Source of the DNA: Opitutia bacterium
GTDB lineage: Bacteria; Verrucomicrobiota; Verrucomicrobiia; Opitutales; T3Sed10-336
Direction: 5' to 3'
DNA length: 46,366 nt
Assembly: GCA_003566885.1 (NCBI GenBank)
Contig: PXBO01000015.1
Coordinates: forward strand, 1 to 46,366
Made by a program: the position numbers and the translations under genes
Shown: in pieces, positions 1 through 46,366 of the stretch
Layout: the number at the start of each line of letters is the position of its first letter
Position numbering within the stretch: the stretch's first letter is position 1
Notes under the pieces: generated by a model
The model's input: only the letters and a program-made list of their open reading frames with translations
The model's database searches: none
What the model was told of the DNA's origin: nothing

Positions 1-231
1 CGCAGTTGCCTTGGTCTAGTTTCCTTTCTTTGTTTGAGTTCATGACGAAGCGTAGCGGAGATGGCGGAGCAAACAGGGGACTTTAACCCCATTACAACGC
101 GCCCATGCCGGGCACACACAAATCGGTAGACTCAACGAGATGGGCTGGCGCCCATCTCGCGAGTCACCTATCGACGTTGGCAGAGGAAGATAATTATCCG
201 CCTTGACGGGATAGCCAATGTAGATACCGTA
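1..231. other. Left-edge non-coding stretch
   Basis: No ORF with convincing coding character was found. The stretch carries a strong hairpin (129-165, listed separately) and is AT-richer than the bulk of the window. It resembles the tail of a gene cassette or an island edge more than a normal promoter region. No clear -35/-10 pair for the downstream toxin-antitoxin pair was recognised. Confidence 0.4.
129..165. repeat. Inverted repeat upstream of mazEF
   Basis: The arms GACTC-aa-CGAGATGGGC and GCCCATCTCG-c-GAGTC pair across a TGGC loop. This gives 10 perfect core base pairs plus a 5-bp outer stem interrupted by a small asymmetric bulge. There is no T-run, so it is not a standard terminator. 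A bulged hairpin beside a toxin-antitoxin gene pair could be an operator or a recombination (attC-like) structure. The left arm begins with GACTCAAC, which recurs downstream of mazF at 829-836. Confidence 0.5.
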
Positions 232-237
232 TTGTCC

Positions 238-480
238 ATGAAGACAAAAATATCACGTTGGGGAAACAGCTTGGCATTACGGCTTCCAAAGAAGTTGGCG
301 ACGAGCCACAATATTTTCCAGGATTCGAATGTGGAAATTATCGAACAGAAGGATGGGCTGCTTATACGTCCCTCAAGTAGAACAAGCTACGACTTGAACG
401 ACCTTCTGGACGGGGTAACGAAAGAGAACCTCCATAAAGAAGTATCGACTGGATCTTCTAGAGGCCGGGAGTCATGGTGA
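238..480 (+). CDS. mazE: MazE-like antitoxin (AbrB/SpoVT fold)
   Basis: Antitoxin of a type II toxin-antitoxin module. It should bind its own promoter through an N-terminal swapped-hairpin (AbrB/MazE) domain and neutralise MazF through its C-terminal tail. The 80-residue product opens with the family signature KISRWGNSLALRLPKKLA (about residues 3-20), followed by the 'EI..k.dgllI.P' strand and a charged C-terminal segment, as in MazE/PemI/ChpBI. An in-frame TTG lies two codons upstream at 232; the ATG at 238 is preferred because the homologous region begins there. No clear Shine-Dalgarno is visible. The stop codon overlaps the mazF start by 7 nt, so translation is probably coupled. Base composition is more AT-rich than the core genes, which suggests acquisition by transfer. 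Confidence 0.88.
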   Translation: MKTKISRWGNSLALRLPKKLATSHNIFQDSNVEIIEQKDGLLIRPSSRTSYDLNDLLDGVTKENLHKEVSTGSSRGRESW

Positions 481-809
481 GCCGCTATATCCCGGAAGAA
501 GGGGATATTGTATGGCTTGAGTTCGATCCCCAGGCGGGTCACGAACAAGCCGGGCATCGACCTGCGGTAGTGCTGTCTCGAAAAGCATACAATCGGAAGA
601 CCGGATTGGCAATATTTTGTCCTGTCACGTCGCGTGTAAAGGGCTACCCCTTCGAGGTGATTGTGAAGGGACAGAAAATTCGAGGTGCCGTCCTTTCCGA
701 CCAAGTGAAGAGTTTGGATTGGAAAGCAAGACGGGCGAAACTTATCGAGAAACTTAGTGGCGAAGCTCTTGGTGAGGTTGTTGCCAAGCTCTCGAGCATC
801 ATCCAATAA
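474..809 (+). CDS. mazF: MazF/PemK-family endoribonuclease toxin
   Basis: Predicted sequence-specific mRNA interferase, the toxin partner of the preceding gene. The 111-residue length matches MazF/ChpB/PemK. Visible family features are the N-terminal 'GDIVWLEFDPQAGHEQAGHRP' region ending in PAVVLS (residues about 11-35; the R of GHRP is the conserved catalytic arginine), the mid-protein 'FCPVTSRVKGYPFEV' strand containing the conserved T-S, and 'GAVLSDQVKSLDWKAR' (about residues 71-86). The 'GHEQ.G.RPA' and 'LSDQVKSLDW' wording is closest to the ChpB/PemK branch. The start overlaps the antitoxin stop, which is the usual antitoxin-first order. No other toxin-antitoxin gene is nearby. It appears intact, with no frameshift or truncation. 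Confidence 0.93.
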   Translation: MVSRYIPEEGDIVWLEFDPQAGHEQAGHRPAVVLSRKAYNRKTGLAIFCPVTSRVKGYPFEVIVKGQKIRGAVLSDQVKSLDWKARRAKLIEKLSGEALGEVVAKLSSIIQ

Positions 810-828
810 GGCTACCAACCAGACGCTG

Positions 829-836
829 GACTCAAC
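829..836 (+). repeat. GACTCAAC direct repeat, right copy
   Basis: An exact copy of the octamer at 129-136, precisely 700 bp downstream, so the mazEF pair lies between two direct copies. Both contain ACTCAAC, which fits the RYYYAAC half of an integron attC core. A matching GTTRRRY half in the expected place was not convincing. It may mark cassette boundaries or be chance. Confidence 0.35.
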
Positions 837-953
837 AGACGACCAGTCAGGAGAAGGAACGGCGAGAAGCCGCGCTGAGTAAGCGTACGCCATAGGCGGC
901 GGCCCGAGTTAGAATAACATGAAGGTAGTTAAAATAGTGATTGGATTAGTGGC

Positions 954-1481
954 ATGTTTATTAAACGAATTCTAAGCATTATCGTTCCGTCGGCAGTACT
1001 CTTTTCCGGCTGCAGCCAGAAAGCGGACCTGGATTTCTCCGGGGGCGCAGGGAGTCTCGACGAGTTTACGGACAGATACATTTTGGCAATTAATGCCCGT
1101 GACACAGAAGAGCAAAGATCACTAATTCATCCTTTGTCCTTCGCAAACCTAGCCGAACTCCAGGAACTGTTCATTCGGGAGGCATTGGAAAGGAGTTTTC
1201 GTCATTCAATCCCCGATGAACGCCAGGTGAATATTGAGAGCTTGGAAGCCGAACTGTTGCCATTTCATGAAATGGTTGTTTGGCCGGTCGAACCAACTCA
1301 TCAACTTGTAATCCAGTTTAATACCGGGGAATATTCAATAACAACTTTTGTTCGGTTCCTTAGAGAAGAGAACGGAAAATGGTTTAAGATCCTGCCAAGG
1401 CTAAATGAGAGCAACCTTGAACGATATAGCGATTACAGGGACAGTCTGGAATCCCAGATGGAAGCGGAAAATAACAAGTAA
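954..1481 (+). CDS. Small lipoprotein of unknown function
   Basis: A 175-residue protein with a type II signal peptide: basic MFIKR, hydrophobic ILSIIVPSAVLF, then the lipobox LFSGC with the lipidated Cys at about residue 20. It is therefore expected to be anchored to the periplasmic face of a membrane. The mature part starts with an Asp/Gly-rich linker. It continues with 'FTDRYILAINARDTEEQRSL', reminiscent of the first helix of NTF2/SnoaL-like pockets, and ends in a mixed alpha/beta region with 'EYSITTFVRFLREENGKWFKI', which also fits NTF2-like folds. The fold idea is inference from pattern only. Codon use is AT-rich, like the mazEF pair. No operon partner; a strong hairpin terminator follows at 1547-1578. 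An overlapping out-of-frame ATG at 919 would give only an 18-residue peptide. Confidence 0.7.
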   Translation: MFIKRILSIIVPSAVLFSGCSQKADLDFSGGAGSLDEFTDRYILAINARDTEEQRSLIHPLSFANLAELQELFIREALERSFRHSIPDERQVNIESLEAELLPFHEMVVWPVEPTHQLVIQFNTGEYSITTFVRFLREENGKWFKILPRLNESNLERYSDYRDSLESQMEAENNK

Positions 1482-1546
1482 GGATTAGCTGATGCGTGTA
1501 CATCGTGCAGGAAAACCGCAGATCGAATCACGAGATTGCGGACACG

Positions 1547-1578
1547 AAGAGGCCCCGGAGTCAGTTCCGGGGCCTCTT
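1547..1578. terminator. Bidirectional intrinsic terminator
   Basis: A 13-bp perfect stem (AAGAGGCCCCGGA with TCCGGGGCCTCTT) and a 6-nt loop, followed on the plus strand by further T. It lies between the convergent lipoprotein gene (ends 1481) and the minus-strand PEP-CTERM gene (ends 1617), so it can stop transcription from both sides. The U-tract is short in the minus direction. Confidence 0.8.
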
Positions 1579-1616
1579 TGCATAATACTTGTCTAACGGG
1601 CAATTTGTCGATGCAC

Positions 1617-2387
1617 TCAAACCCGGCGACGGCGGCGCAGGCACAGAACTCCGAGGAACGCCAACGCTGCAACTATAGCAGCGTAGGTGGAAGGTTCGGG
1701 AATGACCTGGGCATCCGGGAGATTGAGGGTTGGCGCCAGCAACGGATCCCCCTCTTTGCTGGTCACCCACCAATCGGGATTGGTATCAGTGCCGCTGGGG
1801 AAAGCCAGAAGAAGGGATACCATGCCATTGGTATTGCCGGTGAGCAGGTCATCAAGATTCAGACTGCCGGTATCGCTCGTCTGTTGTCCCGTTGCCGCCT
1901 GAATATTGAAGACTCCGAGTTCTTCCCAAACCGCTGTGTCAATGCTGTAGTTGCCCTCAGTCGCCGGCAGGATACCCGGAGCATTATCGTAGTTTGTCGT
2001 CAACTCGTCCCAGGCATTGACCGCAGGATCCGAGGATCCGAACACCGTCCAATCCCGCGTCCGGGTAGCGGTAGTCAGGTTTAGCGTCAGGGTGGCGTTA
2101 GTCAAAGTGGAGGGTATCAATTCGGAAGCGTCGAAGCGCAGCAGGATCACCCGCGCCCGACTATCGGTAATTGCGCGCATATTCATCGCTCCCGCCCCGC
2201 CATGCATCACGGTCGGCCCTGCGTTGCTATCGTTGGACAGGAAGGTATCCGCTCCTGCTCCGAACTCCGTGGTCAACGTGGCGCCACCGTTAAAAACAAG
2301 GCCCTGCCCATGGACGGCCTGTGAGAACGACACCCCGGCGGCAATTGTGACGAGGCAAACAAGAAGGGTGAACTTTGATCTATTCAT
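1617..2387 (-). CDS. PEP-CTERM sorted DNRLRE-like secreted protein
   Basis: A 256-residue exported protein. The start at 2387 was chosen over an upstream ATG (2465) because an AGG-type Shine-Dalgarno lies about 8 nt upstream and the signal peptide (NRSKFTLLVCLVTIAAGVSF) begins there. The mature body has the pattern of DNRLRE/CBM96-type beta-sandwiches: 'ILLRFDASELI', 'ATLTLNLTTATRTRDWTVFG' and 'WDELTTNYDNAP'. It ends with a PEP-CTERM signal: VIPEPSTYA, a hydrophobic helix, then CLRRRRRV. This signal is known to be processed by an exosortase for surface display or release, often with exopolysaccharide. No exosortase gene is in the window. The function of the mature domain is unknown; a carbohydrate-adhesion role is inference. 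A strong hairpin terminator lies just downstream. Confidence 0.85.
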   Translation of the reverse strand: MNRSKFTLLVCLVTIAAGVSFSQAVHGQGLVFNGGATLTTEFGAGADTFLSNDSNAGPTVMHGGAGAMNMRAITDSRARVILLRFDASELIPSTLTNATLTLNLTTATRTRDWTVFGSSDPAVNAWDELTTNYDNAPGILPATEGNYSIDTAVWEELGVFNIQAATGQQTSDTGSLNLDDLLTGNTNGMVSLLLAFPSGTDTNPDWWVTSKEGDPLLAPTLNLPDAQVIPEPSTYAAIVAALAFLGVLCLRRRRRV

Positions 2388-2482
2388 ACCGGTACCTGGA
2401 TTCTTGATTTTAATTGACTGACTCGAACGCTGAAATGAAATACACGGTAAGAGTAATCTATGCATTTGTTAAATCTTCCCTG

Positions 2483-2497
2483 ATCTTACAGTAAGAT
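2483..2497. promoter_or_regulatory. 15-bp perfect palindrome upstream of the PEP-CTERM gene
   Basis: ATCTTAC-A-GTAAGAT is a perfect 7-1-7 inverted repeat about 95 bp upstream of the 2387 start, in an AT-rich leader. Its size and symmetry fit a dimeric regulator operator. No regulator gene is adjacent and no second copy was noticed, so the role is inferred. Confidence 0.35.
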
Positions 2498-2528
2498 ACC
2501 GTAGTATTAAGGCTTTCATATTAATAGG

Positions 2529-2643
2529 GACAGCCGTGGCGAGCGCTTTTTTCGCTGGGCGCTAATGATCGGAAAGGCGTCCGCCACAGGCGGGATCCAT
2601 GTCACTTGATCGGAAGGGCGGACACGCCACAGGCGGATCCATC
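2529..2643. repeat. REP-like dispersed intergenic repeat, copy A
   Basis: Two related sub-units in tandem: GATCGGAAAGGCG...CCACAGGCGGGATCCATGTC at about 2567-2602, and GATCGGAAGGGCG...CCACAGGCGGATCCATCTCC at about 2610-2648. They are preceded by GGCGAGCGCTTTTTT at about 2538. The same order of blocks (GCGAGCGCTTT, ATCGG, CGCCACA, GGATC.ATGTC) recurs at 43664-43745. It lies between the gltD stop and the PEP-CTERM promoter region and has no coding capacity. Confidence 0.6.
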
Positions 2644-2697
2644 TCCCTTAAATTCTGAGCTGGATGCTGCGGCGGCGGCGGCGCGTTGCCGTTCAGG

Positions 2698-4191
2698 TTA
2701 CCCCGGGAGCTGGGTGCGGCCGACGAGAAAGCGGTCGATCTCGCGGGCGGCACCGCGGCCTTCGTTGATGGCCCAGACGACGAGGCTCTGTCCTCGGCGC
2801 ATGTCGCCGGCGGCAAAAACGCCATCCGCGCTGGTGGTGTATTTGCCGTGCTCGGCCTTAACGTTGGTACGGGCGTCCTGTTCGAGTTCCAACTGGTCGA
2901 TGATGGTTTGTTCGGGTCCAAGAAATCCCATCGCCAGAAGCACCAACTGCGCCGGGATGGTGCGGTTGCTGCCTTTGACCTCGTGCAGGCTCATGCGGCC
3001 GTTTTCGTCTTTTTTCCACTCGACCCCAACCAGTTCGATTTCCTGAAGGTTGCCTTCATCGTCGCCGATAAAGCGCTTGGCGGTCACAAGGTACTCCCGG
3101 GGATCTTCGCCGAACGCGGCTTTGGCCTCCTCCTGGCCGTAATCGAGTTTGTAGACTTTGGCCCATTCCGGCCACGGATTGTCGTCGGCTCGTGTTTCCG
3201 GAGGACGAGGCATAATCTCGAGTTGCAGGAGGGTCTTGCAGCCCTGGCGCATGGAAGTCGCCACACAATCGGTCCCGGTGTCGCCGCCGCCGATGACGAT
3301 AACGTTCTTGTCCCTGGCGGAAATGTTCTGGTGCCCTTCTTCGAAACTGTGATCGAGAAGCACCTTGGTGTTATCGTGGAGAAACTCCATGGCGAAGTGC
3401 ACGCCCTTGAGATTTCGTCCCGGCACCTCCAGATTCCGAGGCTTGGTCGCGCCACAGCACAGGAGCACGGCGTCGTTGTCCTTGCGCAACTGACGTGCGG
3501 GAATGTCGACTCCAATATTGCAGTTGGTCACGAACTTGACGCCTTCGGCCTCCATCAGGTCGACCCGCCGCTGAACCACTTCTTCCTTGTCGAGCTTCAT
3601 GTTCGGTATGCCGTACATGAGCAACCCCCCGATGCGATCGGCCCGCTCGTAAACCGTCACGCTGTGGCCGGCCTTATTGAGCTGATCGGCCGCCGCCAGT
3701 CCGGCGGGACCGGATCCCACCACGGCGATTTTGTATCCAGTGCGCTCCTCGGGCGGGGTCGGCTTGATCCAGCCCTCGCTCCAACCCCGGTCGACAATAG
3801 CCTGCTCGATGCTCTTGATAGCGACGGGCGGGTCGGTAATCCCGAGCACACAAGAGCTCTCGCAGGGCGCCGGGCAAACGCGACCGGTGAATTCCGGGAA
3901 GTTATTGGTCTTGTGCAGGCGCTCCAGGGCTTCCTCCCAAAGGTCGTTATACACAAGGTCGTTCCACTCCGGGATCAAATTGTTGATCGGACAGCCGACC
4001 GCGAGCCCCTTGATGGTGGTACCCGTATGGCAGAAAGGGACGCCGCAATCCATGCAACGGGCGCCCTGTTCGCGCAGCTTTTCCTCCGGCATCGGGTGGT
4101 GGAATTCCTTCCAATCCCTGATCCGCTCCGCAGGTTCCCTGTCGGTCGGGAGTTCGCGCTGGTAATCCAAAAATCCGGTTAGTTTTCCCAT
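2698..4191 (-). CDS. gltD: Glutamate synthase small subunit
   Basis: The NADPH-dependent small (beta) subunit of GOGAT passes electrons from NADPH via FAD and iron-sulfur clusters to the large subunit for glutamate synthesis from glutamine and 2-oxoglutarate, in the cytoplasm. The 497-residue product has N-terminal cysteine motifs CMDCGVPFC (Cys46, 49, 54), Cys67 and CPAPCESSC (Cys106, 110, 114), the ligands expected for 4Fe-4S clusters. The FAD-binding glycine motif VVGSGPAG (157-164) is followed by '[18 protein letters not shown]', and the NAD(P)H-binding motif [13 protein letters not shown] spans 297-309. The C-terminal '[19 protein letters not shown]' completes the FAD site. Length is normal. 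It follows gltB with a 57-bp gap, so the two probably form an operon. No clear Shine-Dalgarno was seen. Confidence 0.97.
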
Positions 4192-4248
4192 AGCAATCGC
4201 TTAGCTTGACGGTGGTCTTATTTAAATCGACGTATCCGCACGGCACCT

Positions 4249-7200
4249 TTAGTTGCCGCCCACACGCGTCACGTCCTGGGTGTTGGCTTCAAAGGCGGCC
4301 ATGACCGCGTCATCGCCGGAGAGGCCCGATTTGGCGACTTCCTGAAACGCGTTGAGCATGCGTTCGAAATCCTTTGGCAGGAAGCGTTTGAACTTCGGCA
4401 ACACGGATTCCCAGTTATCGAGAATCTCCTGACCGTGCCGCGAGCCGGTGTATTTCACGTACCTCTCGATCATGCCCCTGACCTCGGCGATCTCCTCCTC
4501 GTCGGATTCGATCAACTCGTAGACATTAGCCATTTGAGTGTTGCAGCGACGGGCAAAGCCGCCGTCCAGATCCAGCACGTAAGCAATGCCGCCCGACATT
4601 CCGGCGCCGAAATTGCGACCGGTCGGACCGAGAATGACCGCGCGGCCGCCGGTCATGTATTCGCATCCGTGATCCCCGATCGACTCGACCACCGCACGAA
4701 CCCCGGAATTCCGCACCAGGAAGCGCTCCCCGGCCATTCCATACAGGTAAGCCTCTCCCTCAGTGGCCCCGTAGAAAGCGACATTGCCGGCGATCATGTT
4801 TTCCTCCGGCCTGAAGGTGGCCTGGCGCGGCGGATAGACAATGATCTTGCCGCCCGAAAGTCCCTTGCCCACATAATCGTTGGCGTCGCCTTCCAGTTCC
4901 AGGGTCATTCCTCGCGGAATGAACGCGCCGAAGCTTTGACCGGCGGAACCCTCGAATTTCAGGTGGATGGTGTCCTCCGGCAAACCCTCCATTCCATACC
5001 GCCGGGTGACCTCGCTGCCCAGAATGGTGCCGACCACGCGGTTGACGTTGAGAATCGGCAGGGTCTCCCGCACCGGCTCGCCCTTTTCCAGCGCGGGTTT
5101 GCAGATGGCCAGCAGTTTCGTGATGTCGAGCGAGTGGTCCAGTCCGTGATCCTGCTCCTTCTGGCGATAGGTGCCGACGCCCGGCTTGACTTTCGGTCGA
5201 GCGAAGATCCGGGAGAAATCGAGCTGCCCGGCCTTTTGGTGCTCGGCGCTCTTGTTCATTTCCAGGCAATCGGAACGTCCCACCATTTCGTTGATGGTGC
5301 GGAATCCGAGTTCCGCCATAATCTCACGCATTTCCTGAGCGATGAAGCGCATGAAATTGACCACGTTGTTCGGGTCGCCCATGTACTTCTTTCGCAGGAC
5401 GGGGTTTTGGGTCGCGATGCCGACCGGGCAGGTGTTCTTGTGGCAGGCGCGCATCATAATGCACCCCAGCGTCACCAGTGGCGCGGTGGCGAAACCGAAC
5501 TCCTCCGCCCCCAACAGACAGGCGATCGCCACGTCGCGTCCGGTCTTCAACTGCCCATCGCATTCCAGGTAAACCCGGCTGCGCAGGTCGTTTAGCAACA
5601 GCGTCTGGTTGGTTTCGGCCAGACCCAGTTCCCAAGGGGTTCCGGCGTGGATCAGACTGGAAAGAGGCGAAGCCCCGGTGCCGCCATCATAGCCGGAAAT
5701 CAGAATGGTGTCGGCGTGCGCCTTGGCCACACCGGCCGCAATGGTGCCGACTCCCGCGAGGGAGACCAGCTTGACGGTGATGCGGGCGTCACGATTGGCG
5801 TTCTTGAGATCGTGAATCAGTTCCGCCAGGTCCTCGATGGAATAAATATCGTGGTGCGGCGGGGGCGAAATCAAACCAACCCCGGCGGTGGTCCCGCGTA
5901 CCTTGGCGATGTCCGGAAAAACCTTGTGTCCGGGCAGTTGCCCGCCCTCCCCCGGCTTGGCGCCCTGGGAGATTTTAATCTGAATTTCCCGGGCCTGATT
6001 CAGGTAGTAAATGCTGACCCCAAAACGGCCGCTGGCCACCTGTTTGATGGCGCTGTTGCGGGAGTCGCCATTGACCTCGATCACGTAACGGTCAGGATCC
6101 TCGCCGCCCTCGCCGGTATTGCTCTTGCCTCCGATGCGATTCATGGCGATGGCCAACGCCTCGTGTGCTTCTTTGGAAATGGAGCCGTAGGACATGGCTC
6201 CGGTCTTGAAGCGCTTGACGATGTCGTCCACCGGCTCGACCTCCTCGATGGGAATCGCGCTCGACGCATCGGATTTGAAGCGCATCATGCCCCGCAGGGT
6301 GAGGAGTTCGCGAGTCTGATCGTTGATGCTCTGCGAATACTCCTTGAACTTGGCGTAATCCCCTTCGCGGGTGGAGGCCTGCAGCAGGTGAATCGTCTGG
6401 GGATTAAAAAGGTGAGCCTCCCCGTTGGCCCGCCAGGCGTAAAGACCGCCCGAATCGAGCGCGCCGTCGTCCTTGGTGTCCCGGTCCGGAAAGGCTTTGC
6501 GGTGCCGGGCCGATGCCTCCCTGGCCACTTCTTCGAGACCGATGCCTTCCACTTTGGTGGAGGTCCGGGTGAAGTAGCGGTCAACAAAGGCCTTTTTCAA
6601 TCCCACGGCCTCGAAAATCTGCGCGCCGCAGTAACTCTGGACGGTGGAAATGCCCATTTTGGACATGGTTTTCACCACACCCTTCACTGCCGCCTTGTTG
6701 TAGTTCCTGACCGCGGTCTCGAAATCGTTGTCGATCATTCCCTCGTCGATCATGTCGTAGAGGGACTCGTACGCCAGGTACGGGTTGATGGCGCTGGCGC
6801 CATAACCGATGAGGCTGGCAAAGTGATGCACTTCGCGCGGCTCGCCGGATTCCAGGACCAGTGCGCAACGGGTGCGCGTTCCTTTGCGTATCAGGTGATG
6901 GTGCAGGCCGGAAACCGCCAGCAGGGCGGGAATCGGCGCGTAGTCCTCGTCCACCCCGCGATCGGAGAGTATGAGAATGTTGGCGCCGTCGGCCACCGCG
7001 TGGTCCGCGGCGCGGTAAAGCCTGTTCAGCGCCCGTTCCAATCCCACGCCCCCGGTATCCCCGGGGAAGAGAATCGGAAGCGTGACCGCCTGGAAACCCG
7101 GCCGGCTGACCCGGCGCAGACGTTCGAGATCCTCGTTGTCCAGGATCGGATTTTCCAGCTTGATCTGGCGGCAACTGGTTTCGGTCGGATTGATCAGGTT

Positions 7201-8877
7201 GGATTCCGAGCCGAGGTAAGTGACGGTTGAGGTGACGATCTCCTCGCGAATGGAGTCGATAGCCGGGTTGGTGACCTGGGCAAAGAGCTGCTTAAAGTAA
7301 TTGTAGAGCAACTGGGGCCGGTCGGAGAGCACCGCCAGCGCGGCGTCATTCCCCATGGAGCCCACCGGCTCGATGCCGGTCTTGCTCATGGGACCGACGA
7401 TCATGCGCAGTTCCTCGTAGGTGTATCCGAATGCCCGTTGCCGGCGCACCACCGTCGAATGATCCACCCCGTAAACCTCCTGCGGCGCGGGAAGGCTCTT
7501 GATATCGACGAGATGCTTGCTCAGCCACTCGCGGTAAGGGTGGGCCGATGCCAGCTCATTCTTGATTTCCTCGTCCTTGATAATCCGGCCCTGATCCATA
7601 TCCACGAAGAACATACGGCCCGGCTGAAGACGCCCTTTGACCTTGACGGATTCGGCGGGAACGTGGTCGAGCACGCCGGCTTCCGAGGCCATGATGACCA
7701 GATCGTCGTGGGTGACGTAATAGCGGGACGGACGCAATCCGTTGCGATCGAGGATGGCGCCGATGCGAAGCCCGTCGGTGAAGGCGATGGAAGCGGGTCC
7801 ATCCCACGGCTCCATCAGGCAGGCGTGGTATTCGTAAAAAGCCTTCAACTCATCACTCATACTCTCGTGATTGGCCCAGGGCTCCGGGATCATCATGAGA
7901 ATGGCGTGGTGAATGGGACGTCCGGCGAGAGTGAGGAACTCCAGCACGTTATCGAACTTGGCGGAATCGGAACCGTCCTCACGGACGATGGGAAGCAGCC
8001 TCTCCAGGTCCTCCCCGAAAAGTTCGCTGTTGAGAACGCACTGGTTGGCCAGCATCCAGTTTTCGTTTCCGCGCAAGGTGTTGATCTCGCCGTTATGCGA
8101 GACGTAGCGGAACGGCTGGGCGCGTTCCCAACTGGGAAAGGTATTGGTGGAAAAGCGGGAATGGACCAGGGCCAGAGCCGTTTTCATGGCCGGATCGCCC
8201 AGGTCCGAGAAATAGCTCTCCACCTGCATGGGGGTGAGCATCCCCTTGTAGATCAAAGTCCGGGCGCTCAGACTCGGGATATAGAAGAAGTCGCCCGTCT
8301 TTTCGTTGCCGTAACGCAAGGCCGCCGAGCAGACGCGACGGATGACGTAGAGCTTGCGTTCGAAATCCCAGTCGTTCTCAAGATCCGGGTTACGACCGAC
8401 AAACATCTGTCGAATGACCGGCTCATAGGAAACCGCGGTGGATCCCAGTTCGAAATTCCGCGTCGGCACGGTCCGCCAGCCGATGAAATCCTGGCCGCAG
8501 GCGCGGACGATTTCCTCGACCTTCTTTTCGCAGTGCCTCCTCAATTCCGGGTCGCGGGGCAGAAAAACCAGGCCCGCCCCGTAGCGGCCGGCTTCGGGGA
8601 GATTGTCGATACGGGCGCCGGGCAAAACCTTTTTGAAAAATTCGTGCGGCATCTGCATCAGGATGCCGGCCCCGTCTCCGGTATTCGGTTCGCAGCCGCA
8701 AGCGCCCCGGTGATCCAAATTGACCAGGATTTTCAACGCGTGCTGGATCAGGTCATGGGATGGGACGCCCTTGATGTGACAAACGAAGCCAATGCCGCAA
8801 GCGTCCTTCTCATGGGAAGGATCGTAAAGGCCCTGCGGTTCCGGCCAACCGGGACGTGTATGAGATTCCGTACGCAT
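4249..8877 (-). CDS. gltB: Glutamate synthase large subunit
   Basis: The large (alpha) subunit of NADPH-GOGAT hydrolyses glutamine and channels ammonia to 2-oxoglutarate. With the start at 8877 it has 1542 residues, normal for the family. Cys27 in KDACGIGF is the type II glutamine amidotransferase nucleophile, exposed after removal of a 26-residue propeptide. The central and FMN domains follow, with the '[15 protein letters not shown]' loop and '[14 protein letters not shown]'. The 3Fe-4S ligands are Cys1139, Cys1145 and Cys1150 in [12 protein letters not shown]. The C-terminal GXGXG beta-helix domain contains '[20 protein letters not shown]'. An in-frame ATG at 8970 would add 31 residues; it is disfavoured because the GATase region starts just after 8877, but neither start has a good Shine-Dalgarno. 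It is the first gene of gltBD. Confidence 0.97.
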
Positions 8878-9112
8878 AAGGATAAGATTGGATAAAAGGG
8901 TGTCACCGGCATGCAACTGTTTTTTTTCGTCGCATGGCGCGTGCACATCAGGGTTTCCCCCAGGCAACATTCCGGGAATGAATTGGCTGGCCTTTCGGCC
9001 GGAGCCGTTTATCAGATTACAACCTGATTCGGGTTAAAGGCCACACGGTTAACGTTATACCTGCGCGCCAGAGCCCCCAACACGCGGAAATTTAAACTGG
9101 ACGATCGAACGA
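8878..9112. promoter_or_regulatory. Divergent intergenic region between gltB and the ketosynthase
   Basis: About 235 bp separate two divergent starts, so promoters for both should lie here. A small GGCC-TTTC-GGCC hairpin occurs near 8989-9000 on the gltB leader side. No convincing -35/-10 pair, riboswitch or regulator site was recognised. Confidence 0.4.
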
Positions 9113-10351
9113 ATGCAATTCCCACAGCGTAGAGCCGTCATCACCGGAATCGGCCTGGTTTCCGGCAGCGGATTCGATTTGGATACCTTCTGGAACAATC
9201 TGATGGCCGGCCGCAGCAGCGCCTCGCTGGTTGAGCGCATCGACACCACCGGACTTCCCTCGAAAGTGGCCTGTACCGTCCACGGATTCGCACCCTCCGA
9301 ATTCCTGTCGTCCGGCTCCGCCAACGGCTACGCCTTGGCCGCTCAGTATGCAGTGGCGGCGGCACGACTGGCGACCGAAGATTCCGGAAGCACTGCCGCA
9401 TCCATTGCACCCCTTCGGCCGGCGGTCATCGCGTGTGCTCCGGTCGGGCAGGCCAATCCCCTGGCCCACTCCAAGGAAAAGCTCAACGGAACCCGCACGG
9501 CCGAACACGATCCCCTGGCCCTTCTCAACGCCCGTTCGGAAGGAGGCGCCGCGGCGATCACGCTGGAAATGAACCTGCGCGCCCAGGCCATGACAATCTC
9601 CTCCCGGTGCGGGAATGGGACCGAAGCCCTGGGGCAAGCGCTCAACCTCATTCGCAACGACGACGCCGACTGGGTCCTCGCCGGCGCTGCGGACACCCCG
9701 ATAAGTCCCGATTTCTGGGGCATCTTTTCCGCCTCCGGTCTGATGAGTCGGGAGTCCGAGCATCCGGGTCGGGCAATGAAACCGTTTTCCCGGGACCGCG
9801 ACGGCTTCATCCTGGGCGAAGGCGCCGCGTTCCTGGTGATCGAGGAACTGTCCGCCGCCCGCGCCCGCGGGGCCAAAATCTACGCTGAAATTCTGGAATA
9901 TGCGCAGTCCATCGATTCCCCATCGGCGCCCGCCGGTCCCCGGACCCCATTCGAATCCCTGAACATCGCTCTGCGCCGGGCCGGCGTGGCGCCTCGCGAA
10001 GTAAATTATCTCAACGCCAACGGAATCGCCACGGCCGAAGAAGATATTGAAGAAACCGCGGCCATTAAACGTTGCTTCGGAGAAGACGCCAACCACCTCC
10101 AGATCAGCGCCACCAAACCCGTCACGGGCCACTGGGCCGGCGCCGCGGGTTCCCTGGAGGCCGCGGTTTGCGCCCTGGCAATCGAACGACACGCCATCCC
10201 TCCGACCATCAACCTGCAAAAACCGGATCCGTCCTGCGACCTCGATTACGTGCCCAACAATGGACGCGCCTTCCCCGTCGACGTGGCGCTAAGCCTCAAC
10301 GCCGGATTCGGCAAACATACTTCATGCCTGGTCTTTCGAACGGTAAAATAA
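9113..10351 (+). CDS. FabF-like beta-ketoacyl-ACP synthase with altered triad
   Basis: A 412-residue thiolase-fold condensing enzyme of the KAS I/II type. FabF enzymes join malonyl-ACP to acyl-ACP with a Cys-His-His triad. The nucleophile is present (Cys166 in SSRCGNG), and so are Lys335 and the second histidine (His340 in SATKPVTGHWAGAAG). The first histidine, normally in N-A-H-G-T, is Asn303 in NANGIATAEED. The gatekeeper and C-terminal glycine-rich loop (LNAGFGKHTS) look intact. The gene stands alone, without an ACP, KR or other fatty-acid gene nearby, which argues against its being the main elongation enzyme. Possibilities are a specialised or slow condensing enzyme, a chain-length-factor-like partner, or a decarboxylation-impaired enzyme. 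The family call is firm; the specific activity is not. Confidence 0.85.
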   Translation: MQFPQRRAVITGIGLVSGSGFDLDTFWNNLMAGRSSASLVERIDTTGLPSKVACTVHGFAPSEFLSSGSANGYALAAQYAVAAARLATEDSGSTAASIAPLRPAVIACAPVGQANPLAHSKEKLNGTRTAEHDPLALLNARSEGGAAAITLEMNLRAQAMTISSRCGNGTEALGQALNLIRNDDADWVLAGAADTPISPDFWGIFSASGLMSRESEHPGRAMKPFSRDRDGFILGEGAAFLVIEELSAARARGAKIYAEILEYAQSIDSPSAPAGPRTPFESLNIALRRAGVAPREVNYLNANGIATAEEDIEETAAIKRCFGEDANHLQISATKPVTGHWAGAAGSLEAAVCALAIERHAIPPTINLQKPDPSCDLDYVPNNGRAFPVDVALSLNAGFGKHTSCLVFRTVK

Positions 10352-10378
10352 ACTTTTCTGTAACATTTCCCTCAAGGG

Positions 10379-10406
10379 TTGCACACGCTTAGAATAATTT
10401 TATAGA
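10379..10406 (+). promoter_or_regulatory. Putative sigma70-type promoter of the kinase operon
   Basis: TTGCAC (10379-10384) and TATAGA (10401-10406) are separated by 16 bp, in an AT-rich gap 31 bp before the start of the first kinase gene. The match to the -35/-10 consensus and the position are good. It is inferred by eye only. Confidence 0.45.
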
Positions 10407-10436
10407 ACTTATCTCGGGTTTTCGTAGCTAAACAAA

Positions 10437-12452
10437 ATGGTTCACATTCTCGTCATAACCGAAAGCAATGAATTCACAGAGTCGTTGCGGGTGGTACTGT
10501 CTGAGAAAAACTTTCGACTGCATTACTGCCCCGAGCCGTCGAAAGCTTTTACTTTACTCAAAGCAGCGATGCCAAAAGCGTGCATTGTGGATGCCGGAAC
10601 GGATGCGATTTCAGCCCTCGAGATGGTAAAGCAGATCCGCGAAACGGCGCCATCGATCACGCTTCTCGTATGCTCGCAAAACGACGATCGTCAGTGGGAA
10701 GAGGATGCCTTCATTCACGGAGCAGACTTTATCCTGCACAAACCTTTGCGCGGGGCTCTGCTGCAGAAGATCCTGGAGCGACAATCCGGCCGGGCGGAAA
10801 GAACGCTCCCACCCCCGGTCGAGAGCGGAAGCTCGAATTTTCTTCGGACGGGACCGACCGGTGGACGGGGAGAAACCCTCCCCGCCTCCGCCCTGGAAAT
10901 CATGCGCGATTTTTCGCGTATTCTTTCCTACTCCCTGGACCTCAAATCTTTCGTCCATCAGTTCAGCCTCAAGTTGCGGGAAATCATCAGCGTCAACCGC
11001 ATCGCCATCCTCCTTCGCAAACCGGCCGCGCCTTTCTCCGGCATCGCTTCAACGCCGGAGGACAGCCGGCTGGACTGCGTCTGCTCGATCGGCATCGAAA
11101 CCGACCTCTTCCAATACTTTCAGCTCAACCTCAACAGCGGGATCGGCGGCACGGTATCCCGCAGCGGACAGATCCTCAAAGCCGATTTCGACAACAACCT
11201 CCTGATCCGCCAGGACGAGGAAACCCGGCGCGAGTTCGAAGTGCTCGGCTGCCAGGTGGCGATTCCGATCGTCGACCGGGAGCGTTGCCTCGGGGTGGCT
11301 TTGCTGGGCGGTCGCCTGACCGGCAGCCAGTTCAGCGACGAGGAACTGCAACTGCTTTTCCACTTGATGGAGGAACTGGGCTTGGCGGTACGCAACAACC
11401 GTCTGCACGAAGAACTCGCCAACAATCACGAATTGATCTCGGATGTGATCAGCCAGTTCCGCAGCGGTTGCCTGGTCATCTCCCAGGATCTCACGGTGCT
11501 GCATGCCAATCCCGCGCTGGTGGAGTACTTGCAGAAAAAGCCGGGCCGGCGGGTGGAGTTTTCCGACCTGCCGACCAAAATCGCCAGCCGTATCTACGAC
11601 GTGGTCCAGCATGGGAAGAGCGTCGAGCCCTTCATGTTCAGCGACTTTCCCGAGGATAACCGGATTTTCCGTGTCTCGATTTTCCCGCTGAAAACCCGGC
11701 GGGGACACAACGGGACGGCCACCATGGTGTTGATGGAGGACTTCACCCAGGTGGAGAAAGCCAAAGCAACTGAACTGGAGGCACAGAACGCGCAAACGAT
11801 CGCGTTGATCGCCGAGCGTTTCGCCCACGAAATCCGCAACGCGCTGGTGCCCCTGAGCACGCACCATCAGCTTTTGGATAGTGATTTCGACAAGGATGGC
11901 TTCCGCTCGTCTCTGGACAAAACCATGGGCCGTCAAATCAATCGAATTTCCCGATTCGCCGACCAGATGCTTTTGCTTTCCCGCAGCCGCAACGGCACCG
12001 ATTCGTCGGCCTCATTAAAGTCCCTGCTCGCCAAAGCGTTCGAAGAAGCCAGCTCCTACTGCGGAAGAGTCGGTGATCTCAACTGGAGCAGCCCGTTCCA
12101 CGACTGCGAGATCCGGGGTGACCTTTCCACGCTTAAATACGCCTACATGGAAATCCTCCTCAACGCCCTCCAGTCGGGCGAAGACCGGGCGGAAATCACC
12201 ATCTCCAGCGAGTTCCAGAAAATGAACGGTTCGCAGACGTTTGTCTCGGTCGATTTTCTGGATGGCGGCAAAGGATTCTCCGAAAGGGAGGCGCAGGACG
12301 CGGTCAAGCCCTTCTTCACCACCCGCAATGTCGGCATCGGCCTCGGGCTTACCGTCGCGGAAAAAATCATTCACGCCCATGGCGGCAGCCTGGAAATCCT
12401 AAGTAAAAAGGAGGGCGCCCATGGCGTACGCACCCGCCTGCCACTATCATGA
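10437..12452 (+). CDS. Hybrid sensor histidine kinase (REC-GAF-PAS-HisKA-HATPase)
   Basis: A 671-residue soluble kinase with no transmembrane segment. Order: a receiver-like domain at 1-118 with the phospho-acceptor candidate Asp52 (ACIVDAG) and Lys102 (LHKPL); a GAF domain at about 155-325; a PAS domain at about 330-440; HisKA with His464 in RFAHEIRNALVPL; and HATPase_c with N-box (EILLNALQSG, near 571-580), G1 (DGGKGFS) and G2 (VGIGLGLTVAEKI). The receiver is degenerate: the acidic pair usually following beta-1 is Thr-Glu here (VITESN), so metal binding may be impaired. It should sense a cytoplasmic signal through GAF/PAS and phosphorylate a receiver, possibly that of the next protein, whose gene overlaps this stop by 4 nt (ATGA). 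Ligand unknown. Confidence 0.9.
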   Translation: MVHILVITESNEFTESLRVVLSEKNFRLHYCPEPSKAFTLLKAAMPKACIVDAGTDAISALEMVKQIRETAPSITLLVCSQNDDRQWEEDAFIHGADFILHKPLRGALLQKILERQSGRAERTLPPPVESGSSNFLRTGPTGGRGETLPASALEIMRDFSRILSYSLDLKSFVHQFSLKLREIISVNRIAILLRKPAAPFSGIASTPEDSRLDCVCSIGIETDLFQYFQLNLNSGIGGTVSRSGQILKADFDNNLLIRQDEETRREFEVLGCQVAIPIVDRERCLGVALLGGRLTGSQFSDEELQLLFHLMEELGLAVRNNRLHEELANNHELISDVISQFRSGCLVISQDLTVLHANPALVEYLQKKPGRRVEFSDLPTKIASRIYDVVQHGKSVEPFMFSDFPEDNRIFRVSIFPLKTRRGHNGTATMVLMEDFTQVEKAKATELEAQNAQTIALIAERFAHEIRNALVPLSTHHQLLDSDFDKDGFRSSLDKTMGRQINRISRFADQMLLLSRSRNGTDSSASLKSLLAKAFEEASSYCGRVGDLNWSSPFHDCEIRGDLSTLKYAYMEILLNALQSGEDRAEITISSEFQKMNGSQTFVSVDFLDGGKGFSEREAQDAVKPFFTTRNVGIGLGLTVAEKIIHAHGGSLEILSKKEGAHGVRTRLPLS

Positions 12453-13741
12453 ACGCTTCGCAATCACTCCTTAGTCAACCCGATGTAACGCATGCCATGT
12501 CCGACCCAGCCCGCGACCGAGAGACTCTTCTGATTGTCGACGACGAGGAGGGTCCGCGTGAATCCCTTAAAATCGTTTTCGAAGCCCGATACAACGTGGT
12601 GCTGGCCAGATCCGGGGAGGAGGCCCTGGCCATTGCCAAAACGACCCCCGTCAACGCAGCGGTGCTCGACATCCGCATGTCGGGAATGTCCGGAGTGGAC
12701 GTGCTGCGCGGTTTGAAGGCGATCGACCGCAACATCGAAGTTATCATGCTGACGGCGTACGAAACGCTGGAAACCGCCAGGCAGGCGCTGCGACTGGGGG
12801 CGAGGGATTACATCGGCAAACCCTTTAATGTCAAAGCAATGAGAACGGCGGTGGAAAACGCCATGGAACACCGCCGCATCGCGCTGAGCTTCAACGAATC
12901 GGTCCGCAAACTCGACACCCTGCAGACCGACTTGGAGAATGTCATGATGCGCGAGGAAATGGCCCGCACCTCGACGCAGGTTTACGCCGGTGTGCTGCAC
13001 GACATCAACAACCCCCTGACCATCATTCGCGGTTACGTCGATATCCTGATGCACCGGTTGACCGAGGCATCGGGAATGGGCGACAAGGAAATCAACGAAT
13101 TCAGGGAAAACATGAACACCGTGGCCCAGCAGGTGAACGTCTGCTGCAGCATATCCAATCGCCATCTTGAAATGCTGCGTCGCGAAAAACCCGAGGGGCA
13201 ACTCATCTCCGTCAACCTCATCCTGCAGGATCTGGAGGAACTGATCAAAGTTCACCCGTCGGTCAAGAAGGCGGTCATCAAGGTCAACCGTCTGGACAAT
13301 GACGCCACCGTATTCATTCACAGTTCCGAACTGATGCAGATCCTGCTGAACCTGGTCACCAACTCCCTGCAAAGCTCGCCCGATCAGCAGCATGTTTCGG
13401 TGTCGGCATTCAAACTCGACGATCTGCCGGAGGCGGCGCATTTTCGGGATGGCCCGGAGGAACGCATTCTCAACGCCGAAACCCTGGACCCCGACCGTCC
13501 CTATATCGGCATCGCCATAAGCGACACGGGAAAGGGGATTCCTTCAGAGATCATCAACGACATCTTCGAACCCTATTTCACCACCAAAAGGGATTCCCAG
13601 GGGACCGGTCTCGGTTTGGCCATCGTGTCGCGGCTTATCAGGCGGAACCGCGGCGCCGTTCACTTACGAACCCGGGTCAACGAAGGCACCACCTTCACCC
13701 TCTACCTGCCCATGGAAACAAATTCATCGGGCACCGGTTGA
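12449..13741 (+). CDS. Response-regulator/histidine kinase hybrid (REC-HisKA-HATPase)
   Basis: A 430-residue cytoplasmic protein. It begins with a canonical receiver (about 25-140): Asp31-Asp32 acidic pair, Asp74 phospho-acceptor (AAVLDIRMSG), Thr102 (LTAYE) and Lys124 (GKPFN). A helical linker leads to HisKA with His184 in VLHDINNPLTIIRG. HATPase_c follows with N-box (LLNLVTNSLQ), G1 (DTGKGIP), F-box (FEPYFTTK) and G2 (GTGLGLAIVSRLI). Receiver-first kinases of this kind can relay phosphate onward. No DNA-binding or other output domain is present. The start is fixed by the ATGA overlap with the preceding kinase gene; an internal Met at residue 17 is the alternative. Likely co-transcribed and partnered with that kinase; the final target is not in the window. 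Confidence 0.9.
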   Translation: MNASQSLLSQPDVTHAMSDPARDRETLLIVDDEEGPRESLKIVFEARYNVVLARSGEEALAIAKTTPVNAAVLDIRMSGMSGVDVLRGLKAIDRNIEVIMLTAYETLETARQALRLGARDYIGKPFNVKAMRTAVENAMEHRRIALSFNESVRKLDTLQTDLENVMMREEMARTSTQVYAGVLHDINNPLTIIRGYVDILMHRLTEASGMGDKEINEFRENMNTVAQQVNVCCSISNRHLEMLRREKPEGQLISVNLILQDLEELIKVHPSVKKAVIKVNRLDNDATVFIHSSELMQILLNLVTNSLQSSPDQQHVSVSAFKLDDLPEAAHFRDGPEERILNAETLDPDRPYIGIAISDTGKGIPSEIINDIFEPYFTTKRDSQGTGLGLAIVSRLIRRNRGAVHLRTRVNEGTTFTLYLPMETNSSGTG

Positions 13742-13857
13742 CCGTTTTCCGGGGCAATCGCCCGAATCGCAAGCCAGCCATCAGCAATTGCTTGAAAATG
13801 GAGCCGTTTTAGGCGACAGTATATCCAATCCACACGAAAGTCCCCAAGGAGGAACAC

Positions 13858-14178
13858 ATGCTCGATATACTTAAAAAAACCGTCTATGCCGGAATCGGCG
13901 CTACCGTCACCACCAAGGAACAGGTGCAGAAGATCCTTCACGAGATGGTGGAGCAAGGCAAAATGACCCGCAACGAAGCGGAAAAAATGGCGGAAAAGAT
14001 CGTCGAAGAAAGCCGCAAAGAATTCGAATCGACCACCAATGAAGTCCACCAGGCAGTCCGCGAATGGTGGAAGCGGGAGAAACCGGTCAGCGAAGCCGAA
14101 TTACAGAAGCTGGAGAGCCGAATCAAATCGCTCGAAGTCAAGCTGGGCAACCTCGCCAAGAAGGTTAACCAGGAATAG
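13858..14178 (+). CDS. Phasin-like coiled-coil protein
   Basis: A 106-residue, highly charged helical protein resembling the 'polyhydroxyalkanoate synthesis regulator phasin' group (COG3937-like). It has a short amphipathic start (MLDILKKTVYAGIGA), then 'TTKEQVQKILHEMVEQGKMT' and 'EAEKMAEKIVEESRKEFE', and ends in a heptad-like segment, LQKLESRIKSLEVKLGNLAK. A textbook AAGGAGGA ribosome-binding site at 13846-13853 precedes the ATG, much stronger than its neighbours, so high expression is likely. No PHA synthase is in the window, so a role on storage granules is only an inference from family; a general stress or membrane-associated role is equally possible. It lies 116 bp after the kinase operon and may have its own promoter. 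Confidence 0.75.
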   Translation: MLDILKKTVYAGIGATVTTKEQVQKILHEMVEQGKMTRNEAEKMAEKIVEESRKEFESTTNEVHQAVREWWKREKPVSEAELQKLESRIKSLEVKLGNLAKKVNQE

Positions 14179-14234
14179 GACGGTTGTCGGTGGAGATTTG
14201 CGGCCAACGGAACTGCGGATCATTCCACATTCCG

Positions 14235-14404
14235 GAATTCAACCACGAAGCACACGAAAGGCACGAAGCCAAATTATTGATTAAGGGGACTGGGGAAGTC
14301 GGGCACACTGGTCAACCTTCACCTGAAAAGTGAATCAATAAAAGCGTTCTCATCTTCCTCACGTATTTCCCTTCGTGCCCCTTTGCGCTCTTCGTGGTAA
14401 ATTC
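14235..14404. repeat. MITE-like element with imperfect 40-bp inverted repeats
   Basis: The left end (14235-14274) contains ACCACGAAGCACACGAAAGG and GCACGAAG. The right end (14365-14404) is its imperfect inverse, containing CTTCGTGCC and CTTCGTGGT. Both outer edges read GAATT/AATTC-like and both inner edges are AAAT/ATTT. Between them lie about 90 bp without an ORF, with a nested ATTGATT/AATCAAT pair. It occupies the gap between the convergent phasin and pseudouridine synthase genes. It looks like a mobile miniature element or folded repeat; no transposase is nearby. Confidence 0.6.
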
Positions 14405-14438
14405 AATCGCGATATCTTAGTTCATCATCAACCGCCCT

Positions 14439-15377
14439 TCACTGTAATCCGCGCAAGGTTTCCAGCATCCCCCGGAAATCGGCGGGAAGCGCGGCGGACA
14501 GTCGAATGGGTTCACCGGTCACGGGATGCCGAAAGGCGAGCCGCTCGGCGTGGAGCATGATCCTTTCCGGCGGGGGAACGATCCCTTCGGGGTTCCGATA
14601 ACCGTAAACCGCGTCTCCAAGCAGCGGGTGGCGTCGCGAACTCAAGTGCACCCTGACCTGGTGCGTACGGCCGGTGTGAATACGGCACCGCAACAGGGAG
14701 GCACTGGCACCGAAAACCTCAATCCGCTCCCAGTCGGTATGGGCGGAACGACCCTTTTCAGCCGGGACGACGGCCATCTTGTGACGATGGACGGGATGGC
14801 GCCCAATGGCGTCGAAAATCGAACCGGAAAGCAACTCGGGAACACCGCCGACCAGGGCCAGGTACTCCTTCTCGACTTCCCGTTCCCCGAATTGACGGGC
14901 CAACTCCCGGTGGGACTCGTCGGTTTTGGCGGCCAGGATCAGCCCCGAAGTCTCCTTGTCCAGCCGGTGCACAATTCCCGGACGCTCCACTCCGCCGATG
15001 CCGCTCAATTGCCCTGCGCAGTGCGCCAGAAGGGCATGAACCAGCGTGTCCTCGCGGGTGCCCGCACCCGGGTGCACCACCATGCCGCTGGGCTTGTTGA
15101 CCGCGACCAAGGCCTCGTCCTCGTACACCACCTCCAGGGGAATCGGCATCGCCTTCAAGCCCAGAGGCCTGACCTCCGGCAGGGAGAAAACGAGCGTCTC
15201 TCCGGACGATACGGGTTCACGGCGGGAAAGGCGCTCCCCCTCCCGGGTCACCAACCCGGCATCGAACACACGCTGAAGATTGGTGCGACTGAGCCCGGGG
15301 AAACCCGCCGCCAGCACTTTGTCCGCCCTCAAACGGTGAATCCCTTCGGGGACCTTGTAGCTGTGTTCAGCCTGCAT
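14439..15377 (-). CDS. rluD: RluD-type 23S rRNA pseudouridine synthase
   Basis: Isomerises specific uridines in structured RNA to pseudouridine; RluD acts on helix 69 of 23S rRNA. The 312-residue product from the ATG at 15377 has an S4 RNA-binding domain (about 12-60, 'RADKVLAAGFPGLSRTNLQR') and the RsuA/RluA catalytic domain with the invariant Asp140 in IVHRLDKETSG. Further conserved segments are NKPSGMVVHPGAG, 'IHTGRTHQVRVHL' and LGDAVYG. A longer in-frame ORF to 15629 is rejected because its extra part reads through a 9-bp repeat array and the upstream gene in another frame. It is last in the minus-strand run starting at hflK. RluC or another RluA-family paralogue cannot be excluded; the S4 domain and length favour RluD. 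Confidence 0.9.
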   Translation of the reverse strand: MQAEHSYKVPEGIHRLRADKVLAAGFPGLSRTNLQRVFDAGLVTREGERLSRREPVSSGETLVFSLPEVRPLGLKAMPIPLEVVYEDEALVAVNKPSGMVVHPGAGTREDTLVHALLAHCAGQLSGIGGVERPGIVHRLDKETSGLILAAKTDESHRELARQFGEREVEKEYLALVGGVPELLSGSIFDAIGRHPVHRHKMAVVPAEKGRSAHTDWERIEVFGASASLLRCRIHTGRTHQVRVHLSSRRHPLLGDAVYGYRNPEGIVPPPERIMLHAERLAFRHPVTGEPIRLSAALPADFRGMLETLRGLQ

Positions 15378-15380
15378 AAC

Positions 15381-15434
15381 GATCAGTCCGATCAGTCCGA
15401 TCAGTCCGATCGGACCGATCGGACCGATCGAGAG
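15381..15434. repeat. GATC-headed 9-bp tandem array, short copy
   Basis: Six consecutive 9-mers: GATCAGTCC x3, GATCGGACC x2 and a degenerate GATCGAGAG. It fills the gap between the stop of the upstream hypothetical gene and the rluD-like start, so it sits in the leader of the latter. A longer array of the same type is at 30037-30126. The units are mutually near-complementary (GGACCGATC against GATCAGTCC), so the transcript can fold. Confidence 0.85.
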
Positions 15435-15435
15435 G

Positions 15436-15879
15436 TCAGCCTGTGGGGAGCTTGTTATCCGTTCGCAGGGCCAGCACCGGCACTTTGGTCTTGATGGCGA
15501 CTTCCTGTTCCTTGAAGAACTTGGCGCTGACGCTTTCGATCGCCTCCCCCATGCTGAGGACAGGCAGTTTCCGTCCGCGCGGACTGGCATTGAAGTCGTA
15601 GGCCGCCTTCTGAATCCTTTCCTGAGCACTGAGCGGACTGTCCTCCTCGGGAATCTGAACCACCCACCCGACCAGATCCTTTTTCGGCAACTCCGATTCC
15701 GGGTCCGAAATCATGATCACGTACTGGCGCTTCTTTTTCGGCGCTTTCTCATCTTCCTTCGCCCGCTGTTCCTCTTCCACCTGACGGGAAATATCCCGCA
15801 TGATCCGTTCCACCACCGGCGGTGGAAGTTCGTTCTGGTTGAGGATCATGGCGACCTGGTCCGTATCGATCTTGGGCAT
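15436..15879 (-). CDS. Conserved-looking hypothetical cytoplasmic protein
   Basis: A 147-residue protein without signal peptide or membrane segment; I do not recognise the family. The N-terminal part (PKIDTDQVAMILNQNELPPP) leads into a charged helix 'ISRQVEEEQRAKEDEKAPKKK'. A beta-rich region follows, 'RQYVIMISDPESELPKKDLV' and 'GWVVQIPEEDSPLSAQERI'. The Met at residue 13 of the longest ORF was taken as start because the acidic/hydrophobic pattern begins there. It lies between dgt (54 bp upstream) and the pseudouridine synthase (58 bp downstream), probably co-transcribed. Its C-terminal half alternates strands and helices and could be a small alpha/beta domain. No function can be assigned. 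Confidence 0.6.
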   Translation of the reverse strand: MPKIDTDQVAMILNQNELPPPVVERIMRDISRQVEEEQRAKEDEKAPKKKRQYVIMISDPESELPKKDLVGWVVQIPEEDSPLSAQERIQKAAYDFNASPRGRKLPVLSMGEAIESVSAKFFKEQEVAIKTKVPVLALRTDNKLPTG

Positions 15880-15933
15880 GAATATTCTTATGGAAGCTCG
15901 GGCGACGTTCCACAACCCGAAACTTCGGCGCGA

Positions 15934-17199
15934 TCAGAGGATCTCCATGATCGAGCCGAAATCCGGATCGAAGAGACGTTTGTAGGTTCGAATAGCCGCA
16001 TTGTCCGTCATGGAAGCCAGATAATCCGCCAGTAGTCGTTTCTTCGTCCGGCAATCCGGCTGCGCCTCCAACAGGGATGCCGTGGGATCCGGCAGAAAAT
16101 CGATGCGGCGACGGGCGCCATCGAGGTAATGATCGCAGAGCGCCCGGAACAGTTTCTCCAGAATAAACGCTCCCTTGAATTCTATTTGTTGCAGGGGAGC
16201 GGAACGAAAAATCACTTCGTACGCCAATCGTTTATACACCTCCGCTTCCTCCCGGATGGCCGGATCAACGCCCAGAGCGAAACAGTGACGATTGCTCAGG
16301 TCGGACAGGAAGTTCTCCGTCGGCACCAAGCGCACCGCCTGCAGAAAATGACCGATTTTCCGGCTGAAAACCGGCTCCAACCGATCCTCTTCGATAGCCC
16401 GAAGCAGGGTTGAGATCGCTTCACCTCCCACTTCGGAAAGATCGGCTCTCTCGCGCCAAACCCGAATCTTCTCGGTGTTGAGAAAACCCGCCCGGACGCC
16501 GTCCACGATATCGTTCAAGGAGTAAGCGGTGTCGTCCGCCCAATCCATGATCTGGCATTCTATGCTTTTCAGGCGGTTGAGCTTTTCGCCGTCACCCCAC
16601 TCCGGCGGCGCCGACCGCTCCCCGAAAACAAATCTCCGGTAGGCCGCTTGTTCGTCGTAAATAAAGTGGTTGTCCGGGTCGTTTCCCTCTCCATGCAACC
16701 GCTTGTACTTGAGAATGCCATCCAAAAACGCCCGGGTCGGCTTCATGCCGCGGTGGCCGGATGCGTTCTGATAAATACACTCGGTGACGATGCGCAGGGT
16801 CTGCGCGTTTCCTTCAAAACCTCCGTCCGCGCGCATCAGTTCATGCAATGCGCGCTCGCCGGAATGCCCGAAGGGCGGGTGCCCCAGATCGTGCGACAGG
16901 CACACGGCCTCCACCAGATCCTCATCGATAAAAAATCCGTCCGAGAGAGGATCTCCCCGGCTGCGAAGGAACCGGCAGATGGATCGTCCTATCTGAGCTA
17001 CCTCCAGCGAATGAGTCAGCCTGGTTCGGTAGAAATCGTATTCGCCGGAGAGAAAGACCTGGGTCTTGGACTGAAGGCGCCGGAAAGCATGGGAATATAT
17101 CACCCGATCCCGGTCGATTTGAAAGGGACCGCGGTAATCCGCGATCCCTTTCAACTCGAGAGTCTCACAATCGAATTCGTTATAAAACCCGTTTTTCAT
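15934..17199 (-). CDS. dgt: Deoxyguanosinetriphosphate triphosphohydrolase-like HD protein
   Basis: Predicted dNTP triphosphohydrolase (dNTP to deoxynucleoside plus triphosphate), involved in dNTP pool control. The 421-residue product shows the dGTPase hallmark 'FRRLQSKTQVFLSGEYDFYR' followed by TRLTHSLEVAQIGR, whose His63 is the first metal ligand. The HD pair His103-Asp104 is in LSHDLGHPPFGHSGE, and a later 'MDWADDTAYSLNDIVDG' provides the final Asp ligands. These are the four metal ligands expected for an HD-domain phosphohydrolase. The ATG at 17199 was preferred to a GTG at 17223; neither has a good Shine-Dalgarno. It follows hflC by about 30 bp in the same direction, suggesting co-transcription. 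The exact nucleotide preference cannot be read from sequence. Confidence 0.92.
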   Translation of the reverse strand: MKNGFYNEFDCETLELKGIADYRGPFQIDRDRVIYSHAFRRLQSKTQVFLSGEYDFYRTRLTHSLEVAQIGRSICRFLRSRGDPLSDGFFIDEDLVEAVCLSHDLGHPPFGHSGERALHELMRADGGFEGNAQTLRIVTECIYQNASGHRGMKPTRAFLDGILKYKRLHGEGNDPDNHFIYDEQAAYRRFVFGERSAPPEWGDGEKLNRLKSIECQIMDWADDTAYSLNDIVDGVRAGFLNTEKIRVWRERADLSEVGGEAISTLLRAIEEDRLEPVFSRKIGHFLQAVRLVPTENFLSDLSNRHCFALGVDPAIREEAEVYKRLAYEVIFRSAPLQQIEFKGAFILEKLFRALCDHYLDGARRRIDFLPDPTASLLEAQPDCRTKKRLLADYLASMTDNAAIRTYKRLFDPDFGSIMEIL

Positions 17200-17229
17200 G
17201 CGCCGCCGCGGGTGGCTGCCCACGCGCGG

Positions 17230-18324
17230 TCACTCTGAATTGGGCAAACCGAGTTCCTCCAAATCCACCTCCATGGTGGCCAGGTCCTTGAACAGTCCGT
17301 ACAGCGGACTGTCGGTGCCGATGACCAGGGTGCTGTTGCCGCCCAGAATCGTTTCGTAACTTTCCAGGGTACGCAGGAACTGGTAGAAGTGAGGGTCCCG
17401 GTTGTAGGCTTCCGCGTAGGTCCGGGTGGCTTCCGCTTCGGCCTGACCCCGAATCCGCTCGGCCCTCTCCTGGGCCCGGCTGCTGATGGTGGCCAACTCG
17501 CGTTCCATTTCGCCCAGCCTCTCCTCCGACCGGCGCTGCCCGTGGGACCGAATCCCGGCGGAGATCTTGTTCAGCTCGGCGTTCATTTGAGCGAAAACGG
17601 TTTCCTCGATCTCGGTGGTGTAATTCAGTTGCTTGATCAGAATGTCCTGCAAATGAATCCCGAGATCGATGCGCCCCAGTTCCTCGCGCGCGGCGTCCAG
17701 AATGTGTTCGATGACCACCGGGCGACCGGCCAGGAAACGGCCTTCGGCGTCGCGCTCCAACTCCTCGACTTCGGCGCCGAGTGTGGCGAGTTCCTCCATC
17801 TCCAACTCGTCAAGGTCACCATCGTCCAGGGTTAACTCGAAATTTTCGTCTACTTCGAGGATCCGGTTACTGCTGCGAATGACCTGGTACAAATCGAATT
17901 GTCCGATCTGGTTGCGGACCGCTTCGTCGATAATGCTGAAAAGACGCTGGTCGGCGTTCGCTTCCGTATTGATGGCCTCGCGGAAACGTCGCGCATCCTC
18001 GATGCGCCACCGCGCGGTCACATCGATCTGCACCCGCTTGCGGTCGCGGGTGATGGCCGACGTCGCCGAACCGTCAAGACGCATCAGCCGTTTGTCGTAA
18101 ATCTGGACGCGGTAGTACGGCATCTTGAAATGCAGTCCGGCTTCGGTCACCGGTTCGGAGACCACTTCGCCGAAGCGGGTCACGACGGCCTGCTGCCACT
18201 CGTTGACAATAAAAAGGGAATTGACCAGCAGCAGCACAACGACCAGCACCAGCACCAGGCCCGCCACCACCGCAGTGGGGACATGGCCCGCTTTTTCTTT
18301 AAATCTATTCAATGTGTTTTTCAT
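17230..18324 (-). CDS. hflC: HflC-like SPFH membrane protease modulator
   Basis: With HflK it should form a large periplasm-facing membrane complex that encloses and modulates the FtsH protease. It is a 364-residue protein with a cytoplasmic N-terminus and one transmembrane helix (about 17-40). The SPFH/Band 7 domain (about 42-250) has the family start 'NEWQQAVVTRFGEVV', then GLHFKMP. A long coiled coil 'RAQERAERIRGQAEAEATR' and a C-terminal 'FYQFLRTLESYETILGGNST' segment follow, as in HflC. The oddity is an Asp/Glu-rich insertion of about 37 residues (158-194, e.g. LDDGDLDELEMEELATLGAE) inside the SPFH domain, which E. coli-type HflC lacks as far as I recall. The start overlaps the hflK stop by 4 nt, so translation is coupled. 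Confidence 0.93.
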   Translation of the reverse strand: MKNTLNRFKEKAGHVPTAVVAGLVLVLVVVLLLVNSLFIVNEWQQAVVTRFGEVVSEPVTEAGLHFKMPYYRVQIYDKRLMRLDGSATSAITRDRKRVQIDVTARWRIEDARRFREAINTEANADQRLFSIIDEAVRNQIGQFDLYQVIRSSNRILEVDENFELTLDDGDLDELEMEELATLGAEVEELERDAEGRFLAGRPVVIEHILDAAREELGRIDLGIHLQDILIKQLNYTTEIEETVFAQMNAELNKISAGIRSHGQRRSEERLGEMERELATISSRAQERAERIRGQAEAEATRTYAEAYNRDPHFYQFLRTLESYETILGGNSTLVIGTDSPLYGLFKDLATMEVDLEELGLPNSE

Positions 18325-19277
18325 CGGTTGGCCTCCCGCAGGTTGATGTGAGGCAGAAGGGACTGCATTTCCTGGTCGATGACAATGACCTCGCGCAGTT
18401 CGGGCACGAGTTGTTCCATAGTCTCCAAATACAAACGGCGACGGGTAACGTTCGGCGCCAGTTCGTATGCCTCAACGGTATCGATAAAACGCTGGGCCTC
18501 CCCTCGCGCGACGTTGGTTCGCCTCTGAAGGAAACCCTCCGCCTCGAGAACCAATCGTTCCGCCGCACCTCGAGCCCGGGGAACGCGCTCTTCGTACTCG
18601 CGGGACGCTTCCTCGAAGAACCGCTGCGCGTCCTGTTCGGCGCGGTTCAGGTCGTTAAAGGCATCGATTACCGGCACGGGCGGCTCGACCTGAGTCAGGT
18701 TGACGGCGGTCACGTGGATTCCCATTTCGAACTGGTCGACATATTCCTGGATCAATTCACGGGCGCGAACCTGAATCTCGGCCCGGCCGACGGTCAGAAT
18801 CGGAATACTGGCGCGGTCCCCCATCACTTCCCGCATCACCGACTGCGCGATGTCGCGCAGCGTGTCCTCGGGATCCTTCACGTTAAAGAGGAATTCCTCC
18901 GGGTAGCGGCGGCTGAACTGCACGGCCCAACTGGCGCGCACGATGTTCAGGTCCCCGGTCAGCATGGAGCTTTCCTCTTCATACCCCCGGGTGACTATTC
19001 CGGCCCGGCTCTGAGTGCGGTAACCAAACTCCTGCACATCGACCGTCTGGGTGCGAACCTTGTAGACCTGGTCGATCGGATAAGGGAGCTTGAAGTGCAG
19101 TCCGGGACCGGTGGTTTGCAGGTGCCGGCCGAAGCGCAGGACAACACCCTGCTCGTCGGTATCGACCTGGTAAAACACGGTCAAGGCGGCCACCACGATC
19201 AGGGCGGCCACCGGTATCCAGACAAGCTTCGCGAGCGGAAGGTCGATCTGGCGTCCATCTGGTAAATCAATTTTCAT
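18321..19277 (-). CDS. hflK: HflK-like SPFH membrane protease modulator
   Basis: Partner of HflC in the HflKC complex regulating FtsH. From the ATG at 19277, which has AGGA about 8 nt upstream, it has 318 residues. It has a short charged N-terminus, one transmembrane helix ('LVWIPVAALIVVAALTVFY', about 18-36), and an SPFH domain opening with 'DTDEQGVVLRFGRHLQTTGP' and GLHFKLPYPID. The coiled-coil region has 'AEQDAQRFFEEASREYEERV', and the end 'RRRLYLETMEQLVPELREVI' is typical of HflK. It is shorter than E. coli HflK and lacks its long Gly-rich N-terminal tail; this is common in other phyla. It is the first gene of the hflK-hflC-dgt run and is divergent from ubiB across about 155 bp that should hold both promoters. 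Confidence 0.93.
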   Translation of the reverse strand: MKIDLPDGRQIDLPLAKLVWIPVAALIVVAALTVFYQVDTDEQGVVLRFGRHLQTTGPGLHFKLPYPIDQVYKVRTQTVDVQEFGYRTQSRAGIVTRGYEEESSMLTGDLNIVRASWAVQFSRRYPEEFLFNVKDPEDTLRDIAQSVMREVMGDRASIPILTVGRAEIQVRARELIQEYVDQFEMGIHVTAVNLTQVEPPVPVIDAFNDLNRAEQDAQRFFEEASREYEERVPRARGAAERLVLEAEGFLQRRTNVARGEAQRFIDTVEAYELAPNVTRRRLYLETMEQLVPELREVIVIDQEMQSLLPHINLREANR

Positions 19278-19433
19278 AGGCGTTCCTGGAAAAAGAACCA
19301 CCTCAACGCATCCGGCTGAGGGTTTCAAGGGGAAACGTCATTCGGGGTCGATCACTGCGCCCGTCGCTGCGATTCCCATTGCCGCCCGCCCGCCAATTTG
19401 GCTAACCTCTGCCAGAATCAACGGAAAATCGTT

Positions 19434-21131
19434 ATGTCTTTTTATTCCTATGGAGCCCTCAGCCGCACCTACCATCACGTTCAACGCTACCGCGAGGTAA
19501 TCACCGTCTTCCTCAAGTACGGATTCGACGAGTTTCGGCAACTGGTGCAGGCCAATCGTTACCTCGGCTCCGCTCTGCGTCTGAACCGGCGCCGAAAAAG
19601 GGGGAAGGCGGCCGCCGAACGCTCGCGCCCGGTGCGGTTGCGCCTGGCCTTGCAGGACCTGGGACCCACTTTCGTCAAGATGGGCCAGATTCTGGCCACG
19701 CGGGCCGATCTCATCCCCGAGGAGTACCTCGAGGAGCTGCACAAACTGGAAGACGAGGTGCCGGCCGTGCCGTATTCCGAGATTAAGGACCGGATCGAGC
19801 AGGAGCTGGGCGCCCGGTTGAACACCCTCTTTGCCGAATTCGACAAGGAACCCCTGGCCGCCGCCTCCATCGCCCAGATCCACAAAGCGCGTCTGGCTTC
19901 GGGCGAACGGGTGGTGGTCAAAGTCCAGCGACCGGGCCTGCGCCAGCAGATCGAGACCGACCTGGAAATCATGGAAACCCTCGCCGGCCTGATGGAAAAG
20001 CACGTGGAGGGCTGGAGCGTCCACCAGCCTACCCGGATCATCCGGCAAATGTCGCACATGCTGCGCAAAGAACTCGATTTCCACATCGAAGCCTCCCACA
20101 TCCAGCGGTTTCGTCATCAATTCCGCGGCAACTCTACCGTGCACGTGCCCGAGGTTTTCAGCGCGCTTTCAAGCGAAAAAGTGCTCACCATGGAATTCCT
20201 CGACGGCATCAAGGCCACCAAATTGGAGCTGTTGCAGGAAAAGGGCTACGACCTGCGTCGAATCGCCCACGAGACGGCGGAACTGATGATGAAACAAATC
20301 TTCGAGCACGGTTTTTTCCACGCCGATCCGCACGCGGGGAACCTTTTCGTCCTGCCCGACCAGAAAATCGCTTTCATAGATTTTGGAATGATGGGCCTGA
20401 TGAATCTCACCTTGCGGGAGCAATTCGCCGATCTGCTTTTCCATATCGCCCGCCACGACGAGTCCGCCGCCACCGACTCCCTGCTCAAGTTGACTTCTTC
20501 CCAACGTCCTCCCGAGCGCGCTCCCCTGGAATCCGACGTGGCCGAATTCATGACGCTACATTTCTATAAGCCGATCGGAGAAATGAGCTTCGGTCGCCTG
20601 CTGCAGGAATTGCTGCATAAAACCACCCTGCACGGTCTGCGCATCCCGATGGGGATTTTCCTGCTGATCAAAGCCGTCGCCACTTTCGAGAGCGTCGTTC
20701 GCGAACTCGACCCTGAATTCGACATCCTCAAGGAAACCAAACCCTACGTCCGCCGGATGCGGCTCAATCGCACCCGGCCCTCGCGCCTCACCCGGAACCT
20801 GGTGGATTCCGGCCTGAGCGCTCTCGAGTTCATCAAGGACCTTCCGGAAGACCTGCGAACCCTGGTGCGTGCCGTGGAACTCGGCAAGGCCCGCCTCGCC
20901 TTCGAGCACCACGGCCTCGGGCCTCTCATCCAGGGGCTGGAACGCGTCAGCAATCGAATCGCCTTCGCCATCGTGCTGGCGGCCCTGATCGTGGGCTCCT
21001 CACTCATGGTCCACGCCCGGTTGCCGCCCACCTGGAACGATATCCCCATCATCGGCCTGGTCGGTTTCCTGCTGGCGGCGGTGATGGGCTTCGGATTGCT
21101 CGTGTCCATCATTCGACACGGAAAAATGTAG
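19434..21131 (+). CDS. ubiB: UbiB/ABC1/ADCK-family atypical kinase-like ATPase
   Basis: A member of the UbiB family, known to support quinone and isoprenoid-lipid metabolism at the membrane. The 565-residue protein carries the family signatures: KMGQ (82-85) in 'LGPTFVKMGQILATRADLIP', the Ala-rich loop 'PLAAASIAQIHKARL', Lys163 in VVVKVQRPGL, the catalytic-loop equivalent FFHADPHAGNLFV (about 294-306), and the metal-binding AFIDFGMMG. Two C-terminal transmembrane helices, 'AFAIVLAALIVGSSLMV' and 'VGFLLAAVMGFGLLVSII', are typical. The ATG at 19434 was chosen over an in-frame TTG at 19398. It is the first gene of a plus-strand run with pckG 33 bp downstream. Which quinone pathway it serves is not visible; no ubi or men gene is nearby. 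Confidence 0.93.
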   Translation: MSFYSYGALSRTYHHVQRYREVITVFLKYGFDEFRQLVQANRYLGSALRLNRRRKRGKAAAERSRPVRLRLALQDLGPTFVKMGQILATRADLIPEEYLEELHKLEDEVPAVPYSEIKDRIEQELGARLNTLFAEFDKEPLAAASIAQIHKARLASGERVVVKVQRPGLRQQIETDLEIMETLAGLMEKHVEGWSVHQPTRIIRQMSHMLRKELDFHIEASHIQRFRHQFRGNSTVHVPEVFSALSSEKVLTMEFLDGIKATKLELLQEKGYDLRRIAHETAELMMKQIFEHGFFHADPHAGNLFVLPDQKIAFIDFGMMGLMNLTLREQFADLLFHIARHDESAATDSLLKLTSSQRPPERAPLESDVAEFMTLHFYKPIGEMSFGRLLQELLHKTTLHGLRIPMGIFLLIKAVATFESVVRELDPEFDILKETKPYVRRMRLNRTRPSRLTRNLVDSGLSALEFIKDLPEDLRTLVRAVELGKARLAFEHHGLGPLIQGLERVSNRIAFAIVLAALIVGSSLMVHARLPPTWNDIPIIGLVGFLLAAVMGFGLLVSIIRHGKM

Positions 21132-21163
21132 CGATTTAATCCAGTCACGCCACGTTCGTTGAA

Positions 21164-23011
21164 ATGAAGATCACCGCCATAACCGCACCGGGCCAGAAGA
21201 ACGTCAACGAATGGGTCAACCGCGTCGCCGCCCTGTGTCAGCCGGACGAAATCCACTGGTGCGATGGCTCCGTCGAGGAAAACGAGCGCCTTTGCGGGCA
21301 AATGGTGGAATCCGGAACCTTTATCCGGCTCGATCCCGAAAAGCGTCCCAACAGCTTCTGCTGCCGCTCCGACCCGGACGACGTCGCCCGGGTGGAAGAC
21401 CACACCTATATTTGCAGCTTGCGCAAAGGGGATGCCGGACCCACCAACAACTGGCGCGAGCCCCGCGGCATGAAGCGGGAATTGATGGAGTTGTTCGATG
21501 GGTGCATGCGCGGCCGCACGCTCTACGTCATTCCCTTCAGCATGGGTCCGATCGGCTCGCCCATGGCGCAAATCGGGGTACAGGTCACCGATTCCCCCTA
21601 TGTCGTTGTCAACATGCGTCTGATGACGCGAATCGGTAAAGCGGTGCTGGAAAGGTTGGGGAAAGGTCCTTTCGTTCCCTGCCTGCACACCGTGGGCGCG
21701 CCGGTACAGCCTGGAGAGACGGACGTCCCCTGGCCGTGCAACAAAAAAACCAAATACATCGTTCACTTCCCGGAAGAACGCTCCATCTGGTCCTATGGCA
21801 GCGGCTACGGAGGCAATGCGTTGTTGGGAAAAAAATGCCTGGCCTTGCGCATCGCCTCGGTCATGGCACGCGAAGAGGGGTGGCTGGCGGAACACATGCT
21901 CATCCTCGGAGTGGAGTCACCGGAAGGGAAAAAGACCTACGTCGCGGCCGCTTTTCCCAGCGCCTGCGGCAAAACCAATTTCGCGATGCTCATCCCGCCC
22001 GAGCCCCTCAACGGCTGGAAAATCACCACCGTGGGAGACGACATCGCCTGGATCAAACCGGGCAAGGACGGACGCCTGCATGCCATCAATCCGGAAGCCG
22101 GTTTTTTCGGCGTGGCCCCGGGAACCTCGGTAAAATCGAATCCCAACGCCATGGCCTCCATCGAAGCGAACACCATCTTCACCAACGTCGCGCTGACGCC
22201 CGACGGGGATGTTTGGTGGGAGGGGATGACCGACGAACCGCCGCCCGAACTCATCGACTGGAGAGGCGAACCCTGGACCCGCGACTGCGGTCGCCTGGCC
22301 GCGCACCCCAACGCCCGCTTCACCGCGCCCGCCTCGCAGTGCCCCTGTATCGACCCGCAATGGGAAAACCCCAAGGGCGTGCCCATCAGCGCCCTTGTTT
22401 TCGGCGGCCGGCGCTCGGTCACCGTGCCTCTCGTCTCGCAGGCGTTCAACTGGTCTCACGGCGTCTACCTCGGCGCCACCATGGGTTCCGAGAAAACCGC
22501 CGCGGCCGCGGGTTCCGTGGGCGACGTTCGCAACGACCCCATGGCCATGCTGCCGTTCTGCGGCTACCACATGGGCGACTATTTCAATCACTGGCTCAAC
22601 GTGGGACGCAACCTGCCCAACCCGCCCCGCATCTTCATGGTCAACTGGTTTCGCAAGGGACGTGACGGCAAATTCCTCTGGCCCGGATTCGGCGAAAACA
22701 TGCGTGTGCTCAAGTGGATCGTGCAGCGCGCCCACGGGCGAGCCTACGCCCTGGAATGCCCCCTCGGCTGGATCCCCCGCTACAAGGATCTCGACTGGAC
22801 CGGCCTGGACGACTTTCCCTTCGAACGGTTCGAAGCGTTGATGTCGGTGGACCGCAAACTCTGGATGGCGGAGGTGCACCAGCACGAGAGTTTCTTTCTT
22901 CGGCTTTACGACCGCCTGCCCAAGGAATTCACCAGCGAGCGTGAACTTCTGATCTCGCGTCTCTGGCGCTCACCTGAAGTATGGCACCTCGCCAGCGAGA
23001 TCCACGAATAA
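21164..23011 (+). CDS. pckG: GTP-dependent phosphoenolpyruvate carboxykinase
   Basis: Interconverts oxaloacetate plus GTP with phosphoenolpyruvate, CO2 and GDP, the entry to gluconeogenesis. The length of 615 residues fits the GTP class (the ATP class is about 530). The P-loop-like kinase motif FPSACGKTN spans 264-272 with the class-specific reactive Cys268. Other conserved stretches are '[20 protein letters not shown]' (substrate loop), '[20 protein letters not shown]', '[13 protein letters not shown]' and the guanine-binding 'FMVNWFRKG' region. The Omega-loop lid region lies near 'SEKTAAAAG'. Nothing is missing. It is sandwiched between ubiB (33 bp upstream) and the permease gene, whose ATG directly follows the stop. 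It implies growth on organic acids or amino acids needing gluconeogenesis. Confidence 0.97.
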
Positions 23012-24706
23012 ATGTCGCGATCCTTTTCCATTGCCATTTTCGCCTTCACCGGGACGTTCTTCGCCGCCTTTTTCGTCTGGCCCATCTGGCAAATCCTTCA
23101 GGGTGCGGTCATCGATGCCGACGGCAAGATCACCCTGGCCTACATTCTCGAGGTCTTCGCCAACCCCATCTACCTGGAGGGACTCCGCAACGCCTTCATG
23201 ATGGGCGTTTTCTCCACCCTGCTCTCGTTTCTCATCGCCATGCCCCTGGCCTTCCTCGCCGATCGTTACGCCTTTCCCGGCAAAGCCCTGCTGACCGCGC
23301 TCGTCCTGATCCCCATCATCCTGCCGCCGTTCGTCGGAGCCATGGGCATCAAACAGATGCTGGGCCAATACGGCGCAGTCAACGCTCTGCTGACGCACGC
23401 CGGCCTGCTGACCGACGGCGCCACCATCGACTGGCTGGGCCGCGGGCGTTTCTGGGGGGTGGTGATCATGAACGCCCTGCACCTCTACCCCATCTTTTTC
23501 CTCAACCTGGTGGCGGCCCTCGCCAACGTCGATCCGGCGATGGAGGAAGCGGCCGAGAATCTCGGCTGCCGCGGCTTCCGGCGATTTCGCCGGGTGACCT
23601 ACCCGCTGATCCGGCCGGGTATTTTCGCCGGCGGCACCATCGTTTTCATCTGGTCTTTCACCGAACTGGGCGTGCCCCTGATCTTCGATTACACCCGCGT
23701 GACGTCGGTGCAGATTTTCGCCGGGATTCGCGACATCGGCGCCAACCCGTTTCCCTTTGCGCTGGTCATCGTCATCCTGCTTTTCACCCTTCTCTTTTAC
23801 GCCCTGGGCAAAGGATTCTTCGGCAAAGCCCATCACGCCATGATGGCCCGGGCCACCGTGGCGCGCCCGCCCCGGCGCCTCTCCCCGGCGGCGTCCTGGG
23901 CGTGCAGCGCGATATTTCTCGGAGTGACCCTGATCGCGGTTTTGCCTCACCTGGGGGTTCTATTTATTTCCTTCTCGCAGGACTGGTATGCCACGGTCCT
24001 GCCCGACTCCTGGACGCTGGAAAACTACGAACTGGCGCTGGGACACTCCCTCACCGTTTCCTCGATCGGAAACAGCCTCAAATACGCCAGCCTCTCGGCC
24101 ATCGTCGACATCGTCCTGGGCGTTTGCATCGCCTACGTGGTGGTGCGCACCCGTCTGCCCGGCCGTCACATTCTCGACTCGGTCGCCATGCTGCCGCTCG
24201 CCATCCCGGGCATTGTCATCGCCTTCGGTTACCTGGCCATGAGTCGCGAAGGCAAGTTCTTCAGCTTTCTCAACCCCCTGGAAGACCCCACCATTCTGCT
24301 GGTGATCGCCTACGCGGTCCGGCGCCTGCCCTTCATGGTCCGGGCCGCCGCGGCCGGGTTTCAGCAGACCAGCGAAGAATACGAGGAAGCCGCCCGCAAC
24401 CTCGGTTGCCCGCCGGCGAAGGCGGTTATCAAGATTACCCTTCCCCTCATCAGCGCCAATATCCTGGCGGGCGCCTTGCTCTGTTTCTCCTTTGCCATGC
24501 TTGAAGTATCCGACTCTCTGATACTCGCGCAACAACAGGGCTTTTACCCGATCACCAAGGCGATCTACGAACTGTTTCAACTGATGGGAGACGGCCGATT
24601 CCTGGCTTCGGCCCTGGGCGTCTGGGCGATGCTTTTCCTCGCCGTCACCATCGTCGCGGCAAACACCCTGCTGGGAAAACGTTTCGGCGCCATATTCCGA
24701 TTCTGA
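23012..24706 (+). CDS. Fused two-module ABC transporter permease (FbpB/ThiP type)
   Basis: An integral membrane permease of 564 residues with two homologous halves of about six transmembrane helices each, as in ferric-iron (FbpB/SfuB) and thiamine (ThiP) importers. Each half has the EAA loop that contacts the ATPase: 'EEAAENLGCRGFRRFRRVTY' near 178-197 and 'EEAARNLGCPPAKAVIKIT' near 458-476. Its start codon abuts the pckG stop without a gap, so expression is coupled to pckG. Neither a periplasmic binding protein nor an ATPase gene lies nearby, so it must use components encoded elsewhere. The substrate cannot be deduced; iron, thiamine and phosphonate/2-aminoethylphosphonate importers all use this architecture. 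The fused form and loop spacing are seen directly; import direction follows from the family. Confidence 0.88.
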   Translation: MSRSFSIAIFAFTGTFFAAFFVWPIWQILQGAVIDADGKITLAYILEVFANPIYLEGLRNAFMMGVFSTLLSFLIAMPLAFLADRYAFPGKALLTALVLIPIILPPFVGAMGIKQMLGQYGAVNALLTHAGLLTDGATIDWLGRGRFWGVVIMNALHLYPIFFLNLVAALANVDPAMEEAAENLGCRGFRRFRRVTYPLIRPGIFAGGTIVFIWSFTELGVPLIFDYTRVTSVQIFAGIRDIGANPFPFALVIVILLFTLLFYALGKGFFGKAHHAMMARATVARPPRRLSPAASWACSAIFLGVTLIAVLPHLGVLFISFSQDWYATVLPDSWTLENYELALGHSLTVSSIGNSLKYASLSAIVDIVLGVCIAYVVVRTRLPGRHILDSVAMLPLAIPGIVIAFGYLAMSREGKFFSFLNPLEDPTILLVIAYAVRRLPFMVRAAAAGFQQTSEEYEEAARNLGCPPAKAVIKITLPLISANILAGALLCFSFAMLEVSDSLILAQQQGFYPITKAIYELFQLMGDGRFLASALGVWAMLFLAVTIVAANTLLGKRFGAIFRF

Positions 24707-24709
24707 CCG

Positions 24710-25840
24710 ATGAACCTCCTCCATCGCTATATCTTCAAAAGCCTCCTGGCGGCCAGCTTGCTCGCCGTCGGGATCTTCGCCTTCCTGCTGATCGTGGGCA
24801 ACGTGCTGAAGGATGTTATCGGATTGCTCACCGACGGCCAGCTCAGCTTCCCCCTGTTTTTCCGTCTGCTTTCCCTGCTCGTTCCCTACGTGATCGCCTA
24901 CGCGCTCCCCCTGGGCATCCTTACCGGCGTATTGCTGGTGCTGGGACGCCTTTCCGCCCAGCGGGAAATCACCGCCATGCGTTCGGCCGGCATCAGCTTG
25001 CTCCAAATATCGGCTCCGGTGTTCTTCCTTGGGGTTTTAGGGGTCGCTTTCTCCGTGACCATCAACTTCTACTACGCTCCGAACGCCCGCGCCCAATACC
25101 GGGAAGACCTCAGCCAATCCATCCGCGAGAATCCGCTCAACTACCTGGTGCAAGGCCGCTTCGTCAGGGACTTTCCCGGATACGTGATTTACGTCGGGGA
25201 AAAGCGCGAAAACGAGTTGCGGGATCTGTGGCTTTGGGAACTCGGTGAAGGGCGCATGGTTTCGCGTTTTCTGCACGCCGAGGAAGCGGTCCTCGACTAC
25301 GAGGAAGCCACCGAATCAATCCTCCTCATCCTGAGGGAAGTGTACGCCGAAATCCGCAGCGAGAGCGACCTTGAGGATTTGCGCGAGGGGCGCCCGGCGC
25401 CGTCGATCCAGCAGACCGCGATACGCCTGCCCCTGCGTGATATTCTGGGAGGAAGGGCTCGCTCCAAGCGTTTGGGAGACATGACATTCAACGAAATCGT
25501 CACCGCTCGCCGCGAACATCAGGCAACCGAGCCGGGAGCAGACCATTTCGCACAACTGATCCGCATTCAGCTCAGCATTCAGGAACGGTTCGCGATGGCA
25601 TTCTCGGTTCTTTCGCTCGCCTTGTTGGCAGTGCCTCTGGGCATCCGCATCCAGCGCAAAGAAACGTCATCCAATCTGGTAATCGCCCTTTGCCTGGCCA
25701 TGGTCTTCTACTTTCTCGTGATCGCCGTCGGTTGGTTCGAGACTCGACCCGGCCTGCGCCCCGACATTCTGGTGTGGTTCCCCAATCTCCTTTTCCAGGC
25801 CGTCGGAATCTGGATGTTCCTGCGCATAGAACGCCTGTGA
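24710..25840 (+). CDS. LptF/LptG-family LPS export permease
   Basis: An inner-membrane component of the Lpt machine that extracts lipopolysaccharide and hands it to the periplasmic bridge. The 376-residue protein has the family layout: an N-terminal amphipathic helix then TM1 ('LHRYIFKSLLAASLLAVGIF'), TM2-3 with 'YALPLGILTGVLLVLGRLSA' and 'EITAMRSAGISLLQISAP', a periplasmic beta-jellyroll of about 150 residues (about 120-280), then three C-terminal helices. The ERFAMAFSVLSLALLAVPLG stretch is typical. The 'REITAMRSAG' coupling segment that contacts LptB is intact. It begins 3 bp after the permease stop. Only one such gene is here; the partner LptF or LptG must be elsewhere, and which of the two this is cannot be decided. 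Confidence 0.9.
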   Translation: MNLLHRYIFKSLLAASLLAVGIFAFLLIVGNVLKDVIGLLTDGQLSFPLFFRLLSLLVPYVIAYALPLGILTGVLLVLGRLSAQREITAMRSAGISLLQISAPVFFLGVLGVAFSVTINFYYAPNARAQYREDLSQSIRENPLNYLVQGRFVRDFPGYVIYVGEKRENELRDLWLWELGEGRMVSRFLHAEEAVLDYEEATESILLILREVYAEIRSESDLEDLREGRPAPSIQQTAIRLPLRDILGGRARSKRLGDMTFNEIVTARREHQATEPGADHFAQLIRIQLSIQERFAMAFSVLSLALLAVPLGIRIQRKETSSNLVIALCLAMVFYFLVIAVGWFETRPGLRPDILVWFPNLLFQAVGIWMFLRIERL

Positions 25841-25845
25841 CTCTT

Positions 25846-25886
25846 GAATCTCAAATCTCAAATTTGAAATTTGAGATCTGAGATTC
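25846..25886. repeat. AT-rich 41-nt palindrome, copy 1
   Basis: Two 20-nt arms around a central G, with a single mismatch (GAATCTCAAATCTCAAATTT and its inverse). It fills the 44-bp gap between the convergent lptF-like and SpoIIE genes and overlaps the latter's stop. It could act as a shared transcript-end hairpin, although it lacks a GC-rich stem. A 24-nt stretch (25851-25874) is identical to 35198-35221. Confidence 0.85.
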
Positions 25887-27522
25887 AGTCGTCCACCGCA
25901 TCCACGACCACGATACAGACATCGTCGGCAAAGGTATCCGAGTCGGCGTGACGACAGGCCGCGCCGGTCAGGAGATCGAGAAGATCCGGCGCCGCGACTC
26001 CGGGATTCCGGCGCAACTGCTCCTCGATGCGGTCTTCTCCGAAGCACTCTCCGCGAGCGCTTTCCACCTCGAATAATCCGTCGGTGAAAAGAACCAGCCG
26101 GTCGCCCGCCTTGAGTGCCGAATCAACGGCCGTATAGGAAAACCCGTCGATCAGCCCCAGCGCAGGCTCCGGGTCGCCGGCGGAAGGATCCAGGCGAACC
26201 ACTTCACCTCCCGCATGCTGGAGGTAGGGAAGCGGATGCCCGGCATTGGAGTAACGAAATTCGCCTCTGGCAATATCGGCCACCCCGAAGAAGGCCGTGA
26301 CAAACATCGGGGAATCCGCCTGTCGCAAAACCGGCAAAAGCCCCTCGTTCATACCGGAAAGGAACGCACCGGGATCCACCGCCGATTGCATGATCTCACC
26401 CACCAGTCCGCGCAAGTACGCGGTAACCAGGGCGGCTCGCACGCCGTGCCCCACCACGTCACAAATCAGGATGCCGGCCTCGGAATCGGAGATGCGAAAT
26501 ATCTCGAAAAAATCGCCCGCCAGGGTCGAAACCGGCAGGTAACAATGTTTAAAACGCAACCCCAACCCGGAAGTCCCGGAACTTCCGGAGAAATCCGGGT
26601 ACTGCAACGTAAGCAGGGACTGCTGGACTTCGTAAGCCATCTTCAGATCCGCCTGCATTTCTTCGTTCTTTTGCCGGAGCTTCTCCTCGGCCATCTTTCG
26701 TTCGGTAATATCGCGAGCCACTCCGATAATACCGATGATTTTACCTTGCGGATCGCGCAAAGGCACCTTGGTAACGCTCACCCAGAAGGCGGTCCCGTCC
26801 GCCAGGGCCAGCTTGTGCTCCTTGCCGATCATCGGTTTCCCGGTGCGAATGACCTCCTGCTCTCCCCGCTGCGTTTCCCGCGCGTAAGATTCTGCGAAAA
26901 AATCGAAATCGGTCAGACCCACCGCCTCGGAGGCACTCTTGAGCCCGAACTGGGAGACATGCGCCCGGCCGATGCGCAAAAAACGTCCCTCCAGATCCTT
27001 GAAGAAAATCTTGTCCGGAACCGTATCCATCAACTGTTCGAACATAGAACGTTCCCGGCGCAGCTCCTCCTCCACCCGTTCCTCGCGCGGGTGCCTGCGG
27101 AGCACTTGACGCTGGGATTTCGCCAACTCCGGGTGATCGATCTCGCGAAGGAAAAACACCACCAATTCGCCTTTGGCTTCATCTCCGGGCAGCAGCGACA
27201 CCCGAACTCTTGCCCGCCGTTCGGCCGCGCCCGCTCCCGGCCCCAGGCCCAGCTCGACCCATTCCTCCCCCGCGCCGCCGCCCAGGGCATCCTCAACAAG
27301 GGATTCCAGTGCCGCCGGCGGCGCCGCCAGTAATGCCTCGCGCCAGGAAACCCCGGGAGCCACCGAATGCAAACCCATGAGTTTCCGCCCCAAGGCGTTG
27401 CTTCCCATGAGACCGCCGCTGCGGTCCAACACCACAACGCCATCGGGAAGCGCAGCCAAAAAAGCGGCCAGGCTATTACCGAGCAAACGGGCCAGCAATG
27501 ACTCCGGAGAATCTTTCAACAT
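25885..27522 (-). CDS. PAS-domain PP2C/SpoIIE-type serine phosphatase
   Basis: An RsbU-like signalling phosphatase that probably dephosphorylates a STAS anti-anti-sigma protein. From the ATG at 27522 it has 545 residues (an ATG at 27570 is the alternative). Order: a first PAS-like domain ('FLAALPDGVVVLDRSGGLMG', about 20-80), a second PAS with PAC (about 170-285, 'LMDTVPDKIFFKDLEGRFLR' to 'IIGIIGVARDITERK'), a coiled linker, and the PP2C-like domain (about 320-540). Metal-binding acidic residues are visible in 'LAGDFFEI', 'ICDVVGHGVRAAL', 'DRLVLFTDGLFEVES' and 'FADDVCIVVV'. No transmembrane segment. The usual RsbW kinase, STAS protein and sigma factor are not in the window. It is convergent with the lptF-like gene. 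Confidence 0.9.
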   Translation of the reverse strand: MLKDSPESLLARLLGNSLAAFLAALPDGVVVLDRSGGLMGSNALGRKLMGLHSVAPGVSWREALLAAPPAALESLVEDALGGGAGEEWVELGLGPGAGAAERRARVRVSLLPGDEAKGELVVFFLREIDHPELAKSQRQVLRRHPREERVEEELRRERSMFEQLMDTVPDKIFFKDLEGRFLRIGRAHVSQFGLKSASEAVGLTDFDFFAESYARETQRGEQEVIRTGKPMIGKEHKLALADGTAFWVSVTKVPLRDPQGKIIGIIGVARDITERKMAEEKLRQKNEEMQADLKMAYEVQQSLLTLQYPDFSGSSGTSGLGLRFKHCYLPVSTLAGDFFEIFRISDSEAGILICDVVGHGVRAALVTAYLRGLVGEIMQSAVDPGAFLSGMNEGLLPVLRQADSPMFVTAFFGVADIARGEFRYSNAGHPLPYLQHAGGEVVRLDPSAGDPEPALGLIDGFSYTAVDSALKAGDRLVLFTDGLFEVESARGECFGEDRIEEQLRRNPGVAAPDLLDLLTGAACRHADSDTFADDVCIVVVDAVDD

Positions 27523-27671
27523 GACATCCAGGCAAAAAACGGCCGATCCAGACACCAAACCGATCGACATGTTCTGACGTGTTATCTTTCAGTTCCGGTG
27601 ATCCGGGCGCAACCTTTAAGCCGGAATTATTCAAGGCATATCGCGCCGATTGAAGAAAGGGCTTTTAGCGT

Positions 27672-28433
27672 TCAGATGGTCCAGGCTTCGTCCAATCCGA
27701 GAAATCGGTCCGCCAGGTCGTTCAAGGCACGCCGGGCGGGCCGAAACGCCTCCGCCAGATCCCGCACCACCGGCATCAACTCGTACCGGTCCGCCAACCG
27801 GTGATCCCCGGCCGCCCGCAGATGGCTTTCGCCCATCGATTCGTAATACCGCAGGCCGGGCGCCGCCCGACGTTGCTCCCGGTAGCGGATGTAGTCCGGG
27901 AATACCCCGGCCAGGAAAAGCGCGACGTTACCGATGTGCAACGCCATAAAGAAACGCAGTTCCTCCGATGCTTCCGCCATGGCCGCCGCCATATCCACCA
28001 GGTAATCCAACACCGGAAAGCGGTCTCCGGCCGGGCGGCGCACCCGATCCATTCGACTAAACTCCGTCAATACCGACGCGACGTAGTCCGCCATACCCCG
28101 GTCGGTAAGGCCGGACTTGAGAAACACGCGGCGCACCATGATGTAAAAATAGAATCCGGAGGAAACGGACAGCAGCCGTTGCTCCTCCAACAGGGCATGG
28201 AACAGGGCTTCATCATCCAGCACTCGGTCGCGTTCGAGGTCATCGGCCAGGAGCCGGTACAAAGCCTCACGCTCGCGCTTCCCGCGTCCCAATACCTCGA
28301 CCACAAACGCATAATCAGCCGGTATGAAACCTGGACGACATTTGGGACCGATGACGTGCATTGGAAAGTTCAGCGTGTTGACAGGAACACTGATACCCAT
28401 GTGCGGCGGCAAATCAATCCCCAAGGGCCACAT
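27672..28433 (-). CDS. Hypothetical mostly alpha-helical protein
   Basis: A 253-residue protein of unknown family. There is no signal peptide or metal motif. One moderately hydrophobic stretch, 'FFMALHIGNVALFLAGVFPD' (about 162-181), could be a buried helix or a weak membrane segment. It is rich in Leu, Arg and Glu with long predicted helices, e.g. 'LRAAGDHRLADRYELMPVVR' and 'DLAEAFRPARRALNDLADRF' near the C-terminus. The start is uncertain: ATGs at 28433, 28400 and 28361 are possible and none has a Shine-Dalgarno; the most convincing coding sequence begins near the third. It reads in the same direction as the SpoIIE phosphatase, about 100 bp away, and is divergent from the M32 peptidase. A shared operon with the phosphatase is possible; no function is proposed. 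Confidence 0.6.
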   Translation of the reverse strand: MWPLGIDLPPHMGISVPVNTLNFPMHVIGPKCRPGFIPADYAFVVEVLGRGKREREALYRLLADDLERDRVLDDEALFHALLEEQRLLSVSSGFYFYIMVRRVFLKSGLTDRGMADYVASVLTEFSRMDRVRRPAGDRFPVLDYLVDMAAAMAEASEELRFFMALHIGNVALFLAGVFPDYIRYREQRRAAPGLRYYESMGESHLRAAGDHRLADRYELMPVVRDLAEAFRPARRALNDLADRFLGLDEAWTI

Positions 28434-28514
28434 AAAGATTTTTTTATCGCATGTTTACCGCCCCCCGGGGACAATCGCCCAAGGTTTACCCGGTCAACCG
28501 GAAACAACACCGAG

Positions 28515-30056
28515 ATGAGCACTTCAAGCCCGCACGAACGAAGCAATGATCCCTACCCGGCCCTGCGCCGGCAACTCCACCGGACCTACCTGTTGCGGAG
28601 TACGCTGGGCCTCTTGGAATGGGACCAGCAAACCGGCCTTCCTCCGGAGGCCGCCGGACTGCGCTCGGAGCAAAGTTCGCTTCTGGCGGAACTCGCGCAC
28701 GAAGCGTTCACTTCCGACGAGACGCGCGCGACCCTCGAGGCCCTGGAGGCATCCGACCCTTCGCCCACCGACGATTCCGCAGTGGTGGCCCGGCTGGTTC
28801 GCCGCGATTACGACCGCGCCACCCGTCTGCCGACCCGGTTTGTGCGGGAAAAAACCGAGCACCTGAACCTGGCCTACCATGCCTGGTCCCGTTCTCGCGC
28901 GAAGGACGACTTCGCCCAATTCGCCCCCTTCCTGAAAAAGAACCTGGAACTCGCGCGGGAGGAGGCCTCGCTGCAGGGTTGGGAATCCAATCCCTACGAC
29001 TATCACATCGACCTGCACGATCCGGGTGTGACCGCGAACAAGGTGGAGTCCCTTTTCCGGCAATTGAAGGAGCCGCTGCTGGAACTGGTCGGTCGAATCC
29101 TGGAGGGGTCTCCCGCTCCCGCTTCCAGCCTGTTCAACGGGTTTTCCGAATCCGCTCAGGAACGGTGCGCGCGTCTGGCCACCGAGGCCATCGGTTTCGA
29201 TTATCGTCGCGGACGTCTCGACCGCTCCCTGCACCCTTTCTGCTCCGGCGACGGCCAGGACACCCGTTTGACCACCCGCTTCCACCCGGACAATCCGCTC
29301 GACTCCCTTTTCAGCTCGCTGCATGAGGCCGGCCATGGACTTTACTGCCAGGGCCTCCCGGCGGATGAGGTTGCCACACCGCTCGGCGAAGCCGTGGGAA
29401 TGGCCATTCACGAATCGCAGAGCCGCCTTTGGGAAAATCAGGTCGGCCGCAGCCGGGCGTTCTGGACTCATTTCGCCCCGATCTACCGCCGGCACTTCCC
29501 CGAACAACTGAGGGACGTCAGCGATGACGAACTCCTCCGCGCCGTTAATCGCGTATCGCTCAACCCGATACGAGTTGATTCCGACGAGGTGACCTACAAC
29601 CTTCACATCATGCTCCGTTTCGAGCTGGAACAGGCGCTTTTTTCCGGCGACCTCGAGGTGGAAGCGCTTCCCGCGGAATGGAACCGTCTGTCCCTCGACC
29701 TAATCGGCCTCCAACCCGCCAACGACGCCGAAGGCGTGCTGCAGGACATCCACTGGTCGGGCGGCGCTTTCGGGTATTTTCCAAGCTACACGCTCGGCAA
29801 CCTGATCGCGGCCCAACTCTGGTACAAAGCGCTGGAAATCCTCCCGGGCCTGGAAGAGTCCCTGGCGAAAGGAGACTTCAGCCCGCTTCTCGAATGGTTG
29901 AGAAACACCATTCACCGCCACGGACGCCGTTTCGACACCGAAGAACTGGTGACGCTGGCCACCGGCCAGGGAATCTCGACCGAACCGCTGCTTCGCTACC
30001 TCAAGGAACGCTACGTGCCGGCGGGCGTTTCAGGTCGATCGGTCGGATCAGTCTGA
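28515..30056 (+). CDS. M32-family carboxypeptidase (Taq type)
   Basis: A cytoplasmic zinc metallocarboxypeptidase removing C-terminal residues from peptides. It is 513 residues, the usual family length. The zinc site HEAGH is at 270-274 (SLHEAGHGLYCQGL), with the third ligand expected in the 'IHESQSRLWENQVGRS' helix. Other M32 hallmarks are 'FCSGDGQDTRLTTRF' (the family HPF-type and DxRxT motifs) and 'GAFGYFPSYTLGNLIAAQLW' near the C-terminus. The ATG at 28515 was chosen; a much longer in-frame ORF back to 27801 merely runs antisense to the neighbouring gene. The final codons (GRSVGSV) are encoded by the start of a 9-bp repeat array, so the C-terminus may vary between strains. Monocistronic; convergent with the acyltransferase gene. 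Confidence 0.94.
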   Translation: MSTSSPHERSNDPYPALRRQLHRTYLLRSTLGLLEWDQQTGLPPEAAGLRSEQSSLLAELAHEAFTSDETRATLEALEASDPSPTDDSAVVARLVRRDYDRATRLPTRFVREKTEHLNLAYHAWSRSRAKDDFAQFAPFLKKNLELAREEASLQGWESNPYDYHIDLHDPGVTANKVESLFRQLKEPLLELVGRILEGSPAPASSLFNGFSESAQERCARLATEAIGFDYRRGRLDRSLHPFCSGDGQDTRLTTRFHPDNPLDSLFSSLHEAGHGLYCQGLPADEVATPLGEAVGMAIHESQSRLWENQVGRSRAFWTHFAPIYRRHFPEQLRDVSDDELLRAVNRVSLNPIRVDSDEVTYNLHIMLRFELEQALFSGDLEVEALPAEWNRLSLDLIGLQPANDAEGVLQDIHWSGGAFGYFPSYTLGNLIAAQLWYKALEILPGLEESLAKGDFSPLLEWLRNTIHRHGRRFDTEELVTLATGQGISTEPLLRYLKERYVPAGVSGRSVGSV

Positions 30057-30126
30057 TCGGACGGATCAGTCTGATCGGACGGATCGGTTTGATCGGACGG
30101 ATCCGCCCGATCGGTCCGATCCGTCC
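30037..30126. repeat. GATC-headed 9-bp tandem array, ten units
   Basis: Ten contiguous nonamers each starting with GATC: variants include GATCGGTCG, GATCAGTCT, GATCGGACG, GATCGGTTT, GATCCGCCC and GATCCGTCC, followed by a partial GAT. It spans the stop codons of both convergent genes, encoding the last residues of the M32 peptidase and roughly the last 20 residues of the acyltransferase. It is the same type of unit as in 15381-15434. GATC is a potential Dam-type methylation site, here at exact 9-bp spacing. Confidence 0.9.
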
Positions 30127-30731
30127 GATTTCAATTCCAGCACTCGGCGGTGCGCCGATTCCGTATCCATTTCTTCAGGCCGCAGCGGCGGGCCGAGGGC
30201 AATCCTCACTACCGGGCGGAACGACCTCGGGAGTTTCCAGAAGAAGCGTCCGCCGTGGAATGAAAAGATCGATCCCCACAGACCGTCGATGTAGAACGGC
30301 ACCACGGGCGCATCGGCCTGACGAGCCATCAGGGCGAACCCCGGACGAAACGGCTTCAGGCTGCCATCCTTGCTGATACCGCCTTCTGGGAAAAGGCACA
30401 CCACCTCGCCGTCGCGCAGGCACCCGGTGGCCCGCCGGATCGCTTCACGGGGACGAAGCGAGGAAACCGGCACCACCTCGAACCAGCGCATGAAAGACCG
30501 CAACCACCAGCGTTCGAAGAGCCAGGTGGCGCCCAGGTAGCGAATGGCCCGGGGCAGGGCCGCCTGCAGAACCACGACGTCAACAAAGGACACGTGATTG
30601 CCGACCAAAACCACCCCCCCGGAGGCCGGAAGGTGCTCCGCACCGGAGAGCTGGATACGGTAAACACAACGGGTCAACCAATAAGGCGGGATGCTGGCGA
30701 TCCGTTTCAGTCGTGAGGGATATGGAACCAT
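30066..30731 (-). CDS. PlsC-like 1-acyl-glycerol-3-phosphate acyltransferase
   Basis: A lysophospholipid acyltransferase making phosphatidic acid or a related lipid at the inner membrane. The 221-residue product has the catalytic HX4D motif (His46 and Asp51 in GNHVSFVD) and the glycerophosphate-binding motif FPEGGISKDG (114-123). 'APVVPFYIDGLWGS' (motif IV-like Pro region) is near 141-154. The N-terminal 'RIASIPPYWLTRCVYRIQL' is amphipathic. The C-terminus is unusual: the last about 20 residues (from KSDGSDRSGGSV onward, Ser/Asp/Arg/Gly-rich) are encoded entirely by the 9-bp repeat array, so the tail is unlikely to be catalytic. It begins 28 bp after the methyltransferase stop and is probably co-transcribed with it. 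Other PlsC paralogues acylate ornithine lipids or hopanoids, so the precise acceptor is unknown. Confidence 0.88.
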   Translation of the reverse strand: MVPYPSRLKRIASIPPYWLTRCVYRIQLSGAEHLPASGGVVLVGNHVSFVDVVVLQAALPRAIRYLGATWLFERWWLRSFMRWFEVVPVSSLRPREAIRRATGCLRDGEVVCLFPEGGISKDGSLKPFRPGFALMARQADAPVVPFYIDGLWGSIFSFHGGRFFWKLPRSFRPVVRIALGPPLRPEEMDTESAHRRVLELKSDGSDRSGGSVRSNRSVRSD

Positions 30732-30759
30732 TTGTTCAGCCGGAACCGGCGGACGATTT

Positions 30760-31599
30760 TTATTTGCTGAAATGAAAGATTCCCCAGGTGAGACGCCCTT
30801 TCCGCCCTCCTTCGACCCAATGACGCAGGCCGGTTTTCATGCGATCGAGGTAATCCGCGCTGATTTTCTTCCGCAGTTCCTCTTCCCGTTGCTCCAGCTC
30901 CTCCAGCCCCCGGGCATAATGCCGGGGAAGCTGGTCCTGCAACTCCTCGAACTCCAGCAGACGCAACCCGTGCGTTTCACCCGCCGAGCGGTAAAACGCC
31001 GGAGAGCCCAAATCCTCCAGTTGCAGGCGATCCAGGATCGGCTGCAGCACCTCCTCCGGGCAATCGTCCGCTTTCATGGGATCGGTGAAAACAAAATCGC
31101 CACCCGGTTTCAGGACCCGGGCGGCCTCGGTCAGAACGTGTTCGCGCTCGGCACTGTGCAGGAACGAATCCTGAGACCAGACTACATTGAAGGTGTTGTC
31201 CTTGAAATCCAGTTTCTCGAAACTGCCGTCGACCACTTCGATCAATTCCTCCAGGCCTTGCTCCTTGTTCATCCTCCGGTTGCGCTCGTTTTCGACTTCG
31301 CTCAAATTCAACGCCACCGCGCGGCATCCGTAATGCCGGGCCAGGTAGCGCATCGACCCTCCGTACCCCGCGCCGAGATCGAGGACGCGCATCTCCTTTC
31401 CCGGATTGCGGATCTTGCCGGCGATGCGCTCGACCGTCCGGCGGCTGGCATCGAAGATGGTATCGTCATCCGACTCATAGATCCCGATGTGAAGATCCTC
31501 GCCGCCCCACACCGTGTGGTAGAAAGTATCGGCGTCTTCGCTGTTGTAGTAGGCCCGGGCGCGGTCCACCGGGTTGGACTGGTCTTTTTCCTTGCTCAT
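30760..31599 (-). CDS. Dimethylglycine/sarcosine N-methyltransferase-like SAM enzyme
   Basis: A class I SAM-dependent methyltransferase closely resembling sarcosine-dimethylglycine methyltransferase, which carries out the last methylations of glycine to glycine betaine, a cytoplasmic osmoprotectant. The 279-residue product starts with the SDMT signature 'ARAYYNSEDADTFYHTVWGG' then EDLHIGIY (about 14-41). The SAM-binding DLGAGYGG is at 74-81, with an acidic residue after the second strand ('NLSEVENERN') and 'WSQDSFLHSAEREHVLTEAA' as in SDMT. The ATG at 31599 was preferred over a longer start at 31656. The companion glycine-sarcosine methyltransferase, usually adjacent, is not in the window. 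The following acyltransferase lies 28 bp away. Other small-amine methyltransferases share parts of this motif set. Confidence 0.85.
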   Translation of the reverse strand: MSKEKDQSNPVDRARAYYNSEDADTFYHTVWGGEDLHIGIYESDDDTIFDASRRTVERIAGKIRNPGKEMRVLDLGAGYGGSMRYLARHYGCRAVALNLSEVENERNRRMNKEQGLEELIEVVDGSFEKLDFKDNTFNVVWSQDSFLHSAEREHVLTEAARVLKPGGDFVFTDPMKADDCPEEVLQPILDRLQLEDLGSPAFYRSAGETHGLRLLEFEELQDQLPRHYARGLEELEQREEELRKKISADYLDRMKTGLRHWVEGGRKGRLTWGIFHFSK

Positions 31600-31757
31600 A
31601 AAATCCGTGCTGTGGTTCCTGTTTTTAGTATCAACGCAAAAGCGCCCCTGCCGCACGCAAAGAAAAGGAGAAAATTTCTCCCCCTGATCCCGGCGCTACC
31701 GGTGGTTCCAATCAAAAGCCAACATCTCGAATGCCCGAATACCGCCCCGTCAAGCGC

Positions 31758-32948
31758 TCATTCCATTCGCTCCAGAATTTCAGCCCCGATCCGGTCCACC
31801 ACCAATCTTCCCCGCGCGGTAAGGCAAAGGCCACCGTCGTCCTCTTTCCGCGCCAATCCCTCCGCACACAACCGGTCGAGAAATGCCCGCAACTCAGGCG
31901 TTACGGTTCCCGGAAACCGGGCTTCCACTTCCGACGGACTCACACCCCGCGTCAGGCGCAATCCGAATATCAACAGGTCGGCCGCCAGGAGTTCATCGCT
32001 CAAAGCAACGCGGTCTCCGGTACTCCGGCGGCCGTCGGCGAGGTCGGACAACCATTTTTCGATGTCGGGAGGGTTGGCGCCGCGCAGGCCACGAAACTGC
32101 GACGCCGCCGCCGGTCCCAGGCCAATCCATTCCGCCATACGCCAGGTGTTGAGATTGTGCCGGCATTCGTATCCGCTGCGGGCATAATTCGAGGTCTCGT
32201 ATTTATGCAGGCCGTAGGCCGGAAGAATTTCCTCCGCCATACCGAAGAAAACCGCTTCCCGCTCTTCGTCGCGCACGAAATCGCCGCGGGCAAGTTTGAC
32301 CCACAGCGCGGTGTCCTCCTCAAAAGTCAGACAGTAGGTGGAGAGGTGCTCGGGTTCGAGAGCCGCCGCCTCGCGCAGGTCGCTTTCCCACTCCGTCTCG
32401 GTCTGCCCCGGAAACGCGAAGATCAAATCGAGATTGATGTTGCCGAATCCATGCCGACGAAGGCGGGAAAACGCCTCCATCACCGCTTCCCGCGAGGAGC
32501 GGCGTCCCATCGCCTCCAGCAGACGCGGTTGAAACGACTGAACGCCCAGGGAGATACGATTCACCCCGATGGCACTCAGGGCCTCCAACCTGGCATCGCG
32601 GGCGGCCTCGGGCGTCAGTTCCACGCTCCATTCCACCGGCCGGTCGCCGCAGCGATCCCGGATCAGGGTTCCGAGTTCGAGAATATACTCCGGGGGCAGC
32701 AGCCCAGGGGTACCGCCGCCCCAGAAAACCGTCCGCACCGGCCGGTCCGGCGCGGCCAGGTCAAGTTCCCGTCGAATGCCGTCGACAAAGCGGCGGAAAT
32801 CCCCTTTCTCCGGACGTTTCTGGTAAAAGGCGCAGAAATCACACGTCACCGCGCAAAAAGGCACATGCAGGTAGAGTCCCAGCGGCACGGAAGGCGACGC
32901 TGTCGCGGCGCTCATTTCCTCTCCTTCCCTGGCATAATGACTGGTCAT
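31758..32948 (-). CDS. hemW: HemW-like radical SAM heme chaperone
   Basis: A radical SAM protein of the coproporphyrinogen III dehydrogenase-like group; HemW proteins bind heme and hand it to cytochromes rather than oxidising coproporphyrinogen. The 396-residue product has the cluster motif CX3CX2C (Cys32, 36, 39) in YLHVPFCAVTCDFCAFY, the glycine-rich 'TVFWGGGTPGLLPP', 'NRISLGVQSFQPRLLEAMGR', and 'NINLDLIFAFPGQTETEW'. It also has the HemW-type CRHNLNTWRMAEWIGLGPAA. The longer N-terminus and extra cysteine placement of true HemN are absent. Its ATG overlaps the EEP-family hydrolase stop by 4 nt (ATGA), fixing the start at 32948. It is the last gene of the M48-EEP-hemW overlapping run. Confidence 0.9.
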   Translation of the reverse strand: MTSHYAREGEEMSAATASPSVPLGLYLHVPFCAVTCDFCAFYQKRPEKGDFRRFVDGIRRELDLAAPDRPVRTVFWGGGTPGLLPPEYILELGTLIRDRCGDRPVEWSVELTPEAARDARLEALSAIGVNRISLGVQSFQPRLLEAMGRRSSREAVMEAFSRLRRHGFGNINLDLIFAFPGQTETEWESDLREAAALEPEHLSTYCLTFEEDTALWVKLARGDFVRDEEREAVFFGMAEEILPAYGLHKYETSNYARSGYECRHNLNTWRMAEWIGLGPAAASQFRGLRGANPPDIEKWLSDLADGRRSTGDRVALSDELLAADLLIFGLRLTRGVSPSEVEARFPGTVTPELRAFLDRLCAEGLARKEDDGGLCLTARGRLVVDRIGAEILERME

Positions 32949-33901
32949 GGCTCTTCATCCGCCCCAAACCGGAAATCCGCCCACACCATGCGGTGGTCGC
33001 TGGCGATGCGGTAACCCGGACCATCATACACTCCGTGGGCCCCGGGTACAAGCCGCTCGCTCAGGGCGGGAGACGTCAGAATAAAATCGATGCGGCTGTA
33101 AAGACCCTGGCGTTCCCAGTGCTGCGTCCAGGTGTGGCCGCGCGAATCGGCCGCCTCCACCGGCACCGACAGGGTCAGATCTCCCCGGTGGAAAAACCGG
33201 CGCATCGGCGGCGTGTCCCGGGTATCGTTGAAATCTCCGGCGATGAGAAAAAGATCTCCGGCCGCTGGATCGACCCGTTCCAGGATGCGGTTGCGCGCCG
33301 CGGTCGCCTCGCCCGTTCGTTTCGCCGTCGCTTGAGGATCGTCCTCCCGCTCGGTCCATTTGCTTTTCAGATGCAGAGAGAACAGAGTCCAGGACAAGCC
33401 GGCGGTCTCAAACCGGACCTCCAGCAGACCGCGCTTGATTCGCTCCCGTTCCCCGAAATACGGGAAGTCCGCATCGACGTGATCCACCGCTTCCTGAAAG
33501 GGCAGTCGCGACAATACCGCCACGTGGCGCACCTCGTCGTCAGCCTCCAGAACGTGGGCGTAGGGATAATCCAACCCCTCCCGTCGAAGATCGCGCCGCA
33601 ACTCCTCCAGGAACGGCGGGGAACCCATTTCCTGCAGCGCCAGGACATCGGGAGCCACCGCGCGAATCACCGCGCGCAGCGCCGCCTTTTCTTTTTCCGG
33701 CTTGGGATAAGCCGGCCGCCAGCGATCCTGCTCGTCCACCCACCGGTCCATCACCAGGTAATTCTCGACGTTGTAGGTCGCCACGCGGATCGTTTCCGCC
33801 GCGGACGGCGACCCCGCCAGCAGAACAACCAGCGCCACCCCGCAGGCGGCCACGGCCGCGAACCAGGTCCGGTTGGGCAAACTGGGACCACGGCACCCCA
33901 T
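32945..33901 (-). CDS. Secreted endonuclease/exonuclease/phosphatase family protein
   Basis: A 318-residue enzyme of the EEP (DNase I-like) superfamily, probably exported. The N-terminal hydrophobic segment 'WFAAVAACGVALVVLLAGSP' ends in SAAET, a plausible Sec cleavage site near residue 35. Catalytic signatures are visible: RVATYNVENYL (metal-binding Asn), DVLALQEMG (catalytic Glu), LFSLHLKSKW, IAGDFNDTRDTPP (Asp/Asn pair) and 'ASDHRMVWADF' (terminal catalytic Asp-His). The reaction may be DNA, RNA or phosphoester hydrolysis; the substrate cannot be read. It overlaps both neighbours: the first base of its ATG region coincides with the M48 stop (33901), and its own stop overlaps the hemW start. 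Translation coupling is therefore likely. Confidence 0.88.
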   Translation of the reverse strand: MGCRGPSLPNRTWFAAVAACGVALVVLLAGSPSAAETIRVATYNVENYLVMDRWVDEQDRWRPAYPKPEKEKAALRAVIRAVAPDVLALQEMGSPPFLEELRRDLRREGLDYPYAHVLEADDEVRHVAVLSRLPFQEAVDHVDADFPYFGERERIKRGLLEVRFETAGLSWTLFSLHLKSKWTEREDDPQATAKRTGEATAARNRILERVDPAAGDLFLIAGDFNDTRDTPPMRRFFHRGDLTLSVPVEAADSRGHTWTQHWERQGLYSRIDFILTSPALSERLVPGAHGVYDGPGYRIASDHRMVWADFRFGADEEP

Positions 33902-35151
33902 CAGGCCTGACGCAACGAAGCCTCCCGCTCGACCAGCGTCGGGTGCGAATAATGCACGGCGCTGAAAAGCGGATGCGGCGTCAGGTTGCTGAGGTTTTTC
34001 TCCGACAACTTACGCAACGCCCCGATCAGCGGGGCGGCATCACCCACGGCATCCCTGGCGAAGGCATCCGCCTCGTACTCGTGTTTCCGCGACATGACGT
34101 TGAACAAGGGAGACAGCCAAAAGGTGACCAACCCGCTGAGCAGGGCAAAGAGCAGAAAGGCCGGCGCCAATCCGGAGGCTTCGGGATCGAAGCCGAACCC
34201 CTGGTAAAACCAGGCGCTGTCCGCCAGCCAGGCGATCGCCCAGAATCCGATCAGCACCATCACCGCCGACAGGGCCAGCATCCGGGGAATGTGTCCCTTT
34301 TTGTAATGGCCGATTTCGTGGGCCAGGACCGCTTCCAGTTCCGGTTTGTCCAATTGCTCGATCAGCGTATCGAAAAGCACGATGCGCCGAAACCGGCCGA
34401 AACCGGTGAAGAAGGCGTTCGAATGGGTGGAGCGGCGGCTGCCGTCCATGACCTGAATCGTTTTCGCCTGGAAACCGGTCCTATCCGCCAGGTCCATCAG
34501 ACGCTGCCGCAACTCGCCTTCGGGCAAGGGGGAAAACTTATTGAAGAGGGGCATAATCAACATGGGATACAACACCATCATGACCAGTTGAAAGATGAAG
34601 AAAACCAAAAAAGCCCAAACCCACCAGTAATCGCCTCCCCATCCGACCAGGGCGAGGAGCAGACAGATCAGGGGATAACCGATCAGGATACCGACCGCCA
34701 ACCCCTTGATCCGGTCGGTAATCCAGAGTTTGAGGGTGGTCTTGTTGAATCCGAAACGTTCCTCCAGCCGGAATTGGCTCCACCATTCAAAGGGCAGGCC
34801 CGGCAAGCTGAGCAGGATCAGGGTCGCCACAAAAAAGAGCCCCTCGCGCCATACGGAGATCGCCCCGGTGCCCACGAACAGATTATAGAACCAGGGCAGC
34901 ACTCCACTGAAAATCACCGCCGCCAGCACCACTGCCGTCCAGACGGTTTCCACCACGCCAAATCGATTTCGGGCCAGCGTGTAGTCCACCGAACGACGGT
35001 AGGCGGCCTCCGGCATGACCCCCTTGAGCGCTTCCGGAGGCGCGTCGGCATACCGCCGAACCTGGGCGCGATTGAGTCCGTCCAACCAGAGTTCGACTCC
35101 GGTTTTGGCGAGCAGGAGAATCAAGAATACGACGGTGACCTCGTTGACCAT
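33901..35151 (-). CDS. M48-family CAAX-type (Ste24-like) membrane protease
   Basis: A zinc metalloprotease of the Ste24/HtpX clan embedded in the membrane, likely acting in membrane protein quality control. From the ATG at 35151, preceded by a G-rich Shine-Dalgarno (GGTGGGGGG), it has 416 residues. Several transmembrane helices occur ('EVTVVFLILLLAKTGVELWL' at the N-terminus, others near 60-90, 100-130 and 145-200). The N-terminal M48 extension motif 'PGLPFEWWSQFRLEERFGFN' is typical of Ste24 and absent in HtpX. The zinc motif HEIGH is at 278-282 (VLAHEIGHYKKGH), with the third ligand Glu in 'SRKHEYEADAFA'. Since bacteria lack CAAX processing, the physiological substrate is unknown. It is the first gene of the M48-EEP-hemW run. 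Confidence 0.93.
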   Translation of the reverse strand: MVNEVTVVFLILLLAKTGVELWLDGLNRAQVRRYADAPPEALKGVMPEAAYRRSVDYTLARNRFGVVETVWTAVVLAAVIFSGVLPWFYNLFVGTGAISVWREGLFFVATLILLSLPGLPFEWWSQFRLEERFGFNKTTLKLWITDRIKGLAVGILIGYPLICLLLALVGWGGDYWWVWAFLVFFIFQLVMMVLYPMLIMPLFNKFSPLPEGELRQRLMDLADRTGFQAKTIQVMDGSRRSTHSNAFFTGFGRFRRIVLFDTLIEQLDKPELEAVLAHEIGHYKKGHIPRMLALSAVMVLIGFWAIAWLADSAWFYQGFGFDPEASGLAPAFLLFALLSGLVTFWLSPLFNVMSRKHEYEADAFARDAVGDAAPLIGALRKLSEKNLSNLTPHPLFSAVHYSHPTLVEREASLRQA

Positions 35152-35192
35152 AAGCCCCCCACCATGAGAACAGGCCCACCCAGCGGCAAACC

Positions 35193-35239
35193 GAATTTCA
35201 AATCTCAAATTTGAAATTTGAAATTTGAAATTTAAATTC
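35193..35239. repeat. AT-rich repeat, copy 2
   Basis: A tract built from overlapping CAAATTTGAAATTT-type units, with AAATTTG repeated about three times. It contains the same 24-mer as the palindrome at 25851-25874. It lies in the 99-bp gap between the minus-strand membrane-protein gene and the M48 protease gene, just upstream of the latter's start. Unlike copy 1 it is only partly palindromic. Confidence 0.85.
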
Positions 35240-35250
35240 CGCCCGACCCA

Positions 35251-35826
35251 TCAGTGCCGGTGGGCGGTCGGTCCGTACGACCAGCGCTCGCCCTCCCAGA
35301 CCAGTTCCTCGCCGCGGTAGATGCGGAGCTGCAGCCGGTAATCGACCGCCGCCGGAAAAGTGAACGAGGAGGGACCGTAAAACCCTTCAATCCGGGGCAC
35401 CCGCCCCACGTCCGGATCGAGGGGGTCGAATTCCGGCTGAGCGTCGGGCGGAAACAGCGCCATATCCCCTTCGTGCCACTCCAGGAAATCGGGCTCGCGC
35501 ATGCCGGAAATATAGTAGGAAATCCGGTAGTTCGCCGGATCCCATCCCGGATAGGGCCGGGCGGGCCGCAAAAAAATCGTTAGCCAGTTGGCCGGGGCGA
35601 TCCGGGCGATCTCCAGCGAAACCCGCTGATCCTCCAGGGTAATGAAGTACAGATTCCCGCCATGCGGCCCGGAAGGAGTCTGGCGGCGCTGGAATTCCCG
35701 GAACCAGGGCTCCAGCACCGAACTGAAAACAATCAGCAAAAAAGCCACCACGCCCAGGGCGATGAACAGGTAACGCTTTTTGCCGCGACGTTCACTGATT
35801 ACATTGGGTTCGTCCGCGTAGGCCAT
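35251..35826 (-). CDS. Single-pass membrane protein of unknown function
   Basis: A 191-residue protein with a charged cytoplasmic N-terminus (ERRGKKR), one transmembrane helix ('YLFIALGVVAFLLIVFSSVL', about 19-38) and a periplasmic beta-rich domain. Visible segments include 'GGNLYFITLEDQRVSLEIAR', 'LTIFLRPARPYPGWDPANYR' and 'DYRLQLRIYRGEELVWEGER'. The sequence has an Ig/beta-sandwich flavour but no family I recognise. It lies upstream of the M48 protease gene in the same direction with a 99-bp gap containing a repeat, and is divergent from xseB. Co-transcription with the M48 gene is possible. No function is assigned. Confidence 0.65.
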   Translation of the reverse strand: MAYADEPNVISERRGKKRYLFIALGVVAFLLIVFSSVLEPWFREFQRRQTPSGPHGGNLYFITLEDQRVSLEIARIAPANWLTIFLRPARPYPGWDPANYRISYYISGMREPDFLEWHEGDMALFPPDAQPEFDPLDPDVGRVPRIEGFYGPSSFTFPAAVDYRLQLRIYRGEELVWEGERWSYGPTAHRH

Positions 35827-35912
35827 GCTTTCTTTTCCGGTTTCCAGGGTTGCGCCGTCGCGCGATTGCAGGAATGGGTTGAAAACGACACAATTAACGC
35901 CATCGTTCCAGT

Positions 35913-36179
35913 GTGTCCAAGGCCAAAGAAAAAAACAACAGTGATCTGAGCTTCGAGGCCGCCCTGGAAAAACTGGAGGCGATCGTCGGGCGGATGGAGA
36001 GCGGCGACGTGCCTCTGGCCGAGTTGATCGCCCGCTACGAGGAGGGAGGAAAACTCCTCAAACTCTGCGAGAAGCGCCTGCACGATGCGGAAATGAAGAT
36101 CCAACTGCTGAAGCGAGGATCGGGCGATCCGGACAACCCCCCGGCATTCGAAGACTTCGATCCCGACCGGGACCAGTAA
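35913..36179 (+). CDS. xseB: Exodeoxyribonuclease VII small subunit
   Basis: The small helical subunit that binds the XseA catalytic subunit; ExoVII degrades single-stranded DNA to short oligonucleotides. The 88-residue product has the classic XseB pattern 'SFEAALEKLEAIVGRMESGD', VPLAELIARYEEG and 'KLLKLCEKRLHDAEMKIQLL', two long helices followed by an acidic tail. It starts with GTG at 35913; no ATG gives the complete first helix. No xseA is in the window. It lies 22 bp upstream of dxs. The neighbourhood xseB-ispA-dxs is common in bacteria; ispA is absent here, so the arrangement is reduced. Confidence 0.94.
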   Translation: MSKAKEKNNSDLSFEAALEKLEAIVGRMESGDVPLAELIARYEEGGKLLKLCEKRLHDAEMKIQLLKRGSGDPDNPPAFEDFDPDRDQ

Positions 36180-36201
36180 GCGTCCATCGCTCCCAAAAAA
36201 C

Positions 36202-38151
36202 ATGGCAAAAACATCCGATAATTCCGGCGAACCGCTTCTTCCGCACATCGCCTCCCCGGAGGACCTGAAAAGGATTCCATTCGACCAGCTTCCCCGTCTC
36301 GCCGACGAAATCCGCCAGCGCATTCTCGAGGTTACCTCGGCGAACGGCGGGCATGTCGGCCCGAACCTGGGGGTGGTGGAACTGACCCTGGCCCTGCACC
36401 GCACCTTTTCTTCCCCCAAGGACAAATTTGTTTTCGATGTTTCCCATCAGGGGTACGTGCACAAGCTCCTGACTGGGCGGCAGGACGGGAAATTCGACCG
36501 TATTCGCCGAACGGACGGCTACAGCGGCTTTCTCACCCGCGAGGAAAGCGAACACGACATCTGGGGCGCCGGGCACGCCGGAACCGCCCTATCCGCCGCC
36601 CTCGGTATGGCGGCGGCCCGCGACCGGAAGGGTGGAGACGAACACGTGGTGGCCGTGATCGGCGACGCCGCGCTCACCTGCGGCATCACCATGGAGGCGC
36701 TTAACAACATCGTAGCCCACACCGGCCGGCTGATTGTGGTGCTCAACGACAACGAGTGGTCGATCGACAAAAACGTGGGCGCCCTGGCCACTTATCTCAA
36801 CGAACTGATCACCAACCCCATTTACAACCGGGTGCACCACGACCTGGAATCTTTCCTCAAACACATTCCGGGCGGCGAGTCCCTCCGCCGAATGGGTTCG
36901 CGCACCAAACAAAGCGCCAAGAATATCTTCGTCCCTTCCTGCATTTTCGAAAAATACGGCCTCCGCTACCTGGGGCCCTTCGACGGACACGACCTCGAAC
37001 TGCTGCACAAGAACCTCGATTTCGCCCGGCAGTCCGATCAGCCGATCGTGGTGCACATCCTGACCAAGAAGGGAAAAGGTTACGAAGCCGCCATCGGCCA
37101 CCCGGAACGCTTCCACGGCACCAGCGCGTTCGACCTCGCCACCGGCGAAAGCAAACCCGGAAAAAAGTCGGCTCCCCCCAATTACCAGGACGTATTCGGC
37201 GAAGCCATGGTACGCTTTGCCCAGGACAACCCGAACCTGGTGGGCATCACCGGCGCCATGCCCAGCGGCACCGGCCTCAACCTGCTGCGGGAGGCGATCC
37301 CCGAACAGTATTTCGATGTCGGCATCGCCGAAGAACACGCCGTCCTCTTCGCCGGAGGTTTGGCCGCGTGCGGCCTGCACCCGGTGTGCGCCATTTACTC
37401 CACTTTCCTCCAGCGCGGCTTCGACCCGATCGTGCACGACATCTGCCTGCAGAACCTCCCGGTTTCCTTCGCTCTCGACCGGGCCGGCCTCTCCCCCAAC
37501 GACGGACCCACCCACCACGGGCTGTTCGACATCGCCTACCTGCGCTGCATTCCCAACGCCATTGTGATGCAGCCGAAGGACGAAGACGAATTGGTGGACA
37601 TGCTGCACACCTCCATCCAAACCCCCTCCCCCACTTTCATCCGCTACCCCCGCGGCGCAGGGCTCGGCGTGCCCATCAAGAAGAAACCCGGCCGCCTTCC
37701 CCTGGGTAAGGCGGAAATCCTGCGCCCGGGCTCCGATCTCGCCATCTGGGCTCTGGGTCCGATGATTCAGGACGCCCTCGACCTGGCCGAACGCCTCGAG
37801 TCCGAGGAGGATATTTCCGTGTGCGTGGTCAACGCCCGCTTCGCCAAACCGATCGACACCGACCTCCTCCGGGAACACGCCGCCGCCTTCCGGCTGCTGG
37901 TCACCATGGAGGACCACGTCGTCACCGGCGGGTTCGGATCGGCCGTGTTGGAAGCACTCTCCGACGCGGGATGCCTGATCCCGCTGGAACGCATCGGCTG
38001 GCCCGACCGGTTCATCGAACACGGATCCGGCGTCGACCAACTCCGCGCCGCTCACGGACTGGCTCCGGCCGACCTTCACCGCCGGGTCCTCGATCGCTGG
38101 CGCGGCCAGCAAACGCCGGCGGCGGAAGGTTCCTCCCTGGCGCACTCCTGA
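36202..38151 (+). CDS. dxs: 1-deoxy-D-xylulose-5-phosphate synthase
   Basis: Condenses pyruvate and glyceraldehyde 3-phosphate with TPP, the first step of the MEP isoprenoid pathway; the product also feeds thiamine and pyridoxal phosphate. The 649-residue length is typical. Features in order: 'ANGGHVGPNLGVVELTLALH', 'DVSHQGYVHKLLTGRQD', the TPP/Mg site with Gly154-Asp155-Ala156 (GDAALTCGITMEALNN, where most Dxs have GDG), 'VLNDNEWSIDKNVGAL', YLGPFDGHD, and the transketolase pyrimidine domain with Glu377 in GIAEEHAVLFAGG. 'DRAGLSPNDGPTHHGLFDI' and 'VTMEDHVVTGGFGSAVLEAL' follow. I recall the GDA form from Chlamydiae/Verrucomicrobia Dxs, so it is probably functional. It follows xseB by 22 bp in an operon. 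Confidence 0.95.
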   Translation: MAKTSDNSGEPLLPHIASPEDLKRIPFDQLPRLADEIRQRILEVTSANGGHVGPNLGVVELTLALHRTFSSPKDKFVFDVSHQGYVHKLLTGRQDGKFDRIRRTDGYSGFLTREESEHDIWGAGHAGTALSAALGMAAARDRKGGDEHVVAVIGDAALTCGITMEALNNIVAHTGRLIVVLNDNEWSIDKNVGALATYLNELITNPIYNRVHHDLESFLKHIPGGESLRRMGSRTKQSAKNIFVPSCIFEKYGLRYLGPFDGHDLELLHKNLDFARQSDQPIVVHILTKKGKGYEAAIGHPERFHGTSAFDLATGESKPGKKSAPPNYQDVFGEAMVRFAQDNPNLVGITGAMPSGTGLNLLREAIPEQYFDVGIAEEHAVLFAGGLAACGLHPVCAIYSTFLQRGFDPIVHDICLQNLPVSFALDRAGLSPNDGPTHHGLFDIAYLRCIPNAIVMQPKDEDELVDMLHTSIQTPSPTFIRYPRGAGLGVPIKKKPGRLPLGKAEILRPGSDLAIWALGPMIQDALDLAERLESEEDISVCVVNARFAKPIDTDLLREHAAAFRLLVTMEDHVVTGGFGSAVLEALSDAGCLIPLERIGWPDRFIEHGSGVDQLRAAHGLAPADLHRRVLDRWRGQQTPAAEGSSLAHS

Positions 38152-38170
38152 ACGGGATCCGCCCCAAAAA

Positions 38171-38192
38171 CCCGCCCTGTTTCCGGGGTGGG
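38171..38192. terminator. Possible hairpin terminator, better in minus orientation
   Basis: CCCGCCCTG-TTTC-CGGGGTGGG forms a 9-bp stem with two G-U wobbles, 20 bp after the dxs stop. On the plus strand no T-run follows. On the minus strand it is followed by TTTTT, so as an intrinsic terminator it points against dxs. It could shield dxs from antisense transcription or simply stabilise the dxs mRNA end. Confidence 0.35.
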
Positions 38193-38266
38193 CATGCAAC
38201 GATATTCATAGATTTATTACCCTGGCGGGCTTGCCGAGATCGCAATGATTTGCAATAAGTTTGAAG

Positions 38267-41200
38267 ATGAACACCCTCGCCGACCGGGCCGTATCCGCGC
38301 GCGTTTTAACGACCTGCCTCCTATTGCTTTTCTGGATCTCGCCCGCAACTGCCACCGTCAGTTTGAACGAGGTCATGGCATCGAACAGCGGGACGATCGC
38401 GGACGAAGACGGCGATTACGAGGACTGGATCGAACTTCACAACCATGGGGCCTCCGAAGTCAATCTGTCCGGCTGGGGGCTTTCCAACGATCCGCAACGC
38501 CCTTTTCGCTGGACCCTGCCGTCCCAGACCACCCTGGGCGCCGGGGAATACCTGCTGATTTGGGCGTCGGGGAAGGACCGCCCGGGGACCGGGGGAGAAG
38601 GGGACGGAACGTTCCACACCGATTTCCGTATCAGTCTGACCGGGGAGCACGTTCTGTTGACCGATTCCCAAGGAGTTCTGGTCGATTACTTCCCGCCGAC
38701 CCTGGTACCGAACGACGTTTCAATCGGACGGGCGCCCGGCGAGGGAGATACCTGGTTTTTCTTTGACGAGCCCACCCCCGGCGGTCCGAACAACACCACG
38801 ACCTACGCCTCCGTGCTGGAGCCGGTCGCGTTTTCCCACCAGGGGGGATTCCACGAGGCGGATTTCGAACTGACCCTGTCGCATCCGGATCCGGACGCCA
38901 TAATTATCTATACCCTGGACGGTTCGACCCCCGACATCGACAATCTCGGCGGGACCACCTACCAATACAAAAACAACTGGCCGCACCGGCCGGGTGACGC
39001 CTTCGGGGAGTTTTTGGAGAACTCCTTCCAGAGTCACACCTACAACGGCCCCATTCCCATCGTCGACCGCAGAGACGAGCCCGACAAGCTCGCGCAGATC
39101 TCCTCGACATGGCACCCGGACCCCTACTACCTGCCAACGTCACCGGTTTACAAGGGAACGGTAGTCCAGGCGCGCGCCTACAAGCCGGGAAATCTGCCGT
39201 CGTATTCGAGAGGCAACACCTACTTTGTCGATCCTGACGGAAATCCCTTCGACCACCCCATTATGAGCCTCCATATCCAGGAGGATCTGCTTTTCGGCTA
39301 CGAGACGGGGCTTTATACCGCCGGGGCCGACTTCGACACCTGGCGGGAAAACAATCCGAATGCCAACGCCGGGGGGACGGAACACTGGCAGGCGCCGTAC
39401 AACTGGCAGCGTCGCGGGGATCAATGGGAATACCCGGGGCGGCTGGAGTTCTTCGAGCCCGACGCGGAAGAGGCGGGAATCAACCAGGGCATGGGATTCC
39501 GGATTCACGGCAACGCCAGCCGGGGGATGCGTTCCAAGAGCCTGCGCCTCTACGCCCGGAGTCGCTACGACAGCGTCAATGAATTCCAGCACCGGATCTT
39601 CCCTTGGGATGTCCCCTTCGCCACCAACCCGGAGAACGATGTTTTCAAAAGAATCCTCGTTCGAGGTCCCGGGTCGGGCGGTCCGTTCATGACCGATTGG
39701 GCCGTGCACGAGATGATGGGGGAGCTGTACGAGGGAGTAATGCGAGTGAGGAACGTGGTTCAGTTTATCAACGGGGAATACTGGGGACTGACCGCCGTGC
39801 GCGACCGGTTCGACCAGCACCACTTGGCAAACCATTTCCATATCGATCCCGACAACGCCGTCATCACCTGGTCAAGGGGATGGGGAGACGGCGGAACGTC
39901 GATCGACGTGGGCGAGTCGTCCGATATCGACCTGTACAATGCGACGAGATCCTTTATCCGCAACCAGAACATGGCCGACGACAACCTGTATCGGCAGGCG
40001 GAGGACATGCTGAGCATCCGGAGCTACATCGACCACCTCATCCCGAATATTTACTTCGGAAACACGCACTTCGAAACCGCTTTCTGGCGCGCCCGGGAAC
40101 CGTCGGACGATCAATTCGCCGACGGCCGGTGGCGGGTCCACACGCAGGATTTCGAATACGCTCTGAGCACGAGCAACTACCTGAGCACCGCGTTCAACAA
40201 CCTGGATATGTTCCGCAATCTCCTGGAGAATGACCGGTTCAAGAACCGATTCATCAATCGCTTCGCCGATTTGATCAACACGAGCTTCACGCCGGAACGG
40301 ATCGAATCCATGGTTCTGGAAGAGTACTCGAAGCTGGGCCCCGATCTTGACGACCACTACCACCGGTGGAGCATCGATTACTTTCTCCACGCGTACCCAT
40401 GGGAGCCGCACGACTCCCGGCACATGCGGGACCTGAACGACCTGATCGGCTATGCTTACGACCAACCCGCGCGCCAGCGGCAGCATATTCGCAATCGATT
40501 CGGCATTTCCGCCGACTCCGAAATCACCTTGAACGTATCGGATCCGGCATTGGGCCACGTGCGCATCAATACCGTGGAAATCCATGACCGCACGCCGGGC
40601 GTGGGTGACGTCCCCTACCCCTGGACCGGCGTTTACTTCAACGGAATTCCGATCGAGCTGGAAGCGATTCCGAACGACGGTTACCGCCTGGCCGGTTGGC
40701 AGGTGGACGGCCCGGTCGATTTCAACCACGTCAACATCCGAAACGATATCGGCTCGGGTCGATTCGAAATCGGCCTTGCGGAAGAAGGCGTGCGGCCTTT
40801 CACCGACGAGGAAATCACCGTCACTTCGCTTCCGCAGGAGTTGGCGGGGAAAATCGCTCTGAGAACCGCCAATTCCGAGACGACCTGGCTCTACGAGGGA
40901 GAGGCGACACCGACTACTGAAATCGAGTGGAGTTATACCGACGCGATTCCGGATCGCGGTCCCTCCGGCAATCCATTGTCCGGAGCGAACACGACGCTGG
41001 CGGACGGCTCCGGTGAGTTTCAACCTCCCGCAGGATCGCCCTCGGGATCCGATGAGTGGGTCGTCAGATCTGTCTTCGGAAACGGGGGTTCCGTGCTCCA
41101 GGCTTTCGGGCCCTCGGGATCGGGCGGACCGGCGAATGCGCGCGAACTCAAAACCACCATCCGCGATCTGGAACCCGGCACGGTTTATCCGGTGGCCGCC

Positions 41201-43636
41201 ATGTTTTGGCGCGATGGGAACCCCTGGTCGCTTCGCGCCGGTTTGCAATACGGAAACGACAACCACGAAAACGAGCTGTTCGACCATAACCATCCCGACG
41301 TCCTCAGCGCCGCGACCCTCAATTGGACCACCGATGTGATGGTAGCCGAAGGCAATCGGTTCTTTCACGCGGCATTTCTGGGGAACGCCACCGCCAATGA
41401 AAATGGGGAAATCGATGTTTTCATCCATGATCGCCCGACGGAGTTCCAGTCCATGCGCACCTGGTACGATGGCGTTGCGACGGGCTCTACAGCCTTATTA
41501 AAAAGCGGCCCCTACCTCGCCTTCGAAGTGGACCATGATACGACGGTTTACGTCATCAACCACCCTTCATACGAACCGGCCTGGCTCGCCTCGGAATTCA
41601 CCCCCACCGAAATGACGGTCGAAACCACCGCCGGAACCTTCGAGGTCTGGGGCAAAGCCGTTTCCGCGAATGAACTGATCGAGATTCCAGGACATGGAGG
41701 TGAGGTCCATGACCTGAACTACTGGGTCGTTCTGGGTGAAGGCCCGGACAGCGACTGGACCGCCGATTCCGTGGTGTCGTTGAACCTGACCGAAAACGTG
41801 ACGGTGACGGCCGTGTTCGAACCGATCCCCCTGGCCGAGCTTCCCATTGCCTTGCACGTGTGGGATTTCGAGGACGCGGCGGCGCTCCTGGAGCCGTCGT
41901 TCACCCTGGGAGGGGGAATGCTGAGTGTGCTGCCCGGTCCAACGACCGAAGCGATCTCGAATACGGGGGCCGATTTTGAAACGCAGCATCTGCGAGTCAA
42001 CAATCCACTCGACTCCGAACTCACCTTTTCCCTGCCCACCACGGGGTACGAGGAGATCGCGCTCGAGTTTCTGACCCGCCGGTCAGGACAGGGCGCCGGG
42101 ATACAAACCCTTTCCTATACCGTCGACGGCCAAACGTGGATCGAGTTCGACACCTACACCGTTTTCGATTCCGCGCCCCAGTTCCGCCGATTCGACTTCA
42201 CCGAGACCTCGGGCGTTTCCGACAACCCGGCCTTCGCGGCGCGCATCACCTTCGAGCGGGGAGAGGGAGGCGAGGCCGGAAACAATCGCTTCGATGATGT
42301 CGTACTCACCGGGAAGGGGCTGCCGGGCACGCTGCTGCCTCCTGTGGTCAACGCGGAGGCGATCCCTGAAAGGGTCATTCTGGCCGCCGCCGGTGACCCG
42401 GAGGTTCACAACCTGGAGGATTGGTTTACCCATCCCAATGAAGCGGCTCTAACGTTCCAGGCGTCCTCGACCGACGAGAGCGTGGTCGGGCCCTCCCTGG
42501 ATGGAGCTTTGCTGACCCTGTCCGGCGCCCGCGCCGGAGGCGTTACCGTGACCGTGCAGGCCGACGACGGGGTGAATCCCGCGGTAACGGCAACGTTTTA
42601 CATCCTGGTCTACCCGGAACCCTTTTCCCTGGCCGGGGGCAATTTCGCCTTCACCTCCTGGTCCTCGGACGAATCGGCGGGAAGCTTTCCCGCGCACATG
42701 CTTTTCCTGCAGAGCGACACCGACGATCCCGGTCTGGAGACCGACCTGCTTTTCGCTTATCACATCCCGGAGGATGACGCGGCGTCCCCGGAAAACGTGG
42801 CTTTTCCTTACGCCGCGAGCAGCCGTTCGCGAATCAACGGGCTCGGAGAATCCGGTATCAGTTTCATCAATACCGGACGCGGCCGTGATGTCGGCTCGGC
42901 ATTATTGGCTCTGGACACCACCGGGGTCAGCGAAATCGACCTGTCCTGGGTGGCCGGCACCGTTACGCCTAATAGCCGGGTCTATGCGTCGCGCCTGCAG
43001 TACCGGATTGGTTCCACTGCCGAGTGGGCCGATTTGCCGGGAATGGGTCCGATCGAGTACGTGCGCGACGAGGTCGCTGGTCACGAGGTCGTCTTCGGAC
43101 CCGTCCGTCTGCCAGAGGAACTGGAGGACCAACCGGAACTCCAACTCCAATGGCGTTACTACCATCAATCCGTAACCAGCGGCCCCCGGGCCGAGATTCG
43201 TCTGGACGACGTTCGCGTTGTCAGCGGAGCGTATCCGGCCGAGTCCTTCGCCCAATGGCTGAGCCGCAAATATCCCGACTTGTCGCCGGAAGAGGCGGAT
43301 CCGCACCAGGACCCGCACGGCGAGGGCCTTCCGCTCCTCCTGCGCTACGCACTTGACCGCGACGACAATCCGACGGGAGACGTTCAGGTCCCGATTTTCG
43401 AGACCGATGGCGAAACTCCCGCGCTGCGGTTCCGGCGCGATCCAGCCAAGTCCGATATCGCGTACGTGGTCGAAGCCTCGACGGATCTCGAGGATTGGAA
43501 CTCCGTTCTCTACGATTCACGCATTCACCTGGACCAAAACACCGACGGGGAATGGATGAGGATCGCCGATTCCGTCCCCTTCTCCGAAGCCGATGCACGG
43601 CGTTTCCTGCGGTTGCGAATCGTGAAGATCGATTGA
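38267..43636 (+). CDS. Giant secreted lamin-tail/CotH-kinase-like multidomain protein
   Basis: A 1789-residue secreted protein, start ATG 38267 (TTG at 38261 is possible). Signal peptide 'RVLTTCLLLLFWISPATATV' (about 12-31). A lamin-tail domain (about 32-170) opens with LNEVMASNSGTIADEDGDYE and DWIELHN. A chitobiase C-terminal-type (Fn3-associated) domain (about 185-315) contains IIIYTLDGSTPD. A CotH-like kinase domain (about 325-720) includes 'GFRIHGNASRGMRSKSLRLY' and NGEYWGLTAVRDRFDQHH; the usual Asp-rich active-site region reads VHTQDFEYAL. Residues about 905-1072 form a domain also found in the PEP-CTERM protein at 44880-45599. Beta-sandwich and cadherin/BIG-like segments follow, then a C-terminal module with 'DPHGEGLPLLLRYAL'. 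No PEP-CTERM helix. CotH proteins phosphorylate coat proteins in Bacillus; the activity here is unknown. Flanked by non-coding gaps, apparently monocistronic. Confidence 0.9.
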   Translation: MNTLADRAVSARVLTTCLLLLFWISPATATVSLNEVMASNSGTIADEDGDYEDWIELHNHGASEVNLSGWGLSNDPQRPFRWTLPSQTTLGAGEYLLIWASGKDRPGTGGEGDGTFHTDFRISLTGEHVLLTDSQGVLVDYFPPTLVPNDVSIGRAPGEGDTWFFFDEPTPGGPNNTTTYASVLEPVAFSHQGGFHEADFELTLSHPDPDAIIIYTLDGSTPDIDNLGGTTYQYKNNWPHRPGDAFGEFLENSFQSHTYNGPIPIVDRRDEPDKLAQISSTWHPDPYYLPTSPVYKGTVVQARAYKPGNLPSYSRGNTYFVDPDGNPFDHPIMSLHIQEDLLFGYETGLYTAGADFDTWRENNPNANAGGTEHWQAPYNWQRRGDQWEYPGRLEFFEPDAEEAGINQGMGFRIHGNASRGMRSKSLRLYARSRYDSVNEFQHRIFPWDVPFATNPENDVFKRILVRGPGSGGPFMTDWAVHEMMGELYEGVMRVRNVVQFINGEYWGLTAVRDRFDQHHLANHFHIDPDNAVITWSRGWGDGGTSIDVGESSDIDLYNATRSFIRNQNMADDNLYRQAEDMLSIRSYIDHLIPNIYFGNTHFETAFWRAREPSDDQFADGRWRVHTQDFEYALSTSNYLSTAFNNLDMFRNLLENDRFKNRFINRFADLINTSFTPERIESMVLEEYSKLGPDLDDHYHRWSIDYFLHAYPWEPHDSRHMRDLNDLIGYAYDQPARQRQHIRNRFGISADSEITLNVSDPALGHVRINTVEIHDRTPGVGDVPYPWTGVYFNGIPIELEAIPNDGYRLAGWQVDGPVDFNHVNIRNDIGSGRFEIGLAEEGVRPFTDEEITVTSLPQELAGKIALRTANSETTWLYEGEATPTTEIEWSYTDAIPDRGPSGNPLSGANTTLADGSGEFQPPAGSPSGSDEWVVRSVFGNGGSVLQAFGPSGSGGPANARELKTTIRDLEPGTVYPVAAMFWRDGNPWSLRAGLQYGNDNHENELFDHNHPDVLSAATLNWTTDVMVAEGNRFFHAAFLGNATANENGEIDVFIHDRPTEFQSMRTWYDGVATGSTALLKSGPYLAFEVDHDTTVYVINHPSYEPAWLASEFTPTEMTVETTAGTFEVWGKAVSANELIEIPGHGGEVHDLNYWVVLGEGPDSDWTADSVVSLNLTENVTVTAVFEPIPLAELPIALHVWDFEDAAALLEPSFTLGGGMLSVLPGPTTEAISNTGADFETQHLRVNNPLDSELTFSLPTTGYEEIALEFLTRRSGQGAGIQTLSYTVDGQTWIEFDTYTVFDSAPQFRRFDFTETSGVSDNPAFAARITFERGEGGEAGNNRFDDVVLTGKGLPGTLLPPVVNAEAIPERVILAAAGDPEVHNLEDWFTHPNEAALTFQASSTDESVVGPSLDGALLTLSGARAGGVTVTVQADDGVNPAVTATFYILVYPEPFSLAGGNFAFTSWSSDESAGSFPAHMLFLQSDTDDPGLETDLLFAYHIPEDDAASPENVAFPYAASSRSRINGLGESGISFINTGRGRDVGSALLALDTTGVSEIDLSWVAGTVTPNSRVYASRLQYRIGSTAEWADLPGMGPIEYVRDEVAGHEVVFGPVRLPEELEDQPELQLQWRYYHQSVTSGPRAEIRLDDVRVVSGAYPAESFAQWLSRKYPDLSPEEADPHQDPHGEGLPLLLRYALDRDDNPTGDVQVPIFETDGETPALRFRRDPAKSDIAYVVEASTDLEDWNSVLYDSRIHLDQNTDGEWMRIADSVPFSEADARRFLRLRIVKID

Positions 43637-43663
43637 TAGACCGGAAAACGGAAAGCGCCGCTT

Positions 43664-43745
43664 CGCCCGTCGCGAGCGCTTTCCGTGCCGGGCCTTGATT
43701 ATCGGGAAAGCGCTCGCAAGCGAGCACGCCACAAATGGATCAATG
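43664..43745. repeat. REP-like dispersed intergenic repeat, copy B
   Basis: Contains GTCGCGAGCGCTTTCC, then its partial inverse GGAAAGCGCTCGCAAGCGAG, then CACGCCACAAATGGATCAA and TGTCC. The blocks occur in the same order as in copy A (2529-2643), with about 20 extra bases in the middle. The two GCGCTTTCC/GGAAAGCGC arms allow a hairpin. It lies between the CotH gene and the RarD-like gene. Confidence 0.6.
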
Positions 43746-43802
43746 TCCATTTTCCACTGACGGTCTCGATAATCCCGCCGAAGAACCTCGCGCCACCGGG
43801 TA

Positions 43803-44744
43803 ATGTCTGATTGGAACCTTACCGTGTCCGGCGTCAATGTTGACCAAAAAAGAATCGGAATCCTCTCCGCCACCCTGGCCTATGTGCTGTGGGGCTTTCT
43901 GCCGTTGTACTGGCAATTGCTGGAAGGCATTCCCGCGTGGGAAGTATTGGCCCATCGGATCCTTTGGTCGGCGGTGCTGCTGGGAGTACTGATCGGTTTT
44001 TTGAACGGTTACCGGCACTTTTTCCTGGAATTTCTCTCTCTGGCCCGAGACCGCCGCAAGGCGATAGGAGTATTCGCGGCCGGCGTTGCGGTGTCGGTCA
44101 ATTGGGGAGTCTACATTTGGGCGGTCACCAACGCACACATTGTCGAGGCGAGCCTGGGATATTATATCAATCCCCTGCTGAGCATTCTGCTCGGCATGAT
44201 CTTCCTGCAGGAACGTTTTTCGCGCCTTCAGTGGCTGGCTATTGCCTTCGCTTTTTCCGGCGTTGCCTATATGACCCTCAATTTCGGATCGATTCCCTGG
44301 ATCGCCCTCAGCCTCGCCTTCTCATTCGGCGCCTATGGGCTGTTCAAAAAGGTCAGCCACCTCGGGCCGGTGGTGGGTCTGACCCTGGAAACGCTCCTGG
44401 TGCTTCCCATCGCGGGTATCTACCTGTTCTGGCTGCACCAATCCGGCGCGGGTTCCTTTTCCGCGGGCCGGCCGGGACTCCTTCTGATCGGGGGAGGACT
44501 CGCCACCATCATCCCCCTCCTCCTTTTCGCTTTGGCCACCAAACGAATCCCCCTTTCCATGATCGGCTTCCTGCAGTACTGCGCCCCGACGATCAAACTC
44601 CTGATCGGGGTTTTCTGGTTCAAGGAAGCGTTCACTCCCACCCACGCCATTACCTTCGCCCTCATCTGGATCGGTTTGATCCTCTACACCGCCACCCAGA
44701 TCCGGGAAGCAAAACGACCCACCCCACTGCCCAATCCGACTTAG
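43803..44744 (+). CDS. rarD: RarD-type EamA/DMT-superfamily permease
   Basis: A ten-helix inner-membrane transporter of the drug/metabolite superfamily, RarD subfamily; substrates are not firmly known (chloramphenicol sensitivity or amino-acid efflux have been suggested for relatives). It is 313 residues, the family norm. Visible hallmarks are the first helix 'RIGILSATLAYVLWGFLPLY' then WQLLEGIPAWEVLAHRILWS, 'VSVNWGVYIWAVTNAHIVEA' and SLGYYINPLLSILLGMIFLQE. The second half has 'ALSLAFSFGAYGLFKKVSHL' and 'TKRIPLSMIGFLQYCAPTIK'. An in-frame internal start would remove the first helix, so 43803 was kept. Monocistronic, convergent with the second PEP-CTERM gene. Confidence 0.93.
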   Translation: MSDWNLTVSGVNVDQKRIGILSATLAYVLWGFLPLYWQLLEGIPAWEVLAHRILWSAVLLGVLIGFLNGYRHFFLEFLSLARDRRKAIGVFAAGVAVSVNWGVYIWAVTNAHIVEASLGYYINPLLSILLGMIFLQERFSRLQWLAIAFAFSGVAYMTLNFGSIPWIALSLAFSFGAYGLFKKVSHLGPVVGLTLETLLVLPIAGIYLFWLHQSGAGSFSAGRPGLLLIGGGLATIIPLLLFALATKRIPLSMIGFLQYCAPTIKLLIGVFWFKEAFTPTHAITFALIWIGLILYTATQIREAKRPTPLPNPT

Positions 44745-44817
44745 GTGGAATGGCATCCCGAACGGACTCGAATTCGCCGGATGAACGCGGCTTGGATCGA
44801 GTCAATTCCGCAAAGAC

Positions 44818-44854
44818 AAAAAAAGGAGCCGCCGCCTCAAAAGGCGACGGCTCC
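44818..44854 (-). terminator. Intrinsic terminator of the second PEP-CTERM gene
   Basis: In minus orientation a 13-bp stem (GGAGCCGTCGCCT with AGGCGGCGGCTCC, one mismatch) and a 4-nt loop are followed by a run of seven T. It lies 25 bp after the stop of the PEP-CTERM gene, a textbook rho-independent terminator. Confidence 0.92.
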
Positions 44855-44879
44855 CGGAAGATTCTCAGACTCTCAGGAC

Positions 44880-45599
44880 CTACCGCCGGAACCGGCTACG
44901 AAGCAGGATGACCGCAAACACCCCGAGCCCGGCCAGCAGCGCGTAGGTGCTCGGCTCAGGCACCACGGAGTAACCGACGCCGTCGTACCAAGTGCGCTGA
45001 TTGTTCGAATCGGCCGGTCCATCATTGATAAAGACGCTGAATTCAGTGCCGGTGAAGGTTCCCACATGAGCTTGGAACAGCCGGCGATTTCCTTCGGCAA
45101 CCATAACGTCGCCGGTAAACGGATTTTCCGTCAGAGAGGAACTGAAGATCGTCGCATCCCCTCCCTCATAAAACTGCACCACTCCTTCGGTCGTCGGGGT
45201 GAACAACGGCCAATCGCCGTCACCCTCTTCCAATGCCGCCCGGATACGCCACCCATTGTTGGGAACGTCGGACCAGAAATACACGAACACATCATAGGTG
45301 TCAGGGCTTAGGCCATTGACGTTGGTCCGCAACGGGTGCGAGTTTTCCCCGACCTCGGGATTGATTTCATTGCCCCCGTTCTCGTAAATCGAGGCATTAT
45401 TGCCAAAAGGACGGTTATTCCATCCCCCGGCGACCGCAGTGTTAGAACCCGGAGTCCACACACTGCCATCCAGCAAGGTGGTATTTCCTGCTTCACCGTG
45501 AGTCGCATCCACGTAGGTGATGGGGAGAAACGTCTGGGCCGAGGCGACATAGGCGAACATTGTCGTCGCCGCCAATCCCGTTAATATAAGTCTTTTCAT
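44880..45599 (-). CDS. Small PEP-CTERM protein sharing a domain with the CotH protein
   Basis: A 239-residue secreted protein. It has a signal peptide (MKRLILTGLAATTMFAYVAS, ending AQT near residue 22), then a single domain (about 30-210) and a PEP-CTERM sorting signal at the end (VVPEPSTYALLAGLGVFAVI, then Arg-rich RSRFRR). The domain contains GNTTLLDGS (39-46), 'DTYDVFVYFWSDVPNNGW' (100-117) and DVMVAEGNRRLFQAHVG (164-180). It ends in RTWYDGVGY. Matching segments occur in the giant protein at 38267-43636 (NTTLADGSG, WRDGNPWSLRAGL, DVMVAEGNRFFHAAFLG, RTWYDGVATGS). The fold looks like an all-beta sandwich; I do not recognise a named family. No Shine-Dalgarno is evident before the ATG at 45599. 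It ends in a strong terminator and stands alone. Confidence 0.85.
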   Translation of the reverse strand: MKRLILTGLAATTMFAYVASAQTFLPITYVDATHGEAGNTTLLDGSVWTPGSNTAVAGGWNNRPFGNNASIYENGGNEINPEVGENSHPLRTNVNGLSPDTYDVFVYFWSDVPNNGWRIRAALEEGDGDWPLFTPTTEGVVQFYEGGDATIFSSSLTENPFTGDVMVAEGNRRLFQAHVGTFTGTEFSVFINDGPADSNNQRTWYDGVGYSVVPEPSTYALLAGLGVFAVILLRSRFRR

Positions 45600-45994
45600 C
45601 TTGGTGTGATCGTTTGTTTATTTTACTTGGGTTGTTCTTCGATCCAGTGATCTCGGATACAAAAACAGGTTCTCAGAATTGGCCGCCCCCGGTTCAGGAT
45701 TACGGCGGTGTTGGGATTCCGTTGGGAAAATCAGTGCGGTGGTTCTGTTACGATTCGCAGGAGAAGTGACTCAAATCATGGTTTCGCAACTCAATAAGTC
45801 CATTTCCAAGCTCGGCACATCGTTGTATTATGATTGGTTTCGGCAAGGCCTACTTTGGTAGATTTTGAGCTCTTCCCGTGGAGGTCAGCCGTCACTTGAG
45901 GGCGCCAGTGCAAGGTTGCCGGCCCGGCGTCGCCTTAGGGCGACACCGGACCGAGCACCAAACACTTCGGTATTGTGAGCGACGGAGGCCTAAA
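45600..45994. other. 395-bp non-coding stretch
   Basis: No supported gene; short ORFs here have no protein-like pattern. It holds the promoter side of the PEP-CTERM gene and a hairpin at 45924-45949 (CCGGCGTCGCC-TTAG-GGCGACACCGG, one mismatch) downstream of the edge gene's stop. That hairpin lacks a T-run, so it may be a weak transcript end or an unrelated repeat. Confidence 0.45.
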
Positions 45995-46366
45995 TCACTC
46001 CGCCATTCTGACCGTTAACCGGAGAAATCCCGTGGTCGCTTCTTCCGAAACCTGCCCCCGGACTCGAACCTCCTGCGTGTTCGCCGAATCACCCGGGCCG
46101 CGGAAAATTTCCACCACGTGCGGGGATCCCTCGTTCCAGGCGCCTTCGCCGAGATTTTCCGACACCTGGGGAACGTAATCGATATCGTCGATATCGATCC
46201 TCTCCTGGTAAATCAGGATCAGGATGTCGTCGCCGTCGGGAACAATCCGCGACAGATCGGCGGAAGCCGCGGTAATCCAAGGATCCAGTCCCAGGGCATA
46301 CTTCAGCAGGTTCGGCACTCCATCCCCCGCCGGATCCGCGTTCGGTCCACTGATCTCGGGTTGATC
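45995..46366 (-). CDS. 3' end of a secreted-protein gene (partial, runs off the window)
   Basis: An open frame enters from the right edge and stops at 45995; 123 residues are visible. It begins in ...GPNADPAGDGVPNLLKYALG and continues through an all-beta segment ('ILILIYQERIDIDDIDYVPQ') to 'GFLRLTVRMAE'. The 'ADP.GDG.PNLLKYALGLDP' phrase is a recurrent C-terminal module of verrucomicrobial exoproteins. It corresponds to the end of the giant CotH protein (DPHGEGLPLLLRYAL ... YVVEASTDLEDW ... RFLRLRI). A GTG at 46318 is inside this motif and is not the true start. The N-terminal domains are outside the window, so the protein's activity is unknown. It ends without a PEP-CTERM helix. Confidence 0.75.
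   Translation of the reverse strand, partial: DQPEISGPNADPAGDGVPNLLKYALGLDPWITAASADLSRIVPDGDDILILIYQERIDIDDIDYVPQVSENLGEGAWNEGSPHVVEIFRGPGDSANTQEVRVRGQVSEEATTGFLRLTVRMAE

Follow-up and report, generated by a model that had tools for sequence, protein, structure and literature searches.

The window, a 46,366-nucleotide stretch of DNA from an Opitutia bacterium (contig PXBO01000015.1), encodes a giant secreted LTD-CotH protein and a small PEP-CTERM protein that share an unnamed module of about 170–190 residues. Judged by sequence comparison, the module is a genuine homologous family, patchily distributed across two phyla, Verrucomicrobiota and Planctomycetota. As a sequence family it appears to be new relative to Pfam, NCBIfam and PDB, and the kind of module is one already known. 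We consider it probable, at about two chances in three, that the module is a beta-sandwich that binds carbohydrate, or a recognition domain of the carbohydrate-binding type. Carbohydrate binding, the sugar concerned and the surface anchoring of module proteins are points that we infer.

The first gene (38267..43636, + strand) encodes a 1789-aa protein, identified by ORF and Pfam analysis, with a single copy of the module. Its lamin tail domain (residues 26–141; 38342..38689, +; PF00932, 6e-17) and CotH domain (residues 412–702; 39500..40372, +; PF08757, 1e-20) score 62.4 and 74.8 bits against curated cut-offs of 34.3 and 23.8, respectively, which makes it a member of the LTD-CotH proteins. The second gene (44880..45599, − strand) encodes a 239-aa protein consisting of an N-terminal hydrophobic segment, the module and a PEP-CTERM tail (ORF; PF07589, 7.6e-6). 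Residues 1–21, ending in A-S-A, were read by eye as a probable signal peptide (45537..45599, −), and residues 213–236 form the sorting tail (44892..44963, −), with a C-terminal PEP motif, a hydrophobic stretch and a basic end, which exceeds its cut-offs in both PF07589 (26.2 bits vs 20.7) and TIGR02595 (19.5 vs 16). Both ORFs are as first described in the sequence-only reading, as is their separation of 1.2 kb; the two modules lie 3.5 kb apart. An EamA-family transporter gene (43803..44744, +; PF00892), probably unrelated to the module genes, lies between them, and the neighbours in the window, this gene and dxs, offer no polysaccharide context. At the window edge, phmmer aligns the visible part of a truncated ORF (45995..46366, −) to the CotH protein's C-terminal tail (3.6e-6), and therefore another large exoprotein may adjoin the small protein.

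The proposal that the two proteins share a domain stood up to comparison. BLASTP aligned CotH protein residues 907–1071 with small-protein residues 38–209 over 179 columns (65.5 bits, E = 5e-16, 33% identity); across 1,000 shuffles of the mature chain, the highest score was 30 bits, under half the real score of ~65. A profile of 66 relatives, from which the window copies were omitted, found the small protein at 1.6e-47 and the CotH protein at 1.5e-41, both below 1e-40, and this is the significant profile match that had been named as support for the shared domain. When the small protein was searched against the whole genome, the CotH stretch was the sole other near-full-length match (E = 8e-14), and the remaining matches were confined to the C-terminal end and resembled PEP-CTERM tails (one inspected). 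The motifs listed earlier, NTTL.DGS, W..RA.L..G, DVMVAEGNR and RTWYDGV, are all present, and the strongly conserved positions of the module are D, N-T, W, R, Y and R..WYDG. The module starts ~10–15 residues nearer the N-terminus than first given, at Y(V/T)DA. Its limits are therefore residues ~29–213 of the small protein (44961..45515, −), where it makes up almost the entire mature chain, as had been noted, and residues 890–1075 of the CotH protein (40934..41491, +), both supported by BLASTP and profile matches and by AlphaFold models.

The libraries behind the statement of novelty were Pfam (2025), NCBIfam (2026) and PDB (2026). When 67 copies were scanned singly, no Pfam or NCBIfam family covered any of them, stray weak matches aside, in agreement with the expected absence of an existing Pfam entry. 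Pfam returned LTD, CotH and weak repeats for the CotH protein, with nothing over the module, and only the PEP-CTERM tail of the small protein passed its Pfam cut-off. Likeness to Golvesin_C (PF25275) and CBM_4_9 (PF02018) consists of weak matches in single copies among the 67, at E about 0.01 and 0.05 (0.0097 and 0.054); the Golvesin_C match has 17.1 bits vs a cut-off of 31.6, and 0.054 is the best E of any Pfam CBM family. The 67 copies had no full-length sequence match in PDB, one BNR_4 carrier and one lyase-like carrier had no PDB sequence match, and profile comparison with Pfam and PDB did not connect the module by sequence with any proven CBM. A match to Csy3 in PDB, seen with an 8-sequence profile (E 0.007), was taken as chance and was gone with 67 sequences. 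The open-access literature yielded no published description of the module.

One local resemblance deserves separate treatment. The 67-copy profile matched fibronectin type III among PDB sequences (positions 31–94 of 175, E = 2.7e-7), and fn3 in Pfam weakly matched 5 of the 67 copies (best E 0.02). The likeness is centred on 'L.TT..GL.PG..Y.V'; on this comparison it is partial, lying around 'GL.PG..Y.V' without covering the module, and a seven-strand fibronectin type III domain has ~90 residues, whereas the match spans ~64 of 175 positions of a module about twice as long. With a match that is local only, the module does not class as fibronectin type III, and the 64 matched positions might fit a merely structural beta-sandwich as well. 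The module could, on that account, be a beta-sandwich spacer with a purely structural or adhesive role in PVC surface proteins, fibronectin III- or Ig-like and with no specific ligand, which suits giant modular surface proteins and the Ig, TSP3, Big_5 and PATR spacer repeats often found next to the module. We think this rather unlikely, since there is nothing to space in 41 frames for small exported proteins where the module is about the whole mature chain, its polar and aromatic positions given above are strongly conserved, and it replaces LamG/NPCBM in one FecR-like protein.

AlphaFold models of both window copies, built from 8-sequence alignments, are all-beta (pTM 0.73 and mean pLDDT 69.5 for the small protein; pTM 0.81 and mean pLDDT 77.9 for the CotH module). 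Their strand order corresponds, judged along the alignment rather than by superposition, and the models are consistent with the expectation of a single beta fold. Foldseek searches against PDB ranked CBM4-2 first for the small-protein model, and the neighbours of the two models included CBM4-2, CBM27, CBM6, CBM36, CBM61 and alginate- and porphyran-binding CBMs, together with the lectins Nictaba and PP2 and other beta-sandwich proteins. For the CotH model, the best match was hinokiresinol synthase, a beta-sandwich enzyme and no CBM. TM-scores were low (about 0.3–0.45, with a best E of about 1e-4 to 1e-3), and therefore only a fold class is suggested. Like CBM4, CBM6, CBM27, CBM36 and CBM61, the module is predicted to be all-beta, is of similar size and is accessory to polysaccharide-active domains in exoproteins, in one to three copies; unlike them, it has no profile-detectable sequence similarity to Pfam CBM families and superposes only at the TM-scores above.

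Fusion partners bear on the same question. Among 34 multidomain carriers, 14 have BNR_4 beside the module (Pfam), and a BD-FAE-type esterase is fused to it in one carrier; other fused partners are Laminin_G_3 with Ig domains, dockerin and TSP3 repeats, and further carriers combine PATR repeats with a PEP-CTERM tail. Within such chains, the module is contiguous with putative carbohydrate-active enzyme domains. BNR_4 (PF15892) is an annotated domain of the characterised PL25 ulvan lyase SH2L_Ulv3 (PMC13193363); a BNR_4 domain is no proof of a lyase, and BNR_4 and LamG speak for carbohydrate binding through guilt by association. Module genes have ECF sigma / FecR-LamG pairs among their neighbours, as well as genes for a sulfatase, NAGLU, a GH2 enzyme, a sugar transporter and an AraC regulator. 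Given BNR_4 and the sulfatase as partners, acidic or sulfated polysaccharides are the first ligand candidates. The ECF sigma genes paired with FecR-LamG (or FecR-NPCBM) genes lie near module clusters at four loci (L121, L122, L123 and L128) in several genomes, including one Verrucomicrobiota genome. At another locus (L013 / L016, G248:C271), a frameshift or sequencing error divides a stand-alone module between two frames, next to a BNR_4-like gene.

The enzyme found by Foldseek for the CotH model, the strongly conserved polar residues and the existence of stand-alone chains would be in keeping with a small catalytic beta-jelly-roll domain such as a lyase or esterase. This is extremely unlikely in our view, because the usual fusion partners (BNR_4 and BD-FAE) already look catalytic, the module often occurs in two or three copies per protein, and it is found once in an anti-sigma-like protein; binding therefore fits better than catalysis.

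That anti-sigma-like protein comes from one genome (G800), in which a 471-aa FecR-like protein (L125:8030-9442) adjoins an ECF sigma gene and a stand-alone module gene. Its first ~260 residues match FecR-LamG/FecR-NPCBM proteins (BLASTP, E 2e-15 to 6e-5); Pfam calls no FecR there, and the FecR identity is therefore taken from the BLASTP comparisons. The module occupies residues 291–458 (E 8e-16), the slot held by LamG_3 or NPCBM in the relatives. It thus resembles Laminin_G_3 and NPCBM of FecR-like anti-sigma proteins in its post-FecR position and differs from them in being another sequence family; this one clear swap would put the module in the slot of known glycan-binding-type folds.

If the module is a carbohydrate-binding beta-sandwich, it would hold the catalytic domain on its polysaccharide in enzymes, act as a cell-bound lectin in stand-alone proteins that have a PEP-CTERM tail, equip the CotH protein, a large surface protein, for glycan recognition, and serve as an extracellular sensor in the FecR-like anti-sigma protein. 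A more ambitious form of this reading, in which one module is at once the FecR-like sensor, the PEP-CTERM surface lectin and the targeting part of adjoining exoenzymes in PVC bacteria, is quite unlikely as a whole; were it true, sensing, capture and degradation would share one specificity.

We recorded about 130 module-bearing reading frames in all. Of 388 Verrucomicrobiota genomes sampled, 12 carried the module, and it was present in 25 of 145 genomes of one Verrucomicrobiota family; in the phylum to which a Pirellulales genome belongs, it was present in 8 of 392 sampled genomes and in 23 of 161 genomes of one order; named loci fall in Phycisphaerae, Pirellulales and Planctomycetales. Several copies were common in carrier genomes (up to 13 matches per genome), and the one further genome from the genus of the window genome, together with six more from its family, gave no match at E < 0.001. 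Depth searches covered Verrucomicrobiota, Planctomycetota, plasmids and viral contigs, and the contig scan of all GTDB used strict patterns. A mobile-element or phage origin was considered and set aside, as there was no plasmid match (tblastn) and no viral-contig match (close-relative scan).

The module occurs nearly as the whole chain in 41 frames of 200–302 aa, often with a PEP-CTERM tail. The suggestion that it is reused by exosortase-sorted and non-sorted exoproteins accordingly holds for stand-alone and fused reuse, across two phyla; for the exosortase-sorted part it comes down to the PEP-CTERM tail, because neither PF09721 nor TIGR04178 found an exosortase in the 67.6%-complete genome of the window. 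Several PEP-CTERM-like tails occur in that genome and yet no exosortase was matched, which may reflect a missing contig or a divergent sortase.

Twenty of the 41 stand-alone frames have another module gene no more than 5 kb away, where 0.28 would be expected under uniform placement; these are not all independent cases, because at least three genomes (G759, G811 and G862) share closely similar versions of a cluster, and a few of the cases could be genes broken up by a frameshift. The pair in the window is therefore one example of an arrangement that recurs. One way to read it is docking, with the stand-alone PEP-CTERM protein binding the adjacent large protein, at its module or another part, and fastening it to the cell surface: the small partner would be anchored through its PEP-CTERM tail, and many fused proteins have no such tail of their own. 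Several fused proteins do have one, however, 21 of the 41 stand-alone genes lack a module neighbour at that distance (some near contig ends), and a shared substrate predicts clustering equally, which leaves docking decidedly improbable.

Stand-alone and fused forms are intermixed on the module tree. A single clade of stand-alone copies was rejected (AU p = 0.0002), and at least nine changes between stand-alone and fused forms were counted on the module tree. The window pair could have arisen when a segment of one module gene was duplicated locally, which is compatible with any functional reading; the best tree holding both copies together was not rejected (AU p = 0.615) and is slightly likelier than the tree from a quick unconstrained search. 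We regard such a duplication as possible, though on the doubtful side: the copies fall apart in that unconstrained tree, and they are 39% identical to each other vs up to 45% (CotH module) and 42% (small protein) for their closest Planctomycetota copies. By these identities, the split between the window copies would be old even if they are sisters.

Within the CotH protein, the module lies in a variable stretch. Relatives of the same family in three genomes (G003, G004 and G005) align over CotH residues ~114–813 and resume at 1345–1391, with 0–72 residues between both aligned parts, and the module was absent from the examined regions of all three. Because this stretch is missing in three orthologues, the segment holding the module is accessory, placed between the conserved CotH core and a conserved C-terminal part; the same absence may reflect gain in the window protein or loss in the relatives. 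Other giant CotH-type proteins fetched from the same genome contained no module. What the window protein has in common with giants of its genome is the C-terminal region outside the module (residues 1194–1786; 41846..43624, +), which has no Pfam call and is 43–56% identical to several of them (1,762–2,968 aa); its last ~130 residues recur even more widely. The segment between module and C-terminal region (residues ~1076–1193; 41492..41845, 'TTVYVINHPSYEPAWLASEF...FEVWGKAV') likewise has no Pfam call and is possibly another small beta domain.

The cellulosomal LTD-CotH protein Cthe_0239 has the order LTD, LTD, Fn3, CotH (PMC6083626). The window protein is similarly secreted with LTD and CotH, and the setting of Cthe_0239 is polysaccharide degradation; unlike Cthe_0239, it is larger, has no dockerin call and carries a module not listed for that protein.

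The analysis gives boundaries to a recurring extracellular module that Pfam, NCBIfam and PDB leave blank, in hosts rich in unannotated giant exoproteins. Its stand-alone form of about 190 residues is directly expressible, and the FecR swap renders a sensing role testable. If carbohydrate binding is true, the module would found a CBM family of its own and could mark polysaccharide loci in Verrucomicrobiota and Planctomycetota.
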